From positions 3,258 through 67,257 of the forward strand of contig JAJTFH010000007.1 of assembly GCA_021298395.1 (NCBI GenBank): 64,000 nucleotides of DNA, read 5' to 3'. This document shows positions 1 to 64,000 of this stretch, piece by piece. Each line of letters begins with the position of its first letter. The first letter of the stretch is position 1. The notes beneath the pieces were generated by a model. That model was not told where the DNA came from. It searched no databases and was given only the letters and a program-made list of their open reading frames with translations. A program made the translations under genes and the position numbers. The stretch comes from Gemmatimonadota bacterium. GTDB taxonomy: Bacteria; Gemmatimonadota; Gemmatimonadetes; Gemmatimonadales; Gemmatimonadaceae.

Positions 1-1
1 G

Positions 2-145
2 GTCACGCCGATCCGGAGCGTCGATCGTCTCCCCGTTGGCGCGGGCAAGCCCGGCCCGGTCACCAAGGCGATCCAGGCCCGCTTCCTCGACATCGTGAAC
101 GGCCGCACCGACGACACGCACGGCTGGCTCACGTACGTGCGTTGA
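2..145 (+). CDS. ilvE: Branched-chain amino acid aminotransferase, C-terminal fragment (5' end outside window)
   Basis: Frame 2 reads VTPIRSVDRLPVGAGKPGPVTKAIQARFLDIVNGRTDDTHGWLTYVR*, typical of the IlvE C-terminus. Confidence 0.8.
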   Translation, partial: VTPIRSVDRLPVGAGKPGPVTKAIQARFLDIVNGRTDDTHGWLTYVR

Positions 146-199
146 GGTGCGGCGGGAGTCAGATCAACCCGACAGGGCGATCTCTCACCGCGTCGCGAG

Positions 200-742
200 T
201 CACCCCCGATCGCCCTCGGACCGCAGTTCCTCAATCTTCCGGCGCGCGTACCCCGTGAGCTCGGCTCCCACCGCCGGCAGGGCGACGAGCCGCTCGTAGT
301 ACGTGACGGCGGTGGCCCGGTCACGCTTGGTGCGCAGATAGAACTCGGCGATCCGCATGACCACCTGCGGATGCTGCGGGGCTCTCAGCTCCTCCTCGCG
401 CCATGCCTGCTCGGCTCCCCCGAGGTCTCCCCGAACCACCAACGTCTCGATGTGCGAGAAGGTGGGGACGTAGGGGGTGGTCTTCCCCGAGGGATTCACG
501 ATCGCTCCCGCGGCCTTCGCGGCACCCGCGACCACCGCCCGCTGAATGACGAACCCCATCGCGCACGAGCCACCGAGGGCGACGAGGATCCACCCGATGG
601 CGAGCCGAACCCCGCCAAGCCCCGCGATGAAGATGAGGACGACGGCGGCGGCGCCGGCCGATACCACGGCCCCGCCCCATCCCCGGTAGAGAAACTCCTC
701 CGTACTCTCTTGCATCACCGGCGAATGTACCTTTCCTCCCAT
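200..742 (-). CDS. Membrane protein with TPR-like C-terminal region, unknown function
   Basis: ORF track; two hydrophobic segments followed by helical repeat-like sequence; start codon uncertain (742, 748 or 715). Confidence 0.6.
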   Translation of the reverse strand: MGGKVHSPVMQESTEEFLYRGWGGAVVSAGAAAVVLIFIAGLGGVRLAIGWILVALGGSCAMGFVIQRAVVAGAAKAAGAIVNPSGKTTPYVPTFSHIETLVVRGDLGGAEQAWREEELRAPQHPQVVMRIAEFYLRTKRDRATAVTYYERLVALPAVGAELTGYARRKIEELRSEGDRG

Positions 743-1928
743 GTCCATGCCCACCCTCGCGCTCCGCGCCCTCCGCCTCGGCCTGATGGCCATGGCATTC
801 CCCGCCGCCACCGCCGTGGCGCAGGAGACCCTCCGGACCCAGCATCATGATATCCGGCTCACCCTGGTCGCCGATGGCCTGACGAGCCCATGGGGCGTCG
901 CCTTCCTCCCGGGGGGCGATATGCTCGTCACCCAGCGTACGGGCCAGCTCCGCGTCATTCGGAAGGGAAAACTCCTCCCCGACACCGTGCCGGGACTCCC
1001 GCCGATCCGCGTGGGTGGTCAGGGCGGACTCCTCGACGTCGTCGCGCATCCCAAGTTTGCCGAGAACCGCTTCGTCTACCTGAGCTACTCCAAGCCGAAC
1101 GCCGAAGGGAACCAGAGCACGACGGCGGTGATCCGCGCGCGCCTTGAGAACGATCGGCTCACCCAGGTGACGGAGATCTTCGAGGCGCAGAAGTGGTCGC
1201 GGGGGATGGGACATTACGGCTCCCGCCTCGCCTTCGATCGTGAGGGCTACCTCTTCATCTCACTCGGCGATCGTCAGGTGATGCCGGCCGGGCCGATCGA
1301 CTCGCTGCTCAAGCATCCGGCGCAGAACCTCGGCACGCACCATGGGAAGATCATCCGACTCCACGATGATGGGCGCGTGCCGACCGACAACCCATTCGTG
1401 AACACCCCGGGAGCCCTCCCGCAGATCTGGAGCTATGGGCATCGCAACGTGCAGGGGCTCGCCGTGCATCCCACCACGAACCAGCTCTGGGCCGACGAAC
1501 ATGGCCCACAGGGCGGCGATGAGCTGAACCTCGTGCAGGCCGGGAAGAACTATGGCTGGCCGGTGATCGGCTTCGGCGTGAACTACCGCACCGGAAGCGC
1601 GATCCACGTGGGGACCACGCGGGCCGGGATGGAAGCGCCGATCAATGTCTGGGTCCCCTCGATCGGCATCTCCGGGCTCGCCATCTACACGGGCGACAAG
1701 TTCCCGCAGTGGCAGGGACAGCTCTTCGTCGGCGGACTGGTCGGCGAGCGCCTCAGCCGCGTCGCCCTCGACGGGACGACGGTGAAGGAGGTCGAGCACC
1801 TCGTGCAAGGCCGCGGGCGGATCCGCGATGTCCGACAGGGCCCAGACGGATTCCTCTACCTCGTCTTCGAGACGCGAAAGGGGGGGAGTCCAGCGCTGAT
1901 GCGCCTGGAACCCGCCCCCCGTCGCTGA
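741..1928 (+). CDS. PQQ-dependent sugar dehydrogenase (soluble aldose dehydrogenase family)
   Basis: LTSPWGVAFLPGGDMLVTQRTGQLR, YGHRNVQGLAVHP, DEHGPQGGDELN motifs; signal peptide. Confidence 0.9.
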   Translation: MSMPTLALRALRLGLMAMAFPAATAVAQETLRTQHHDIRLTLVADGLTSPWGVAFLPGGDMLVTQRTGQLRVIRKGKLLPDTVPGLPPIRVGGQGGLLDVVAHPKFAENRFVYLSYSKPNAEGNQSTTAVIRARLENDRLTQVTEIFEAQKWSRGMGHYGSRLAFDREGYLFISLGDRQVMPAGPIDSLLKHPAQNLGTHHGKIIRLHDDGRVPTDNPFVNTPGALPQIWSYGHRNVQGLAVHPTTNQLWADEHGPQGGDELNLVQAGKNYGWPVIGFGVNYRTGSAIHVGTTRAGMEAPINVWVPSIGISGLAIYTGDKFPQWQGQLFVGGLVGERLSRVALDGTTVKEVEHLVQGRGRIRDVRQGPDGFLYLVFETRKGGSPALMRLEPAPRR

Positions 1929-1953
1929 GCACGAACGCCCAGGGCAGGTGAAA

Positions 1954-1981
1954 GAGGCGCGTCACGATCGTGGCGCGCCTC
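1954..1981. terminator. Bidirectional stem-loop terminator between convergent genes
   Basis: GAGGCGCG tCACGATCGTGg CGCGCCTC inverted repeat, A-rich 5' side. Confidence 0.6.
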
Positions 1982-1988
1982 TCGTGCC

Positions 1989-2432
1989 TTATGGTGCGCG
2001 AACGGTGATGGTGATCGGCGCGCTGGTCAACTCGCGGCTGATCACTCGATGGTCCGCATCACCCAGCACCACGCGGAGGGTGTGCTTCCCCGGGGTGAGG
2101 GTGAGCTGCGTCTCGATCTGCCCCGCCCCGTAATGCCGGTGGGAGGGGTCGGCGGGGATCACCTCCCCGATCGCCGGCGCCTCACGGTCGATCAGGATGT
2201 GGAAGTGTCCGGTGTTGGAGAGCTTCACCCCCGCCGGCGCGATGCCATAGTTGCGTAGCCCGAAGACCACCTCGAAGGTCGCCGAGACCACCGCGCCGTC
2301 CTGCGGGACGCGGAGGAAGATCTCGGGCTTCGGGACAGACGCGGTCTGCGCGGCGAGGGGAGCGCCCCAGAGGAGCGCGACGGTCAGGATGCAGCGACGG
2401 AGGGGCATGGTCATGAATGATGAATTCCCCAT
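1989..2432 (-). CDS. DUF4399-like secreted protein
   Basis: Signal peptide; FLRVPQDGAVVSATFEVVFGLRNYGIAPAG and GHFHILID motifs. Confidence 0.75.
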   Translation of the reverse strand: MGNSSFMTMPLRRCILTVALLWGAPLAAQTASVPKPEIFLRVPQDGAVVSATFEVVFGLRNYGIAPAGVKLSNTGHFHILIDREAPAIGEVIPADPSHRHYGAGQIETQLTLTPGKHTLRVVLGDADHRVISRELTSAPITITVRAP

Positions 2433-2480
2433 GTGGGGTGAAAGGTTCCGGTCAGCGGCTCGACGACCGTCGCACGCGCC

Positions 2481-3965
2481 TCAGTCCGGCAGCTGATCGA
2501 TCCCACGGAGCAACCGCGTGAAGAAGCCCACCGCGACGCCATAGTCCTCGACGCGGATCCGCTCGTTCACTCCGTGGATCCGCGCCTGATCCCCATCCCC
2601 AAGCGGCACCGGGAGGAAGCGAAACGCCTTGTCGGTGTGCGCGCCCCAGTACTTGGCATCGGTCCCGCCCATCACGAGATACGGCAACACGGGAAGCTGC
2701 TCCGCAGGCACCAAGGAGCGAATGGTCGAGGCCACCAAGGCATACGCGGGAGAATCCACCGACGACACCGGCGAGGGATTCACCCGCACGCTATCCATGT
2801 AATCGACCGAGATCAGGGAGTCGTTCACGATCTCACGCACACGCGCGAGCACGCTCTCATGCGTCTCCCCGGGACGGATGCGGAAGTTGACGATCGCCTC
2901 AGCCACCGGCGGCAGCACATTGTCCTTGACCCCGGCCTCGAGCATCGTGGGAGCCGTCGTCGTGCGCAGGAGCGCGGCACCCAGCGGACTCCCGAGCATC
3001 GCGCGCTCCACCACCGACGCGGTCAACCAGAGATTGGCGAGTGCCACTCGCTGACCGAATGACGCAGACGGCGCCATCGCCTCCAGCATCCCACGCGTCG
3101 GCCCGTCGATGGACGCCGGAAAGGGATTCGCCTCCAACGCCATCACCGCACGGCTCAGCGCCCCAACTGCAGTGCGTGAGGGCGGCATCGACGAGTGCCC
3201 GCCATTCGCGGACGCCGTGAGTCGGAACGAGACATACCCCTTCTCCGCGATCCCGACGATCGCCGCACGCCCCTCGACCCCGGGGATCACCCCACTCGCG
3301 AGGAACCCCCCCTCGTCCACGACGAGCGCCGGCCTCACCCCGCGCGCCACCAGGGTGTCGACGATCGCGCGCGCGCCGAATCGGCCGCCGTTCTCCTCAT
3401 CGTGCCCGAACATCAGATAGACCGTCCGCGGGGGGACGTACCCCGACTCGATCAGGCGCTCCACCGCCTCGAGCGTCGCGAGCACCGTCGTCTTGTCGTC
3501 GAGCGTCCCACGCCCCCACACATACCCATCGGCGATCACCCCACCGAACGGCGGATGCGTCCACTCGGCGAGATTCGCCGCCGGCACCGGCACCACGTCC
3601 ATGTGGCCCATCAACACCACCGGCGCCTGGGACGAATCGCTCCCCCGCCAGGTGTAGAGGAGGCTCAGTCCACCGACCAGCTCGCGCTGCAGTGTGGCGT
3701 GCAGACGCGGGAACTCCGTCGCCACGAGCGCATGGAAGGCGCGGAAGGCCACCGTATCGATCGGCGCCCCCGAGGCATACGAGATGGTCGCCAAGCGTAC
3801 CGACCGCGCGAGCCGGCTCGCCGCCTGCTCCGCATCGATGGTGATCGCCTCCGCCTCGCCGGCGGCGGCGGGCGGTGCCGGGAGACGCACGACATTGGTC
3901 ACCAGGACCGCACCCAGCGCCACGACACCGAACACGAGGACGAACAGGATCTTCTTCACGGCCAC
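2481..3965 (-). CDS. M20 family zinc peptidase (carboxypeptidase/deacylase)
   Basis: GHMDVVPVP, GRGTLDDKTT, GHDEENGG metal-site motifs; GTG start chosen before N-terminal TM segment. Confidence 0.88.
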   Translation of the reverse strand: MAVKKILFVLVFGVVALGAVLVTNVVRLPAPPAAAGEAEAITIDAEQAASRLARSVRLATISYASGAPIDTVAFRAFHALVATEFPRLHATLQRELVGGLSLLYTWRGSDSSQAPVVLMGHMDVVPVPAANLAEWTHPPFGGVIADGYVWGRGTLDDKTTVLATLEAVERLIESGYVPPRTVYLMFGHDEENGGRFGARAIVDTLVARGVRPALVVDEGGFLASGVIPGVEGRAAIVGIAEKGYVSFRLTASANGGHSSMPPSRTAVGALSRAVMALEANPFPASIDGPTRGMLEAMAPSASFGQRVALANLWLTASVVERAMLGSPLGAALLRTTTAPTMLEAGVKDNVLPPVAEAIVNFRIRPGETHESVLARVREIVNDSLISVDYMDSVRVNPSPVSSVDSPAYALVASTIRSLVPAEQLPVLPYLVMGGTDAKYWGAHTDKAFRFLPVPLGDGDQARIHGVNERIRVEDYGVAVGFFTRLLRGIDQLPD

Positions 3966-4017
3966 TCCAGGAGAGGTGGGGATGCCGGAATATCCATGGG
4001 TCCGCCACCTTTCTCCA

Positions 4018-5034
4018 ATGAGCATGGCCACGCTCCCCCCCCTCCCCACCCCGCCCCGTCGCATCCTGGTCGGTGCGTCTGACGCCATCGCCGTCGCCTC
4101 GCGCATCGCCACCGCGCGCCCCGACCTCGAGCTGCGCGCGATCCCGCACCCGCAGGTCACCGAGGCGGATCTGGCGTGGGCTGAGTGCTACGTGGGCTTC
4201 CGTCGTCCGTCCGTCACGACCATGGGGAGCGTGCGCTGGGTGCACTCCACAGGCGCTGGCGTCGATCCCTGGCTCGCCCCGGGGGCGCTGGCCCCCGCCA
4301 CCCTCCTGACCCGCTCCCCGGAGCGCTTCGGCCCCGCGATCGCCGAATGGGCGGTGGCGCGGATGCTCGCCGAGGCGCAGCAGCTCGAGGCGCTCGCCGC
4401 GGCACAGCACGAGCAGCGCTGGGCCTCGCTCACCCCGCGCCGCATCGCCGGCCGCACCGCCCTGATCCTGGGCACCGGAGAGATCGGCTCTGCGATCGCG
4501 GGCCTGCTCACCGCGCTCGGCGTCCGGGTGATCGGCATCTCGCGGTCCGGGACTGTATCGGAGGGGGTTGATCCGGGGGCCTCCGATGGCGGGGCAGCGA
4601 CGGGGAGGTCACCCGCTCCATTTCACGGGGTGCATACGTCCTCGGCCCTCCCGACCCTCGTGGCCGACGCCGACTGGATCATCGCCGTCCTTCCCGACAC
4701 CCCCGCGACGCGTGGGCTCCTCTCGCGCGATGTGCTCTCCCGCTGCCGCGGGGCGATGCTCCTCAATGCGGGACGTGGCGCCGTGATGGAGGAATCGGCC
4801 ATCCCAGAGGCGCTGGAGCAGGGCTGGCTACGCGCGGCGGCGCTCGATGTCTTTCAGACCGAGCCGCTCCCGGCGGATTCCCCGCTCTGGACCGATCCTC
4901 GGGTCACGATCTCCCCGCACAGCTCAGGCCCGACGACCATCGCTGGCGCCACGGATGGATTCCTGGAGTGTCTGACGACGATCGAGCGCGGGGAGCGACC
5001 CCGCTGGGCGATCGATCTCGCGCGGGGCTACTGA
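4018..5034 (+). CDS. D-2-hydroxyacid dehydrogenase (NAD-binding)
   Basis: ALILGTGEIGSAIAGLLTALGVRVIGISRSG; LNAGRGAVMEE; ISPHSSG. Confidence 0.85.
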   Translation: MSMATLPPLPTPPRRILVGASDAIAVASRIATARPDLELRAIPHPQVTEADLAWAECYVGFRRPSVTTMGSVRWVHSTGAGVDPWLAPGALAPATLLTRSPERFGPAIAEWAVARMLAEAQQLEALAAAQHEQRWASLTPRRIAGRTALILGTGEIGSAIAGLLTALGVRVIGISRSGTVSEGVDPGASDGGAATGRSPAPFHGVHTSSALPTLVADADWIIAVLPDTPATRGLLSRDVLSRCRGAMLLNAGRGAVMEESAIPEALEQGWLRAAALDVFQTEPLPADSPLWTDPRVTISPHSSGPTTIAGATDGFLECLTTIERGERPRWAIDLARGY

Positions 5035-5684
5035 GCGAGCTGGCCCGCCCGCCGCCGGGAGACCCACCCGGCGCACATCGCCAGCACCCAGGCCACGAAG
5101 AGGTAGAAGACCAGGATCCCCATCGCGTTCTTGAGCGCGCCGATGAGCCCCAGCGTCCGCACATCCACGAAGAAATACGGATAGGTGCCGAGGAGCTCAC
5201 CGCGTCCGATCACGTACACGAAATAGGCGAACGGGTAGAGGCTCAGGATCCCGACCTGCGGGAGGAACCGCGCGCCACCGATCTCGGCGGTCGTCACCCA
5301 GTACACCGCGAAGAGGGTCGGCACCAGATAGTGGAAGGCGAGATCGGTCCACGCCCCGAGTCCGGTGGGGTTGTACTGCGCGCTGAGCAACACATGGTAG
5401 GCGATCCCCACGACGACGATCGCCGCCGCCGCGGTCCACGTGGTGCGGAGGTGCGAAAAGAAACCCGCGGCCGCGCTCCGAGGCGCGACCGCGGGAATGG
5501 TGATGACCAACGCGACGAGCAGGTTGGTGAGGATCGTGAAGTAGCCGAAGAGATCGACCATCGACATCCAGGGCGTCCGGGGATTCCCGAACGGATCCAC
5601 CCCACTCGAGAGATTCAGCCCGATCTGCAGGACCAGGGCCGCCCAGGCGAGGGCGGCCGTCGTGGTCCCGAGGATCAGCCGCAC
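5028..5684 (-). CDS. Pr6Pr/FAR-17a-type integral membrane protein
   Basis: Six hydrophobic segments; GTG start overlaps nrdJ stop. Confidence 0.65.
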   Translation of the reverse strand: MRLILGTTTAALAWAALVLQIGLNLSSGVDPFGNPRTPWMSMVDLFGYFTILTNLLVALVITIPAVAPRSAAAGFFSHLRTTWTAAAAIVVVGIAYHVLLSAQYNPTGLGAWTDLAFHYLVPTLFAVYWVTTAEIGGARFLPQVGILSLYPFAYFVYVIGRGELLGTYPYFFVDVRTLGLIGALKNAMGILVFYLFVAWVLAMCAGWVSRRRAGQLAQ

Positions 5685-8158
5685 TCAGAGAAGCCGCAGA
5701 CGTGGCACTTCACGCACCCTTCGGCGAACTCGAGCTGGCTCCCGCAGTCCGGGCAGGTGCCGATGAAGGCGTCGCCGCCGTTCACCGCATCGAACTGCAT
5801 CTGTGCGCCACCGACGGTGACGACCGGCGCCGGGGCCAGCGTGGCCTGCGGCGCGGCACCCGTGAGGAGCTCCTGCTGCACCCCCTGCTTGGAGCGCATC
5901 CAATCCTCGAGCGCGAGCCCGATCGCGTCCGGCATCGAGAGGACCTTGCTCGGGCCGAGGCCCACCGCACGATCCGACGAGATGCCACGGAGCTGACGGT
6001 GCACCTGCTGGATCGAGATCCCCGAGCGGAGCGCGAGCGAGATCAACCGCCCCACCGCCTCGGCGTCGGCCATCGCCGAGCCACCCGCCTTCCCGAGGTT
6101 GATGAAGACCTCGAAGGGCTGGCCCTTATCGTCCTCGGTGATGTGCACGAACATCATGCCGAGCGGCGTCTCCTTGCGGATCGCCGTCGAGCGGAGGATG
6201 TCTGGGCGCGAGCGCTTCTGGCGGCGCTGGAGGTTCTCCGCCTCCGCATCGAACAGGAGCTTCTTCAGGCGATCATTGTCGCTGGTGACCTCGGCGAGCT
6301 GACCCTTGAGCTCGGCGAGCTCCCGCTTGGCGGCCGCATCCTCCTTGGCCCCGTCGCGCTTGGCGGCGGCGTCTGCGGTGGCACCGGTCGAGAGCACCTG
6401 ACCATCGCGCGAGCCGTCGCGATACACGGTGACGCCCTTGCACTTCATCTCGTAGGCGAGCTCGTAGATCGCGCGCACGTCCTCACGGGTCGCGGTGTGC
6501 GCGAAGTTCGTCGTCTTGGAGATGGCGGAGTCGCAGTGATCCTGGAACGCCGCCTGCATGCGGATGTGCCACTCCGGCGTGATGTTGTTCGCCGTCGCGA
6601 AGACGCGCTGCCACTTGGCCGGTACCTCGGGCTGCTGCACCGAGCCCGTCTTGGCGATCCGCTCCATGAGGGCGTCGGAGTACCACCCCTCCTGCTTGGC
6701 GATCGCGACGAAGTCCTCGTTCACGTCGGGCATCATGACGCCGGCCTGATTGCGCATGAAGGCGACGGCGAAGAGGGGCTCCAAGCCCGACGAGCAGCCG
6801 GCGATGATCGAGATCGTCCCGGTCGGGGCGACGGTGGTGACGTTGCAGTTGCGGAGCTTCATCTCGGGGCGGATGCGCTGCCCGGCCTCGTCACGCGCGC
6901 AGGTCGCGTCCGGGCCCCAGATCGAGCGCTCCCACTCCGGGAAGGCGCCACGCTCCTCGGCCAACCGCGCCGACTCCTTCTTCCCCTCGACGTCGACGAA
7001 CTCCATGACCTTGCGGCCGAACTCGACCCCCTCGGGGCTGTCGTACTGGATGCCGAGGCGGATGAGCGCGTCGGCGAAGCCCATCACGCCGAGCCCGATG
7101 CGACGGATCCGCTTCGCGAGCGCGTCGATCTCCGGGAGCGGGTACTTGTTCGCGTCGATGATGTTGTCGAGCATCCGCGTCGAGAGATGGATGTCCTTGG
7201 CGAAGGACTTCCAATCCATCGCACCATCGACGACGTAGTAGCCGACGTTGATCGACCCGAGGTTGCAGACGTCATACGCGAGGAGCGGCTGCTCACCGCA
7301 CGGGTTGGTCGCCTCGTAGGCGCCAAGGTGCGGGACCGGGTTGTAGCGGTTGGCCTCGTCGATGAAGAAGACGCCCGGCTCACCGGTGCGCCACGCCCCC
7401 TCGATCATCTTGTCCCAGACCTGACGGGCGTCGAGCTGGCCGACGACCGCCTTGGAGATGGGATCGATGATATCATAGGACGCCCCCGCCTTGAGGGCGT
7501 CCATGTACTTCGAGGTGATGGCGACCGAGATGTTGAAGTTCGTGATCTTGGTCAGATCCTCCTTGCACGTGATGAACTCCATCACGTCGGGGTGATCGAC
7601 CCGGAGGATCCCCATGTTCGCGCCACGGCGCGTCCCACCCTGCTTCACCGCGTCGGTCGAGGCGTCGTAGAGCTGCATGAAGGAGATCGGGCCGCTCGCG
7701 ACGCCCGTGGTCGAACGCACCATCGACCCCTTCGCGCGGATCCGCGAGAAGGAGAAGCCGGTGCCGCCACCGCTCTGATGGATCAGCGCCATCGAACGGA
7801 GGGTGTCATAGATGCCGCTGTGCCCGTTGGAGAGCGCGTCGTCGACGGGGAGCACGAAACAGGCCGAGAGCTGCCCGAGCGGACGACCGGCGTTCATGAG
7901 GGTCGGCGAGTTCGGCTCGAAGCGCCGCTGCGTCATCAGCTCATAGAACTGGCGCGCGACCTTCTCCACCTGCTTCTCGGAGGCGCCGTAGCGACGCTCC
8001 GGCTCCGCGACCGTCGTCGCGACGCGCCAGAACATGTCCTCCGGCGTCTCCACCGACTTCCCGGTCTTGTCCTTCACCAGGTAGCGCTTATCGAGGACGG
8101 TGCGCGCGTTCTGCGAAAGGGTCGCTGGGGTCGCGGGGGGAGTTACCGGGAGTGCCAT
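5675..8158 (-). CDS. nrdJ: Vitamin B12-dependent (class II) ribonucleoside-diphosphate reductase
   Basis: SACFVLPVDD, NPCGEQPLLAYDVCNLGSINV; C-terminal CPDCGSQLEFAEGCVKCHVCGFSECG. Confidence 0.95.
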   Translation of the reverse strand: MALPVTPPATPATLSQNARTVLDKRYLVKDKTGKSVETPEDMFWRVATTVAEPERRYGASEKQVEKVARQFYELMTQRRFEPNSPTLMNAGRPLGQLSACFVLPVDDALSNGHSGIYDTLRSMALIHQSGGGTGFSFSRIRAKGSMVRSTTGVASGPISFMQLYDASTDAVKQGGTRRGANMGILRVDHPDVMEFITCKEDLTKITNFNISVAITSKYMDALKAGASYDIIDPISKAVVGQLDARQVWDKMIEGAWRTGEPGVFFIDEANRYNPVPHLGAYEATNPCGEQPLLAYDVCNLGSINVGYYVVDGAMDWKSFAKDIHLSTRMLDNIIDANKYPLPEIDALAKRIRRIGLGVMGFADALIRLGIQYDSPEGVEFGRKVMEFVDVEGKKESARLAEERGAFPEWERSIWGPDATCARDEAGQRIRPEMKLRNCNVTTVAPTGTISIIAGCSSGLEPLFAVAFMRNQAGVMMPDVNEDFVAIAKQEGWYSDALMERIAKTGSVQQPEVPAKWQRVFATANNITPEWHIRMQAAFQDHCDSAISKTTNFAHTATREDVRAIYELAYEMKCKGVTVYRDGSRDGQVLSTGATADAAAKRDGAKEDAAAKRELAELKGQLAEVTSDNDRLKKLLFDAEAENLQRRQKRSRPDILRSTAIRKETPLGMMFVHITEDDKGQPFEVFINLGKAGGSAMADAEAVGRLISLALRSGISIQQVHRQLRGISSDRAVGLGPSKVLSMPDAIGLALEDWMRSKQGVQQELLTGAAPQATLAPAPVVTVGGAQMQFDAVNGGDAFIGTCPDCGSQLEFAEGCVKCHVCGFSECG

Positions 8159-8866
8159 TGCCACTTCTCCAACGAAAGGTGATGAGGGGTCAAGGGCGTC
8201 CAAGCTACGCGACTCGTGAAGCCGCGCAAGAAGACGACAAACCCCAGCAAGAGAACGACTTACAAACACAATATCACGAAAACGCCCCACGCCCCAAGTT
8301 TTCCACGACCACCTCGGTGTCTCCTTCCTCCTGCATCTTCGCGACACCCGAAAAACACCAGAAGCTGGACAGCGCTGCGACCGGCAAATTCTTGCATAAC
8401 AACCACTTAGCGCTCACCCACCCCGCCACCGGATTTCCGGCCCCGTCGCGGGAGGGGGAGTGTACCCCGATGAGGTGAACGGCGCCAGTCCTTGCTCCGT
8501 TCCGCGTGTCCGGCTACCGGGTGGCGCACTCACCCCGACCACAGGTTCCCTTCCACCTGTGCCCCACCTGCGCCCTCACCTGTGTCCTGAACTGTGCCAC
8601 CGTCCCTTCGTCGCACACCGCCACACGATGCCCGATCGTCACGCGCGCGGCGATCATGCCCGGCCCCCCAGGTCGGCCTACCGCACCGTCCATCCGGCAC
8701 AGGGCACTCCGCAGCCATGGTGATACGATCGCGTGATTTGCAATAAACCATCGGTTACTCCCGCCCCCCGGCATCGACCCGTATATTCGCTATGTACCGT
8801 CGCGCCCCCACGCGCTCGGCGTCGAGCATCTGACGGCCCACCCCACGCGAGTGGCATGAGGACCCG

Positions 8867-10672
8867 GTGAGCGAGAACCAGAAGATCTGCCCCACCTGCG
8901 GCACCGAGTACCCCCTCTCCGAGCGGTTCTGCCCGCGCGACGGCACCGCGCTCCGCGCCGCCGCCAACCAGAGCGACCTCCTCGGCTCCGTCGTCGCCGA
9001 TCGGTATCACATCCTCAAGAAGCTCGGCGCCGGTGGGATGGGCACCGTCTATCTGGCCGAGCATGTGAAGATGGGGCGCAAGAGCGCGCTCAAGGTGATG
9101 AACCCGGGGATGAACACCGACCCCGACGCCGTCGCGCGCTTCAACCGCGAGGCCTCCAATGCCTCCCGCCTCAGCCACCCGAACATCTGCGGCATCTACG
9201 ATTTCGGTGAGACCTCGGACGGGATGATCTACCTCGCGATGGAGTTCATCGAGGGGTCGGCGCTCACCGACATCATCGAGAAGGGTGGCCCGCTGCAACC
9301 CGCGCGCGCCGCGAGCATCATCCATCAGACGGCCGACGCGCTCCAGATCGCCCACGACGCCGGGATCGTCCACCGCGACCTGAAGCCCGACAACATCATG
9401 GTCGCGAAGAACCGCGATGGGTCGGACCTCGTGAAGGTCGTCGACTTCGGCATCGCCAAGGCGAGCACCAGCGAGGCGCAGAACGTCACCAAGACCGGGA
9501 TGGTCGTCGGCACGCCGGAGTACATGAGCCCCGAGCAGCTCGCGGGCGACAAGCTCGATGGGCGCTCCGACATCTACGCGCTCGGCCTCGTCGCCTTCAA
9601 CTGCCTCACCGGGGCCCTCCCCTTCGCTGCCACCTCGGCGCAGGAGGCGATGATCATGCGCCTCACCGATGTGCCGCGCGCCCTCGCCGACGTGCGGCCC
9701 GACGTCGAGTGGCCCGAAGCGGTCCAAGCGACGCTCGACCTCGCGCTCGCTCGCGATGCCACGGAGCGGTATCAGAGCGCGGCCCAGTTCGGTCGCGAAT
9801 TCGCGTCGGCGCTCGCCGAGATGCCGGCGCATCCCACCGACGAGGCGGGCACCGTGGTGATGAGTGCGCCGGCGACGGTGGCGAGCGCGGCGAAGGCGCC
9901 GATGCCCCCGACCCGTGTCGGCGGCCGCGCCGGCACCCCTGCCGGCGCCCCGCCGACTCGCGCCGCACGTGGCGCGACCACCACCGCGGCGCCCGCACCC
10001 AAGAGCAAAACCCCGCTCGCCCTGGGTGGCGTCGGCGCGGCCGTGGCGATCGCGGTCGTCGCGTGGAAGATGGGATTGATCGGTGGCGGCGCCGTGGCCG
10101 CCGGAGAGACCGCCCCGCTGGGAGCGAGCGCCATGCCGACGACCCAAGTGATGGCGGAGGGTGCCACCGCCGCACCGACCACGCTCCCCCCATCGAGTGG
10201 TGCGACCCAGTTGATGGCGAAACCACAGCCGGGCACCGGGGCGCAGCCCCCGGTGGCGACGGCGGGGGGCCGCACGGCGACTCCCGGCCCCGTGCCGACC
10301 GCTGGTGCGAAGCCCCCCTCCGCGTCGACGCCGACCGCGGGCCCGAGTGCGCCAGCCCAGGCCCAGGCCGCCGCCCCCGCCGCGCCGAGTTCCATGGCGC
10401 AGTTGGAGGGTTGGCTCCGCGAGGTACAGGCCACCGCCGCGACCCCTGCCACCGCCCGTCGTGTCCTCGGCGACCTGCAACAGCTCCAGGGGACCCTCTC
10501 TGGGACGGCCCTCGCCGAGTCGCACTACGTACAGATGCTCGCCTACACCAAGCTCGAGGATGAGGTAGGCGTCTGTCGCGCGGCGCGGCAGGTGCGCGCG
10601 TTGCACACCGAGCGGCCGCGCATCAATCTCGCGACGCGCGCCATCGAGCTCTTCGGGTGCGAGAATCCGTGA
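8867..10672 (+). CDS. Transmembrane Ser/Thr protein kinase with N-terminal zinc ribbon
   Basis: CPTCGTEYPLSERFCPRDGT; GAGGMGTVYLA; HRDLKPDN; DFG; APE; single TM GVGAAVAIAVVAW; GTG start. Confidence 0.92.
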   Translation: MSENQKICPTCGTEYPLSERFCPRDGTALRAAANQSDLLGSVVADRYHILKKLGAGGMGTVYLAEHVKMGRKSALKVMNPGMNTDPDAVARFNREASNASRLSHPNICGIYDFGETSDGMIYLAMEFIEGSALTDIIEKGGPLQPARAASIIHQTADALQIAHDAGIVHRDLKPDNIMVAKNRDGSDLVKVVDFGIAKASTSEAQNVTKTGMVVGTPEYMSPEQLAGDKLDGRSDIYALGLVAFNCLTGALPFAATSAQEAMIMRLTDVPRALADVRPDVEWPEAVQATLDLALARDATERYQSAAQFGREFASALAEMPAHPTDEAGTVVMSAPATVASAAKAPMPPTRVGGRAGTPAGAPPTRAARGATTTAAPAPKSKTPLALGGVGAAVAIAVVAWKMGLIGGGAVAAGETAPLGASAMPTTQVMAEGATAAPTTLPPSSGATQLMAKPQPGTGAQPPVATAGGRTATPGPVPTAGAKPPSASTPTAGPSAPAQAQAAAPAAPSSMAQLEGWLREVQATAATPATARRVLGDLQQLQGTLSGTALAESHYVQMLAYTKLEDEVGVCRAARQVRALHTERPRINLATRAIELFGCENP

Positions 10673-11838
10673 GCGATCGGGTCACGGCAGGACCTGTTTC
10701 GATCGAGGTGGTCGGTCGTACGGATGTGGGGCGCCGACGCGAGCATAACGAGGATGCCTTCCTCGTCGCCGATCTCTCCGATGCGCAGGCATCGCCGGCG
10801 GTGACGGAAGAGCGCGAGCGGCTCATCTGGCCGCGCCGTGCCCTCGGCGCACGCGGTGCCCTCTTCGTCGTCGCCGATGGCATGGGCGGTGCGGCGGCGG
10901 GCGAGCTCGCGAGCGGGATGGCCTGCGCGGTGATCCTCGAGGAGCTCCACGCGCAGTGGGCCGACACGACCGACACCGATCCCGATCGATTCGCGCAGAC
11001 GCTGCGTCTCGCCACCGAACGCGCGAATCAGCGGATCCACACGCACGCGACCTCCAACCCGGACACCAAGGGGATGGGGACCACGGCCACCCTGGCCGGG
11101 CTCCTCGGCGACACGCTCTATCTCTGCCAGGTGGGCGACTCGCGCGCCTATCTCGTCCGCCGCGGCGTCGCCACGCAGATCACCAAGGATCAGTCCCTCA
11201 TGCAGCGGCTCGTCGACGCCGGCGAGCTCACCCCCGAGGAGGCCGAGGTCTCCGAGCGACGGAACATCATCTTGCAGGCGTTAGGTCCCGAGGCGCGAGT
11301 GAAGGTCGATCTCACCGTGCAACGCGTACAGCGGGACGACCTGTTGGTGCTCTGCTCCGATGGCCTCTCGGGACAGGTCCGGGGTCCTGAGATGGCGCAG
11401 CTCCTCGGCGCGGCCACCACCCTCGAGACGGGGTGTGATGCGCTGATCGACCGCGCGAACGCCACCGGGGGTCCCGACAACATCACCGTGATCGTGGTCC
11501 GCCTCGACGGCGGCGGGTTGCCGCCGACGCTCGCGGAGGTGCCGCGCCATCAGGTCTATGTCGGTCGTCCGGCGGATCGGACGACCGTCCCGCTCGACCA
11601 AGCGGCGATCGCCTCCGCCGTCGCCGCGGCCGCGGGCGCGGTGGTCCCGCCGACGCGGGTGGCGCCGAGCCCGGCAGGTGCTGGAGTCGGGGCAGCGGCC
11701 CCGTCGGCGAAGGTCGCCACGCCCGCATCGCCGAAGAGGCGCCCCGCCGCCACGCCAGATGCGTCCCTCGCGCCGTCCCTCACCGTCTTCGCGGTGCTCG
11801 TGCTCATCTTCGTGGCCATGGGGATCCTGCTCAGTTGA
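10669..11838 (+). CDS. PP2C-family Ser/Thr phosphatase
   Basis: GRRREHNEDAF, VVADGMGGAAAGE, GDSRAYL, GGPDNITVIV; C-terminal TM; GTGA overlap with kinase stop. Confidence 0.93.
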   Translation: MSDRVTAGPVSIEVVGRTDVGRRREHNEDAFLVADLSDAQASPAVTEERERLIWPRRALGARGALFVVADGMGGAAAGELASGMACAVILEELHAQWADTTDTDPDRFAQTLRLATERANQRIHTHATSNPDTKGMGTTATLAGLLGDTLYLCQVGDSRAYLVRRGVATQITKDQSLMQRLVDAGELTPEEAEVSERRNIILQALGPEARVKVDLTVQRVQRDDLLVLCSDGLSGQVRGPEMAQLLGAATTLETGCDALIDRANATGGPDNITVIVVRLDGGGLPPTLAEVPRHQVYVGRPADRTTVPLDQAAIASAVAAAAGAVVPPTRVAPSPAGAGVGAAAPSAKVATPASPKRRPAATPDASLAPSLTVFAVLVLIFVAMGILLS

Positions 11839-13235
11839 ACGGTATCGCGTTCCGCTTCCATCGCGGCAGTCAATCCGGCACGCAGGTCCAGCTGGCCCAG
11901 GCGGTGATCCGCATCGGGCGGCATCCGGAGAACGATCTCCGGTTCCACGTCGAGCTCGATCGGGACGCCTCGTCCCGGCACGCCGAGATCCGGCTCGAGG
12001 ACGGTCGCTATGTCCTGACCGATCTCGGCAGCACCAACGGGACGATCCTGAACGGTGAGCGCATCACCGGACCGCGCGCGCTCCAGGATGGTGACACGAT
12101 CGAGTTCGGGCCGAATGGCCCCGCGGTCGGCCTCACGATCCTCGGTCTGGGGGAACGACGCCCCGAGGTGCGGCAGACGCGGTCGTCGACGCCGCTCGAA
12201 GCGGAACCCGCGACGGCCGCGCGCCCCAAGCAGAACACCGAGGTTCGGATCGCGGAGGCGGTGCGCAAGGAGACGGGCTCCCTGCGCCGCATGGTCCTCA
12301 TCCTCGTCGTGCTGGTGGTCGGTGGAGGGGCGGTCGCCATGGCGATCACGATGCGCACCGCACGCGCCGGACAGGCCGCGGTCGCCTCCCTCGTCACGGC
12401 CAACGACTCCCTCTCGCGTCTGCTCGATGCCCGGTTATCCCAGACGGGGGTCGGCGCGGCGGCCATCCAGGAGGCACGCGCCGAGATCGACCGCCTCTCC
12501 GCGGAACTGCGTTCCACGCAGCAGCGCGGGGAGAATGTGTCCGCGATCGCGGATCGACTGCGCGCATCGCAGGAACGGACCGCGTCCTTCGCGCGCACCG
12601 ACTACAGCGCGATCCTCGCCGCGAACAAGGCCGCGGTCGTCTTCGTCGCGGTGGAGCTCGAGAGTGGGGAGGCGGCGACCGGGACGGGGTTCAATCTCCT
12701 CCCCGATGGGCTGATCGTCACCAATCGGCACGTGGTGCACCCCCCGAATGGGCAGGTGGCCAAGCGCATCGCGGTGGTCTTCGAAGGGACCAAGGGGGAG
12801 TGGCGCTTCGCGAGCGTGGAGTCGATCAGCGAGACCGATGAGCTCGCGTTCCTCCGGATCACGCGACCCGGCCCCTACCCCACGATCAACGGCATCGCGC
12901 GCGATAGCGACAAGGTGCGCCTCGGTGACCCGGTCGCGATCCTCGGCTTCCCGCTCGGGAACGCGACGGCCGGGATGGAGGGGAGCATCAACACCCTCCG
13001 CCCCGCCGCGACGCTCGGCATCGGCACGGTCAGCAAGACCCTGGAGGAGAACATCCAGCTCGATGCCTACGCGGCCCAAGGGTCGAGTGGATCCCCCGTC
13101 TTCGACGCCCGCGGGCTCGTCATCGGCGTGCTCTTCGGCGCGGCCGGCGAGAGCGGGGGACGCATCGTGTACACGGTCCCCTCCGCGCGGCTCGTCGCCC
13201 AGCTTCCCTCCGATGCACGCCGGGTGGTGAAGTAG
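11835..13235 (+). CDS. FHA domain - TM - trypsin-like serine protease fusion
   Basis: FHA: IGRHPENDLRF..SSRHAEI..DLGSTNGT; TM MVLILVVLVVGGGAVAMAI; TNRHVV / DELAFLRI / QGSSGSPVFD catalytic residues; TTG start. Confidence 0.88.
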   Translation: MNGIAFRFHRGSQSGTQVQLAQAVIRIGRHPENDLRFHVELDRDASSRHAEIRLEDGRYVLTDLGSTNGTILNGERITGPRALQDGDTIEFGPNGPAVGLTILGLGERRPEVRQTRSSTPLEAEPATAARPKQNTEVRIAEAVRKETGSLRRMVLILVVLVVGGGAVAMAITMRTARAGQAAVASLVTANDSLSRLLDARLSQTGVGAAAIQEARAEIDRLSAELRSTQQRGENVSAIADRLRASQERTASFARTDYSAILAANKAAVVFVAVELESGEAATGTGFNLLPDGLIVTNRHVVHPPNGQVAKRIAVVFEGTKGEWRFASVESISETDELAFLRITRPGPYPTINGIARDSDKVRLGDPVAILGFPLGNATAGMEGSINTLRPAATLGIGTVSKTLEENIQLDAYAAQGSSGSPVFDARGLVIGVLFGAAGESGGRIVYTVPSARLVAQLPSDARRVVK

Positions 13236-13264
13236 CCCTCAATTGATCACCGCGGGGCCCAGGC

Positions 13265-14626
13265 TCAGCGCAGGCGCCGCGCCACCCCTTCCTGCATCGC
13301 GCGGTCCGCACTCCACGCACACAGCACATGCACCGCACCGGGCACCGCACTGGGCACCGCACCGGCGACCTCCGGCGGACCGAAGACCACCACGGCGTGC
13401 CCGCCGGGACCCAAGGTGACGACCAGCGCATCGCCAGTGACCGGATCGCTGGACGGATGGACGCGCACCTCATGACCCGCCGCTCGTAACGTCGCGAGGA
13501 AGGGGTGGAGCGAGGTGTTTTCACGATCCATGACGTGCGTCTCGAGTTCGATCACGGGTCCGGCACCGACCCAGGATCCGCGCACGGGATGCACGACGAG
13601 ATCGGCGACCTGCCGCGCCCAGAGCAGATCGTCGAGCGTCGGTTCCCGCGTCTCCCGCGGGACCGCCCACGCCGACCAGAACCGTCGGCGCCGCGCACTG
13701 GCCTCCATCATCTCACCGGTGATCGTCCCGTCCTCGACGGCGGCCTCCAGCGCCTCGACCGCGCCTCCGAGGTCATCGGACGCGAGGACGAGATCGCAGC
13801 CCGCACGCACCGCATCGACGGTCGCATGCACCGCGCGCTCGGGCCCACCCATCGCCATCGCGTCCGCGCGGTCGCTCACCACGAGCCCATCGAAGGCGAG
13901 TTCGTCACGCAGCAGCTCGCCGATCAGGCTCGGCGAATGCGCGGCGACCACGCCGTCGCGATCGAGCCCGGGATAGGTGACGGCGCCGACGAGGACGCTC
14001 GCGACCCCGGTGTCACAGGCCCCACGAAAGGGCACGAGATCGGTGGCCCACAGGGTACGCGCATCGGTATCGATCGTCACGCGGGTCCGCCGCGGATCCT
14101 CGATCGCACGCCCCACCCCGGGAAAGTGCCGCGCGCAGGCCAACACCCCCTGCGACTGACAGGCGTCGATCCAGGTGACGACGTCCTCCGCGACGCGTTG
14201 CGGATCATCGCCGAACGATCGGGCGCTGCGATCGAGTGCGGTGCCCGCATGCAGGGTATCGGCCACCGGGGCGAGCACCCAGTTCACGCCGAGCGCGCGG
14301 AGCTGCCGAGCGGTCAGGAGCGCCGCACGCCGGATGGCGTCGCTGTCACGGAGCGCAGCGAGAGCGCGGAGCGGCGGAAGTGGTGTCATCTCCGGCACGA
14401 GGCTCCCGACGCCGGCGGGCGCCTCCATCGCGATCAACAGGGGCGCAGGTGCCCGTCGATGCAAATCGTCCGTGAGCGCGCCGACGGCCGCGGCGGGGCC
14501 ACCGCGCACCTGGAATGCCTGCACGCCCAATTCGAGGGCGTCATCGATCAAGGCGTCGAGGTGGGCGAACCCCACCTGCGGATCCCACCAGAGCTCGGGG
14601 ACGAGATAGGCGCCGAGAGCGGTCAT
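13265..14626 (-). CDS. nagZ: Glycoside hydrolase family 3 (beta-N-acetylhexosaminidase-like)
   Basis: ACARHFPGVG..D and LVVSDRADAMAM motifs; adjacent to anmK-murQ. Confidence 0.78.
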   Translation of the reverse strand: MTALGAYLVPELWWDPQVGFAHLDALIDDALELGVQAFQVRGGPAAAVGALTDDLHRRAPAPLLIAMEAPAGVGSLVPEMTPLPPLRALAALRDSDAIRRAALLTARQLRALGVNWVLAPVADTLHAGTALDRSARSFGDDPQRVAEDVVTWIDACQSQGVLACARHFPGVGRAIEDPRRTRVTIDTDARTLWATDLVPFRGACDTGVASVLVGAVTYPGLDRDGVVAAHSPSLIGELLRDELAFDGLVVSDRADAMAMGGPERAVHATVDAVRAGCDLVLASDDLGGAVEALEAAVEDGTITGEMMEASARRRRFWSAWAVPRETREPTLDDLLWARQVADLVVHPVRGSWVGAGPVIELETHVMDRENTSLHPFLATLRAAGHEVRVHPSSDPVTGDALVVTLGPGGHAVVVFGPPEVAGAVPSAVPGAVHVLCAWSADRAMQEGVARRLR

Positions 14627-14650
14627 ACGGTCAGCCCACACGAGCGGGCG

Positions 14651-15790
14651 CTACGCGGGATACCACGCCCCCAGGAGGCGTGCGCCGCGTGCCCCCGTGG
14701 CGCTCGGGACGTTCCCGGCGCGCCGCATCAGATGACACCACCCGAGGTAGGCGAACGCCACCGCCTCCTTGGCCTCCCCATCGAAGTAGACCGCATCGAA
14801 GGGGCGCACATGACGCGGACTCAGCACCATCGCGATCGCCTCACGAAGCACCGGATGCCGCACCCCACCTCCCGAGAGGAGGACCTCTTCGACCGGCTCG
14901 GGGATGAAGCGCACGAAGGCGCGCTCGATGCTCCGCGCGGTGAACCACGCCGCCGTCGCGACGATGTCCTCGTCCCGCACACCGGCGCGCGCCGCGCGAC
15001 AGCGCTCGATGAAGGACGCGATGAAGACCGGGGTGTAGCGCTCCCGCCCCGTGCTCTTCGGCGGCGGGGCCTCGAACCAGGGATCCGCGAGCAACGGCTC
15101 GAGCACCGATTCGATCGGGCGTCCCGCCTTCGCGAGCGCGCCGTCCACGTCATACGGCAGCTCGGGCCGCAGCAACCGCGTGACCCCATCGAGCACCGCG
15201 ACCCCCGGGCCGGTGTCGAAGGCACGAACCCCCTCGAGCACGCCACGTGGCGGGACCACGGTGAGATTCCCGATCCCCCCGAGGTTCTGCAAGACGCGCC
15301 AATGGGTGTCGGCGGCGAAGAGCGCGGCATCGGCGAGGGGGACGAGGGGGGCCCCCTGTCCACCCGCCGCCAGATCGCGCACCCGGAAATCGGCGATCAC
15401 CGCAATCCCGGCTCGCTCCGCGATCACCGCCGGTTGCCCGAACTGCCAGGTGCCATGCGGGGGCTCATGCCAGACGGTGTGCCCGTGGGAGGCGATCGCC
15501 GCGATCTCCTCGCGCGCCACCCCAGCCTCCGCGATCGCCGCGATCGCGGCCTCGGCGAGCCACCCACCGAGCGCGAAGTCGAGTCGCGTGTACTCGCTCG
15601 GCGTCGCACCCACCAACGCCGTCGCGAGCCGCTCGCGCGTCGGCACGTCATACGGCCGCTGTACCTGCGCGAGGAGCTCGACCGCCGTACGGCCCTCGGT
15701 CTCGGCGAAGCGCACCACCACGGCGGTGACCCCATCGAGCGAGGTCCCCGACATGAGACCGACGAGCACCTGTCCCCTGGTCCCTGTCAT
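14651..15790 (-). CDS. anmK: Anhydro-N-acetylmuramic acid kinase
   Basis: LVGLMSGTSLDGV, SHGHTVWHEP, FDTGPGVAVLD, LLSGGGVRHP. Confidence 0.93.
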   Translation of the reverse strand: MTGTRGQVLVGLMSGTSLDGVTAVVVRFAETEGRTAVELLAQVQRPYDVPTRERLATALVGATPSEYTRLDFALGGWLAEAAIAAIAEAGVAREEIAAIASHGHTVWHEPPHGTWQFGQPAVIAERAGIAVIADFRVRDLAAGGQGAPLVPLADAALFAADTHWRVLQNLGGIGNLTVVPPRGVLEGVRAFDTGPGVAVLDGVTRLLRPELPYDVDGALAKAGRPIESVLEPLLADPWFEAPPPKSTGRERYTPVFIASFIERCRAARAGVRDEDIVATAAWFTARSIERAFVRFIPEPVEEVLLSGGGVRHPVLREAIAMVLSPRHVRPFDAVYFDGEAKEAVAFAYLGWCHLMRRAGNVPSATGARGARLLGAWYPA

Positions 15791-15800
15791 CTGATCCCTA
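15768..15800 (-). repeat. CAGG-rich element beginning at murQ TAG stop codon and forming the anmK N-terminal codons (copy A)
   Basis: Minus strand TAGGGATCAGATGACAGGGACCAGGGGACAGGT; shares CAGGGACCAGG with copy B. Confidence 0.45.
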
Positions 15801-16709
15801 TTCGACCGGCGGCGGCGCATCCGGCACGACGCGCCGGATCACCCCACCCGCCTCAGCCAATCGTGCGCGCGCTGCGTCCGCCGAGAGCCCGAGCTTCTGC
15901 ATGGTGATCGCCACCTTCACGCGCCCATCCGCGGCGGCGAGCGCCTGGCGCGCGGCCTCACGCGAGAGCCCGCAGGTGATCATCATCAGGCGCTCTGACC
16001 GATCGCGCAGCTTGTCATTGGTCGCCTGGAGATCGACCATGAGGTTGCCGTACGTCTTCCCGAGGCGCACCATCGCGCCGGTCGTGAGCATGTTGAGCAC
16101 GAGCTTGGTCGCGGTCCCTGCCTTGAGGCGGGTCGAACCGGTGACGACCTCAGGGCCGGTGATGGGGAGGATCGCCACATCGACCAGATCGAGGAGCGCG
16201 GTCGCCGGCGGCGAGCAGGCGAGGATCACCGTCTTCGCCCCGACCGACGACGCAGACTCGAGCGCGGCGCGCACGTAGGGGGTCGTCCCACTGGCGGCGA
16301 TCCCCACGACCACGTCACCACGGGCGACACCGGCCGTCTCGAGGTCGCTCCGCGCCCCATCGGGGCGATCCTCCGCCCCCTCCTGCGCCCGCAGCAGCGC
16401 GGCGGGCCCCCCGGCGATGATCCCCTGCACCATCACGGGATCGCTCCCGAAGGTCGGGGGACACTCGGAGGCATCGAGCACACCGAGTCGCCCACTCGTC
16501 CCTGCCCCGACATAGAACAGGCGATGCCCGTCGCGGAACGCGCCCTCCACCAACGCGATCGCGCGCGCGATCGGCTCGCGCTGGGTCGCGACCGCGTCGG
16601 CCACCCCGCGGTCCTCGGCCGTCATCAGGTCCACGATCTCCAGCGGCGAGGCGAGATCGATGTCGGCGCTGCGGGGATTCCGGCGCTCCGTGACGCGAGG
16701 ATCGAGCAT
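15798..16709 (-). CDS. murQ: N-acetylmuramic acid 6-phosphate etherase
   Basis: RLFYVGAGTSGRLGVLDASECPPTFG; GIAASGTTPYV; ATKLVLNMLTT. Confidence 0.95.
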   Translation of the reverse strand: MLDPRVTERRNPRSADIDLASPLEIVDLMTAEDRGVADAVATQREPIARAIALVEGAFRDGHRLFYVGAGTSGRLGVLDASECPPTFGSDPVMVQGIIAGGPAALLRAQEGAEDRPDGARSDLETAGVARGDVVVGIAASGTTPYVRAALESASSVGAKTVILACSPPATALLDLVDVAILPITGPEVVTGSTRLKAGTATKLVLNMLTTGAMVRLGKTYGNLMVDLQATNDKLRDRSERLMMITCGLSREAARQALAAADGRVKVAITMQKLGLSADAARARLAEAGGVIRRVVPDAPPPVE

Positions 16710-16726
16710 CCCCTAACTTACCGAGC

Positions 16727-17398
16727 ATGGGCATCCCTCGCACCCAGCGCGACCGACGTCAGCTCGCGCTCCTCCCGCTCCTCTGCGTCACGCTCGCCTC
16801 GATCGCCGACGCGCAACTCATCAAGGTCCCAGCTCCCTCGACCGCCCGCCGACCGATCACCCTCTCGGTCAGCTCCGGCTTCCTCCAGACCGAGGGACGC
16901 ATCGATGGACAGACCGGAACGGTCTGGTCCCTCGGGGAGGCGGCGCAGCATCGGCTGATGGTCGACGTGGGGCTCCGCAGCGGCGCGCTCGGTCTCACCG
17001 CTTCGACCGCGCGAGTCCCGATCGTCCGCCAGGGCATCGAGGCCCAGAGGCGCTCCGACGGCACGATCCAGCTGCGTCAGCTCCTCGCCACCTTCCGCAC
17101 CCTCGAGCAGATGGGGCCGCACCAGATCGTCGAGCTCGGGGCCGGTCTCTCACAGTGGGCCGACGATCAGGGTACGGATCCGGTGACCACGGATGAGCGG
17201 TCGGCACGCAACGCGCTCACGCTCGTCGTCGGGTACGGCTTCGGATTCTCGTTGGGCCCCAAGGCCTCATTGACCCTCGTGCAGGACTACGCGACCCTCT
17301 GGGGGCCGAAGGACGGGCTCTCGGCCGGCGAGCGTCGCTCGCAACGGCAGTACGTCACCCGCCTCGGCCTCCGCTATCGCCTCAGCGGCGCCCGCTGA
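16727..17398 (+). CDS. Secreted hypothetical protein, beta-strand rich
   Basis: Signal-peptide-like N-terminus, alternating strand pattern; no family recognised. Confidence 0.6.
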   Translation: MGIPRTQRDRRQLALLPLLCVTLASIADAQLIKVPAPSTARRPITLSVSSGFLQTEGRIDGQTGTVWSLGEAAQHRLMVDVGLRSGALGLTASTARVPIVRQGIEAQRRSDGTIQLRQLLATFRTLEQMGPHQIVELGAGLSQWADDQGTDPVTTDERSARNALTLVVGYGFGFSLGPKASLTLVQDYATLWGPKDGLSAGERRSQRQYVTRLGLRYRLSGAR

Positions 17399-17409
17399 CT
17401 CCCGCCCCC

Positions 17410-19161
17410 ATGCCCATGCGTCGTCCCACCGCGCTCCTCCTGCTCGCCTCCCTCGCGATCGGCGCCTGCCGACCGCTGGTCACGCCCACGACGACCCCGA
17501 CCTCCGGCGATGCGCGCTACTCTGGCACCTACGCCGAGGGGTGGCGCTTCCCGGAGGCACGCGAGGCGGCCTTCGGCGCCGACGCGATGGTCGCGAGCAA
17601 CTCCGACCTCGCGAGCGAGGCAGGGCTCGAGGTCCTGCGTGCCGGCGGCAACGCCGTCGATGCCGCCGTCGCCGTGGGGTTCGCGCTCGCGGTGACCTAT
17701 CCCTTCGCCGGGAACATCGGCGGGGGCGGATTCACGACGATCCGGATGGCCGATGGCCGGACCGCGGCGCTCGACTACCGCGAGGTCGCGCCCCTCACCG
17801 CCACCCGCGACATGTTCGTCGACGCCGCCGGCACGCTCACCGACCGAAGTGTCCTCGGCCATCTCGCCTCCGGGGTCCCCGGCGCCGTCGCTGGCCTCGA
17901 TGCCGCGCTCCAGCGCTATGGCACGATGTCGCTCGCACAGGTGATGACCCCGGCCATCCGACTCGCGCGTGAGGGCTTCCTCGTCGATTCGGCGCTCTCC
18001 CGCTCGCTCCGTGGGGCGCAGGACCGCATCTGTCGCTTCGCTGGCTGTGCGCTCTTCTATCCCAACGGCGAGGCGATCGCACCTGGTGGTCGTCTCGTGC
18101 AGAGCGACTTGGCGCGGACGTTGCAGGCGATCGCCGAACAGGGGCCGCGTGGCTTCTACACCGGTCCGGTGGCCGACGCGCTCGTCGAGGAGATGCGGCG
18201 TGGCGGTGGGATCATCACCCACGAGGACCTCCGGCGCTACGAGCCCAAGTGGCGTGATGCCGTCATCTCGACGTATCGCGGCCACACCCTGATCACGATG
18301 CCGCCGGCCTCCTCGGGCGGGATCACGATGACCGAGTCGTTCAACATCCTCGAGCACTTCGCCCCGCTCCCGGCCTTCGGGAGCGCGCCCTATCTCCATC
18401 TGCTGGCCGAGACCTTCCGGCGCTCGTTCCAGGACCGCAACAGCAAGCTCGCCGACGCCGATTTCGTCGCGGTACCGCGTGAGGCGTTGGTCTCGAAGAG
18501 CTATGCGCGGACCCTCGCGACACAGATCGACCTCCGGCGCGCCTCGGTGACACCAAGCTTCGCTCCCGCCGTGCGCGAGCCGGAGCACACCACGCACTAC
18601 TCGGTCGTGGATGCGGCGGGGAACGCTGTCGCGACGACCACGACGATCAATGGCGGGTACGGCTCCGCGGTCTGGATCCCCGGCGGCGGTTTCTTCATGA
18701 ACAACGAGATGGATGACTTCGCCGCGCAACCGGGCACGCCGAACATGTTCGGGCTCGTGCAGGGTGAGGCGAACGCCGTCCAGCCCGGGAAGCGGATGCT
18801 CTCGGCGATGTCCCCGACCATCGTGCTCGATCGCGAGGGGAAGGTCCTGCTCGTCGTCGGGGCCGCTGGCGGCCCGACGATCATCACCGCGGTCGCGCAG
18901 GTGATCCTCAACGTGATCGAGCATGGGATGCCACTCGCCGATGCGATGCGCGCGCCGCGCATGCACCATCAGTCGCTCCCCGATCAGCTCCGCCTCGAGT
19001 CGGCGGGCTTCAGTGAGGCCACGCTCGCGCAGCTCAAGGGGATGGGCCACAGCATCGCCCTGCAGAACGGGATCGCGAACGTGAACGCGATCATGCGGAT
19101 CCCCTCGGGGTGGCACGGCGTGAAGGAGCCGCGCGGCTCCGGCCTCGCGGTCGGCTACTGA
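17410..19161 (+). CDS. ggt: Gamma-glutamyltransferase
   Basis: GGNAVDAAVAVGFALAVTYPFAGNIGGGGF; EHTTHYSVVDAAGNAV (catalytic Thr); lipoprotein signal. Confidence 0.95.
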   Translation: MPMRRPTALLLLASLAIGACRPLVTPTTTPTSGDARYSGTYAEGWRFPEAREAAFGADAMVASNSDLASEAGLEVLRAGGNAVDAAVAVGFALAVTYPFAGNIGGGGFTTIRMADGRTAALDYREVAPLTATRDMFVDAAGTLTDRSVLGHLASGVPGAVAGLDAALQRYGTMSLAQVMTPAIRLAREGFLVDSALSRSLRGAQDRICRFAGCALFYPNGEAIAPGGRLVQSDLARTLQAIAEQGPRGFYTGPVADALVEEMRRGGGIITHEDLRRYEPKWRDAVISTYRGHTLITMPPASSGGITMTESFNILEHFAPLPAFGSAPYLHLLAETFRRSFQDRNSKLADADFVAVPREALVSKSYARTLATQIDLRRASVTPSFAPAVREPEHTTHYSVVDAAGNAVATTTTINGGYGSAVWIPGGGFFMNNEMDDFAAQPGTPNMFGLVQGEANAVQPGKRMLSAMSPTIVLDREGKVLLVVGAAGGPTIITAVAQVILNVIEHGMPLADAMRAPRMHHQSLPDQLRLESAGFSEATLAQLKGMGHSIALQNGIANVNAIMRIPSGWHGVKEPRGSGLAVGY

Positions 19162-19183
19162 GTCACGACGAGGCCCCGCCCCG

Positions 19184-20935
19184 ATGCGGACGCTCCTCCG
19201 GCTCCTCCCATGGATCCGCCCCTATCGATGGCGATTCACCGTCGGCCTCATCAGTGTCGTCATCTCCACGGCGCTCTCCAGTCTGATCCCGACCCTCCTG
19301 CGTCGCGCGATCGATCGGCTCGGCCAACCGGATCCCTGGATCCCCGTCCTCGAGATCGCGGGCCTCATGCTCGCCGTCACGTTGACCATGGCGATCTTCC
19401 GCTTCACCATGCGCGAGATCCTCAATGGGGTCTCGCGCGTGCTCCGCGATGCGCTCTTCGCGCGGCTCACGACACTCGATGGCGCCTGGTTCGGCCGGAT
19501 GCGGACGGGGGAGATCATGGCTCGCCTCACCAATGACCTGACGGCCGTCCGCATGGCGGTGGGCCCAGCGGTGATGTACCTGACCAACACGATCTTCGGC
19601 GGCCTCTTCGCCCTGGGTTTCATGATCGCGATCAGTCCGCGCCTCACCGGCCTCGCTCTGATCCCGATGTTCCTCCTCCCCGTCGTGATGTTCCGACTGG
19701 GCAAGGTGACCCACGATCGATTCGAACGCGTCCAGTCCACCTTCGGCGATCTCACGACCCTCGTCCAGGAGCATCTCGCCGGGATCCGCATCGTGCGCGC
19801 CTATGCACAGGAGCAGGCCGAGCGCGCCAGGTTCGCCGAGCTGAGCGAGGCGTACCTCCATCGCAATCGCGCGCTGGTGCGTCTCAATGGCCTCATGAAT
19901 CCCGCCTTCACCCTCCTCGCCGGACTCGGGGCCGCCGTCGTCCTCGGGGCGGGCGGCGTGATGGTCCTCGAGGGGGCGCTCACGGTCGGGACCTTCGTCG
20001 CGTTCGGGCTCTACCTGAGCAATCTCACCTGGCCCCTGATCGCGCTCGGGTGGGTCACGAATCTCTTCCAGCGGGGCGCGGCCTCGTGGGGACGGATCGA
20101 GGCGATCCTCGACGCCCATCCAACCATCACCGATCCCGTCACGCCTCGTGTCGCCGCCGCACTCCCCCAGGCGACCGCCGGCCGCACGATCTCGTTCGAT
20201 GGGGTGTCCTTCGCCTATCCGGCCGCGTCCGGCGCGAGAGGCCGCACCGTCCTTCACGACGTCACGCTCACCATCCCCGCCGGGACGACGCTCGGTGTGG
20301 TGGGAGCGACGGGGAGCGGGAAGTCCGCGCTCCTCGAGCTCCTCCCCCGCCTCGCCGACCCCACGCAGGGCGTCATCCGACTCGACGGCGTCGACCTCCG
20401 CGACCTCCCGCTCGCCACCCTTCGCGCCGAGATCGGCTTCGTCCCGCAGGAGAGCCTCCTCTTCAGCGAGACGATCCGTGACAACCTCCACTACGGGACC
20501 GAGGATGACGACGCGGTCCGTGAGGCCACGCGCGTCGCCCAACTCGCCGAGACGATCGCGGGGCTCCCACAGGGCGAGCAGACGATACTCGGGGAGCGCG
20601 GCGTGAACCTCTCGGGTGGGCAGCGACAGCGCGCCGCCCTCGCCCGTGCCCTCGCACGGCGGCCGAACGTCGTGATCCTCGACGATGCGCTCGCGGCGGT
20701 GGACACGCAGACCGAGGCGGAGATCCTCCGGGAGCTGTACCTCGCCCTCGCGGGGCGCACCGCGATCATCGCCTCCCATCGGATCACCGCGGTGCGCGCG
20801 GCGCACTGGATCGTCGTCCTCGACGAGGGCCGGATCGTCGAACAGGGCCGCCACGACGATCTCGTCGCAGCGGGGGGACGCTATGCCGCGCTCTTGGAAC
20901 GCCAGCGCCTCGAGGAATCGCTCACGGCGGCGTGA
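19184..20935 (+). CDS. ABC transporter, fused permease/ATPase (MsbA/LmrA-like)
   Basis: GATGSGKSALLELL, LSGGQRQRAALARAL, VVILDDALAAVD; N-terminal TM domain. Confidence 0.93.
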   Translation: MRTLLRLLPWIRPYRWRFTVGLISVVISTALSSLIPTLLRRAIDRLGQPDPWIPVLEIAGLMLAVTLTMAIFRFTMREILNGVSRVLRDALFARLTTLDGAWFGRMRTGEIMARLTNDLTAVRMAVGPAVMYLTNTIFGGLFALGFMIAISPRLTGLALIPMFLLPVVMFRLGKVTHDRFERVQSTFGDLTTLVQEHLAGIRIVRAYAQEQAERARFAELSEAYLHRNRALVRLNGLMNPAFTLLAGLGAAVVLGAGGVMVLEGALTVGTFVAFGLYLSNLTWPLIALGWVTNLFQRGAASWGRIEAILDAHPTITDPVTPRVAAALPQATAGRTISFDGVSFAYPAASGARGRTVLHDVTLTIPAGTTLGVVGATGSGKSALLELLPRLADPTQGVIRLDGVDLRDLPLATLRAEIGFVPQESLLFSETIRDNLHYGTEDDDAVREATRVAQLAETIAGLPQGEQTILGERGVNLSGGQRQRAALARALARRPNVVILDDALAAVDTQTEAEILRELYLALAGRTAIIASHRITAVRAAHWIVVLDEGRIVEQGRHDDLVAAGGRYAALLERQRLEESLTAA

Positions 20936-20941
20936 CGCCGG

Positions 20942-21676
20942 TCAGATCCGATTGGCGATGAAGTCGGGCGTGAGCGCCTGGAGCCAGGTCGAGAGGATCG
21001 TGAAGCGATTCGTCACCATGAGCACGCCGACGCTCACGAGCATCACCCCGGCGAATCGGTTCACCCAGATCATCCGGTGCCGCACCTTCGCGAAGAGGAC
21101 CAGGAAGCGGTCCACGGCGAGTGCCGCCGCGAGGAACGGGACCGCGAGCCCCAGCGAGTAGGCCGCCAGCAGGACGAGCCCGCGCTGCAGGTCGGCCTCG
21201 TTCGCCGCCATCGTCATGATCGCGCCGAGGATCGGCCCGATGCACGGCGACCATCCCGCCCCGAAGGCGATCCCGACGAGCAGGGTCCCGAAGTACCCGA
21301 GCGGCTTGTTCGCGAGATGCACGCGCGTATCACGCGCGAGGAGCCCGAGGTTCAGCACGCCGAGGAGATACAACCCGAAGAGGATGATCAGCACCCCCCC
21401 CACGCGACTGATCACCTCGCGCGAGCGGAGCATCAGCTGGCCGAACATCGTCGCCCCCGCGCCCAAGGCGAGGAAGATCAACGAGAAGCCGATCACGAAG
21501 ACCACCGCATGCTGCAGCGCCTCGCGCCGCGAATGCTGCAGATCCTCGAGTGACATCCCCGTGATGAAGGTGACGTAGCTCGGCACGAGCGGGAGCACGC
21601 AGGGGCTGAGGAAGCTCAGCAACCCCGCGCCGAATGCCACCAGGAGTCCCGCCGGTCCGTAGATCCCCTCGCTCAT
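20942..21676 (-). CDS. ccdA: Cytochrome c biogenesis / thiol-disulfide transmembrane protein
   Basis: LLSFLSPCVLPLVPSYV and FGAGWSPCIGPILGAI; six TMs. Confidence 0.9.
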   Translation of the reverse strand: MSEGIYGPAGLLVAFGAGLLSFLSPCVLPLVPSYVTFITGMSLEDLQHSRREALQHAVVFVIGFSLIFLALGAGATMFGQLMLRSREVISRVGGVLIILFGLYLLGVLNLGLLARDTRVHLANKPLGYFGTLLVGIAFGAGWSPCIGPILGAIMTMAANEADLQRGLVLLAAYSLGLAVPFLAAALAVDRFLVLFAKVRHRMIWVNRFAGVMLVSVGVLMVTNRFTILSTWLQALTPDFIANRI

Positions 21677-22143
21677 GCGTCCCCTCGGATGCGGGCCGAC
21701 CCACCGGCCCCACGTTGACAGCTCCCACAGATCCCATGGATCACCAACCGATGCCGCTGCCGCGCGAACCCGCGCGACTCGGCGACGATCGTCGTCATCC
21801 GCTCCAACCGCTCGTCACGGAACTCCTCGACGCGGCCGCATTGCGTGCAGACCAGATGCTCATGATGCGGGATATCGCGCGCCGGCTCGAACCGCCGGAA
21901 CCCTTCCCCGAAGTCGCGCTCCACCACGAGTCCACTCTCGAGCAGGGTGTCGATCGTGCGATACACCGTCGCCGTCCCCACCGTCGTCCCACGCGCGGCG
22001 ACCGCCTGCGCGATCTCCTCCGCGGAGCAGTGCCGTTCCGACCCGAGCACGACCTCCGCGATGGCGAGCCGCTGCGCGGTCACCGGCAGATTGTGGTCGC
22101 GGAGATACGCGACGAACCGCTCGACTACGCTGCGGTCCGACAC
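21673..22143 (-). CDS. Fur-family transcriptional regulator
   Basis: VTAQRLAIAEVVL; HHEHLVCTQCGRVEEF; GICGSCQ. Confidence 0.9.
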   Translation of the reverse strand: MSDRSVVERFVAYLRDHNLPVTAQRLAIAEVVLGSERHCSAEEIAQAVAARGTTVGTATVYRTIDTLLESGLVVERDFGEGFRRFEPARDIPHHEHLVCTQCGRVEEFRDERLERMTTIVAESRGFARQRHRLVIHGICGSCQRGAGGSARIRGDA

Positions 22144-22529
22144 CGGGCGTCGGCCAGCAGGGTCCGTACCGTCTCCCCCTCGAGTCGCTCCGGCTGCGCG
22201 GCCTCATTGGCGCGCGCCTTCACCCCGGCGACCACTGCCTCGACCGTCACGAGCGGGGCATCGGCCTCGGCCGTCACCTCGTGCGTCCACCGGCCGCGAT
22301 CCGGCCCCTTTCGCGTCCAGCGATAGCGCGCGCTGAACACCACATGGCGCGCCTGCGACGGGTCCTCAGGCGTCGCCGCGATCACCGCGACCCCGGTCTC
22401 GATCGGCCCCTGCCGGATCGGCGGGAAGAGATGGATCGCCACGATCCGCTCGTCGGGGACCACATCGGCGATCGCCAGGAGGAAGCGCTCGCGGGCATCC
22501 GCGGCGAGGGCCAGGGTCTCATGTGCCAT
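22125..22529 (-). CDS. Hypothetical protein
   Basis: ORF track; overlaps fur start by 19 nt. Confidence 0.55.
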   Translation of the reverse strand: MAHETLALAADARERFLLAIADVVPDERIVAIHLFPPIRQGPIETGVAVIAATPEDPSQARHVVFSARYRWTRKGPDRGRWTHEVTAEADAPLVTVEAVVAGVKARANEAAQPERLEGETVRTLLADARCRTAA

Positions 22530-22556
22530 CGGGGAAAGATCGCCCCGCGCCGCCCC

Positions 22557-24812
22557 CTACAGCAATGCGACGGGGTCGCGGTCGATGGCGAGCCGAAGCC
22601 CACCGGCCGCCGGCACCTCGAGCCCATCGGCGAGCCCCCGCAGGAGCCGGGTGAGCGGCCCGACCCTCTCCGACTTGAGGATCACATGCCAACGCCAGCG
22701 CGTCTTGATCCGGTCCACCGGACAGGGGGCCGGCCCGAGGACGGTGACCCCCAGGGCGAACCGCGCCTCCGCCTCCACGCACCACCGGGCCACCGCGCCC
22801 GCGAAGGTCGCGACCCCGACCTCGTCGAGGCCGCTCACGATCAGATTCGCGAGCCGGAGCGTCGGGGGATAGGGCGGGCTCTCGCGGTGGGTGAGCTCCT
22901 CCGCCGCGAAGCTCAGGAAGTCGTGGGTCGCCGCATGGCGCACCGCGTGATGCCCCGGCGTCCGCGTCTGGATCACCACCTCGCCCCCCTTCGGCCCACG
23001 CCCCGCGCGCCCCGCCACCTGACTCAAGAGCTGGAAGATCCGCTCGCTCGCCCGGAAGTCAGGGAGATGCAATCCGACGTCGGCATCGATCACCCCGACC
23101 AACGTCACGTTCGCGAAGTCGAGTCCTTTGGCGATCATCTGCGTCCCCAAGAGGACGTCGACCTCCCCGCGCCCCACGCGCTCGAGGATCTCGGCGTGGG
23201 CCCACTTCCCACTCGTGGTGTCGGCATCCATGCGGGCGATCCGTGCCGTCGGGAAGCGCTCCACGAGGAGCCGTTCCACCTGCTGCGTCCCGAGTCCGCG
23301 CTGCCGCTCCATCGCCCCGCCACAGTCGGCACAGCGGCGCCCCGCCGATTCCTGATGCTGGCAGTAGTGGCAGACCAATCGCTCCGGTGTGCGATGGTAC
23401 GTGAGCGAGATCGAGCAGTGCGGACAGAGGGCCACATGTCCCTCCGCGCACTGCACGAACGGCGCATAGCCGCGGCGATTGAGGAGGAGGATCGTCTGCT
23501 CCCCGCGTGCGACCCGATCGCGGATCGCCGCCTCGAGCGGCGCGGAGAGCACCTGTCGCCGCGTCCGCTCGTCAGGGCGCGAGGCCGTCAGCTCCTGCCG
23601 CAGGTCGACCACGCGGACGGCGGGGAGCGCCCCGCCGCCGACGCGCGCGGGGAGCGAGAGGAGCTGGAGTCGCCCCTCCTGCGCGTTCCGCCAACTCTCG
23701 AGACTCGGCGTCGCGCTCCCGAGCACACAACGCGCCCCCGCCTCACGGGCACGGATCAGCGCGACCTCCCGTGCGTGATAGCGCGGGGCCTCCGCCTGCT
23801 TGTAGCTCGCCTCGTGCTCCTCGTCGACGATGAGGGCCCCGAGGTCGGGGAGCGGGGCGAAGATCGCCGAGCGTGCGCCGACGGCGATCCGCTTCTCCCC
23901 CCGGCGCAGCGCGCGCCACGCATCGAGTCGCTCGCCATCGGAGAGCCCGGAGTGCAACACCGTGACGAGATCGCCGAAGCGCGCTCGGAACCGCTCCACC
24001 GTCTGCGGGGTGAGGGCGATCTCCGGCACGAGCACGATGGCGCTTTTCCCCTCGACGCGCACCACCTGCTCGAGCACCTCGAGATAGACGAGGGTCTTCC
24101 CGCTCCCGGTGATCCCATGCAGGAGGAAGGCCGCGCCCGGCGCGCCCGCGAGGATGGTATCGATCGCGGCCTGTTGCGCGGCGGTCGGTCGGAGCGCAGC
24201 CTCTGCGGCGCGCGCGCCCTCGCGCGCCGCGAAGGGGTCGCGGAAGACCGTGGCCGATTCGATCCGGGCGAACCCCTTCCGGACGAGCCCGTCGACCACC
24301 GCGCTGGTGCAGCCGAGTTGGCGCAGGAGATGCGGGACCGAGGCGCGTCCCCCCAACGATTCCAGGAGCTCATAGGCCTGCCGCTGCTGCGGCGCCCGAC
24401 GGAAGGCCGCCTCGCGCGACTGGAGCGTGGGCAACGTGCCCGCGAGCACGAGCACTCGCTCCGTGCGCCCGCGGGGCACCGGGCTCCCCGCTTGGCCGAG
24501 CGCCACCGGCAGCGCCGCACGGCAGACGAGTCCGAGCGAGACCACGTGGTACTCCGCGATCCAGCGACAGGTCGTGAGCAGGTCAGCCGGGAGCGCGGGC
24601 TCCGCATCGGGGATCGCGAGCACCGACTTCGGCGTCACCGTCGCGAGCGAGGCCCCATCACTCGGCCCCACACAGATTCCGACGACGCGCGTGTTCCGCA
24701 CAGGGACGACGACCCGATGCCCAGGGGCGATCGGCGCATCCGTGGCGTAGGTGAAGGTCTGGCGGAGTGGGAGCGGGAGCGCCACCTCGATCAGGTGCGG
24801 CGACGACGCCAT
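22557..24812 (-). CDS. priA: Primosomal protein N' (replication restart helicase)
   Basis: LLHGITGSGKTLVYLEVL, VDEEHEASYKQAEAPRYHARE, paired-Cys zinc motifs, GRAGRGPKGGEVVIQT. Confidence 0.95.
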   Translation of the reverse strand: MASSPHLIEVALPLPLRQTFTYATDAPIAPGHRVVVPVRNTRVVGICVGPSDGASLATVTPKSVLAIPDAEPALPADLLTTCRWIAEYHVVSLGLVCRAALPVALGQAGSPVPRGRTERVLVLAGTLPTLQSREAAFRRAPQQRQAYELLESLGGRASVPHLLRQLGCTSAVVDGLVRKGFARIESATVFRDPFAAREGARAAEAALRPTAAQQAAIDTILAGAPGAAFLLHGITGSGKTLVYLEVLEQVVRVEGKSAIVLVPEIALTPQTVERFRARFGDLVTVLHSGLSDGERLDAWRALRRGEKRIAVGARSAIFAPLPDLGALIVDEEHEASYKQAEAPRYHAREVALIRAREAGARCVLGSATPSLESWRNAQEGRLQLLSLPARVGGGALPAVRVVDLRQELTASRPDERTRRQVLSAPLEAAIRDRVARGEQTILLLNRRGYAPFVQCAEGHVALCPHCSISLTYHRTPERLVCHYCQHQESAGRRCADCGGAMERQRGLGTQQVERLLVERFPTARIARMDADTTSGKWAHAEILERVGRGEVDVLLGTQMIAKGLDFANVTLVGVIDADVGLHLPDFRASERIFQLLSQVAGRAGRGPKGGEVVIQTRTPGHHAVRHAATHDFLSFAAEELTHRESPPYPPTLRLANLIVSGLDEVGVATFAGAVARWCVEAEARFALGVTVLGPAPCPVDRIKTRWRWHVILKSERVGPLTRLLRGLADGLEVPAAGGLRLAIDRDPVALL

Positions 24813-25907
24813 CTAGATGAGGCCGCGCCGATGCAACACCCAGAGGAGTCCCCCACCGAGGCCCAACTGCACCGCCAGCATGATCCAGAACCCGTTCGGC
24901 ATCTCGGCGAGGGGGATCGACACGAAGTTCATCCCCCACATCCCGCTCACCACGACGAAGGGCACGCTCAGCGTCGCGACGACGGTGAGCCCCTTCGTCA
25001 CCAGCCCCATCCGATTGGAGACCTGCGTGAGGTAGGAGTCGAGGGTGCTCGACAGGAGATCACGATAGCTGTCCAACGTCTCGGTCAGCCGGATCACATG
25101 ATCGTACACGTCGCGGAAGTAGACCTGTGTCTCCGCGGCGAGATAGGGCGTCGGGCGGTTCTGCAGGATGTTGAAGACCTCGCGCATCGGCCCCACATGC
25201 CGACGCAACTGCAACACCAGTCGCTTGACGCCGAAGATGTCACGGAGCGCCTCCTGGTCGAAGTGCACGAAGACCCGCTCCTCGAGCCCATCGATGAAGG
25301 CATCGACCTGCTCCAGGATCGGGAAGTAGGCATCGACCGTCGCATCGAGGACGTCATGCAGCAGGCGACCCGCTCCCTTGGCCAGCGGCTCGGGGGCGCG
25401 CGCGAGACGATCCATCGCCGCCTCGATCCCGGGGGCATGCGGCCCATGCGCCGTCACCAGATAGTTCGAACCGAGGAAGCACCAGAGGTTGAAGGTCTCC
25501 ACATCGAACTGATCGGGGGTCTCCTCGACGAAGCGGACCCCACGCACCACGCAGAGCAGATAGGTCGGGAACTCCTCCAGCTTGACGCGTCCCTCGCTCG
25601 ACGTCGTGTCCTCCACACTGAGCGGATGGAAGCGGAACGCGGTGGTGAGCAACGCCCGCTGCTCCGGACTCCGCAGATCGAGGTCGACCCAGAGCGTCCC
25701 CGTCCCGGCCGCGACGATCGTCGAGAAGCGCGCAGGGTCAAGGTCGCGATGGAGCGTCCCGCCCTCATCGCGATACCACGACCGCGGGGCGGTCGAAGGG
25801 GCCGCGACCGGTGGCGCCATCGGCTCCGTCGACGCGACGGGTGCGGACGGACTGCGCCGTCCGCGCCGGAGCCGCGGCGGCGTGGGGTGCGAGCGCTTAC
25901 GAGCCAT
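24813..25907 (-). CDS. corA: CorA family Mg2+/Co2+ transporter
   Basis: C-terminal GMWGMNF preceded by VATLSVPFVVVS TM and followed by second TM. Confidence 0.92.
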   Translation of the reverse strand: MARKRSHPTPPRLRRGRRSPSAPVASTEPMAPPVAAPSTAPRSWYRDEGGTLHRDLDPARFSTIVAAGTGTLWVDLDLRSPEQRALLTTAFRFHPLSVEDTTSSEGRVKLEEFPTYLLCVVRGVRFVEETPDQFDVETFNLWCFLGSNYLVTAHGPHAPGIEAAMDRLARAPEPLAKGAGRLLHDVLDATVDAYFPILEQVDAFIDGLEERVFVHFDQEALRDIFGVKRLVLQLRRHVGPMREVFNILQNRPTPYLAAETQVYFRDVYDHVIRLTETLDSYRDLLSSTLDSYLTQVSNRMGLVTKGLTVVATLSVPFVVVSGMWGMNFVSIPLAEMPNGFWIMLAVQLGLGGGLLWVLHRRGLI

Positions 25908-25916
25908 ACCTCGAAG

Positions 25917-26840
25917 CTACTGGAGCGCGGTCAGGTGGGCGACCACCGCCTGCGCCACCCGATCCGGGGCATAGCCCCCCTCGAGCGCGCTCACCACCCG
26001 TCCCCCACACCAGCGCTCCGCCCGCACGACGACCTCACGGGTGAGCGCGGCGATATCGTCGATCTCGAGGGTGAACCCCCCGAGCGGGTCCCCGGCCAGA
26101 CAATCGAACCCGGCGGAGAGGAGGACGAGATCGGGTCGCCACCCCTCGGTGGCGGCGTCGACCGCCCCGAGGAGCGCGTCGCGATAGCGCGCCGCCGCGA
26201 GCCCAGGAGCCATCGGCACGTTCCAGACCGAGCCCTGCGGCCCCCGATCCTCCGCCGCCCCCGACCCCGGATACCAGGGCCATTGGTGCATCGAGACGAA
26301 TCGGATCGCGGGATCATGCTCCACCAACGCCTGCGTCCCATTCCCGTGATGCACGTCCCAGTCGATGATCAACACGCGATCGACCCCGGCCCGCCGCGCC
26401 GCATGCGCGGCGATCGCGACGTTCCCAAAGAGGCAGAATCCCATCCCCTGATCACGCAACGCATGATGCCCGGGGGGCCGCACCGCCGCGAAGGCGCGGT
26501 GGGACCGTCCGTCCAACACGCGCGCCATCCCCTCGAGGACCGACCCCGCCCCCGCCGTCCCGGCATCCCAACTCCCCGCGCTCACCACGGTATCGGCATC
26601 GAGCCGTCCCTCACCCTGCTCGGCGAGTGCGCGCACGCGCATCACATACGCCGGGTCATGTGCGAGCGCGAGCTCCTCGGAGGTCGCCGCGCGCCCCTCG
26701 AGGAGCTCGAGCGACATGAAGAGCTCGGGATGGTACTTGAGCGCGCTCGTGATCGCGCGGATCCGACCGACATGCTCGGGGTGATGCCACCCGGTGTCGT
26801 GCCGCCCCACATCGGCGTGGGAGATGAAGGCGAGGCTCAC
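25917..26840 (-). CDS. Histone deacetylase / AcuC-family amidohydrolase
   Basis: FAAVRPPGHHALRDQGMGFCLFGNVAIAA; VLIIDWDVHHGNGTQ; LSAGFDCLAGDPLGG. Confidence 0.92.
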   Translation of the reverse strand: MSLAFISHADVGRHDTGWHHPEHVGRIRAITSALKYHPELFMSLELLEGRAATSEELALAHDPAYVMRVRALAEQGEGRLDADTVVSAGSWDAGTAGAGSVLEGMARVLDGRSHRAFAAVRPPGHHALRDQGMGFCLFGNVAIAAHAARRAGVDRVLIIDWDVHHGNGTQALVEHDPAIRFVSMHQWPWYPGSGAAEDRGPQGSVWNVPMAPGLAAARYRDALLGAVDAATEGWRPDLVLLSAGFDCLAGDPLGGFTLEIDDIAALTREVVVRAERWCGGRVVSALEGGYAPDRVAQAVVAHLTALQ

Positions 26841-26862
26841 GCCCGGGCCTCGCGTGGCTCGC

Positions 26863-27186
26863 TCAGCGGACCGGCCGCTTATGCCGGAAGGTCAGGAGGA
26901 AGGTCGACCCATCGCGCGCGCCCACGGCGCGCACCGACCTCTCCTCATGGTGGACCTCATGCCCACGTAGCTTCATCACATACTCCACCGGTGCATACAG
27001 CTGCTGCCCGAACGCGTCGAGGGCGGCGCGTTTCAGCATCGTCACCGAGGTCTCGCTGGCGCAGCGCACCGCGATCGTGTCCCAGAGTTCGGGCATCTGC
27101 ACGCGCACCGCGATCGTCTCGGCACCGCTCGCGCCCACGGACAGGACCTCCGGCCGCGCCCGGAGCGCCAGCACCGTCCCGCTCAC
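26863..27186 (-). CDS. Small protein with predicted ubiquitin-like (beta-grasp) fold
   Basis: VRVQMPELWDTIAVRCASETSVTMLKRAALDAFG..EYVMKLRGHEV..ERSVRAVGARDGSTFLLTFRHKRPVR follows ubiquitin strand/helix order and spacing. Confidence 0.6.
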   Translation of the reverse strand: MSGTVLALRARPEVLSVGASGAETIAVRVQMPELWDTIAVRCASETSVTMLKRAALDAFGQQLYAPVEYVMKLRGHEVHHEERSVRAVGARDGSTFLLTFRHKRPVR

Positions 27187-27494
27187 GACACCACCCCGGT
27201 CACGGCATCGACCGCCGGCGGCAAGCCGGTGAGGAAGAGCGCCACCTGCGCATCGAACATGTACGACGAGGCGCTCACCGCGGTGCTGCCGTCCGGCTCT
27301 GCCGTCGCGGCGACGGCGATCTCCTCCCCCCCCTGCCCGCGCAGGCTCATCCAGGTCGGCCCCTCCTTCTCGAGGAAGGCGGCGTAGATCCCGGACTGGC
27401 GAGAGAAGAACTCCTTCGCCGCCGCCAGGACCTCGGCGGGGGGAAGGCTCGTGCGCTGCTGCTGCAGGGTGCGTCCGGTCTGTTGGTGTCGCAT
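27183..27494 (-). CDS. Small hypothetical protein, translationally coupled to ubiquitin-like gene
   Basis: ORF track; 4-nt overlap with downstream gene. Confidence 0.6.
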   Translation of the reverse strand: MRHQQTGRTLQQQRTSLPPAEVLAAAKEFFSRQSGIYAAFLEKEGPTWMSLRGQGGEEIAVAATAEPDGSTAVSASSYMFDAQVALFLTGLPPAVDAVTGVVS

Positions 27495-27525
27495 CGGGAG
27501 GAGTCGGTAGGGGGAAGACGGAAAT

Positions 27526-28128
27526 CTAGAGCGCGTCCATGCCGGCGACAGCGGCCTCGGCCCGGCGCAGGCGCTCGGCGAGCGCCCCGCGCTCCACCAT
27601 CGCCGCCATCAGGTCGGCACACGCCCGCACCAGCGCGCGCGTCCGCACCGGGACCGTCCCCGCGTCGGGGAAGTACACCGTCACCGCACCGTGGATCCCC
27701 TCATGCGTGAGGAGCGGGACGGCCATCACCGCATGGAATCCCAACTCGGTGGCCACCGCATGCCACTCGGCTAATGCCGGGTCGCCTAGGACATCGGCGA
27801 TCTCGATCACCCGACGCTCGGCCACCGCCTCGCCACTCGGCCCGCGCCCCACCTCCACGCGGAGGGCCCCGAGCCACGGACGAGCGGACGCCGGCCAGCC
27901 ATGCGCGGCGGCCAACTGCATCGCCTCCCCCACGGGATCGAGGAGGAAGACCGCCCCGACCGTCGCGAGGACCGCCGGGCAGAGCCGATCGAGCGCGAAT
28001 TGCAGCGCGTCGCGCGGATGCTCGGCCTGCGCGAGTGCGTGGGTGAGGTCACGGAGGAGCGAGACGTCCGCTCCCTCAGGCCAGGGCACGACCTCCTCGA
28101 CCGGTCGCTGCCACCGCTGCCGCCGCAT
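27526..28128 (-). CDS. GAF-domain protein
   Basis: Single GAF-like domain: GRGPSGEAVAERRVIEIADVLGDP..LGFHAVMAVPLL. Confidence 0.75.
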   Translation of the reverse strand: MRRQRWQRPVEEVVPWPEGADVSLLRDLTHALAQAEHPRDALQFALDRLCPAVLATVGAVFLLDPVGEAMQLAAAHGWPASARPWLGALRVEVGRGPSGEAVAERRVIEIADVLGDPALAEWHAVATELGFHAVMAVPLLTHEGIHGAVTVYFPDAGTVPVRTRALVRACADLMAAMVERGALAERLRRAEAAVAGMDAL

Positions 28129-28979
28129 CAGGCGTAGAGACGCTGGGTGAAGGCCTGCTGGAGCCGCATCGTCACCGGACCCGGGCGCCCGTCACCGACC
28201 GGACGGCCGTCGAGCGCGACGATCGGCTGCACATCGGTCGTCGTCCCCACGACCATCAGCTCATCGACCGAGGGGAGCGCCGTCAGCGCGGTCGTCTCCT
28301 CGCGCACCGGGATCCCGAGTGATGCGGCACACGACCGCACCACGGTACGCGTGATGCTCGGCAAGACGGCCGTCGAGAGCGGGGTCGTGCGCAACACGCC
28401 GCCGTGCACGACGAAGACCGTGGTGGCTGCCCCCTCGGTGACGAAGCCGTCCCGGTGCAGGATCGCCTCGTAGCTCCCCGCCTCCGCCGCCGCCTGCCGT
28501 GCAAGCACCGGGCCGAGGAGGTTCACCGTCTTGAGGTCGCAGCGTGCCCACCGGAGATCGGGATAGGTGATCGCCGTCGCCCCGTTGGCGCGCATCGCGC
28601 GGTCGGGCACGAAGCGCGAGGCCACGGCATAGACGGTCGGCACCGTACCGGGCGGGGGGAAGGCGTGCATCCGCTTCGCCGCCCCGCGGGTCACCTGGAG
28701 ATAGATCGTCGCCTCCCCGGTGGTGAGCGCGTTCGCCGCGAGCAGGCGATCACACACCGCACGAAGCGTCACGCTCGAGGCGAGCGCCCCCGCCTCGATG
28801 CGCAGTCCGGCCAGCCCGTTCGCCAAACGCTCCGCGTGCCCCTCCCACGCGAAGAGCCGCCCCTCGATGGCGCGCACCACCTCGTAGATGCCATCGCCGA
28901 AGATGAAGCCGCGATCATTCGCGGGGATCAGCGCCTCCGCCTCAGGGACGTAGCGACCATTGAGATAGACCGTGCTCAT
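28128..28979 (-). CDS. Class IV PLP aminotransferase (D-amino acid / branched-chain type)
   Basis: ANDRGFIFGDGIYEVVRAIEGRLFAWEGHAERL; VTEGAATTVFVV. Confidence 0.88.
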   Translation of the reverse strand: MSTVYLNGRYVPEAEALIPANDRGFIFGDGIYEVVRAIEGRLFAWEGHAERLANGLAGLRIEAGALASSVTLRAVCDRLLAANALTTGEATIYLQVTRGAAKRMHAFPPPGTVPTVYAVASRFVPDRAMRANGATAITYPDLRWARCDLKTVNLLGPVLARQAAAEAGSYEAILHRDGFVTEGAATTVFVVHGGVLRTTPLSTAVLPSITRTVVRSCAASLGIPVREETTALTALPSVDELMVVGTTTDVQPIVALDGRPVGDGRPGPVTMRLQQAFTQRLYA

Positions 28980-28983
28980 CGCC

Positions 28984-30543
28984 TCACCCCACCATCCGCG
29001 TCACGCCGGCGATCACCGGCGCGAAGGAGAGCCCGCGGTTCGCCACGCGCCGCGACATCTCGTCTGCGAGCTCTCGCTGCCCAGGCCGGAAGAGCTCGCC
29101 GACCATCCAGGGCCCCGCCTTGGGATTACGCCACCAATCGGCATCGAAGCGCTCGCGCAGCCCCTCCTCCAACACCGCCTGCAGCTGCCAGGCGCGCAGA
29201 TAACGCGCCGCATAGAAGCGCGGATCGACGTCGACGAACGCATCGGCCCGCTGATAGCGGAACCCCGTCGCCGTCGTGAGGATCTCCACGTAGCGGTCGG
29301 GCATCGCATCCCATACTACCCCCTCCGCGTGCAGCTCGGTCTCATAGATGAGTTTCGCCGCATAGCGCCGCACGAAGTGCAACTCCTCGAATCCCTGACT
29401 GTGCAGGAAGTTCGGGATCTCCATCGGCCCGAGCCCGGTGTAGCGACGGAGCCACCCGGCGTCCTTGAGGCGATGGTCGAAGAGCATCGCGAATCCCTCG
29501 GTCACCGAGTTGTCACCGAGCCAGCGGAACTCGAAGGGGAGCGCCCGGTCCATGTACCCGAAGTGCAGCGCATGCCCGAGCTCATGGAGCAACGTCATCC
29601 AATCGTTCTGCCCCCCGTGCGGCCGCAGCACGAGATGGACCAGGTCGGGGATCTGCACCGGCGCACAGAAGGCACGCGCCCGCTTCCCGGGACGGTCCAC
29701 GGTGTCGAACCGCACCCGCCCATCGGCATCGGGACTGATCCCCATCTCCACCACATGACGACGCACCTCGCGCTCCATCCGATCCGGCGCGAAGAAGGCG
29801 TCGAACGCGGGGGCCCGCATCAGGGCGAGAAGATCGGCTCGGGTCACGTCGGACGGATGCATCCCCAATCCCCGCTTCACATAGAACGGGAGGAGCTCGT
29901 CCCAGAGCGCCTGCGTGTCCCGCAGGAAGGCCTCACACTCCGCGCGGAGCGCGGTGAGCGGGATCCCGCTCACCTTCTCCCACGTCGCGTGATAGGTCGG
30001 GGCGATGCCCAGCTCAGCCACTACCGCATGCTCGCGCTGGAGGCGCTCGCGCCGGAGTGGCGCCAGCTCGGCGGCCACGAGCGCCGCGCGCGCGTCATCC
30101 AGAGCATGACGCGCGGTCACGTCCCCCGTGTTCGCGATCGTGATCGCGGCCCGCTGATACGGCTCCTCGATCCCATCGGCCACCACGATCGTCGCCTGCG
30201 ACTCCCAGGCGATCTCCTGTTCCTCGATCGGTGCCAGCACACGCCCCACCCGGGATTCCACGAGCCAATCCACCAGACAGCGCGCCGAGCGGAAATCGTC
30301 ACGCCCCTGTACTGCCACCCGCCACAGGGCGACCGCCGTCCGGAGTGCCTCATCGTCGAAGGCCGCCGCATGGTGCGCATAGATCGGCTGGAGCGCCGCC
30401 TCCGAGGCATGCCCCGCATGCGCGGCGTGATACTCCGCGGAGACTTCCTGCAGGAAGGCCTCCCCGCGCCATCGGAGGAGATCGATGGCGCTCAGCTCCT
30501 CCCCGCCGTCCCGCTCGAGCGGCTCTCCTCCCGCGACGGTCAC
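28984..30543 (-). CDS. M3-like metallopeptidase
   Basis: LLHELGHALHFGYM (HExxH), E in SVTEGFAMLFDH. Confidence 0.75.
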   Translation of the reverse strand: MTVAGGEPLERDGGEELSAIDLLRWRGEAFLQEVSAEYHAAHAGHASEAALQPIYAHHAAAFDDEALRTAVALWRVAVQGRDDFRSARCLVDWLVESRVGRVLAPIEEQEIAWESQATIVVADGIEEPYQRAAITIANTGDVTARHALDDARAALVAAELAPLRRERLQREHAVVAELGIAPTYHATWEKVSGIPLTALRAECEAFLRDTQALWDELLPFYVKRGLGMHPSDVTRADLLALMRAPAFDAFFAPDRMEREVRRHVVEMGISPDADGRVRFDTVDRPGKRARAFCAPVQIPDLVHLVLRPHGGQNDWMTLLHELGHALHFGYMDRALPFEFRWLGDNSVTEGFAMLFDHRLKDAGWLRRYTGLGPMEIPNFLHSQGFEELHFVRRYAAKLIYETELHAEGVVWDAMPDRYVEILTTATGFRYQRADAFVDVDPRFYAARYLRAWQLQAVLEEGLRERFDADWWRNPKAGPWMVGELFRPGQRELADEMSRRVANRGLSFAPVIAGVTRMVG

Positions 30544-30547
30544 CCGC

Positions 30548-31924
30548 TCACCCCACCAGGCGAGAGTCGGCCCGCACGTGATCCGCCTCGAGGTACCGGC
30601 TCAACACCTGGGCCACCTGCGAGGTCGCGACGCGGATCTGCCCCATGTCGTCACGGAAACGGATCGTGACGTCGTCGTTCGCCGTCGAGTCGCCGTCGAT
30701 CGTGATCCCGAACGGCGTCCCCGCCTCATCCTGTCGGCGATACCGACGTCCGATCGCTCCCGCCTCGTCGTAGAAGACCGGGAAGCGCTTGCGCAGCGCC
30801 GCCGCGAGCCGCTCCGCCATCTCCGGCTGCCCATCCTTCTTGGTGAGGGGAAAGACGCCGGCCTTGATCGGGGCGGGCGCTGGGTGGAAGCCCATGACGG
30901 TGCGCCCCTCCTGCTCCCCTGCCACCGCCTCCTCACGCAAGGCGTTCACAAGGATCGCGAGCGTCACACGGTCAGCGCCGACCGAGGTCTCGATCACATA
31001 GGGCAGATACCGCTTGTTGTTCGCCTGATCGACGTACTCGAGCTTCTTGGACGAGTGCTCCTGATGTTGCCGGAGGTCGAAGTCGGAGCGGTTGTGCACC
31101 CCTTCGATCTCCTGGAAGCCGAGGGTCCCACCGAAGTCGAAGTTGATGTCGAAGGCGGCGCGTGCGTAGTGCGCCAGCTCCTTTTCGGTGTGCTGATGGA
31201 ACTCGAGGCGATCGCGATCGAGGCCGAGCCCGAGGTGCCAGTCGAGCCGCGCCGCCTTCCACCGCTCGAACCAGTCCATATCGGTGCCAGGCTCGACGAA
31301 GAACTGCATCTCCATCTGCTCGAACTCGCGGGTACGGAAGATGAAGTTCCCTGGGGTGATCTCGTTGCGGAACGCCTTCCCGATCTGCGCGATCCCGAAG
31401 GGCACCTTCTGCCGCGTGGCCTGCTGCACGTTCAGGAAGTTCACGAAGATCCCCTGCGCCGTCTCCGGCCGCAGGTAGACCACCGAGGCCGACTCCTCCA
31501 CCGGCCCCATGAAGGTCTTGAACATCAGGTTGAACTGCCGCGGCTCGGTGAGCTGGCAGTCGGCGTGCTCCCCTGGCTGCTTCGAGGGCTTTCGCGGGCA
31601 GACCGCATCGCCGAGCTTGTCGGCGCGGAAGCGCGCCTTGCACGCCTTGCAGTCGACCAACGGATCGGAGAAGCCGCTCACATGCCCTGACGCCTCCCAG
31701 ACCTTCGGGTGCATCAGGATCGCCGCGTCGAGTCCCTCCACGTCGTCGCGCTCGCGCACCATGGCGTTCCACCAGCGCGCCTTGACGTTGTTCTTGAGTT
31801 CCACCCCCAACGGCCCATAGTCCCACACCGACCCGGTACCACCGTAGATCTCGGAGGACTGGAAGATGAAGCCGCGCCGCTTGGCGAGGCTCACGAGGGC
31901 ATCGAGGACGTCAGGACGGGTCAT
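30548..31924 (-). CDS. glyS: Glycyl-tRNA synthetase (alpha2, eukaryote/archaeal-like single chain)
   Basis: [50 protein letters not shown]. Confidence 0.95.
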
Positions 31925-31936
31925 GGAGATGAGGAA

Positions 31937-31971
31937 GGGAGCCGTCCGGAATGTAATCCGGCGCGGCTCCC
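31937..31971 (-). other. Strong stem-loop upstream of glyS
   Basis: GGGAGCCG t CCGGA atgtaa TCCGG cg CGGCTCCC. Confidence 0.6.
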
Positions 31972-32019
31972 CTCACCCGGGCGCGGCCCCTGCCGGCGCC
32001 GCCCCATGCACCCGGCCGG

Positions 32020-32604
32020 TCAGGGCTGCTTCGGCGACTCCTGGTAGCGCTTCACCTGCGCATCGAGCTCGGCGTACGCCTGGGTCGCCCGCATCCGCGA
32101 GAGGAGCTGCTCGTTGGACCGGATCTTCTGCTGCAGGGCGACCGCCGCGGGCCCCGACGGCAACTCCATCAGGGCATAGACGCGGAACTGCGTCCCCTCA
32201 TTGCGGATCTCCTGCTTCGTCATGCGGGACCCATTCACCGTCTGCATCACGATCCCCTTGTACGCCACGCTGAACTGCTCGAGGATCTGCGCATCGGCGC
32301 CGGAGCCCGTCTCCTCCTGGAAGCGCTTCGACATCCCCTCGAAGCGGGTCTCGAGCTGCTGCGCGAGCGCGAACCGCCCATTGGACTGCGCCTTGTCGAT
32401 CGCGAGCTGCATATCGCGCGAGACGGCGCTCACCGGGGCGTAGATCACGTTGGAGTCCACGGGCGGCTTGACGAACCAGACGGGGACGCCGAGGGCGGCC
32501 GCATTGAGCTCCTCAGGGGAGGGCGCCGTCTTCGGCGCAGACGACCCACCGCAGGCCGACAGGGCGACGGCCAGAACCAACCAGGTGAGGGAACGATGAC
32601 GCAT
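32020..32604 (-). CDS. Lipoprotein, unknown function (LPP20-like style)
   Basis: Lipobox LSACGG; conserved-looking VPVWFVKPP. Confidence 0.65.
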   Translation of the reverse strand: MRHRSLTWLVLAVALSACGGSSAPKTAPSPEELNAAALGVPVWFVKPPVDSNVIYAPVSAVSRDMQLAIDKAQSNGRFALAQQLETRFEGMSKRFQEETGSGADAQILEQFSVAYKGIVMQTVNGSRMTKQEIRNEGTQFRVYALMELPSGPAAVALQQKIRSNEQLLSRMRATQAYAELDAQVKRYQESPKQP

Positions 32605-32731
32605 GCAGACCTCGAAACGATCGGGAATGGGGTCGCGACAGGGGACCACCCCAGGGAAGACGCGTGAGGGAAAGCTACCTGAAACGCACCCGGGACAAGT
32701 ATGACCCAGGTCACAAAGGCTCGACCGACCC

Positions 32732-35700
32732 TCACTCCGCTCGCGATCGCGTCACCGTGGAATCGACGCGGACACGGATCGCCGAGCCGGTCAGGCGCAC
32801 CGGAACCTCGTAGACCGCCTCCATGGGAGGTGCCTCACGCCGGGGGTACCACGCGGAACCCACGCGCACCGAATGTCTCGCATGGAGGTACGGGATACTG
32901 TCCACATACCCCTGTTGTCGCAGGGTCTCGAACGCGTCGACCCCAAGGTCCGGCACATCGGACCCGTCGTTCCAGCGCGGACGACCGTAGGTCCAATTCG
33001 TGAGGGAGAAGAGAAAGTCCACCTCGTCCTCGGCCGCGAAGAGGAGCACGATGTGGTGGGTCCCCGGGGGAGGCGCCGGGACGGAGAACGACACCGTCCG
33101 CCACGCGTCGAACACCGGGCTCGGGAGTCCGGCGAGCCGAATGACCTCGCGTTCGCGACGCCCCCAGGTCGGGAGGGCTCCGACGACATAGTTCGCCGTC
33201 GGGCGGGTCGTGGTATACGCGAAGGTCAGGGTGAGCCGGATGGAGTCCCGTGGTGGGACCACCACGGCGAGGTCCGGGCCCAGGGCGACCCCGTCGACCT
33301 TCGTGGCGATGATCCGAAAAGTGCCGTCGGTCTGCAGGAGGCGGGACCCCCGGACCGACGCACGGCCCGACCGGACGAACCAGGGCCCCTTCGCGCGGAG
33401 CACCACGTCACGGTCGTGCACGGCATCGCCCGCGACGCGGATGGCGATGCGTTCGAACTGTGCGCGCCCATCGACCAGCGGACGCAGCGTGTCGCCCAGC
33501 GTCACGGCATCGGTCGCCGAGAGCTTGGCGAGCACAGACCATCGGTAGGGACGACCGAACCCATTCTCGAGGATCAGCCGCGGCTGGACGGCGAGGTCGA
33601 CCGCCCCGCGCGTCGGTCCCTCCGCTAACGGCTCGACCTCGAAGCGGAGCCGCGGCTGGAGCATCAGGACGACCCACAGGAGGGATGCGACCGCCAGGGC
33701 GCCGGCCGCCCCCACGAGGGCGAGCCCGTGATCATTCTGCCGGGCCAGGAATCCCATCGCCCTGAGGCAGTCCCCTTCCCACTCCGGATGCCCCGCCGCC
33801 CGAGCGATGCGCTCCGCCAGCCGACGCCCCCGCAACTCGATCGCACGGAGGCGTGGCGCCCGCGCCGCCGCCCGGGCGAGCTGCCGGATGAGCAGACGCT
33901 CCGCGGTCGCGCCGACGAGGAGGGCTAGATGCTCCAGCCGTTCCATGTCGAGGCGGTCGGGATGGCTCCAGTGGCGAAGCAGGGACGCCAGGGCCTGGCG
34001 GGATTCCAGTGGGGTCGCCCGCTCGGCGAGCGCGTCGGAGACCGAGGCGTGGGCGACCGACCAGTAGGTATCGCGTGACGTCACGAGGCCAAGCGTCTCA
34101 AGACGTCGAAGTGCCGCGGCGACCTCCGCATCCGTCACCCGATCCTGCGTCGCACGCACCACCGCGACCAGATCCCGCTCGTCCAAGGGCAGCTGCCACC
34201 GCGCGAGGAGCGTCAGTAGTCGCAGGGGCCGTGGCGCGAGGGCATCCAGTCCCTCGTGGAACCACGATCCTCGGGCGAGCTCGGCCAACAGTCGGTCAGG
34301 ATCCTCACAGCGCCAGCCAGCCTCGGACGGGACGAGGTACTTCCCTTCCACCGCCGCTCGAATCCGTTGCAGGGCCAACTGAGGGATCCCCCGCGACCGG
34401 GCCGTTAGCGCATCGAGGAACGCGGCGACCCATGGCGCTGCCGGCAACGGGGCGACGCCCTCCAGAAGCGACCGAATCTCCTCGAGCCCAAAGGGAGGGA
34501 GGACCAAGACCCGTTCCGCCGCGACGGCCTCCGGTCCCAGACCCGACCGCGCCGAGTACACCTCCAGGAGATGCACGCCGGCCCCGCGCGTCACGCCCGC
34601 CAGTACCTGCCGCGAGACATCATCAGCGCCGCCGAGGTCCTCGACGATCAGGACCACCAGACGCTCGTCGGCAACCGCCGCGAGCAACTCGGCCAGCGCC
34701 TCGCGGAGGTAGCGGCGCCGATCCTCTCCACGCATGCCACTCGGGCGCGCACTCGGGAAGCGGGTGGCGAGTTCGGGAAGGAGCGTCACGAGTTCACTGG
34801 CCGCCGACTCCGCGATCCCGAGCGAACCGGGGAGCTGCGCCAACGCGCGTGTGATATCGGCGAGCGCCGCATAGGGCACCTCACGCATCGCGGGCAGGAG
34901 GCGGATCCGCACCACGCGAGCGCCGCGGAGTCGCAGGCGCGCCTCCACCTCATCCAGGAGACGCGTCTTCCCGATCCCGACCGGCCCCGTGAGCAGGAGC
35001 CGGCGAGGTTCACCCAGACGGGCACGCTCCGACTCCCTCAGGAGCTGCTCCACCACCGGTTCACGACCCAGCAGGTGATGCCCGAGAGCATCCAGCGTCC
35101 CACGACGTGGGGGCGCCGCGGGATCCTGCCTCGCCAACCGCTGTGCCCGGAGCTGGAGGAGCTCAGGGATCGGTTCGCCCGACGCTCGGAGGACAGCGAT
35201 CGCCGAGGTGACCCGCTCCCGGGCCTCATCAATCGCCCCGCCGGCGATCAGGGCATCGACCAGGATGACGAGGTTCGCGTCATCACCGGGCTCGAGGGCA
35301 TGGAGCTGCCGAGCCAGCGCCAGAGCCGGTCCCGACGGCCCCGCCTGCACCATCGGCGGGAGCGTGCGCTGGCCCTGTTCCAACAGGAGCTGCCGCAGGC
35401 GCTGACGCTCCTCCTCCACCCACTCGAGGAATCGCCGCGCCGATCCGACGTCGAGTCGCGCACAGAAAGGACCGCCGTAGGCCGCCAGCATCGGCGCGAG
35501 GTCACCCCGGCGTGCCCCGGCAATGAACACGTCGCGGTCCACCGCGATCCTCCCGGGGACCAGGGTCACGCGCTGACGGTCGGCCGACAGGACCGATGCC
35601 CCGAGGAGACGACGGAGCGCGTAGAGTGCCTGCCGCAGCGACGCCTTGGCATTCTCTGGGGCCTCATCACCCCACAGGAGGTCGGCGAGCTCCTCGCGAG

Positions 35701-35869
35701 CCACCGTGCGCCCGTCCTGACAGGCAAGGTAGATGAGGAGCCCGATGACCTTTCCGCCGCGGAGTACATCCTGCGCTGATTCCCCGTCAATCTCCCGTAG
35801 CAGGCGCGTCTCGCCGAGGGTGATCAGGCGAAAGAGAATTGGGGCGGTGCCAGTCGACGGCGGCGTCAC
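32732..35869 (-). CDS. SARP/BTAD-type transcriptional regulator with STAND-like ATPase, single TM and C-terminal extracytoplasmic-like domain (copy 1)
   Basis: ELADLLWGDEAPENAKASLRQALYALRRLLG (winged helix); BTAD; GPVGIGKT; LVVLIVED; TM GLALVGAAGALAVASLLWVVLML; about 290-aa tail. Confidence 0.85.
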   Translation of the reverse strand: MTPPSTGTAPILFRLITLGETRLLREIDGESAQDVLRGGKVIGLLIYLACQDGRTVAREELADLLWGDEAPENAKASLRQALYALRRLLGASVLSADRQRVTLVPGRIAVDRDVFIAGARRGDLAPMLAAYGGPFCARLDVGSARRFLEWVEEERQRLRQLLLEQGQRTLPPMVQAGPSGPALALARQLHALEPGDDANLVILVDALIAGGAIDEARERVTSAIAVLRASGEPIPELLQLRAQRLARQDPAAPPRRGTLDALGHHLLGREPVVEQLLRESERARLGEPRRLLLTGPVGIGKTRLLDEVEARLRLRGARVVRIRLLPAMREVPYAALADITRALAQLPGSLGIAESAASELVTLLPELATRFPSARPSGMRGEDRRRYLREALAELLAAVADERLVVLIVEDLGGADDVSRQVLAGVTRGAGVHLLEVYSARSGLGPEAVAAERVLVLPPFGLEEIRSLLEGVAPLPAAPWVAAFLDALTARSRGIPQLALQRIRAAVEGKYLVPSEAGWRCEDPDRLLAELARGSWFHEGLDALAPRPLRLLTLLARWQLPLDERDLVAVVRATQDRVTDAEVAAALRRLETLGLVTSRDTYWSVAHASVSDALAERATPLESRQALASLLRHWSHPDRLDMERLEHLALLVGATAERLLIRQLARAAARAPRLRAIELRGRRLAERIARAAGHPEWEGDCLRAMGFLARQNDHGLALVGAAGALAVASLLWVVLMLQPRLRFEVEPLAEGPTRGAVDLAVQPRLILENGFGRPYRWSVLAKLSATDAVTLGDTLRPLVDGRAQFERIAIRVAGDAVHDRDVVLRAKGPWFVRSGRASVRGSRLLQTDGTFRIIATKVDGVALGPDLAVVVPPRDSIRLTLTFAYTTTRPTANYVVGALPTWGRREREVIRLAGLPSPVFDAWRTVSFSVPAPPPGTHHIVLLFAAEDEVDFLFSLTNWTYGRPRWNDGSDVPDLGVDAFETLRQQGYVDSIPYLHARHSVRVGSAWYPRREAPPMEAVYEVPVRLTGSAIRVRVDSTVTRSRAE

Positions 35870-35892
35870 GGGAGGAGAATCTCCCGCGAGTC

Positions 35893-35953
35893 GTCAATGC
35901 CACGTCAATTGTATGTCAATAAACGATTTATCAACTTCAAAAAAACTGTCATT
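35893..35953. promoter_or_regulatory. 11-bp-phased GTCAAT direct repeats upstream of SARP copy 1
   Basis: GTCAAT at 35893, 35904, 35915; TTCAAA at 35937; GTCATT at 35948; all on the same 11-bp grid. Confidence 0.6.
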
Positions 35954-35995
35954 AACGGCAAGCAAGCCAAACATGTCGAGAGGGACCGCCAGTCG

Positions 35996-37279
35996 TCAAA
36001 TCAGCCCGATGATCTGGTCCCGGCGGGTCCCGACGCTGACATACTGCGCCGAGCACTCCACCAGCTCCTGCACTCTGTCGAGATAAGCCCGAGCCGCCTT
36101 TGGCAGATCGGGCAGCGACCGTGCCCCGGCCGTCGACTCGCGCCACCCGTCGAACCACTCATACACCGGTTCGATCCCATCGAGGTCCGCGAGATCCCCT
36201 GGGAACTCGGTCATCACCTCACCGTCCATCCGATACCCGGTGCAGAGACCGATGCGCTCCACGGTGTCGAGCACATCCAACTTGGTGATGGCGAGCCCCG
36301 TCAGCCCATTCACCCGCACCGCGTAGCGCACCACCACGGCGTCGAACCACCCGCAGCGGCGCGGGCGCCCTGTCGTCGCCCCGAACTCGTTCCCGAGGGT
36401 CCGGACATGGTCGCCGAATGCCGCGTCGAACTCCGTGGGGAGGGGACCCGCTCCCACCCGCGTCGTGTAGGCCTTCACCACCCCCAAGGCCGCATCGATG
36501 CTCCGCGGCGAGATCCCCACCCCGATCGCCGCCCCACCCGCCGTGGTGTTCGATGAGGTCACGAAGGGATAGGTGCCATGATCCACGTCGAGGAGCGATC
36601 CCTGCGCCCCCTCGAGCAGCACCGCGGCCCCCTGCGCCTGCGCTCGGCTGATCGCGAGCCCCACGTCCTCCGCCACCGCGAGGAGCCGCGGCGCGATCCG
36701 TTCCAGCGCGGCCAACGTGAACGCCGCGTCGGCACGCTTGTTCGACCCGAAGCCCGCGAGGATCTGGTTCGCGTGCTCCGTCCCCTTCTCCACGAGCGCG
36801 CGAAGGCGCGTGGGGTGCCGCAGATCGAGCACACGGATCCCACGCCGCGCGACCTTATCCTCGTAGGCGGGACCGATCCCCCGACCCGTGGTCCCGATCG
36901 CCTTGCTCGCCGCGCTCTCCTTGTCCACGAGCTTGTGGTAGGGCATCACCAGGTGCGCGCGATCGGAGAGGTAGAGCCGCCCCGCGACATCGACCCCCGA
37001 GGCCACCAAGCCATCGACCTCCTCGAACATCCCCTCGGGATCGAGCACCACGCCATTCCCGATGGCACACCGCACCCCCGGGTGGAGGATCCCGCTCGGG
37101 ACCTGATGGAGTACCGTCGACTCCTCACCGACATGGACGGTGTGCCCCGCATTGGCCCCCCCCTGATAGCGGACCACCCAATCCGCGCGCTCGGCGAGGA
37201 CGTCGACCAATTTGCCCTTCCCCTCATCCCCCCACTGCGCGCCGACGATGACGATGGTACGGGTCGTGGTATCGAACAT
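35996..37279 (-). CDS. purA: Adenylosuccinate synthetase
   Basis: IVIVGAQWGDEGKGKLVD; GTTGRGIGPAYEDK; EGAQGSLLDVDHGTYPFVTSSN. Confidence 0.96.
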   Translation of the reverse strand: MFDTTTRTIVIVGAQWGDEGKGKLVDVLAERADWVVRYQGGANAGHTVHVGEESTVLHQVPSGILHPGVRCAIGNGVVLDPEGMFEEVDGLVASGVDVAGRLYLSDRAHLVMPYHKLVDKESAASKAIGTTGRGIGPAYEDKVARRGIRVLDLRHPTRLRALVEKGTEHANQILAGFGSNKRADAAFTLAALERIAPRLLAVAEDVGLAISRAQAQGAAVLLEGAQGSLLDVDHGTYPFVTSSNTTAGGAAIGVGISPRSIDAALGVVKAYTTRVGAGPLPTEFDAAFGDHVRTLGNEFGATTGRPRRCGWFDAVVVRYAVRVNGLTGLAITKLDVLDTVERIGLCTGYRMDGEVMTEFPGDLADLDGIEPVYEWFDGWRESTAGARSLPDLPKAARAYLDRVQELVECSAQYVSVGTRRDQIIGLI

Positions 37280-37312
37280 CTGGTGGGACTCCACAGGCAG
37301 AGAGATGGGCAC

Positions 37313-37339
37313 AAAAAACGCCCCGAGCGTTCCGGGGCG
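37313..37339 (-). terminator. Intrinsic terminator-like hairpin + U6 in purA 5' region
   Basis: Minus strand CGCCCCG GAACGCT CGGGGCG TTTTTT, about 33 nt before purA ATG. Confidence 0.75.
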
Positions 37340-37503
37340 CCAGAGGAATATAATCGCAACCTCCCCTCTACGAAAGCCGGCGAAGGCGCACAGAGGTTCC
37401 CCCAACACCAAAACCCGCCGTTATTCCATCGTCAATGTGGTCCGAGATAATCGAATTCGATACTTTCACGCTGCTATAACGACCGGTAACGAAGTTCGGT
37501 CGC

Positions 37504-39045
37504 ATGAAAGATGCTCTCAAACCAGCCACCGCCGCCTTCCGGATCCAGACCTTCCCGGGTCTGCGAATCGTGCGCGCTGAGGGAAGGACGGCTCGTGAAG
37601 TCCCCATTCCGGTCGGCGTGAAGCCGGGTGTCCTGTTGGTAATCCTGGCGTTGGCCGGAGACGCAGGGATCCCACGCCCCATGGTCCGGACCTTACTCTG
37701 GCCCGACACCTCAGAGGCCAACAGCTCCAACAGCCTCCGCCAAGCGCTCTTCAGGCTCCGGCGGGCCCTCGGCTCCGAGTCCGTCGAGGACCGGGGAGGA
37801 CGGCTCTACCTTCGATTCCCCATCGCCCTCGACGTGATGGACGCGGCTGCGCGCCTCGACGGTGGGGATATCGCAGGGGCGTTGGACATCATATCCGCGC
37901 CATTCGGGGACACCCTTGACGTCGCGGGCCCGGCACTCCGTGAGTGGCTCCAGCGCTATCGACATCAGCTCGATCTACGGCTCGAGGGAGTAATTCGGGC
38001 CTGCTGGTCGCCCGACGCCTCTGGCGCCGTCCTTGCCATGCTCCAGTCGGCGTTGCCGATCGTGCGCCGGATCCTCCCCACCTCCGTCGACCTGCGCTGG
38101 ATCCAACTGGAGCTCGACGTGCGCCAAGGGGATGCGTTCGCCTTCGAGCGCCATCTGCAGGAACTACGTACCCTGCAGCGGGGCACCCCCATCGATCCCG
38201 GCGATGCCACCCGTCTTGCCGCGCTCCGTCAACGCCTGAGTGTCGGCGGCGCAGCGCCACAGCGCCCCCCCTCTTCCCTCCACGAGGAGGCTCTGCGCAC
38301 GATCATGCAGCGCCTTGCGAACGCGCCGCAGGAAGGCGGGGTGGTGTGGCTGACCGGACCAATGGGGATCGGGCGCTCGCATCTGCTCCGCGAACTCGCC
38401 TTCCGAGCGGGTCCCGCCGGTTTCCAGGTCGTTCAGCTGGAACCCGAGGATACCGTACCGAGTCGCCCCGCCTCGTGCGTCCGTGACCTCACGGTCGCGT
38501 TGCGTGCGCTCCGCGGGGCGGCGGGGCTCGACCCACGCTTCGCCCCCATGATCGAGCGCTTGGTGAGCGGGACCCCGCACCCCGCGATCGGCGAAGCCAC
38601 CGAGGCGGTCATGGACCTCGCGGTCGCGATCACAGCAGAGAGCCCGCTCCTCCTCCTCATCGACGATTGCGATCGGTACGAGGCCCGCGAGATGCGGGCG
38701 GTGCTCAGCGCCCTGGACGACCTGCGTCCCCGAGGGCTCCTCGCCGTCGCCTCGGCCTCAACAGACGTCGGGGGGAGACCGCTCGCCACGACCCCGATCG
38801 TCCTCGCCCCACTCCGCCGCGATGGCGTGCGCCAGATGGTCGATGAACTCGCACCGCTCCCGAAGACCCCATGGGGAGATGCCCTCGTCGACGGAATGCT
38901 CGCCGCCAGCGGTGGTATCCCGCGTCGCATCATTTTTCTCCTTGCCACCCTCCAACGGGAAGGGCTCCTGATCCAGCGGCAGACGGGGTGGGCACTCGGG
39001 GGCTCCCCCAGTGCCCTTGAGGAGCGACTCGGGCGGCAGACGTAG
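37504..39045 (+). CDS. SARP/BTAD-type regulator with AAA/STAND-like ATPase, short form without TM (copy 3)
   Basis: VRTLLWPDTSEANSSNSLRQALFRLRRALG; GPMGIGRS; LLLLIDDCD. Confidence 0.75.
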   Translation: MKDALKPATAAFRIQTFPGLRIVRAEGRTAREVPIPVGVKPGVLLVILALAGDAGIPRPMVRTLLWPDTSEANSSNSLRQALFRLRRALGSESVEDRGGRLYLRFPIALDVMDAAARLDGGDIAGALDIISAPFGDTLDVAGPALREWLQRYRHQLDLRLEGVIRACWSPDASGAVLAMLQSALPIVRRILPTSVDLRWIQLELDVRQGDAFAFERHLQELRTLQRGTPIDPGDATRLAALRQRLSVGGAAPQRPPSSLHEEALRTIMQRLANAPQEGGVVWLTGPMGIGRSHLLRELAFRAGPAGFQVVQLEPEDTVPSRPASCVRDLTVALRALRGAAGLDPRFAPMIERLVSGTPHPAIGEATEAVMDLAVAITAESPLLLLIDDCDRYEAREMRAVLSALDDLRPRGLLAVASASTDVGGRPLATTPIVLAPLRRDGVRQMVDELAPLPKTPWGDALVDGMLAASGGIPRRIIFLLATLQREGLLIQRQTGWALGGSPSALEERLGRQT

Positions 39046-39081
39046 CCACCGCACTGGGCGCTGAGGCTCAGCGCGGTGGCT
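39044..39081. terminator. Bidirectional terminator between convergent SARP genes, overlapping their ends
   Basis: AGCCACCGC ... GCGCTGAGGCTCAGCGC ... GCGGTGGCT. Confidence 0.6.
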
Positions 39082-42000
39082 CGACGAAATCGACCTCGAT
39101 CGCCGCGCCCTGGATGGGCGTCAGCGCCTCGTAAACGTCCCGATAGCGAATGAGGCGGCGTCCGAGGCCCGGCAGCTGTGCCTGCTGGGTGCGATACCGA
39201 CCTTGCAGGTATCGATCGAATTGGAACACCCCCTCCCGACGTAGCTCTTGGACCTGCGCCTCCGTTATGACCGTTGTCAGATCGTTCCCATCGCCCCAGA
39301 CAGGGGGGCCCGCTGCCCAATTGGTCGCCGAGAACAGATGATCGACCGAATCCTCCGCCCGGAAGAGGAGGAGAAGATGGTGGTGCCCGGGACGCCGTGC
39401 CGCTGACACCTCGAACTCCACCGTCTGCCAGGCATCGATGATCGGGCGCGGGAGCCCAGCGAGACGGATCACCGAAGTCTGGGGATCGAGCCAGGTTGGC
39501 CCCGCCCCGACCACGTAATTCACCGTGGTCTCCGGCGTGGTGTACGAGAAGGTGAGCTCCACCTCCAACGGGGTACCGACGGGGATCCGTGCGGTGAGGG
39601 TGGAGTCGAGCGTCTGTCCATTGATGACCGCGCGGATGATGCGGATGCCATCCGACGTTGGACCGATCATCCCACGAATCGGGCTGGAGGCACCCACGAT
39701 CAGCCCCGACACCTCGAAGTGGAGGTGTTGGGGCACCGGTGTCCCGTTACCGCTCGAATCCACGACGTAATCGGTCAGGGCCAATTTCTGGAACTGGGCT
39801 CGGCCATCCGTCAATTCGATGATCGTGTCGCCGATCAGCCGCGTCCCCGGCTGTCCCCGCACCCGGACCTGCCCCGAGAGACGTAGCCGACGACCGAACC
39901 CGTTGAAGACCCCGACCCGGGGCTGTACATGCAACGTGCCCAAACGGCTGGCAGGCAACGTGTCGCCAAGGGGCTCCACCTCGATCCGAAGTCGGGGCCA
40001 GAGCATGACGATGGTCACGAGGAGGGAGACGCACCCCAGCGCGACGGCGGCGGCGAACCAGGCGAGTTGGCGGCGCGACCGCCGCGCCATCCACCCCATG
40101 GCGCGGTAGAGCTGGGCCCCCCAGTCCGGCCGCCCCGACGCGACCGCGAGGCGAATCGCCAGCTGCTCCGCAGAGAGCAGATGCCCTCGATGCCATCGCC
40201 CGGATCGCGTCACGGACTCCACCAACGCCACGGCCAGTGGCAGGTCGTCACCTATCGCACAGAGCAGGGCGAGATGCTCGAGCATCGGGAGATCGAGCGC
40301 GGGTTGTGCCATCCACCAACCGACCGTCGCGCGCCGGATCTCGTTCCACGCCCTTGGACCCTCCGCCGGGCGCAACGCCTCGGCGATGGTGTCGTGGGCG
40401 AGCACCCAAGCCCCTTGACGCATGAGGATGAGTCCTCGCACCTCCAACCCATCGAGCGCAGCGCGACAGGACTCCTCGGTGGCGCCTATGGAGACCGTGC
40501 GCGCGATCTCGCAGAGCGCCAGGTCGGGGATTGCTCGTCCCCACACCGAGAGAATCTGGAGGAGCGTCCGCTCGACGTCGGTGAGGCTCCCGGCATCGAA
40601 GCTTTGGGAGTGGTATGAGGCGATCTGGTCGACGACGCGTCCGGGATCAACAGCGGACCAGACTCCGCCCGTCGTGGAAAGGATCCCCGCGTTCCGCAGT
40701 GACTGGACGACCCCGATGGTGAAGTACGGCAAACCACCAGTGATCGCGACGAGTCGATCGACAAAGGGACCCTCCCAATTCGCCCCCGTCCAACGCGCCT
40801 CGCCCTCGAGCATCTGCCGAATGGATTCGGCGGGGAGCGGGGGAAGCTCCAGCACCTCGACCCCATCGGTGCCATCGAGGATCGGGGTCCACGCCGCCAG
40901 CACGAGCAGGAGGCGAATCTCCTGCAAGGGCGGGAGGGTACGCAGAACGGCGAGGGTCTCGGCATCCAAATACTGCGCATCATCGATCAGGACCGATACA
41001 GCCCGGCGGTCCGCGATGGCCCCCGTGAGATCGAGGAGGGCGTCCATGCGCCGTCGCAAACGATCCGTCTCGCTCGCCGAGGAGAGCACGGCGACGGGAA
41101 ACAGACGGCGCAACTCCGGGAGGAACTCCACGAGGGTGGCAGCGGTCACCGGACTCACACCGAGGGCCCCGGGGAGGAGCGCGAACTCGCGGATGATCTC
41201 CGCCAACCCCGCGTACGAGACGCCCCGCATCGTCGGGCGGAGACCTATACGGATGGTGCGTGACCCACGTAACCGCAGCCGCGCATCGAACTCATCCAGG
41301 ACCCGGCTCTTCCCCGATCCCGAGACCCCCACGAGCATGACCGAGCGGCACGTCCCCCGACGCGCCTGCTCCGCTGCCGCGATCAATTCGGACAGCACCG
41401 TCTCGCGCCCCACCAAGGTGGCCCCGAGCCCCTCGAGGGAGGCGGCGTCGCGTACGCGATCCTCATCGGTCACGCGCACGCGCTCGAGCCGATCCACCAA
41501 GTCCGGTGGCAGGGTCTCCTCGCTCTGGGCGAGGTGAGTGACGAACGTCTCGATCACGCGGCGCGCATCGGAGCGTCGTCCGCCGGCGCCAAGCGCATCG
41601 AAGAGGAGACGGACGCCCTCTGCCTCCTCCGGTTCGGCCACGCGGATGGCGCGGGCTATCTCCGTGGCACGGCCGATCTCGTTCGTCTGCAGCGCCGCCG
41701 AGACCCCGCCCTGCATCTCCTCGAGGAACAGCTGCCGGAGCCGGACTCGCTCCACCCCCGCCCAGCGCTCGAACACCGCCCCCGCGCGGGGCTCTTCCGC
41801 GAGGAAGGAACCCCGGTACAGGGTCATCACGCCGTCGACATCGTGACGCCGCACCGCGTCGAGGAAGCGCTCGTGATCCGTCTCTACCGCCCCGGGGGCC
41901 AGCTCCACCGTCTCCCGCGTGGCGATCAGGGCTGACTCGCCCAAGAGGCGATGCAGCGAGGCGATCGCCTGACGGAGTGAGGCGCGGGCCTTCTCCGGCG

Positions 42001-42184
42001 CTTCATCGCCCCAGAAGAGATCGGCCAGCTCGGCTCGACGCTGCGGGCGCTCATCGCGGATGGTGAGATGCAGGAGGAGGGCCAGCAGCTTCCCCGCCCG
42101 ATAGACCGTCTCGGCCGTCCCGTCCTCGTGCACGCGCTCGAGGAGGAAGTCGCCGAAGGTCCGGATCTGCAGGGGTGCAGTCAT
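39068..42184 (-). CDS. SARP/BTAD-type transcriptional regulator with STAND-like ATPase, TM and C-terminal domain (copy 2)
   Basis: ELADLFWGDEAPEKARASLRQAIASLHRLLG; GVSGSGKS; VSVLIDDAQYLD; TM LAWFAAAVALGCVSLLVTIVML; tail homologous to copy 1. Confidence 0.85.
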   Translation of the reverse strand: MTAPLQIRTFGDFLLERVHEDGTAETVYRAGKLLALLLHLTIRDERPQRRAELADLFWGDEAPEKARASLRQAIASLHRLLGESALIATRETVELAPGAVETDHERFLDAVRRHDVDGVMTLYRGSFLAEEPRAGAVFERWAGVERVRLRQLFLEEMQGGVSAALQTNEIGRATEIARAIRVAEPEEAEGVRLLFDALGAGGRRSDARRVIETFVTHLAQSEETLPPDLVDRLERVRVTDEDRVRDAASLEGLGATLVGRETVLSELIAAAEQARRGTCRSVMLVGVSGSGKSRVLDEFDARLRLRGSRTIRIGLRPTMRGVSYAGLAEIIREFALLPGALGVSPVTAATLVEFLPELRRLFPVAVLSSASETDRLRRRMDALLDLTGAIADRRAVSVLIDDAQYLDAETLAVLRTLPPLQEIRLLLVLAAWTPILDGTDGVEVLELPPLPAESIRQMLEGEARWTGANWEGPFVDRLVAITGGLPYFTIGVVQSLRNAGILSTTGGVWSAVDPGRVVDQIASYHSQSFDAGSLTDVERTLLQILSVWGRAIPDLALCEIARTVSIGATEESCRAALDGLEVRGLILMRQGAWVLAHDTIAEALRPAEGPRAWNEIRRATVGWWMAQPALDLPMLEHLALLCAIGDDLPLAVALVESVTRSGRWHRGHLLSAEQLAIRLAVASGRPDWGAQLYRAMGWMARRSRRQLAWFAAAVALGCVSLLVTIVMLWPRLRIEVEPLGDTLPASRLGTLHVQPRVGVFNGFGRRLRLSGQVRVRGQPGTRLIGDTIIELTDGRAQFQKLALTDYVVDSSGNGTPVPQHLHFEVSGLIVGASSPIRGMIGPTSDGIRIIRAVINGQTLDSTLTARIPVGTPLEVELTFSYTTPETTVNYVVGAGPTWLDPQTSVIRLAGLPRPIIDAWQTVEFEVSAARRPGHHHLLLLFRAEDSVDHLFSATNWAAGPPVWGDGNDLTTVITEAQVQELRREGVFQFDRYLQGRYRTQQAQLPGLGRRLIRYRDVYEALTPIQGAAIEVDFVEPPR

Positions 42185-42215
42185 CGGGAGGGGGGGATCC
42201 CGCGAGGCGCGAGGT

Positions 42216-43094
42216 CTAGGAAAGCAGGGCGTCGACCGAGGCTCGTCCCTCGGCGTCGAGTGGGAGCAACGGGAGTCGCGGCACCCCACCGGCACGACCG
42301 ACGACATCGAGCGCGTATTTCACTCCGGGCACGCCGAGCTGACCCACGATCACCTGCGCCATCGGCTTGAGGCGCGCCTGCGCCTCGGTGCCACCCGCGA
42401 CATCGCCGCCGCGATGCGCCGCGAGCACCGCGCGGGTGCGTGCCGCCGCGAAGGTCGAGACGGCGAGGATTCCGCCGCGCGCCCCGGCGACCAGCGCCTC
42501 GTGGAAGACGACGCCATTCCCGGTCAGGACGGTGAACGACTCCCCCTGCGCGCGCAGGAACCCCGCGAGCATCTGCGCATCCCCCGAGCTGTCCTTGATC
42601 CCGATCACGTTCGCATGCGCCGCCATCTCCGCGACGAACTCGGCGCTCAGCGCGAAGTGCATGTACTTCGGGATGTTGTAGAGGATCACCGGTACCGGCG
42701 AGGCATCGGCGACACGGTGGTAGTGCGCGCGGAGCGCCTCGACCGTCATCGCATTCGCGTAGTAGTGCGGCGCGACGACGAGCACAGCGTCGGCGCCGGC
42801 AGAGGCGGCATGCACGCAACGGGCGATGCACTGCTTCGTGGATTCGGCGCCCGTCCCCATCACGAGCCAGCGCTCGCGCGGGACGAGATCCCGCGCCACC
42901 GTCAGGAGCGAGGCGCGCTCCTCCTCCGTGAGCAACGCCGCCTCCCCTGTGGAGCCCGCGACGACGATCCCATCCAACCCATCGGCGAGATGCGCACGGA
43001 GATTCGCGGCAAAGCCGTCGAGATCGAGCGCCTCGCTCCCCGCGACGAACGGGGTGGTGACTGGGGCGAGGATCCCACCAAGGGTCTTGGTCAT
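42216..43094 (-). CDS. dapA: DapA/HOGA-family aldolase (4-hydroxy-tetrahydrodipicolinate synthase-like)
   Basis: GIVVAGSTGEAALLTEEER; PVILYNIPKY; VIGIKDSSGD. Confidence 0.82.
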   Translation of the reverse strand: MTKTLGGILAPVTTPFVAGSEALDLDGFAANLRAHLADGLDGIVVAGSTGEAALLTEEERASLLTVARDLVPRERWLVMGTGAESTKQCIARCVHAASAGADAVLVVAPHYYANAMTVEALRAHYHRVADASPVPVILYNIPKYMHFALSAEFVAEMAAHANVIGIKDSSGDAQMLAGFLRAQGESFTVLTGNGVVFHEALVAGARGGILAVSTFAAARTRAVLAAHRGGDVAGGTEAQARLKPMAQVIVGQLGVPGVKYALDVVGRAGGVPRLPLLPLDAEGRASVDALLS

Positions 43095-44074
43095 GCGAGT
43101 CCCATCCGGTCGCGCACCGTGGTCATCGTCTCGCGGGCGACGGCGCGCGCGCGGTGCGCCCCGTCAGCGAGGAGGGCATCGACCCGCTCGGGCTCGGCCG
43201 CGAGTACGGCCGCCCGCTCTTGGATCGGCGCCAACTCCGCGGTGAGATGCTCGTGCAAGACCTGCTTGCACTCGATGCATCCCCACTGCGCGCCACGACA
43301 CTTCGTCTCCACCTCCGCCACCACCGCGGCGGGGGAGAAGGCGCGGTGGAGTTGGTAGATCGTCTTGCACCGCTCCGGTTCGCCCGGATCGGTCTTGCGA
43401 AGACGGGCGGGGTCGGTGACGGCGGGGCGCAACTTGTCCCAGACGACGGTCGGCGGATCGAGGAGGCTGATCGTGTTGCCGAGCGACTTCGACATCTTCG
43501 CCTGCCCATCGAGCCCGACGATGCGGCGCGTCGGGGTGAGGCGCGGCTGCGGTTCGGGGAAGTAGGGCGCATCAGGGGAGAATCGCGCGTTCCAGTTCCG
43601 CGCGACGACGCGCGAGAGCTCGAGGTGCTGTACCTGATCCTCTCCCACCGGGACGATGTCGGCCCGATACAGGAGGATATCCGCTGCCTGGAGCACGGGA
43701 TAGTTCAGCAGCCCCGCCATCACCTGCTCCTGCTTGCTCGATTTGTCCTTGAACTGGACCTGCCGCTCGAGCTCCCCCAACGGGGTGATCGTGTTGAAGA
43801 TCCAGGCGAGCTCGGTGTGCTCGGGGACGTCGGACTGGACGAAGATCGCCGCCCTGGCCGGATCGAGCCCGGAGGCCAGCAGGGAGATCGCCATCTCCCG
43901 GGTCCGGCGCCGGAGCTCCTCGGGCGTGTAAGGGACGGTGATGGCGTGATAGTTTACGATGCAGAAGAACGACTCCTGCTCGTGCTGCAGCGCGACCCAG
44001 TTCTTGACCGCTCCCAGGTAGTTGCCGATGTGGAGCTCGCCCGAGGGCTGGATCCCGCTGAAGATGCGTGCCAT
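43091..44074 (-). CDS. trpS: Tryptophanyl-tRNA synthetase
   Basis: RIFSGIQPSGELHIGNYLGAVKNW; KMSKSLGNTI. Confidence 0.96.
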   Translation of the reverse strand: MARIFSGIQPSGELHIGNYLGAVKNWVALQHEQESFFCIVNYHAITVPYTPEELRRRTREMAISLLASGLDPARAAIFVQSDVPEHTELAWIFNTITPLGELERQVQFKDKSSKQEQVMAGLLNYPVLQAADILLYRADIVPVGEDQVQHLELSRVVARNWNARFSPDAPYFPEPQPRLTPTRRIVGLDGQAKMSKSLGNTISLLDPPTVVWDKLRPAVTDPARLRKTDPGEPERCKTIYQLHRAFSPAAVVAEVETKCRGAQWGCIECKQVLHEHLTAELAPIQERAAVLAAEPERVDALLADGAHRARAVARETMTTVRDRMGLA

Positions 44075-44080
44075 CACCGG

Positions 44081-44109
44081 AAGGTACGGGACGACCAATG
44101 GGCATTCAA
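44081..44109 (-). promoter_or_regulatory. Candidate sigma70-type promoter of trpS (near-leaderless)
   Basis: Minus strand TTGAAT-17 bp-TACCTT, 6 nt before ATG. Confidence 0.55.
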
Positions 44110-44943
44110 CGGGAGCGCGGGGCGCTCCTCGACCTGATCACGCGGGCCGCCGAGGCGGGGGCCGCGATCATCCGTGAGGGGGCGGGCCGCCTCGGGACGA
44201 TCGACTGGCAGTCCAAGGGGCCGGGGGACTTCGTCTCCGAGGTCGACCTCCGCACCGAGGCGGCGATCCTCGCTCGCCTCCGCCCCGCCCTCCCCGGGGT
44301 CACCGTCCTCGCCGAGGAATCGGCGTCGAGCGTGGGAGCCGAGGCCCGTCAGGGGCTCTGCGTGGTGATCGACCCCTTGGATGGGACCACGAACTTCCTG
44401 CACGGTTTCCCGGAGTACGCGGTCTCGATCGGCGTGCTCGAGGACGGCGCCCCCGTGGCCGCCGTGGTCCTCCATGTGCCGCGGAACGAGCGCTTCACCG
44501 CCATCCTCGGCGCCGGCGCCTTCGTGGATGGCCGCCCCTGCCGCGTCTCCACCATCACCGACCCGCAGCGCGCCCTCCTCGGCACCGGGTTCCCTTTCAA
44601 GGATCCGCACGACATCCCACCCTACCAACTCCAGATGTCGCGTGTGATGGCCGGGGTCTCCGGCGTGCGACGTCCTGGCGCGGCGAGTCTCGATCTCGCG
44701 AGCGTCGCTGCCGGCCGCTTCGAGGCCTTCTGGGAGACGAGGCTCTCTCCCTGGGACTTCGCCGCCGGGATGCTCCTCGTCACCGAAGCGGGCGGGATCG
44801 TCTCCACCGTCGATGGCGAACCGTTGGACCCAACGCAGCCGAGCAGTGTCCTCGTGGGCAATCCCGTGATGCACCCCTGGCTGCGCGAGCGGCTGCACGA
44901 TCCCCTGTACTCCCCCTCTCCCGTCGTCCCACCTCCCGCCTGA
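44098..44943 (+). CDS. Inositol monophosphatase family protein
   Basis: VTVLAEESAS; VVIDPLDGTTNFLHGFPEYAVSIG; SPWDFAAGMLLVTEAGG. Confidence 0.93.
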   Translation: MGIQRERGALLDLITRAAEAGAAIIREGAGRLGTIDWQSKGPGDFVSEVDLRTEAAILARLRPALPGVTVLAEESASSVGAEARQGLCVVIDPLDGTTNFLHGFPEYAVSIGVLEDGAPVAAVVLHVPRNERFTAILGAGAFVDGRPCRVSTITDPQRALLGTGFPFKDPHDIPPYQLQMSRVMAGVSGVRRPGAASLDLASVAAGRFEAFWETRLSPWDFAAGMLLVTEAGGIVSTVDGEPLDPTQPSSVLVGNPVMHPWLRERLHDPLYSPSPVVPPPA

Positions 44944-44949
44944 TCCCGC

Positions 44950-46470
44950 ATGTCCTTCGTCGAGTGCGTCCCCAACTTCTCCGAGGGCCGTCGCCCCGAG
45001 GTCATCGCCGCCATCCGTGACGCCATCGCCGGCGTCCCCGGCACGGTGGTCCTCGATGTCTCGAGCGATCCCTCGCACAATCGCACCGTGGTGACCTTCG
45101 TCGCCCCGGTGAGCTCGGCCGCCGATGCCGCCTTCGCCGGGATCGCGACCGCCGCGACACTGATCGATCTGAATACGCATCAGGGCGAGCACCCGCGCCT
45201 CGGCGCCACCGATGTCTGTCCCTTCATCCCCCTCGAAGGGACCTCGATGGAAGACTGCATCGCCCTCGCGCGCACCTTGGGCGAGCGCGTCGGGAAGGAG
45301 CTCGCGGTCCCGGTCTTCCTCTACGAGCGCGCTGCCTCACGCCCCGATCGCGTGAACCTCGCTGACATCCGACGGGGCGAGTTCGAGGGGGCCAAGACGT
45401 CCATCGGCACCGATCCCAATCGTGTCCCCGACTTCGGCCCTAACGCGATCCATCCCACCGCCGGTGCGACCGTGATCGGCGCGCGTCCCTTCCTCGTCGC
45501 CTTCAACGTCTACCTCGGCGGGAAGGAGCACCTCGCCATCGCCAAGGCGGTCGCGAAGGCGGTGCGCGGCTCGTCGGGCGGACTCAAAGGGGTGAAGGGA
45601 CTCGGTCTCGAGGTCGATGGCCAGGCGCAGGTCTCGATGAACTTGGTCGACCTCGACGCGACCCCGCTCCACCGCGCCTACGAGATGGTGAGGATGGAGG
45701 CCGAGGCGCTCGGCGTGACGCCGACGTGGAGCGAGGTGGTGGGGCTCGTCCCCGAGCGCGCCCTCTTCGAGACGGCGGCGCGCCACCTCCGCTGGCGCAC
45801 CTACTCCCCCGATCTCGTGCTCGAGCGTCAGGTGCGCTCGGCTGCCTCCGGTGGCGTCTCCCTCGCCGGGTTCGTCAGTGAGGTCGCCTCGAACGCGCCA
45901 GTGCCAGGGGGCGGTTCCGTCGCCGCGCATGCCGGTGCCCTCGGCGCCGCCCTCGCGCAGATGGTCGCGGGGCTCACCGTGGGCAAGAAGAAGTACGCCG
46001 CGGTCGATGCCGAGATGCAGGCGATCGCGATCCGCGCGGCGTCCCTCGTGCGGCGCCTGGGCGAACTTCGCGTGGAGGATGCACAGGCCTACGCCAGCGT
46101 GAGCGCGGCGTATCAACTGCCGAAGGAGACACCAGAGCAGCAGACCGTACGCGAGGCCGCGATCCAGGCGGCGCTGGTCGGCGCCGCGAAGACCCCGCTC
46201 GAGACGGCGCGCTGCTGTGCCGAGGTCGCCGCCCTCGCCGCCACCTGCGCCGAGCAGGGGAACACCAACGCGGCGAGCGATGCCGGTGTCGCGGCGCTGA
46301 TGGCGGAGGCCGCCTGTCGCGGCGCGACGTACAACGTGCGGATCAATGTGGTGGCGATGCCCGATCGTGCGGCGGGGGCCCCCCTCGCGGCCGAGGCGCA
46401 GGCGCTCGTGGCGCGGTGTGCCGCCGATGCCGCACGGGCCACGGCGGCGGTGGAGCGGCAGCTCGCGTAA
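44950..46470 (+). CDS. ftcD: Fused glutamate formimidoyltransferase / formimidoyl-THF cyclodeaminase
   Basis: FVECVPNFSEGRRPEVIAAI..SDPSHNRTVVTF; C-terminal VPGGGSVAAHAGALGAALAQMVAGLT. Confidence 0.93.
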   Translation: MSFVECVPNFSEGRRPEVIAAIRDAIAGVPGTVVLDVSSDPSHNRTVVTFVAPVSSAADAAFAGIATAATLIDLNTHQGEHPRLGATDVCPFIPLEGTSMEDCIALARTLGERVGKELAVPVFLYERAASRPDRVNLADIRRGEFEGAKTSIGTDPNRVPDFGPNAIHPTAGATVIGARPFLVAFNVYLGGKEHLAIAKAVAKAVRGSSGGLKGVKGLGLEVDGQAQVSMNLVDLDATPLHRAYEMVRMEAEALGVTPTWSEVVGLVPERALFETAARHLRWRTYSPDLVLERQVRSAASGGVSLAGFVSEVASNAPVPGGGSVAAHAGALGAALAQMVAGLTVGKKKYAAVDAEMQAIAIRAASLVRRLGELRVEDAQAYASVSAAYQLPKETPEQQTVREAAIQAALVGAAKTPLETARCCAEVAALAATCAEQGNTNAASDAGVAALMAEAACRGATYNVRINVVAMPDRAAGAPLAAEAQALVARCAADAARATAAVERQLA

Positions 46471-46481
46471 GTGACGCTCGC

Positions 46482-47237
46482 CTAGTCGAGCGTCGTGAGG
46501 ATCCGCGGCCCCTCGGCCGTGATGGCGATCGTATGCTCGAAGTGCGCGCTCAGCGACCCATCGAGCGTGACGATGGTCCACTTGTCGGCGAGGGTCCGCG
46601 TCGCGGCGCCCCCCGCATTCACCATCGGTTCGATCGCGATCGTCATCCCCGCCTGGAGCTTGGCGCCACGCTTCGGCTTGCCATGGTTGGGGACCTGCGG
46701 GTCCTCGTGCATGCTCGTCCCCACACCGTGACCGACGAGGTCGCGCACCACGGTGTACCGCGCGCGCGTCACGACCTCCTCCACCGCGTGCCCGATGTCG
46801 CCGATGTGGTTCCCGACGCGGGCCGCCTGGATGCCGGCGTAGAGGGAGCGCTCCGTCACGTCGAGGAGGCGCTGCGTCTCGGGGCGGATCTCCCCCACGG
46901 GGTAGGTCCACGCCGAATCCGTGTGGAGGCCACCGTAGTGCACGCCGATGTCGACGGTGACGATGTCGCCGGCGGCGAGGATGCGGCGCGGCGAGGGGAT
47001 CCCATGGACGATCTCGTCATTGATCGAGATGCACGCGGACGCCGGGAAGCCGTAGAGCCCCTTGAAGGAGGGGGTCGCGCCGGCGTGGGAGCGGATGAAC
47101 CCCTCCACCAGGGCATCGATCTCTAGGGTCGTGATCCCGGGCGCGATGGCGCTCCGGATGTGGCGGTGCGTGGCGGCGAGGATCCGCCCGCCCGCCGCCA
47201 TCGTCTCGATCTCGCGCGGACTCTTGAGGTGGATCAC
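46482..47237 (-). CDS. map: Methionine aminopeptidase
   Basis: IVHGIPSPRRILAAGDIVTVDIGVHY; GHGVGTSMHEDPQVPN. Confidence 0.95.
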   Translation of the reverse strand: MIHLKSPREIETMAAGGRILAATHRHIRSAIAPGITTLEIDALVEGFIRSHAGATPSFKGLYGFPASACISINDEIVHGIPSPRRILAAGDIVTVDIGVHYGGLHTDSAWTYPVGEIRPETQRLLDVTERSLYAGIQAARVGNHIGDIGHAVEEVVTRARYTVVRDLVGHGVGTSMHEDPQVPNHGKPKRGAKLQAGMTIAIEPMVNAGGAATRTLADKWTIVTLDGSLSAHFEHTIAITAEGPRILTTLD

Positions 47238-47872
47238 CGACCGACGGCGGCGAGCGCCCGCGCCGTGACGGCGTCGAAGGCACCGACGGCGTCGATATGC
47301 TGCACATTCGCCCCGCGGGCGACGTACCAGTCGAGCACCGGGGCGGTCTGCGCCTGATAGACGCGGAGGCGATTGCGGATCGCCTCCGGCTCGTCGTCGG
47401 CCCGACGCATCAGAGTGCCCCCACAGCCATCAGGACACGGGGTCCCCGGCTGCAGCCCGGTGAAGGGCTTCTGGGTCTGATCGCAGGTGGTGCGGCCCGA
47501 GAGACGCGCCACGAGCACCTCGTCCGCGATGTCGAAGGTCAGCACCACATCGACCTGCGTGCCGAGCTCCGTGGTGGCCGCGGCCAGCCCCTCCGCCTGC
47601 GGCACCGTGCGCACCACGCCGTCGAGGATCGCCCCCTTGGCGTACGTCGGCTGCGCGAGCGCTTCCTTGATGATCCCGAGGATCACGGCGTCCGGGACCA
47701 GGTCCCCGCGGTCCATGAATCCCTTGGCCTCGAGGCCGAGGCGCGTCCCCGCCTTCACCGCCGCCCGAAGCACATCGCCGGTCGCCAGCTTGGGGACATC
47801 CAGGGCGGCGGCGATCCGCTCCCCTTGGGTTCCCTTGCCAGCGCCCGGCGGGCCGAGCAAGACGACGAGCAT
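47234..47872 (-). CDS. adk: Adenylate kinase
   Basis: LGPPGAGKGTQ; ATGDVLRAAVKAGT; ILDGVVRTVPQAE. Confidence 0.95.
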   Translation of the reverse strand: MLVVLLGPPGAGKGTQGERIAAALDVPKLATGDVLRAAVKAGTRLGLEAKGFMDRGDLVPDAVILGIIKEALAQPTYAKGAILDGVVRTVPQAEGLAAATTELGTQVDVVLTFDIADEVLVARLSGRTTCDQTQKPFTGLQPGTPCPDGCGGTLMRRADDEPEAIRNRLRVYQAQTAPVLDWYVARGANVQHIDAVGAFDAVTARALAAVGR

Positions 47873-47889
47873 CTCAGCCGCTCAGTGGC

Positions 47890-49224
47890 TCAGAAGCCGC
47901 CGACGCCCGCGTTCCGACCACGGAAGCGCACGCGGCCCTTCTTCATGAACCCATCGTACTTGCGGAGCAGGAGGTGCTGCTGCACCTGCGCCATCGTGTC
48001 GAGCGCGACGCCCACGACGATGAGGAGCGAGGTCCCACCGAACTGAAACGGCACCGCGAAGAGATCCGCGAGCCAGATCGGGAGGAGGGCGATGAAGGTC
48101 AGGAAGATCGCCCCGGGGAGGGTGATCCGGGTGACGATGTCTTGGATGTGGTCGGCGGTCTTCGCGCCCGGCTTGATCCCGGGGATGAAGCCCCCCTGCT
48201 TCTTCAGGTTCTCCGCCACGTCCGCCGGATTGAAGATGATGGCGGTGTAGAAGTAGGTGAAGAAGACGATCAGGACGGCCGAGAGGACGAAGTAGAGCCA
48301 GGTCCCCGGCGCGAGGTAGTCAGCGACGTTCGCCAGCGCCTGGTTCCCGGAGAACTGCGCGATGGCGCCCGGGACGACGATGAGCGACTGCGCGAAGATG
48401 ATCGGCATCACGCCCGCCGAGTTGAGCCGGAGCGGGATGAAGTTCTTCGCCGCCTCGCGCTGTCGGCCCTTGGCCATCGTGCGCTGCGGGATCTGGATCG
48501 CGATGCGGCGCGCCGCGAGGGTGATCCCGACGACCCCCGCCACCACGCCGATCATCACCGCCGTCATGGCGAGGAGCGAGAGGAGGGAGACCGCCCCCGT
48601 GCTCACGAAGCCGAAGGCGCTCCCGATCGAGGGGATGAACCGCTCGACGATCGAGAAGAAGATCAGCAGCGAGGCGCCGTTGCCGAGGCCGCGCTCCGTG
48701 ATCTGCTCCCCCAGCCACATGACGAAGAGCGCGCCGGTGGTGAGGAAGAGCACCATCTGCAGGGTGAAGCTCGTCCCGGGAGTCACCACCGCCCCGGTGA
48801 CGCCCGCGGTGAAGAGCGCGTAGCCGTACGCCTGCACCGCCGCCAAGGCGACGGTGAAGTAGCGCGTCCACTGCGTGATCTTCTTCCGACCCTCCTCGTC
48901 CTTCTGCATCTTGTCGAGCGTCGGGATCACCGCCGCCCCGATCTGCATGAAGATGCTGGCCGAGATGTAGGGCATGATGCCCAGGGCGAAGATCGTCGAG
49001 CGCGAGAGGTTCCCGCCGACGAAGAGGTCGTAGAGCCCGAGGAGCCCGCCGCCCTGGTTCTGCTGGAAGAACGCGATCATCGCGTTCACGTCCACGCCCG
49101 GCGCCGTCACATGCGACCCGACCCGGTAGACCAGCAGGATCAGGAAGGTGAAGGTGATCTTCTGCCAGAGCTCCGGCGTGCTACGGATGTTGCCCAGCGC
49201 GCCGAGCGCGTTCCCCTGTGCCAT
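47890..49224 (-). CDS. secY: Preprotein translocase subunit SecY
   Basis: Ten TM segments; LGIMPYISASIFMQ; FTYFYTAIIFNPADVAENLKKQGGFIPGIKPG. Confidence 0.96.
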   Translation of the reverse strand: MAQGNALGALGNIRSTPELWQKITFTFLILLVYRVGSHVTAPGVDVNAMIAFFQQNQGGGLLGLYDLFVGGNLSRSTIFALGIMPYISASIFMQIGAAVIPTLDKMQKDEEGRKKITQWTRYFTVALAAVQAYGYALFTAGVTGAVVTPGTSFTLQMVLFLTTGALFVMWLGEQITERGLGNGASLLIFFSIVERFIPSIGSAFGFVSTGAVSLLSLLAMTAVMIGVVAGVVGITLAARRIAIQIPQRTMAKGRQREAAKNFIPLRLNSAGVMPIIFAQSLIVVPGAIAQFSGNQALANVADYLAPGTWLYFVLSAVLIVFFTYFYTAIIFNPADVAENLKKQGGFIPGIKPGAKTADHIQDIVTRITLPGAIFLTFIALLPIWLADLFAVPFQFGGTSLLIVVGVALDTMAQVQQHLLLRKYDGFMKKGRVRFRGRNAGVGGF

Positions 49225-49227
49225 CGG

Positions 49228-49689
49228 TTAGGCCTCGACCGTCCCGCCGGCCGCGACGACCTTCTCGCGCGCGGTGGCGCTGACCTTGATGCCACGGACG
49301 GTGACCGCGCGAGCGATCTCGCCGTTGGCGAGGAGTTTGACCGGGCCCGCCGAAGCGCGCACCAGCCCGACCGCGGCGAGGGTCTCGACCGTCACCTCGC
49401 TGCCGGTGAGGCGCGCGAGATCGTCGAGGCCGACCACCTGGGCCGCCTCACGGAAGGGATTGGTGAAGCCACGCTTCGGGACGCGCCGCGTGAGCGGCAT
49501 CTGCCCGCCCTCGAAGTGCGGCTTGTTGCCACCCGGGCCGTGATGGCCCGCGCGTGCCTTGATGCCCTTATGGCCCTTGCCCGACGTCTTGCCGGTGCCC
49601 GACCCGGGGCCACGCCCGAGGCGCTTCCGGTTCCGGTGCGACCCCGGCGTCCGCGCCAGGGTCGAGAGGGTGATCTTCTCGTCGCTCAT
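49228..49689 (-). CDS. rplO: 50S ribosomal protein L15
   Basis: RKRLGRGPGSGTGKTSGKGHKG; GGQMPLTRRVPKRGF. Confidence 0.96.
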   Translation of the reverse strand: MSDEKITLSTLARTPGSHRNRKRLGRGPGSGTGKTSGKGHKGIKARAGHHGPGGNKPHFEGGQMPLTRRVPKRGFTNPFREAAQVVGLDDLARLTGSEVTVETLAAVGLVRASAGPVKLLANGEIARAVTVRGIKVSATAREKVVAAGGTVEA

Positions 49690-49693
49690 TCGG

Positions 49694-49945
49694 TTATTCC
49701 TCCACCGGCGTGACGGACACCAGGTGCCGGACGCGCTTGATCATGCCACGGAGCGCGGGCGAATCCTGATGCACCACTGACGCCTGGTGGTGACGCAGGC
49801 CAAGGGCCCGCAGGGTGTCGTTCATCCTCTCGCTATGTCCGATCCCGGACCGGACCTGCGTGATCCGGACCTTCCCGGAGGTCAGCGTGTTCGGCTCGGT
49901 GTGCTTCGGCCCGCGCGTGCGGTGCCAGACGAAGGTGCGCGCCAT
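49694..49945 (-). CDS. rpmD: 50S ribosomal protein L30
   Basis: VRITQVRSGIGHSERMNDTLRALGLRHHQASVV; operon position. Confidence 0.93.
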   Translation of the reverse strand: MARTFVWHRTRGPKHTEPNTLTSGKVRITQVRSGIGHSERMNDTLRALGLRHHQASVVHQDSPALRGMIKRVRHLVSVTPVEE

Positions 49946-49946
49946 G

Positions 49947-50678
49947 TTACACGGCCTCCTTCGACTTGGCGCGCGACTTGTACGGGAGCGAGCTCACCTC
50001 GACCCCGCGCTCGCGCGCGATCTGCTCCACCGTCGTCAGGTGCTGCAACCCGTCGAGCGCGGCGAGCACCATGTTGTGCGGATTGGTCGAGCCCAACGAC
50101 TTCGTGAGGATGTCGTGGATCCCGGCGCACTCGAGGATCGCGCGCACCGCGCCACCAGCGATCACGCCGGCACCGGGCGCCGCGGGCTTCATCAGGACCT
50201 CACCGGCCCCATGCTTGCCCACGATCTCGTGGGGGATGGTCGCCCCCGTCATCGGGATGGTCACCATGCGGCGACGGGCCCCGTCGACGGCCTTGCGGAC
50301 CGCCTCCGACACCTCGTTCGCCTTCCCCGTCGCCACGCCCACCTTCCCCTGCCCGTCGCCGACGGCCACGAGCGCGTTGAAGGAGAAGCGACGGCCGCCC
50401 TTCACGACCTTCGCGACGCGATTGATCGCGATCACGTTCTCGAGGAGATCCGACCCCTCGCGCTCCTGGCCCGGCGCGCCACCGCGGCCGCCATCGCGGC
50501 CGCCACGCCCGCCGTCACGGCCACCGGGCCCACGCCCGCCGCCCGGACCGCCACGGCCACCGCCCGGTCCACCACGGCCGCCACCCGGGCCGCCGCGTCC
50601 GCGACCGCCACCAGGTCCACCACCGGGACCACCACGGCGCCCACCCGGCGCCCCCATCCCACCTGTCGTCTCAGCCAT
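49947..50678 (-). CDS. rpsE: 30S ribosomal protein S5 with Gly/Arg-rich N-terminal extension
   Basis: [33 protein letters not shown]; about 70-aa RGG-rich extension. Confidence 0.95.
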
Positions 50679-51035
50679 TTAGAACTCCAGCCCGCCTTCG
50701 CGGGCTCCGTCGGCCACCGCCTTCACGCGGCCGTGATACTGGTATCCCCCGCGGTCGAACACGACCTTCGTGATCCCCGCCTGCTTCGCCCGCTCGGCGA
50801 TGCGCTTCCCCACCTCAGTCGACTTCTCCGTCTTCTTCCCGGTGAGCCCCGCATCGGTCACCGTCACCAAGGTGTGCTGACGCACATCGTCCACCAACTG
50901 CGCCGACATGTGCTTGAGCGAACGGAAGATCACCAGACGCGGCCGCTCGGCCGTGCCCGACACCTTCGCCCGCACGCGGATGTGACGACGGGCACGCAGT
51001 CCGGCCCGCGTCTTCGGTACTCGCTTCCCAGGCAT
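50679..51035 (-). CDS. rplR: 50S ribosomal protein L18
   Basis: [51 protein letters not shown]. Confidence 0.96.
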
Positions 51036-51574
51036 TACTTACCTCCCGCCTTACCGGCCTTCCGCCGGATGATCTCGCCCGCATACTTGATCCCCTTGCC
51101 CTTGTACGGCTCGGGGGGACGCAGCAGCCGGATCTCCGCTGCGACCTGGCCCACCTTCTCCTTGTCCACGCCCTCGATCACGACCTGCGTCGGCTGCGGC
51201 GCGGAGAGCTTGATCCCCGCGGGGGCCTTGTACTGGATCTGGTGCGAGAAGCCCAACGCGAGCTGCAGCCCGAACGGCTTCACCTCCGCCTTGAACCCGA
51301 CGCCAGTGATCTCCAGCTGCTTCGAATAGCCCTTGGAGACCCCTTCCACCATGTTGGCGATCAGGGTGCGCGAGAGCCCGTGCAGCGCCTTGTGCCGCGT
51401 CTCGTCCGACGGGCGCGCCACCGTGAGGGTGCTCCCATCGATCGTGACCGTGAGGTCGGGGTTGATCGCACGCGAGAGCTCCCCCTTGGGGCCCTTCACC
51501 TGGACCGTGTTCCCCTGCAGCGTGACCGTGACACCGGCCGGGATCGTCACCGGCAACTTTCCGATACGTGACAT
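51035..51574 (-). CDS. rplF: 50S ribosomal protein L6
   Basis: [31 protein letters not shown]. Confidence 0.96.
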
Positions 51575-51586
51575 GTCGGCGGCCCC

Positions 51587-51985
51587 TTACCAGACGTAGG
51601 CGAGGAGTTCACCGCCGGTCCGCGCGGAACGCGCCTGCCGGTCGGTCATGAGCCCCTGGGAGGTGCTCAGGATCGCCACGCCCAGCCCGTTGCGCACCCG
51701 CGGGATCTCCCCCGCCCCGACGTAGCGCCGGAGGCCAGGCGAGGAGACGCGCTGCAGCTCCCGGATCACCGGCGTGCCGCCGGCGTACTTGAGGGCGACG
51801 CGGAGGACCTTCTTGCCCTCCTCGGTCTCGACGGTCTTGTAGTCCGTGATGAAGTTCGACTCCTTGAGGAGTCGCGCGATCTCGGTCTTCAACTTGGACG
51901 CCGGGATGTCCACGCGGCGATGCTTCGAACCGACAGCATTGCGGATCCGCGTGAGCATATCGGCGATCGGGTCAGTCATGCTCAT
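51587..51985 (-). CDS. rpsH: 30S ribosomal protein S8
   Basis: DPIADMLTRIRNA; RVRNGLGVAILSTSQGLMTD. Confidence 0.96.
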   Translation of the reverse strand: MSMTDPIADMLTRIRNAVGSKHRRVDIPASKLKTEIARLLKESNFITDYKTVETEEGKKVLRVALKYAGGTPVIRELQRVSSPGLRRYVGAGEIPRVRNGLGVAILSTSQGLMTDRQARSARTGGELLAYVW

Positions 51986-52088
51986 GGTACGTCTCGTGCT
52001 CCTCTGGTTTCCGGCAGCCGCCGGACCTGGAAGGAAGTCCAGGAGTGGTTCCCGTCGCAGAGGGCGACCGGGCCTGCTCCCATGGGTG

Positions 52089-52394
52089 CTACCAGCTCGC
52101 CTTGCGGACGCCCGGGATGAACCCCTGCAGCGCCATCTCGCGGAAGGCGATACGGCTCAACCCGAAGGTTGAGATGAAGGCGCGGCTCCGGCCGGTCATC
52201 TGGCAGCGGTTCCGCACACGGGCCTTCGCCGAGTTGCGCGGCAGCTTCTGCAACGCGACCTGGGCGGCCCGCTTCTCCTCATCCGACGCCTTCGTGCTAC
52301 GCACGGTGTCAGCGAGCGCCTGCCGCTTGGCGGCATGCTTCGCCGCCAGCTGCTTGCGCCGCTCGTTCTTCTCGATGGTGCTCTTCTTGGCCAT
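52089..52394 (-). CDS. rpsN: 30S ribosomal protein S14 (long, zinc-independent form)
   Basis: [37 protein letters not shown]. Confidence 0.95.
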
Positions 52395-52401
52395 GGTCTC
52401 C

Positions 52402-53076
52402 TCAGCCTTGGACGACGATCGGCTTGTCATCACCACGGAACGGCATCCCGAGTTCGCGCAGGAGCGCGAAGGCGATGTCGTCCCGGTCGGTCGTGGTGAC
52501 GAAGGTGATGTCCATCCCGTGGATCTGCTCCACGAGATCGTAGTTGATCTCCGGGAAGATCATCTGCTCCTTGATCCCGAGGCTGTAGTTGCCCCGGCCA
52601 TCGAAGGAGCGGGTGTTCAACCCGCGGAAGTCGCGGACGCGCGGGATCGCCGTCGAGATGAAGCGATCGAGGAACTCCCACATGCGCGCCCCGCGCAGCG
52701 TCACCGCCACGCCGATCTCCTGCCCCTCACGCTGCCCGTAGTTCGCGATCGACTTCTTCGCCTTCGTGCGCATCGGCTTCTGCCCGGTGATCGTCGCCAC
52801 CTCGTCGACGATCGCATCGAGCACCTTGGGCTGCTTGATCGCCTCACCCATGCCGACGTTCAGCGTGATCTTCTCGAGCGTGGGGACCTGGTGCGGGTTG
52901 GTGAGGCCGAACTGCTGCATCAGCCGCGCACGCACGGTCTGCACGTAGTAGGTGCGGAGGCGCGGCGTCGGGACCGGCTGCCCCGCCCCCGCGTGCTCCT
53001 TCGGGAGCATCGAGGCGCGCTTCTCGCCCGCTCCGGCTCCACCCTTCTTCTGGCCCTGCGTCTTCGTCGTTGCCAT
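52402..53076 (-). CDS. rplE: 50S ribosomal protein L5 with N-terminal extension
   Basis: [33 protein letters not shown]. Confidence 0.95.
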
Positions 53077-53090
53077 GTCTCAGTCCTCGG

Positions 53091-53489
53091 TCAGCGGCGG
53101 GCGGGGATCGCTTCCCCGCTCGTGGCGCTGACGCGCTCCTTCGTGCCGTCGGCATCGATCCGGGCGCGGACGCGCACCGGCTTCCCCGACTTCGGGTCGA
53201 GCAGCATCACGTTCGACACCGCGACCGGGGCCGGCATCTCGATGATGCCCGACTGCTCCTCGGCCGTGCGCGCCCGACGATGCTTCTTCACGATGTTGAT
53301 CCCCTCGATCGTCACGCGCCCCGTCTTCAGATGGACGCGGATGACCTTCCCTTCCTTCCCCTTGTCGTCGCCGCGCATCACGCGCACGGTGTCGCCGCGG
53401 GTGATGTGCATCGCGGTGCGCTCGGCGTTCCGGGCGTGCCGCGTGACGTTCTTCTGGCCGCGCGTCTTGCGATAGGTGAGGATGCGCAT
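53091..53489 (-). CDS. rplX: 50S ribosomal protein L24 (start uncertain; internal ATG at MHITRGDTV)
   Basis: [32 protein letters not shown]. Confidence 0.92.
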
Positions 53490-53490
53490 G

Positions 53491-53859
53491 TCAGAGCACC
53501 TCAGGGGCGAGGGAGACGATCTTCATGTACCGCTTCTCGCGCAGCTCGCGCGCCACGGGGCCGAAGATACGGGTCGCCCGCGGCTCGCCCTTGTCATCGA
53601 TGATGACGACGGCGTTCTCGTCGAAGCGGATATAGGTCCCGTCCTTCCGGCGCGTCTCCTTGACGGTCCGGACGACGACGGCCTTGGCCACGTCGGACTT
53701 CTTGACGGTGCCGTTCGGCAGCGCGTCCTTCACCGCCACGACGACCTTGTCGCCGAGGCCGGCATAGCGGCGGCGCGTGCCGCCGAGGACGCGGATCACG
53801 AGGGCCTTCTTGGCCCCCGAGTTGTCCGCGACCTTCACTACGGATTCCTGTTGGATCAT
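53491..53859 (-). CDS. rplN: 50S ribosomal protein L14
   Basis: [27 protein letters not shown]. Confidence 0.97.
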
Positions 53860-53870
53860 CGGTCAGTTCC

Positions 53871-54152
53871 TCAGCGCGCGCGTTCGACGATCTCGAGCAA
53901 CCGCCACCGCTTGTCCTTCGACAGCGGGCGGGTCTCGACGATCCGGACGGTGTCGCCGACCTTCGCCGAGTTCTGCTCGTCGTGCGCCTTCAGGCGCTTG
54001 GTCCGCGTCACCATCTTCCCGTACACCGGGTGCGGCACGCGACGCTCGATCGCGACCACGACGGTCTTGTCCATCTTGTCGCTCACCACGAGCCCCTGGC
54101 GCGTCTTGCGTGCCGGGCGGGCGGATGCGGCGGTCTTCACGGTCTCTGCCAT
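53871..54152 (-). CDS. rpsQ: 30S ribosomal protein S17
   Basis: [29 protein letters not shown]. Confidence 0.96.
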
Positions 54153-54171
54153 CAGGTCTCCTCGCGCGCGG

Positions 54172-54369
54172 TCAGCGCGCGGCCTCCGTCAACTGCCGGA
54201 GTACGGTCTGCAGCCGGGCGATGTCGCGCCGGATGGTGCGCAGCCGGAGCGGATTGCTCAGCGGCTCGGTCGCGCTGCGGAAGCGCAGATTGAAACGCTC
54301 CCGCTCCAGCTCCGCCACGCGCGCTTCGATCTCGCTGGCGGTCAGCTTGCGGATCTCCTCAGCCTTCAT
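54172..54369 (-). CDS. rpmC: 50S ribosomal protein L29
   Basis: [31 protein letters not shown]. Confidence 0.95.
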
Positions 54370-54787
54370 CGCTCGACGCCTCCTCACGGGCCACGAACTT
54401 CGTCTTGACGCCCAGCTTCGCCGAGGCGAGCGCCAGCGCCTTCTGAGCGATCTCCTTGGAGACGCCCTCGATCTCGAACAACACCCGGCCCGGCTTCACC
54501 ACCGCGACCCAGAGCTCCGGCGATCCCTTGCCCTTGCCCATGCGGGTCTCGGCCGGCTTCTTCGTGACCGGCTTGTCGGGGAAGATCCGGATCCAGACCT
54601 TGCCACCGCGCTTGATGTGACGCGTCAGCGCCACGCGGCTGGCCTCGATCTGGCGGGCCGTCACCCACCCCGGCTCCAACGCCTGGAGCCCGAAGGTCCC
54701 GAACGCCACGGTCGCGCCACGTGTGGCCAATCCGGTCGTCCGACCCTTGAACATCTTGCGGAACTTGACGCGCTTCGGTGCGAGCAT
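54359..54787 (-). CDS. rplP: 50S ribosomal protein L16
   Basis: [43 protein letters not shown]. Confidence 0.97.
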
Positions 54788-54800
54788 CGGTCAGGTCTCC

Positions 54801-55460
54801 TTACGCGTCCGAGGAGTACGTGTTGCCACGCCGCCCCTCGACGATCTCGCCCTTGAAGATCCAGACCTTCACACCGATGGTGCCGAAGGTGGTCTTCGCC
54901 GTCGAGGTCGCATAGTCGATGTCGGCGCGGAGGGTGTGGAGCGGCACGCGCCCCTCGTGATACCCCTCCACCCGCGCGATCTCGGCGCCGCCCAAGCGGC
55001 CCGAGCACTTCACCTTGATGCCTTCGGCGCCCATCCGCATCGCCGCCTGCACCGCCTTCTTCATGGCGCGACGGAACGAGATGCGCTGCGCGAGCTGGGC
55101 GGCGATGTTGTCCGCGACGAGCTGCGCCTCGATCTCCGGGCGCTTGATCTCCTCGACGTTGACCCCGACCTCCTTCCCGGTCAGCTGCTGGAGCTCGGTC
55201 TTGAGCTCCTCGACCGCCTGGCCCTTCTTGCCGATCACGACGCCCGGACGCCCGGTGTGGATCGTCACCACCACCTTGCCCGGCTTCCGCTCGATCGTCA
55301 CGTCCGCGATCGCCGCGCCGCCGAGACGCGCCTTGAGATACTTCCGGAGGAGCGCGTCCTCCTTCAGCAGCGCGGGGATCTCCTTGGTGGCGAACCACGT
55401 GGAGCGCCAGTCCCGCGACACCCCGAGGCGGAAGCCGATCGGATTGGTCTTCTGTCCCAT
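54801..55460 (-). CDS. rpsC: 30S ribosomal protein S3
   Basis: [36 protein letters not shown]. Confidence 0.97.
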
Positions 55461-55819
55461 TATCGCCCTTCCTTCTCGGCCACGACGATCTCGACGTGGC
55501 TGGTTCGCTTGAGGACCGGCGTCGCCCGGCCCATGGCCGCCGGCGTCCACCGCTTGAGCTTCGGCCCCTCGTTCACGATCGCGTGCTTCACGTACAGCGC
55601 GTCGACGTCGAGCGAGGTGTTCGCCGTCCGAGCCGCCTGCTCGGCATTCGCCACGGCCGACGCCAGGACCTTCGAGATCTGCGTCGCCGCATGCTTCTTC
55701 GAGAACTTCAGCATCGCCAACGCGTCATTCACGCCCAAGCCACGGATCTGGTCGATGACCAGCCGCATCTTGTAGGGCGACTGCCGCGTGGTGCGCTGGA
55801 TCGCGCGTGCCTCCGTCAT
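55460..55819 (-). CDS. rplV: 50S ribosomal protein L22
   Basis: [42 protein letters not shown]. Confidence 0.96.
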
Positions 55820-55821
55820 GG

Positions 55822-56136
55822 TCACTTCCCTCCCTTCGCCGGGGCCGCCGCGGGCGCCGCCTTCTTGTCCGTCTTGTTGTTCCCGCTGTGGCCACGGAAG
55901 AGGCGCGTCGGGGCGAACTCGCCGAGCTTGTGCCCGACCATGTTCTCCGTCACGTACACCGGGATGAACTTGTTCCCGTTGTGCACGGCGAAGGTGTGCC
56001 CCACGAACTCGGGGATCACCGTGCTCGCGCGCGACCAGGTCTTCACGACCTTCTTCTCGTTCTTGGCGTTCATCTGGTGTACGCGCTTCAGCAGCGCTTC
56101 CTGGATGAACGGGCCCTTCTTGATGCTGCGTGCCAT
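55822..56136 (-). CDS. rpsS: 30S ribosomal protein S19
   Basis: [32 protein letters not shown]. Confidence 0.97.
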
Positions 56137-56151
56137 TGAGTCGTTCTCCGG

Positions 56152-56985
56152 TTAGCTCTGCGTGGCCTTGCCGCGCTTCCGGCCACGGACGATCAGACGC
56201 TGCGACGCCTTCTTGGTGTTGCGCGTCTTGACGCCCTCCTTCTTGCCCCAGGGGCTCACCACGTTCCGGCCGCCGCGCGTGCGGCCACCGTGCGGGTGAT
56301 CCACCGGGTTCATGACCTCACCACGGACCTTCGGGCGACGCCCCATCCAGCGCGTCTTGCCGGCCTTGCCCCACGAGATGAGCTCGTGCTCGGCGTTGCC
56401 GACCTCGCCGATCGTGGCGAGACAGTCCCCGTGCACCATGCGCATCTCGGTCGACGCCAGGCGCAGGGTCACGTACTCCCCTTCCTTGGCGACGACCTGG
56501 ACGCTCGTCCCGGCGGAGCGGGCCATCTGCCCCCCCTTCCCCGGCTTGAGCTCGACGTTGTGCACCGAGGTGCCGAGCGGCACCTCGCGCAGCGGGAGCG
56601 CGTTGCCCGTGCGGATGTCGGCGCCCTTCCCGCTCACCACGGTGTCGCCGACGGCGAGCCCCTTGGGATGCAGGATGTAGCGCTTCTCCCCGTCCCCGTA
56701 GACCACGAGCGCGATGCGCGCCGAGCGGTTCGGGTCATATTCGATGTGCTCGACCGTCGCGACCTGGCCGAACTTGTTCCGCTTGAAGTCGATGACGCGG
56801 TACTTGCGCTTGTGGCCACCGCCCAGGCGCCGCATCGAGATGTGGCCGTGATTGTCGCGGCCACCGCTCTTCTTGAGCGGCTCGGTCAGCGACTTCTCCG
56901 GCGTGGAACGGGTGATGACGTCGTTGTCCGACACGGAACGGAACCGTGTCGCGGCGCTCACCGGCTTGAATTGACGGATACCCAT
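56152..56985 (-). CDS. rplB: 50S ribosomal protein L2
   Basis: [40 protein letters not shown]. Confidence 0.97.
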
Positions 56986-56990
56986 GGTGA

Positions 56991-57278
56991 TCAGCCCTCG
57001 AAGATCGCGATCGAGTCGCCGGCCTTCAGCGTCACGATGGCCTTCTTCCAGCGTGGACGCAGTCCCGCGCTCCCCCCGACCTTCCGGGGCTTGCCGCGCT
57101 GCTGCGAGGTCCAGACGCCCGTGACCTTCACCCCGAACAGCGATTCGATCGCCGCCTTGATGGTGGTCTTGGTCGCGCCCGGGTGGACTTCGAACGTGTA
57201 CTCACCACGGTCCTGGTACGCGGCCGAGGTCTTCTCGGTCACGAGCGGACGGACGATGGTGCGGATCATGGTCGGCAT
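56991..57278 (-). CDS. rplW: 50S ribosomal protein L23
   Basis: [40 protein letters not shown]. Confidence 0.96.
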
Positions 57279-57281
57279 CGG

Positions 57282-58115
57282 TTACTCCCCCTTCTTCTTG
57301 GCGGCCTTCTTGGCCGGGGCCTTCTTCGCCGCCGCCTTGGCCACCGGCTTCGCGGCCGCCTTCGCCGCCGCCTTCTTCGCGGGCGCCTTCTTGGCCGGCG
57401 CCGCCTTCGCCTCGGCCTTCGGCGCCTTCGCCTTGGCCGGGGCCTTCTTCACCTTCACCGGGCCCGCCGCCGACTCGGTCACCGGGGCGAGCGCCTGCCC
57501 GATCGCGCCGGCCTCGACGAGCACCACATCCGACCAGACCACGTCATACGTGGTCACATCGCTGTAGGCCGAGATCCGGACGTTCGGGATGTTGCGGCCG
57601 CTGAGGTACACCATCGGCTTGTGGCCGTCGGTGAGGATCAGGACCTTGCGCCCGAGGAGCTCGAGGCGCGCGAGGAGCTGCGCCACCTGCGTCGTCTTCG
57701 GCGTGTCGAAGGCGAAGCGATCGATCACGAGGAGCGCCCCCTCGCGGGCCCGGGCGTTCAGCGCGCTCTTGCGCGCCAGCGCCTTCACGCCCTTCGGGAG
57801 GGTCTGCTCGTAGCTGCGCGGCTGCGGGCCGAAGACCGTGCCGCCGCCGACGAAGTGCGGGGCGCGGGTCGAGCCCTGACGGGCGCGGCCGGTCCCCTTC
57901 TGCTTCCACGGCTTCTGGTTCCCACCCACCACCCAACGGCGGGTCTTGGTCGCGTGCGTGCCCTGGCGCTGGTTGGCGAGGTACGCCTTCACCGCCTGGT
58001 GCATCACCGGCAGGTTGACGGTGCCGTCGAACGTCGTGCCCGGCAGCGCCACGCGATCGCGCGGGGTGCCGAGCGCCGTGTAGGCCGCCGCCTCGAAGTT
58101 GGTCGTCTCAGACAT
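57282..58115 (-). CDS. rplD: 50S ribosomal protein L4 with Lys/Ala-rich C-terminal extension
   Basis: GTHATKTRRWVVGGNQKPWKQKGTGRARQGSTRAPHFVGGGTVFGP. Confidence 0.96.
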   Translation of the reverse strand: MSETTNFEAAAYTALGTPRDRVALPGTTFDGTVNLPVMHQAVKAYLANQRQGTHATKTRRWVVGGNQKPWKQKGTGRARQGSTRAPHFVGGGTVFGPQPRSYEQTLPKGVKALARKSALNARAREGALLVIDRFAFDTPKTTQVAQLLARLELLGRKVLILTDGHKPMVYLSGRNIPNVRISAYSDVTTYDVVWSDVVLVEAGAIGQALAPVTESAAGPVKVKKAPAKAKAPKAEAKAAPAKKAPAKKAAAKAAAKPVAKAAAKKAPAKKAAKKKGE

Positions 58116-58118
58116 CGG

Positions 58119-58802
58119 TTATCCCTGCTTGCGGACGAGGACGATCCCGTTGGTCGGGCCGGCGACGCTACCGCGGATGTAGATCAGATGGCGCTCGGCG
58201 TCGACCTTCTCGACGCGGAGGTTGGCCTGCGTGTGACGCGCGGCGCCGTAGTGGCCCGGCATCTTCTTCCCCTTGATGACGCGCGAGGGATCGGTGCCCG
58301 GTCCGACCGAGCCCGGCCGACGGTGCTTGGTGTTGCCGTGGGTGTTCGGCCCACCGCCGATGCCGTAGCGCTTCACCACGCCCTGGAACCCGCGCCCCTT
58401 CGACGTGCCGGTCACCTTCACCATCTCGCCGACGGCGAAGATGTCGACCTTCACGACGTCGCCGACCGTGTAGGTCGGCACCGAGGCGTCCTTCCCGGGC
58501 GCATCATCGAGACGGAAGGAGCGGAGCACCGCGGGCGCGGCCTCGAGACCGGCCTTCTTCGCATGCCCGAGCTCCGCCTGCGTCGCGCGACGCCCCTTCG
58601 GCGTGCGCTCCCCCTTCTTCGACTCGCGCGCGGTCCGCTGCGCGCCATAGCCGAGCTCCACCGAGGCGAACCCCGCCTGCTCCGGCGTCACGACCTTCGT
58701 GACGGGATTCGGCGTGGCCTCCACCACGGTGCAGGGGATCTGCATCCCCGCCTCGTCGAAGATCTGGGTCATCCCCAGCTTCTTTCCAATGATTCCGATC
58801 AT
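58119..58802 (-). CDS. rplC: 50S ribosomal protein L3
   Basis: MIGIIGKKLGMTQIFDE; GTSKGRGFQGVVKRYG. Confidence 0.97.
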   Translation of the reverse strand: MIGIIGKKLGMTQIFDEAGMQIPCTVVEATPNPVTKVVTPEQAGFASVELGYGAQRTARESKKGERTPKGRRATQAELGHAKKAGLEAAPAVLRSFRLDDAPGKDASVPTYTVGDVVKVDIFAVGEMVKVTGTSKGRGFQGVVKRYGIGGGPNTHGNTKHRRPGSVGPGTDPSRVIKGKKMPGHYGAARHTQANLRVEKVDAERHLIYIRGSVAGPTNGIVLVRKQG

Positions 58803-58916
58803 GGCACTCTCACTTGGTTAGTCACGGCCCGGAGCCGCGGGATGCGGCGCCCGTTGAGGCCGGAGGACTCTCAGGGTCAGGTGTCAGGGGAGCGGTGTCA
58901 GGGATCAGAGGGCGTC

Positions 58917-58958
58917 CGATCCTGCTACCTGGTCCCTGATACCTGGACCCTGCCCCTA
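58917..58958 (-). repeat. CAGG-rich element beginning at rpsJ TAG stop codon (copy B)
   Basis: Minus strand TAGGGGCAGGGTCCAGGTATCAGGGACCAGGTAGCAGGATCG; related to 60501-60535 and 15768-15800. Confidence 0.5.
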
Positions 58959-59264
58959 TTCCACCTTGATCTCGACGTCCACGCCCGCCGGGAGATCGAG
59001 CTTCGTCAGCGCGTCCACCGTCTGGGCACGGGAATCGAGGATGTCGATCACCCGCTTGTGCGTCTTGAGCTCGAACTGCTCACGCGACTTCTTATCGACG
59101 TGCGGCGACCGGAGCACGGTCCACCGCTGCGTCTTCGTGGGAAGCGGGATCGGCCCGGAGACCTGCGCCCCCGTCTTCTCCGCGGTCCGCACGATGTCCG
59201 CCGAGGCCTGGTCGATCACCGCGTGATCGAATGCCTTGAGACGGATACGAATACGTCCAGCCAT
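58956..59264 (-). CDS. rpsJ: 30S ribosomal protein S10
   Basis: [39 protein letters not shown]. Confidence 0.97.
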
Positions 59265-59325
59265 AAGGTCTCCACTGGAGGCGGGGACCGGCGGCGCTCG
59301 CCGCCGGTCCGCCTCCCGTTCTTGG

Positions 59326-60450
59326 TTAGGCGAGGATCTTGGTCACCACGCCCGCACCGACGGTGCGGCCGCCCTCACGGATGGCGAAGCGGAGCTGCTC
59401 CTCCATCGCGATCGGGATGATGAGCTCGATCGTCATCTGCACGTTGTCGCCCGGCATCACCATCTCGGTCCCCGCGGGGAGCTCGATCGCACCGGTCACG
59501 TCGGTCGTGCGGAAGTAGAACTGCGGGCGGTAGCCCTTGAAGAACGGCGTGTGGCGGCCCCCCTCTTCCTTCGTGAGGACGTACACCTCGGCCAGGAACT
59601 TCGTATGCGGCTTGATCGAGCCCGGCTTGGCGAGCACCATGCCACGCTCGATGTCCTTCTTGTCGATGCCGCGGAGGAGGAGCCCGACGTTGTCGCCGGC
59701 AAAGCCCTCGTCGAGGAGCTTGCGGAACATCTCGACGCCCGTGACGATCGTCTTCTTGTCGGAGTTGTAGCCCACGAACTCGAGCTCCTCACCGACCTTG
59801 CACTTGCCGCGCTCGATACGGCCGGTCGCGACGGTGCCGCGGCCGGTGATCGAGAAGACGTCTTCGACCGGGAGGAGGAAGGGCTTGTCGATCTCGCGGA
59901 CCGGCTCCGGGATGTACGTGTCGAGCGCGTCGTACAGCTCCTGGATCTTGTCGATCCACTTCTGGTCGCCCTCGATCGCGCGCACGGCGGCGCCACGGAT
60001 CACCGGGGCGTTGTCGCCGTCGTAGCCGTACTTCGAGAGGAGCTCGCGGACCTCGAGCTCGACGAGGTCGAGGAGCTCGGCGTCCTCGACGAGGTCGCAC
60101 TTGTTGAGGAAGACCACGATGCGGGGCACGTTCACCTGGCGGGCCAGGAGGATGTGCTCACGGGTCTGCGGCATCGGGCCGTCGACGGCCGACACCACGA
60201 GGATCGCGCCGTCCATCTGCGCGGCGCCCGTGATCATGGTCGCGATCGTGAGGATCTTGGTGGAGTCGCGACGCCCCTGCGACTCGGACGCCTTCGCGAC
60301 CTCGTCATAGGCGATGTACTTGGTGCCGAACCCCTTGTCCGCCGAGATCTTGGTCAGGGCGGCCGTGGTGGTGGTCTTGCCGTGGTCGACGTGGCCGATG
60401 GTGCCCACGTTCACGTGCGGCTTGTTCCGCTCGAACTTTGCCTTGGCCAT
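59326..60450 (-). CDS. tuf: Elongation factor Tu, internally shortened (374 aa; G3 DxPGH region absent)
   Basis: [26 protein letters not shown], domain 2/3 sequence intact; [15 protein letters not shown] joins directly to [17 protein letters not shown]. Confidence 0.93.
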
Positions 60451-60500
60451 GATGATGCGTCCTGAGAGAGAAAGGGTACTGGTGGTGAAGAACGGGTGAA

Positions 60501-60532
60501 CGATCCTGCAGCCTACAACCTGAGGTCCTGCC

Positions 60533-60535
<3 letters not shown>
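60501..60535 (-). repeat. CAGG-rich element beginning at fusA TAG stop codon (copy C)
   Basis: Minus strand TAGGGCAGGACCTCAGGTTGTAGGCTGCAGGATCG. Confidence 0.45.
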
Positions 60536-62650
<2,115 letters not shown>

Positions 62651-63051
62651 CGTCTCAAGGATTCGGTCAGGGTCGGTCGGTCTGGTGCGATGTTCAGGTC
62701 CTGCGGTTCGGTCCAACAAAAACGCGGCTGGACCAGCATTCCCCCCAGCCTGCATCCGGGGAATCGGTCTCCATCCGCTCTCGCCGGGTACAGTCACCAC
62801 TGCAGCATGACTGGGGACCCGCGGCGCGCCGGGCGCACCTGCCGCCCGACGTCAGATTGTCCTGCGCGCTTTTCGGGAACCTCGGCGCTGGGTCACCCCA
62901 GCGGGATCGGTCGGGCTGTCCACTCCCCCCGCGCGTCACTCCAGCCGACGTTGGCGGGCCCATCTGGCCGGGGCGCAGTCCCCCGGGGATGCCGTACGGG
63001 CCATCCGTCGCCGCACCGAGCCGGCCGAGGCCGAACTGGTGTAGCCTGTCA

Positions 63052-63079
63052 AAGGTAGTGGGAAATCGGCCCCTGTCAA
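63052..63079 (-). promoter_or_regulatory. Candidate sigma70-type promoter for fusA-tuf
   Basis: Minus strand TTGACA-16 bp-TACCTT. Confidence 0.55.
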
Positions 63080-63122
63080 CAGGTTGGGCCCCTCCACCAC
63101 CTCAGGGGGCCGGGGGGGGTCA

Positions 63123-63142
63123 CCCGCCCCCCGCCCCCGCCC
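63123..63142 (-). other. G-quadruplex-forming sequence immediately after rpsG stop
   Basis: Minus strand GGGCGGGGGCGGGGGGCGGG: four G tracts with 1-nt loops. Confidence 0.65.
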
Positions 63143-63144
63143 TG

Positions 63145-63615
63145 CTACCAGCGGTAGTGCGCGAACGCCTTGTTGGCCTCGGCCATCTTGTGCGTGTCCT
63201 CGCGCTTCTTGATCGCGTTCCCCTCGCCCTTCGCCGCCGCCAAGGTCTCGGCCGCCAACTTCTCGGCCATCGACTTCTCGTTGCGGTCACGCGAGTACGA
63301 GATCAACCAGCGCATCGCCAGCGCGGTCCGACGCTCCGGACGCACCTCGACGGGCACCTGGTAGGTGGCGCCACCGACGCGGCGGCTCTTCACCTCGACC
63401 ACGGGCTTGAGGTTCGTGAGGGCCTGCTTGAAGACGTTCACGCCCGGCTGGGCCGCCTTCGCCTCCACGATGTCCATCGCCCCGTAGAAGATCCGCTCGG
63501 CGGTGGACTTCTTCCCCTGGTACATCAGCACGTTGATGAACTTGCTGACGGTCTGGCTGTCGTAGCGCGCATCCGGCAGGATGGTGCGCTTCACGGCACT
63601 CTTGCGGCGGCTCAT
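63145..63615 (-). CDS. rpsG: 30S ribosomal protein S7
   Basis: [46 protein letters not shown]. Confidence 0.97.
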
Positions 63616-64000
63616 TTACTTCTTCCCTCCCGCCGGGGCACCCGCCTTCGGCTTCTTGGTCCCGTACTTGGAGCGGCTCTTGTTACGCCCATTGACGCCC
63701 GAGGCGTCGAGCTTGCCGCGCACGATGTGATAGCGCACGCCCGGGAGGTCCTTCACACGGCCACCGCGGATGAGCACGATCGAGTGCTCCTGCAGGTTGT
63801 GGCCCTCGCCCGGGATGTAGGCGGTGACTTCGAAGCCGTTCACGAGACGGACACGCGCGACCTTGCGCAGCGCCGAGTTCGGCTTCTTGGGGGTGGTGGT
63901 GTACACACGGGTGCACACGCCACGCTTGAACGGGTTCTCCTTCAGAGCCGGCGCCTTGTCCTTCTTGACGACTTCGCGGCGGCTCTGCCGGACGAGCTGG
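63616..64000 (-). CDS. rpsL: 30S ribosomal protein S12 (5' end outside window)
   Basis: [67 protein letters not shown]. Confidence 0.97.

Follow-up and report, generated by a model that had tools for sequence, protein, structure and literature searches.

A tuf Gene Without the G3 Motif in a Gemmatimonadota Genome: Very Probably 78 Bases Lost From an Ordinary Gene During Assembly

Introduction

Can a bacterium live on a single elongation factor Tu (EF-Tu) from which the G3 motif DCPGH and the histidine of switch II have been cut out? The question is raised by a tuf gene in the window, which is the whole stretch of 64,000 nucleotides of Gemmatimonadota DNA analyzed here (contig JAJTFH010000007.1 of genome G000). 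His84 of the PGH motif, a residue conserved universally in EF-Tu, plays a crucial part in GTP hydrolysis stimulated by the ribosome (PMC5311926). From what is established about the protein, a cell whose only EF-Tu lacks an entire block of 26 residues should not be viable. A sequence-only reading of the window had left three explanations side by side: a deletion made by the assembly or its consensus, a degenerate second copy of tuf, or a new EF-Tu-like protein. The comparisons reported below best support the first, disfavor the second and make the third very unlikely.

The Gene as Assembled

The features of the locus are collected in Table 1.

Table 1. Features of the tuf locus in the window (nt, nucleotides; aa, amino acids).
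Feature	Position	Strand	Remarks	Basis
tuf ORF as assembled	59326..60450	minus	374 aa, without 26 G-domain codons	translation, alignment, TIGR00485
Junction, 78 nt of relatives absent	60237..60238	minus	removes G3 motif DCPGH and the His of switch II	alignment
tuf 5' part, residues 1-71 (G1, switch I)	60238..60450	minus	DNA identity 97.2% to G013	
tuf 3' part, residues 72-374 and stop	59326..60237	minus	G4, domains 2 and 3	
fusA (EF-G) ORF	60533..62800	minus	upstream neighbor of tuf; of full length by comparison with relatives	
rpsJ (S10)	58956..59264	minus	downstream of tuf; intact	

Translation and length of the open reading frame came out as the sequence-only reading had quoted them, and the in-frame loss of about 26 codons that it had noticed is, by alignment, exactly 26 codons or 78 nt. 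Against relatives and against E. coli EF-Tu the alignment shows one gap only, in which exactly 26 residues are missing between T71 and M72; owing to a shared C, the junction could equally lie one base away. The missing residues, SHVEYE(T)..RHYAHVDCPGHADYVKN (26 codons, by alignment), comprise a strand of the G-domain, the G3 motif DCPGH with the catalytic His, and switch II, all of which are present in the intact relatives aligned. Retained are G1 (GHVDHGKT), G4 (NKCD), the G2 threonine of switch I (T68, which aligns with the Thr of ITINT in E. coli) and domains 2 and 3, which align to the relatives without gaps. Translation and alignment thus agree with the list of lost and kept motifs first given.

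By its sequence the 374-aa product would be assigned to EF-Tu, the factor that binds GTP and delivers aminoacyl-tRNA. Scored against the equivalog model TIGR00485 it reaches 613.9 bits (cut-off 522.4), as compared to 702.4 bits for an intact relative. Because the protein passes this curated EF-Tu model, automatic annotation would name it tuf and would not flag the deletion, and the earlier warning that a plain tuf annotation would mislead is borne out.

The Switch I Loop

The absence of RGITI from switch I had been joined to the deletion as part of the same anomaly. RGITI is indeed absent from the window EF-Tu, but the joining was wrong because the loop is a trait of the lineage. In the window protein and in the aligned intact relatives the loop exceeds that of E. 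coli by five residues and replaces the ARGITINT region; some of its residues are substituted by Ala, Pro or Ser among the relatives, and every intact relative aligned has such a loop. A strict DNA pattern for the long switch I, requiring SHVEY after it, matches 67 of 200 genomes within the phylum. In a planctomycete-related set, drawn from the phylum to which a genome labeled Planctomycetales belongs, it matches two of 79. No paper describing an EF-Tu switch I longer by five residues was found in a literature search. From the sequences, the absence of RGITI is to be read as a natural switch I variant, widespread in the phylum and separate from the deletion.

Relatives and the Junction

The alignment to tuf of close relatives, which had been proposed as a check, found the 78 nt in place in those relatives whose sequence spans the junction point, genomes of the same genus among them, and thereby supports an artefact. 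The closest relative, G013, and the single-contig genome G012 are among the intact relatives carrying exactly the 26 codons at this point; the stretch is present in close relatives and absent only in the window genome. The tuf genes of the same genus (G013, G005, G001, and G012) share with the window copy the fusA-tuf-rpsJ locus, the long switch I, G1, G4 and domains 2 and 3, and the same-genus matches are 91-99% identical in protein over residues 69-374; unlike them, and unlike bacterial EF-Tu (TIGR00485) in general, the window copy is without the 26 residues holding G3 and the switch II His. DNA identity to G013 is about 97% on both sides of the junction, and a species chimera was rejected since the values are equal (97.2% in the 5' part, 97.4% in the 3' part).

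The joined, i.e., deleted, form was then sought elsewhere. Its pattern matches one of 395 genomes of the phylum, which is the window genome itself. A degenerate pattern, less strict and assuming MITGAA after the junction, was run over about 85,000 species genomes (genome_contigs), a scan that may leave out records of the window genome; it gave six matches, none of them EF-Tu once translated. In viral_contigs the joined form had no match, and a search of the literature for an EF-Tu with a deletion of DCPGH found no paper.

Some properties of the junction count against an error of assembly. The deletion is in frame, for which the chance is one in three, and the microhomology of the flanks, judged from the sequence of the relatives, is only one base. 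With no more than this base in common, the flanks offer no obvious repeat that could have caused a false join, and a repeat-mediated deletion was rejected. Nor does DNA structure account for an error: the folding of the segment is not unusual (z = -0.28), and a DNA hairpin promoting deletion was likewise rejected.

In G013 itself tuf is split over two contigs, C51 (L040) and C89 (L041). The end of C51 falls 42 nt inside the stretch that is missing from the window tuf, and the two contigs differ in 15 of the 383 bases of their overlap, which suggests mixed strains or two copies.

Copy Number and Selection

Genome G000 (1.82 Mb, 76 contigs) is rated 100% complete. The search for a second full-length tuf, also proposed at the outset, found none across its contigs; the window copy is the only one found, the remaining matches being distant GTPases of about 33% identity, and the missing peptide was found nowhere else in the genome. 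Among the matches listed, G012 and G005 (the latter in three contigs), both of the same genus, have one tuf each. Two tuf genes are found in G037, G041, G053, G055, and G057, which belong to other genera of the same order. One of the two copies in G041 (G041:C12:8704-9624) is interrupted by one in-frame TGA, and the second is uninterrupted.

The deletion could be real and reside in a dispensable second tuf, the intact gene having been neither assembled nor binned. The two-copy genomes of the same order speak for this, as does the fact that in draft assemblies duplicated tuf genes may be collapsed into one or go missing; G000 is in 76 contigs. Against it stand the single tuf of G012 and G005, the position of the window copy in the fusA-tuf-rpsJ locus, where the single tuf of the genus sits, and the strong constraint on its 3' part. 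Compared with G013 this part has 21.5 synonymous and 2.5 non-synonymous differences (dN/dS 0.036, or about 0.04) and is under strong, normal purifying selection; the 5' part, with three differences of each kind, is too short for selection to be judged. We consider an undetected intact copy unlikely. A degenerate tuf pseudogene was disfavored in the same way, there being no further lesion in the gene: a degenerate second copy does not agree with the only tuf found, standing in the fusA-tuf-rpsJ locus, with its remaining codons under strong purifying selection.

The surroundings of the gene are sound. The order fusA-tuf-rpsJ matches that of relatives of the same genus. In a comparison that took in rpoB, rpoC, rpsL, rpsG, fusA, rpsJ, rplC, rplB and others (gene names assigned by our reading of the open reading frames), no gap of at least four residues was found in rpoB, rpoC, rpsL, rpsG, rpsJ or rplC against relatives, and no frameshift or other gap of comparable size in the conserved gene cores in parts of about 93 kb of the contig. 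The largest other gaps against G013 are of 5-6 residues, e.g., in the tail of rplD, which is rich in Ala and Lys. Where fusA seems to have larger gaps against more distant relatives, these lie in an upstream extension of the listed ORF or in overlapping antisense frames. A generally error-ridden contig was rejected, the conserved neighbor genes being intact. That the contig looks accurate outside the junction, with no N in the part that was read, also counts against an assembly error.

A true deletion carried by a minority strain could have been taken into the consensus, the cells concerned being dead or having another copy. The junction without a repeat that would ease a false join, and the strain mixture seen in tuf of G013, would fit; a consensus, however, should not pick a minority variant, and a second genome with the deleted form was found neither in the phylum sample nor in the genome_contigs scan, so that this explanation is very improbable. 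Still further from being credible, to the point of being nearly negligible, is a working EF-Tu or EF-Tu-like protein, the single copy of the organism, that functions without G3, switch II and a normal GTPase switch. In its favor the reading frame is preserved, the remaining protein is conserved, and the side chain of the G3 Asp is not absolutely required: the substitutions D81A, D81F, and D81K retained ribosome-stimulated GTPase activity in vitro under the conditions tested (PMC13351119). The same Asp is, however, virtually invariant in nature (PMC13351119), and the loss of the strand, the DCPGH loop and the His goes far beyond one side chain. The protein would have to serve as the sole EF-Tu of the cell, no compensating change is visible, and among the 395 genomes of the phylum no other has the deletion.

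How the 78 Bases May Have Been Lost

We therefore favor, with high confidence, a local error of assembly or gap closing by which an ordinary, single-copy, essential tuf would have lost 78 bases, because the gene is one that cannot be lost and, apart from a clean excision with no counterpart elsewhere, is intact. The bases would have been dropped at one point of the gene; a scaffold join, a local reassembly or a mixture of strains are possible routes. In all likelihood, as we infer from the comparisons, the deletion does not exist in the organism: its cells would still carry the 78 nt, and the EF-Tu encoded by their true tuf is almost certainly a normal one, about 400 aa long and with DCPGH intact.

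Local assembly errors yielding incorrect protein-coding genes are known from metagenome-assembled genomes (PMC7111523). The window tuf resembles them in the clean join within one gene, the otherwise good contig and the wrong protein; it differs in that the junction has been judged by comparison of sequences and that G000 is only presumably a metagenome assembly. In this group, assemblies are prone to break at tuf. Besides the split gene of G013, no near full-length tuf is among the matches listed in 10 of 49 high-quality relatives (counted by hand: G014, G019, G020, G022, G025, G029, G033, G040, G054, and G060), in which the gene was probably dropped or broken during assembly.

Implications

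An EF-Tu functioning without G3 would, if true, overturn what is currently known of this protein, and the evidence strongly opposes it. What the locus does teach is caution: a genome of high completeness may hold a broken essential gene that is annotated as normal, and alignments or work on GTPase variation that use such a record could be misled.
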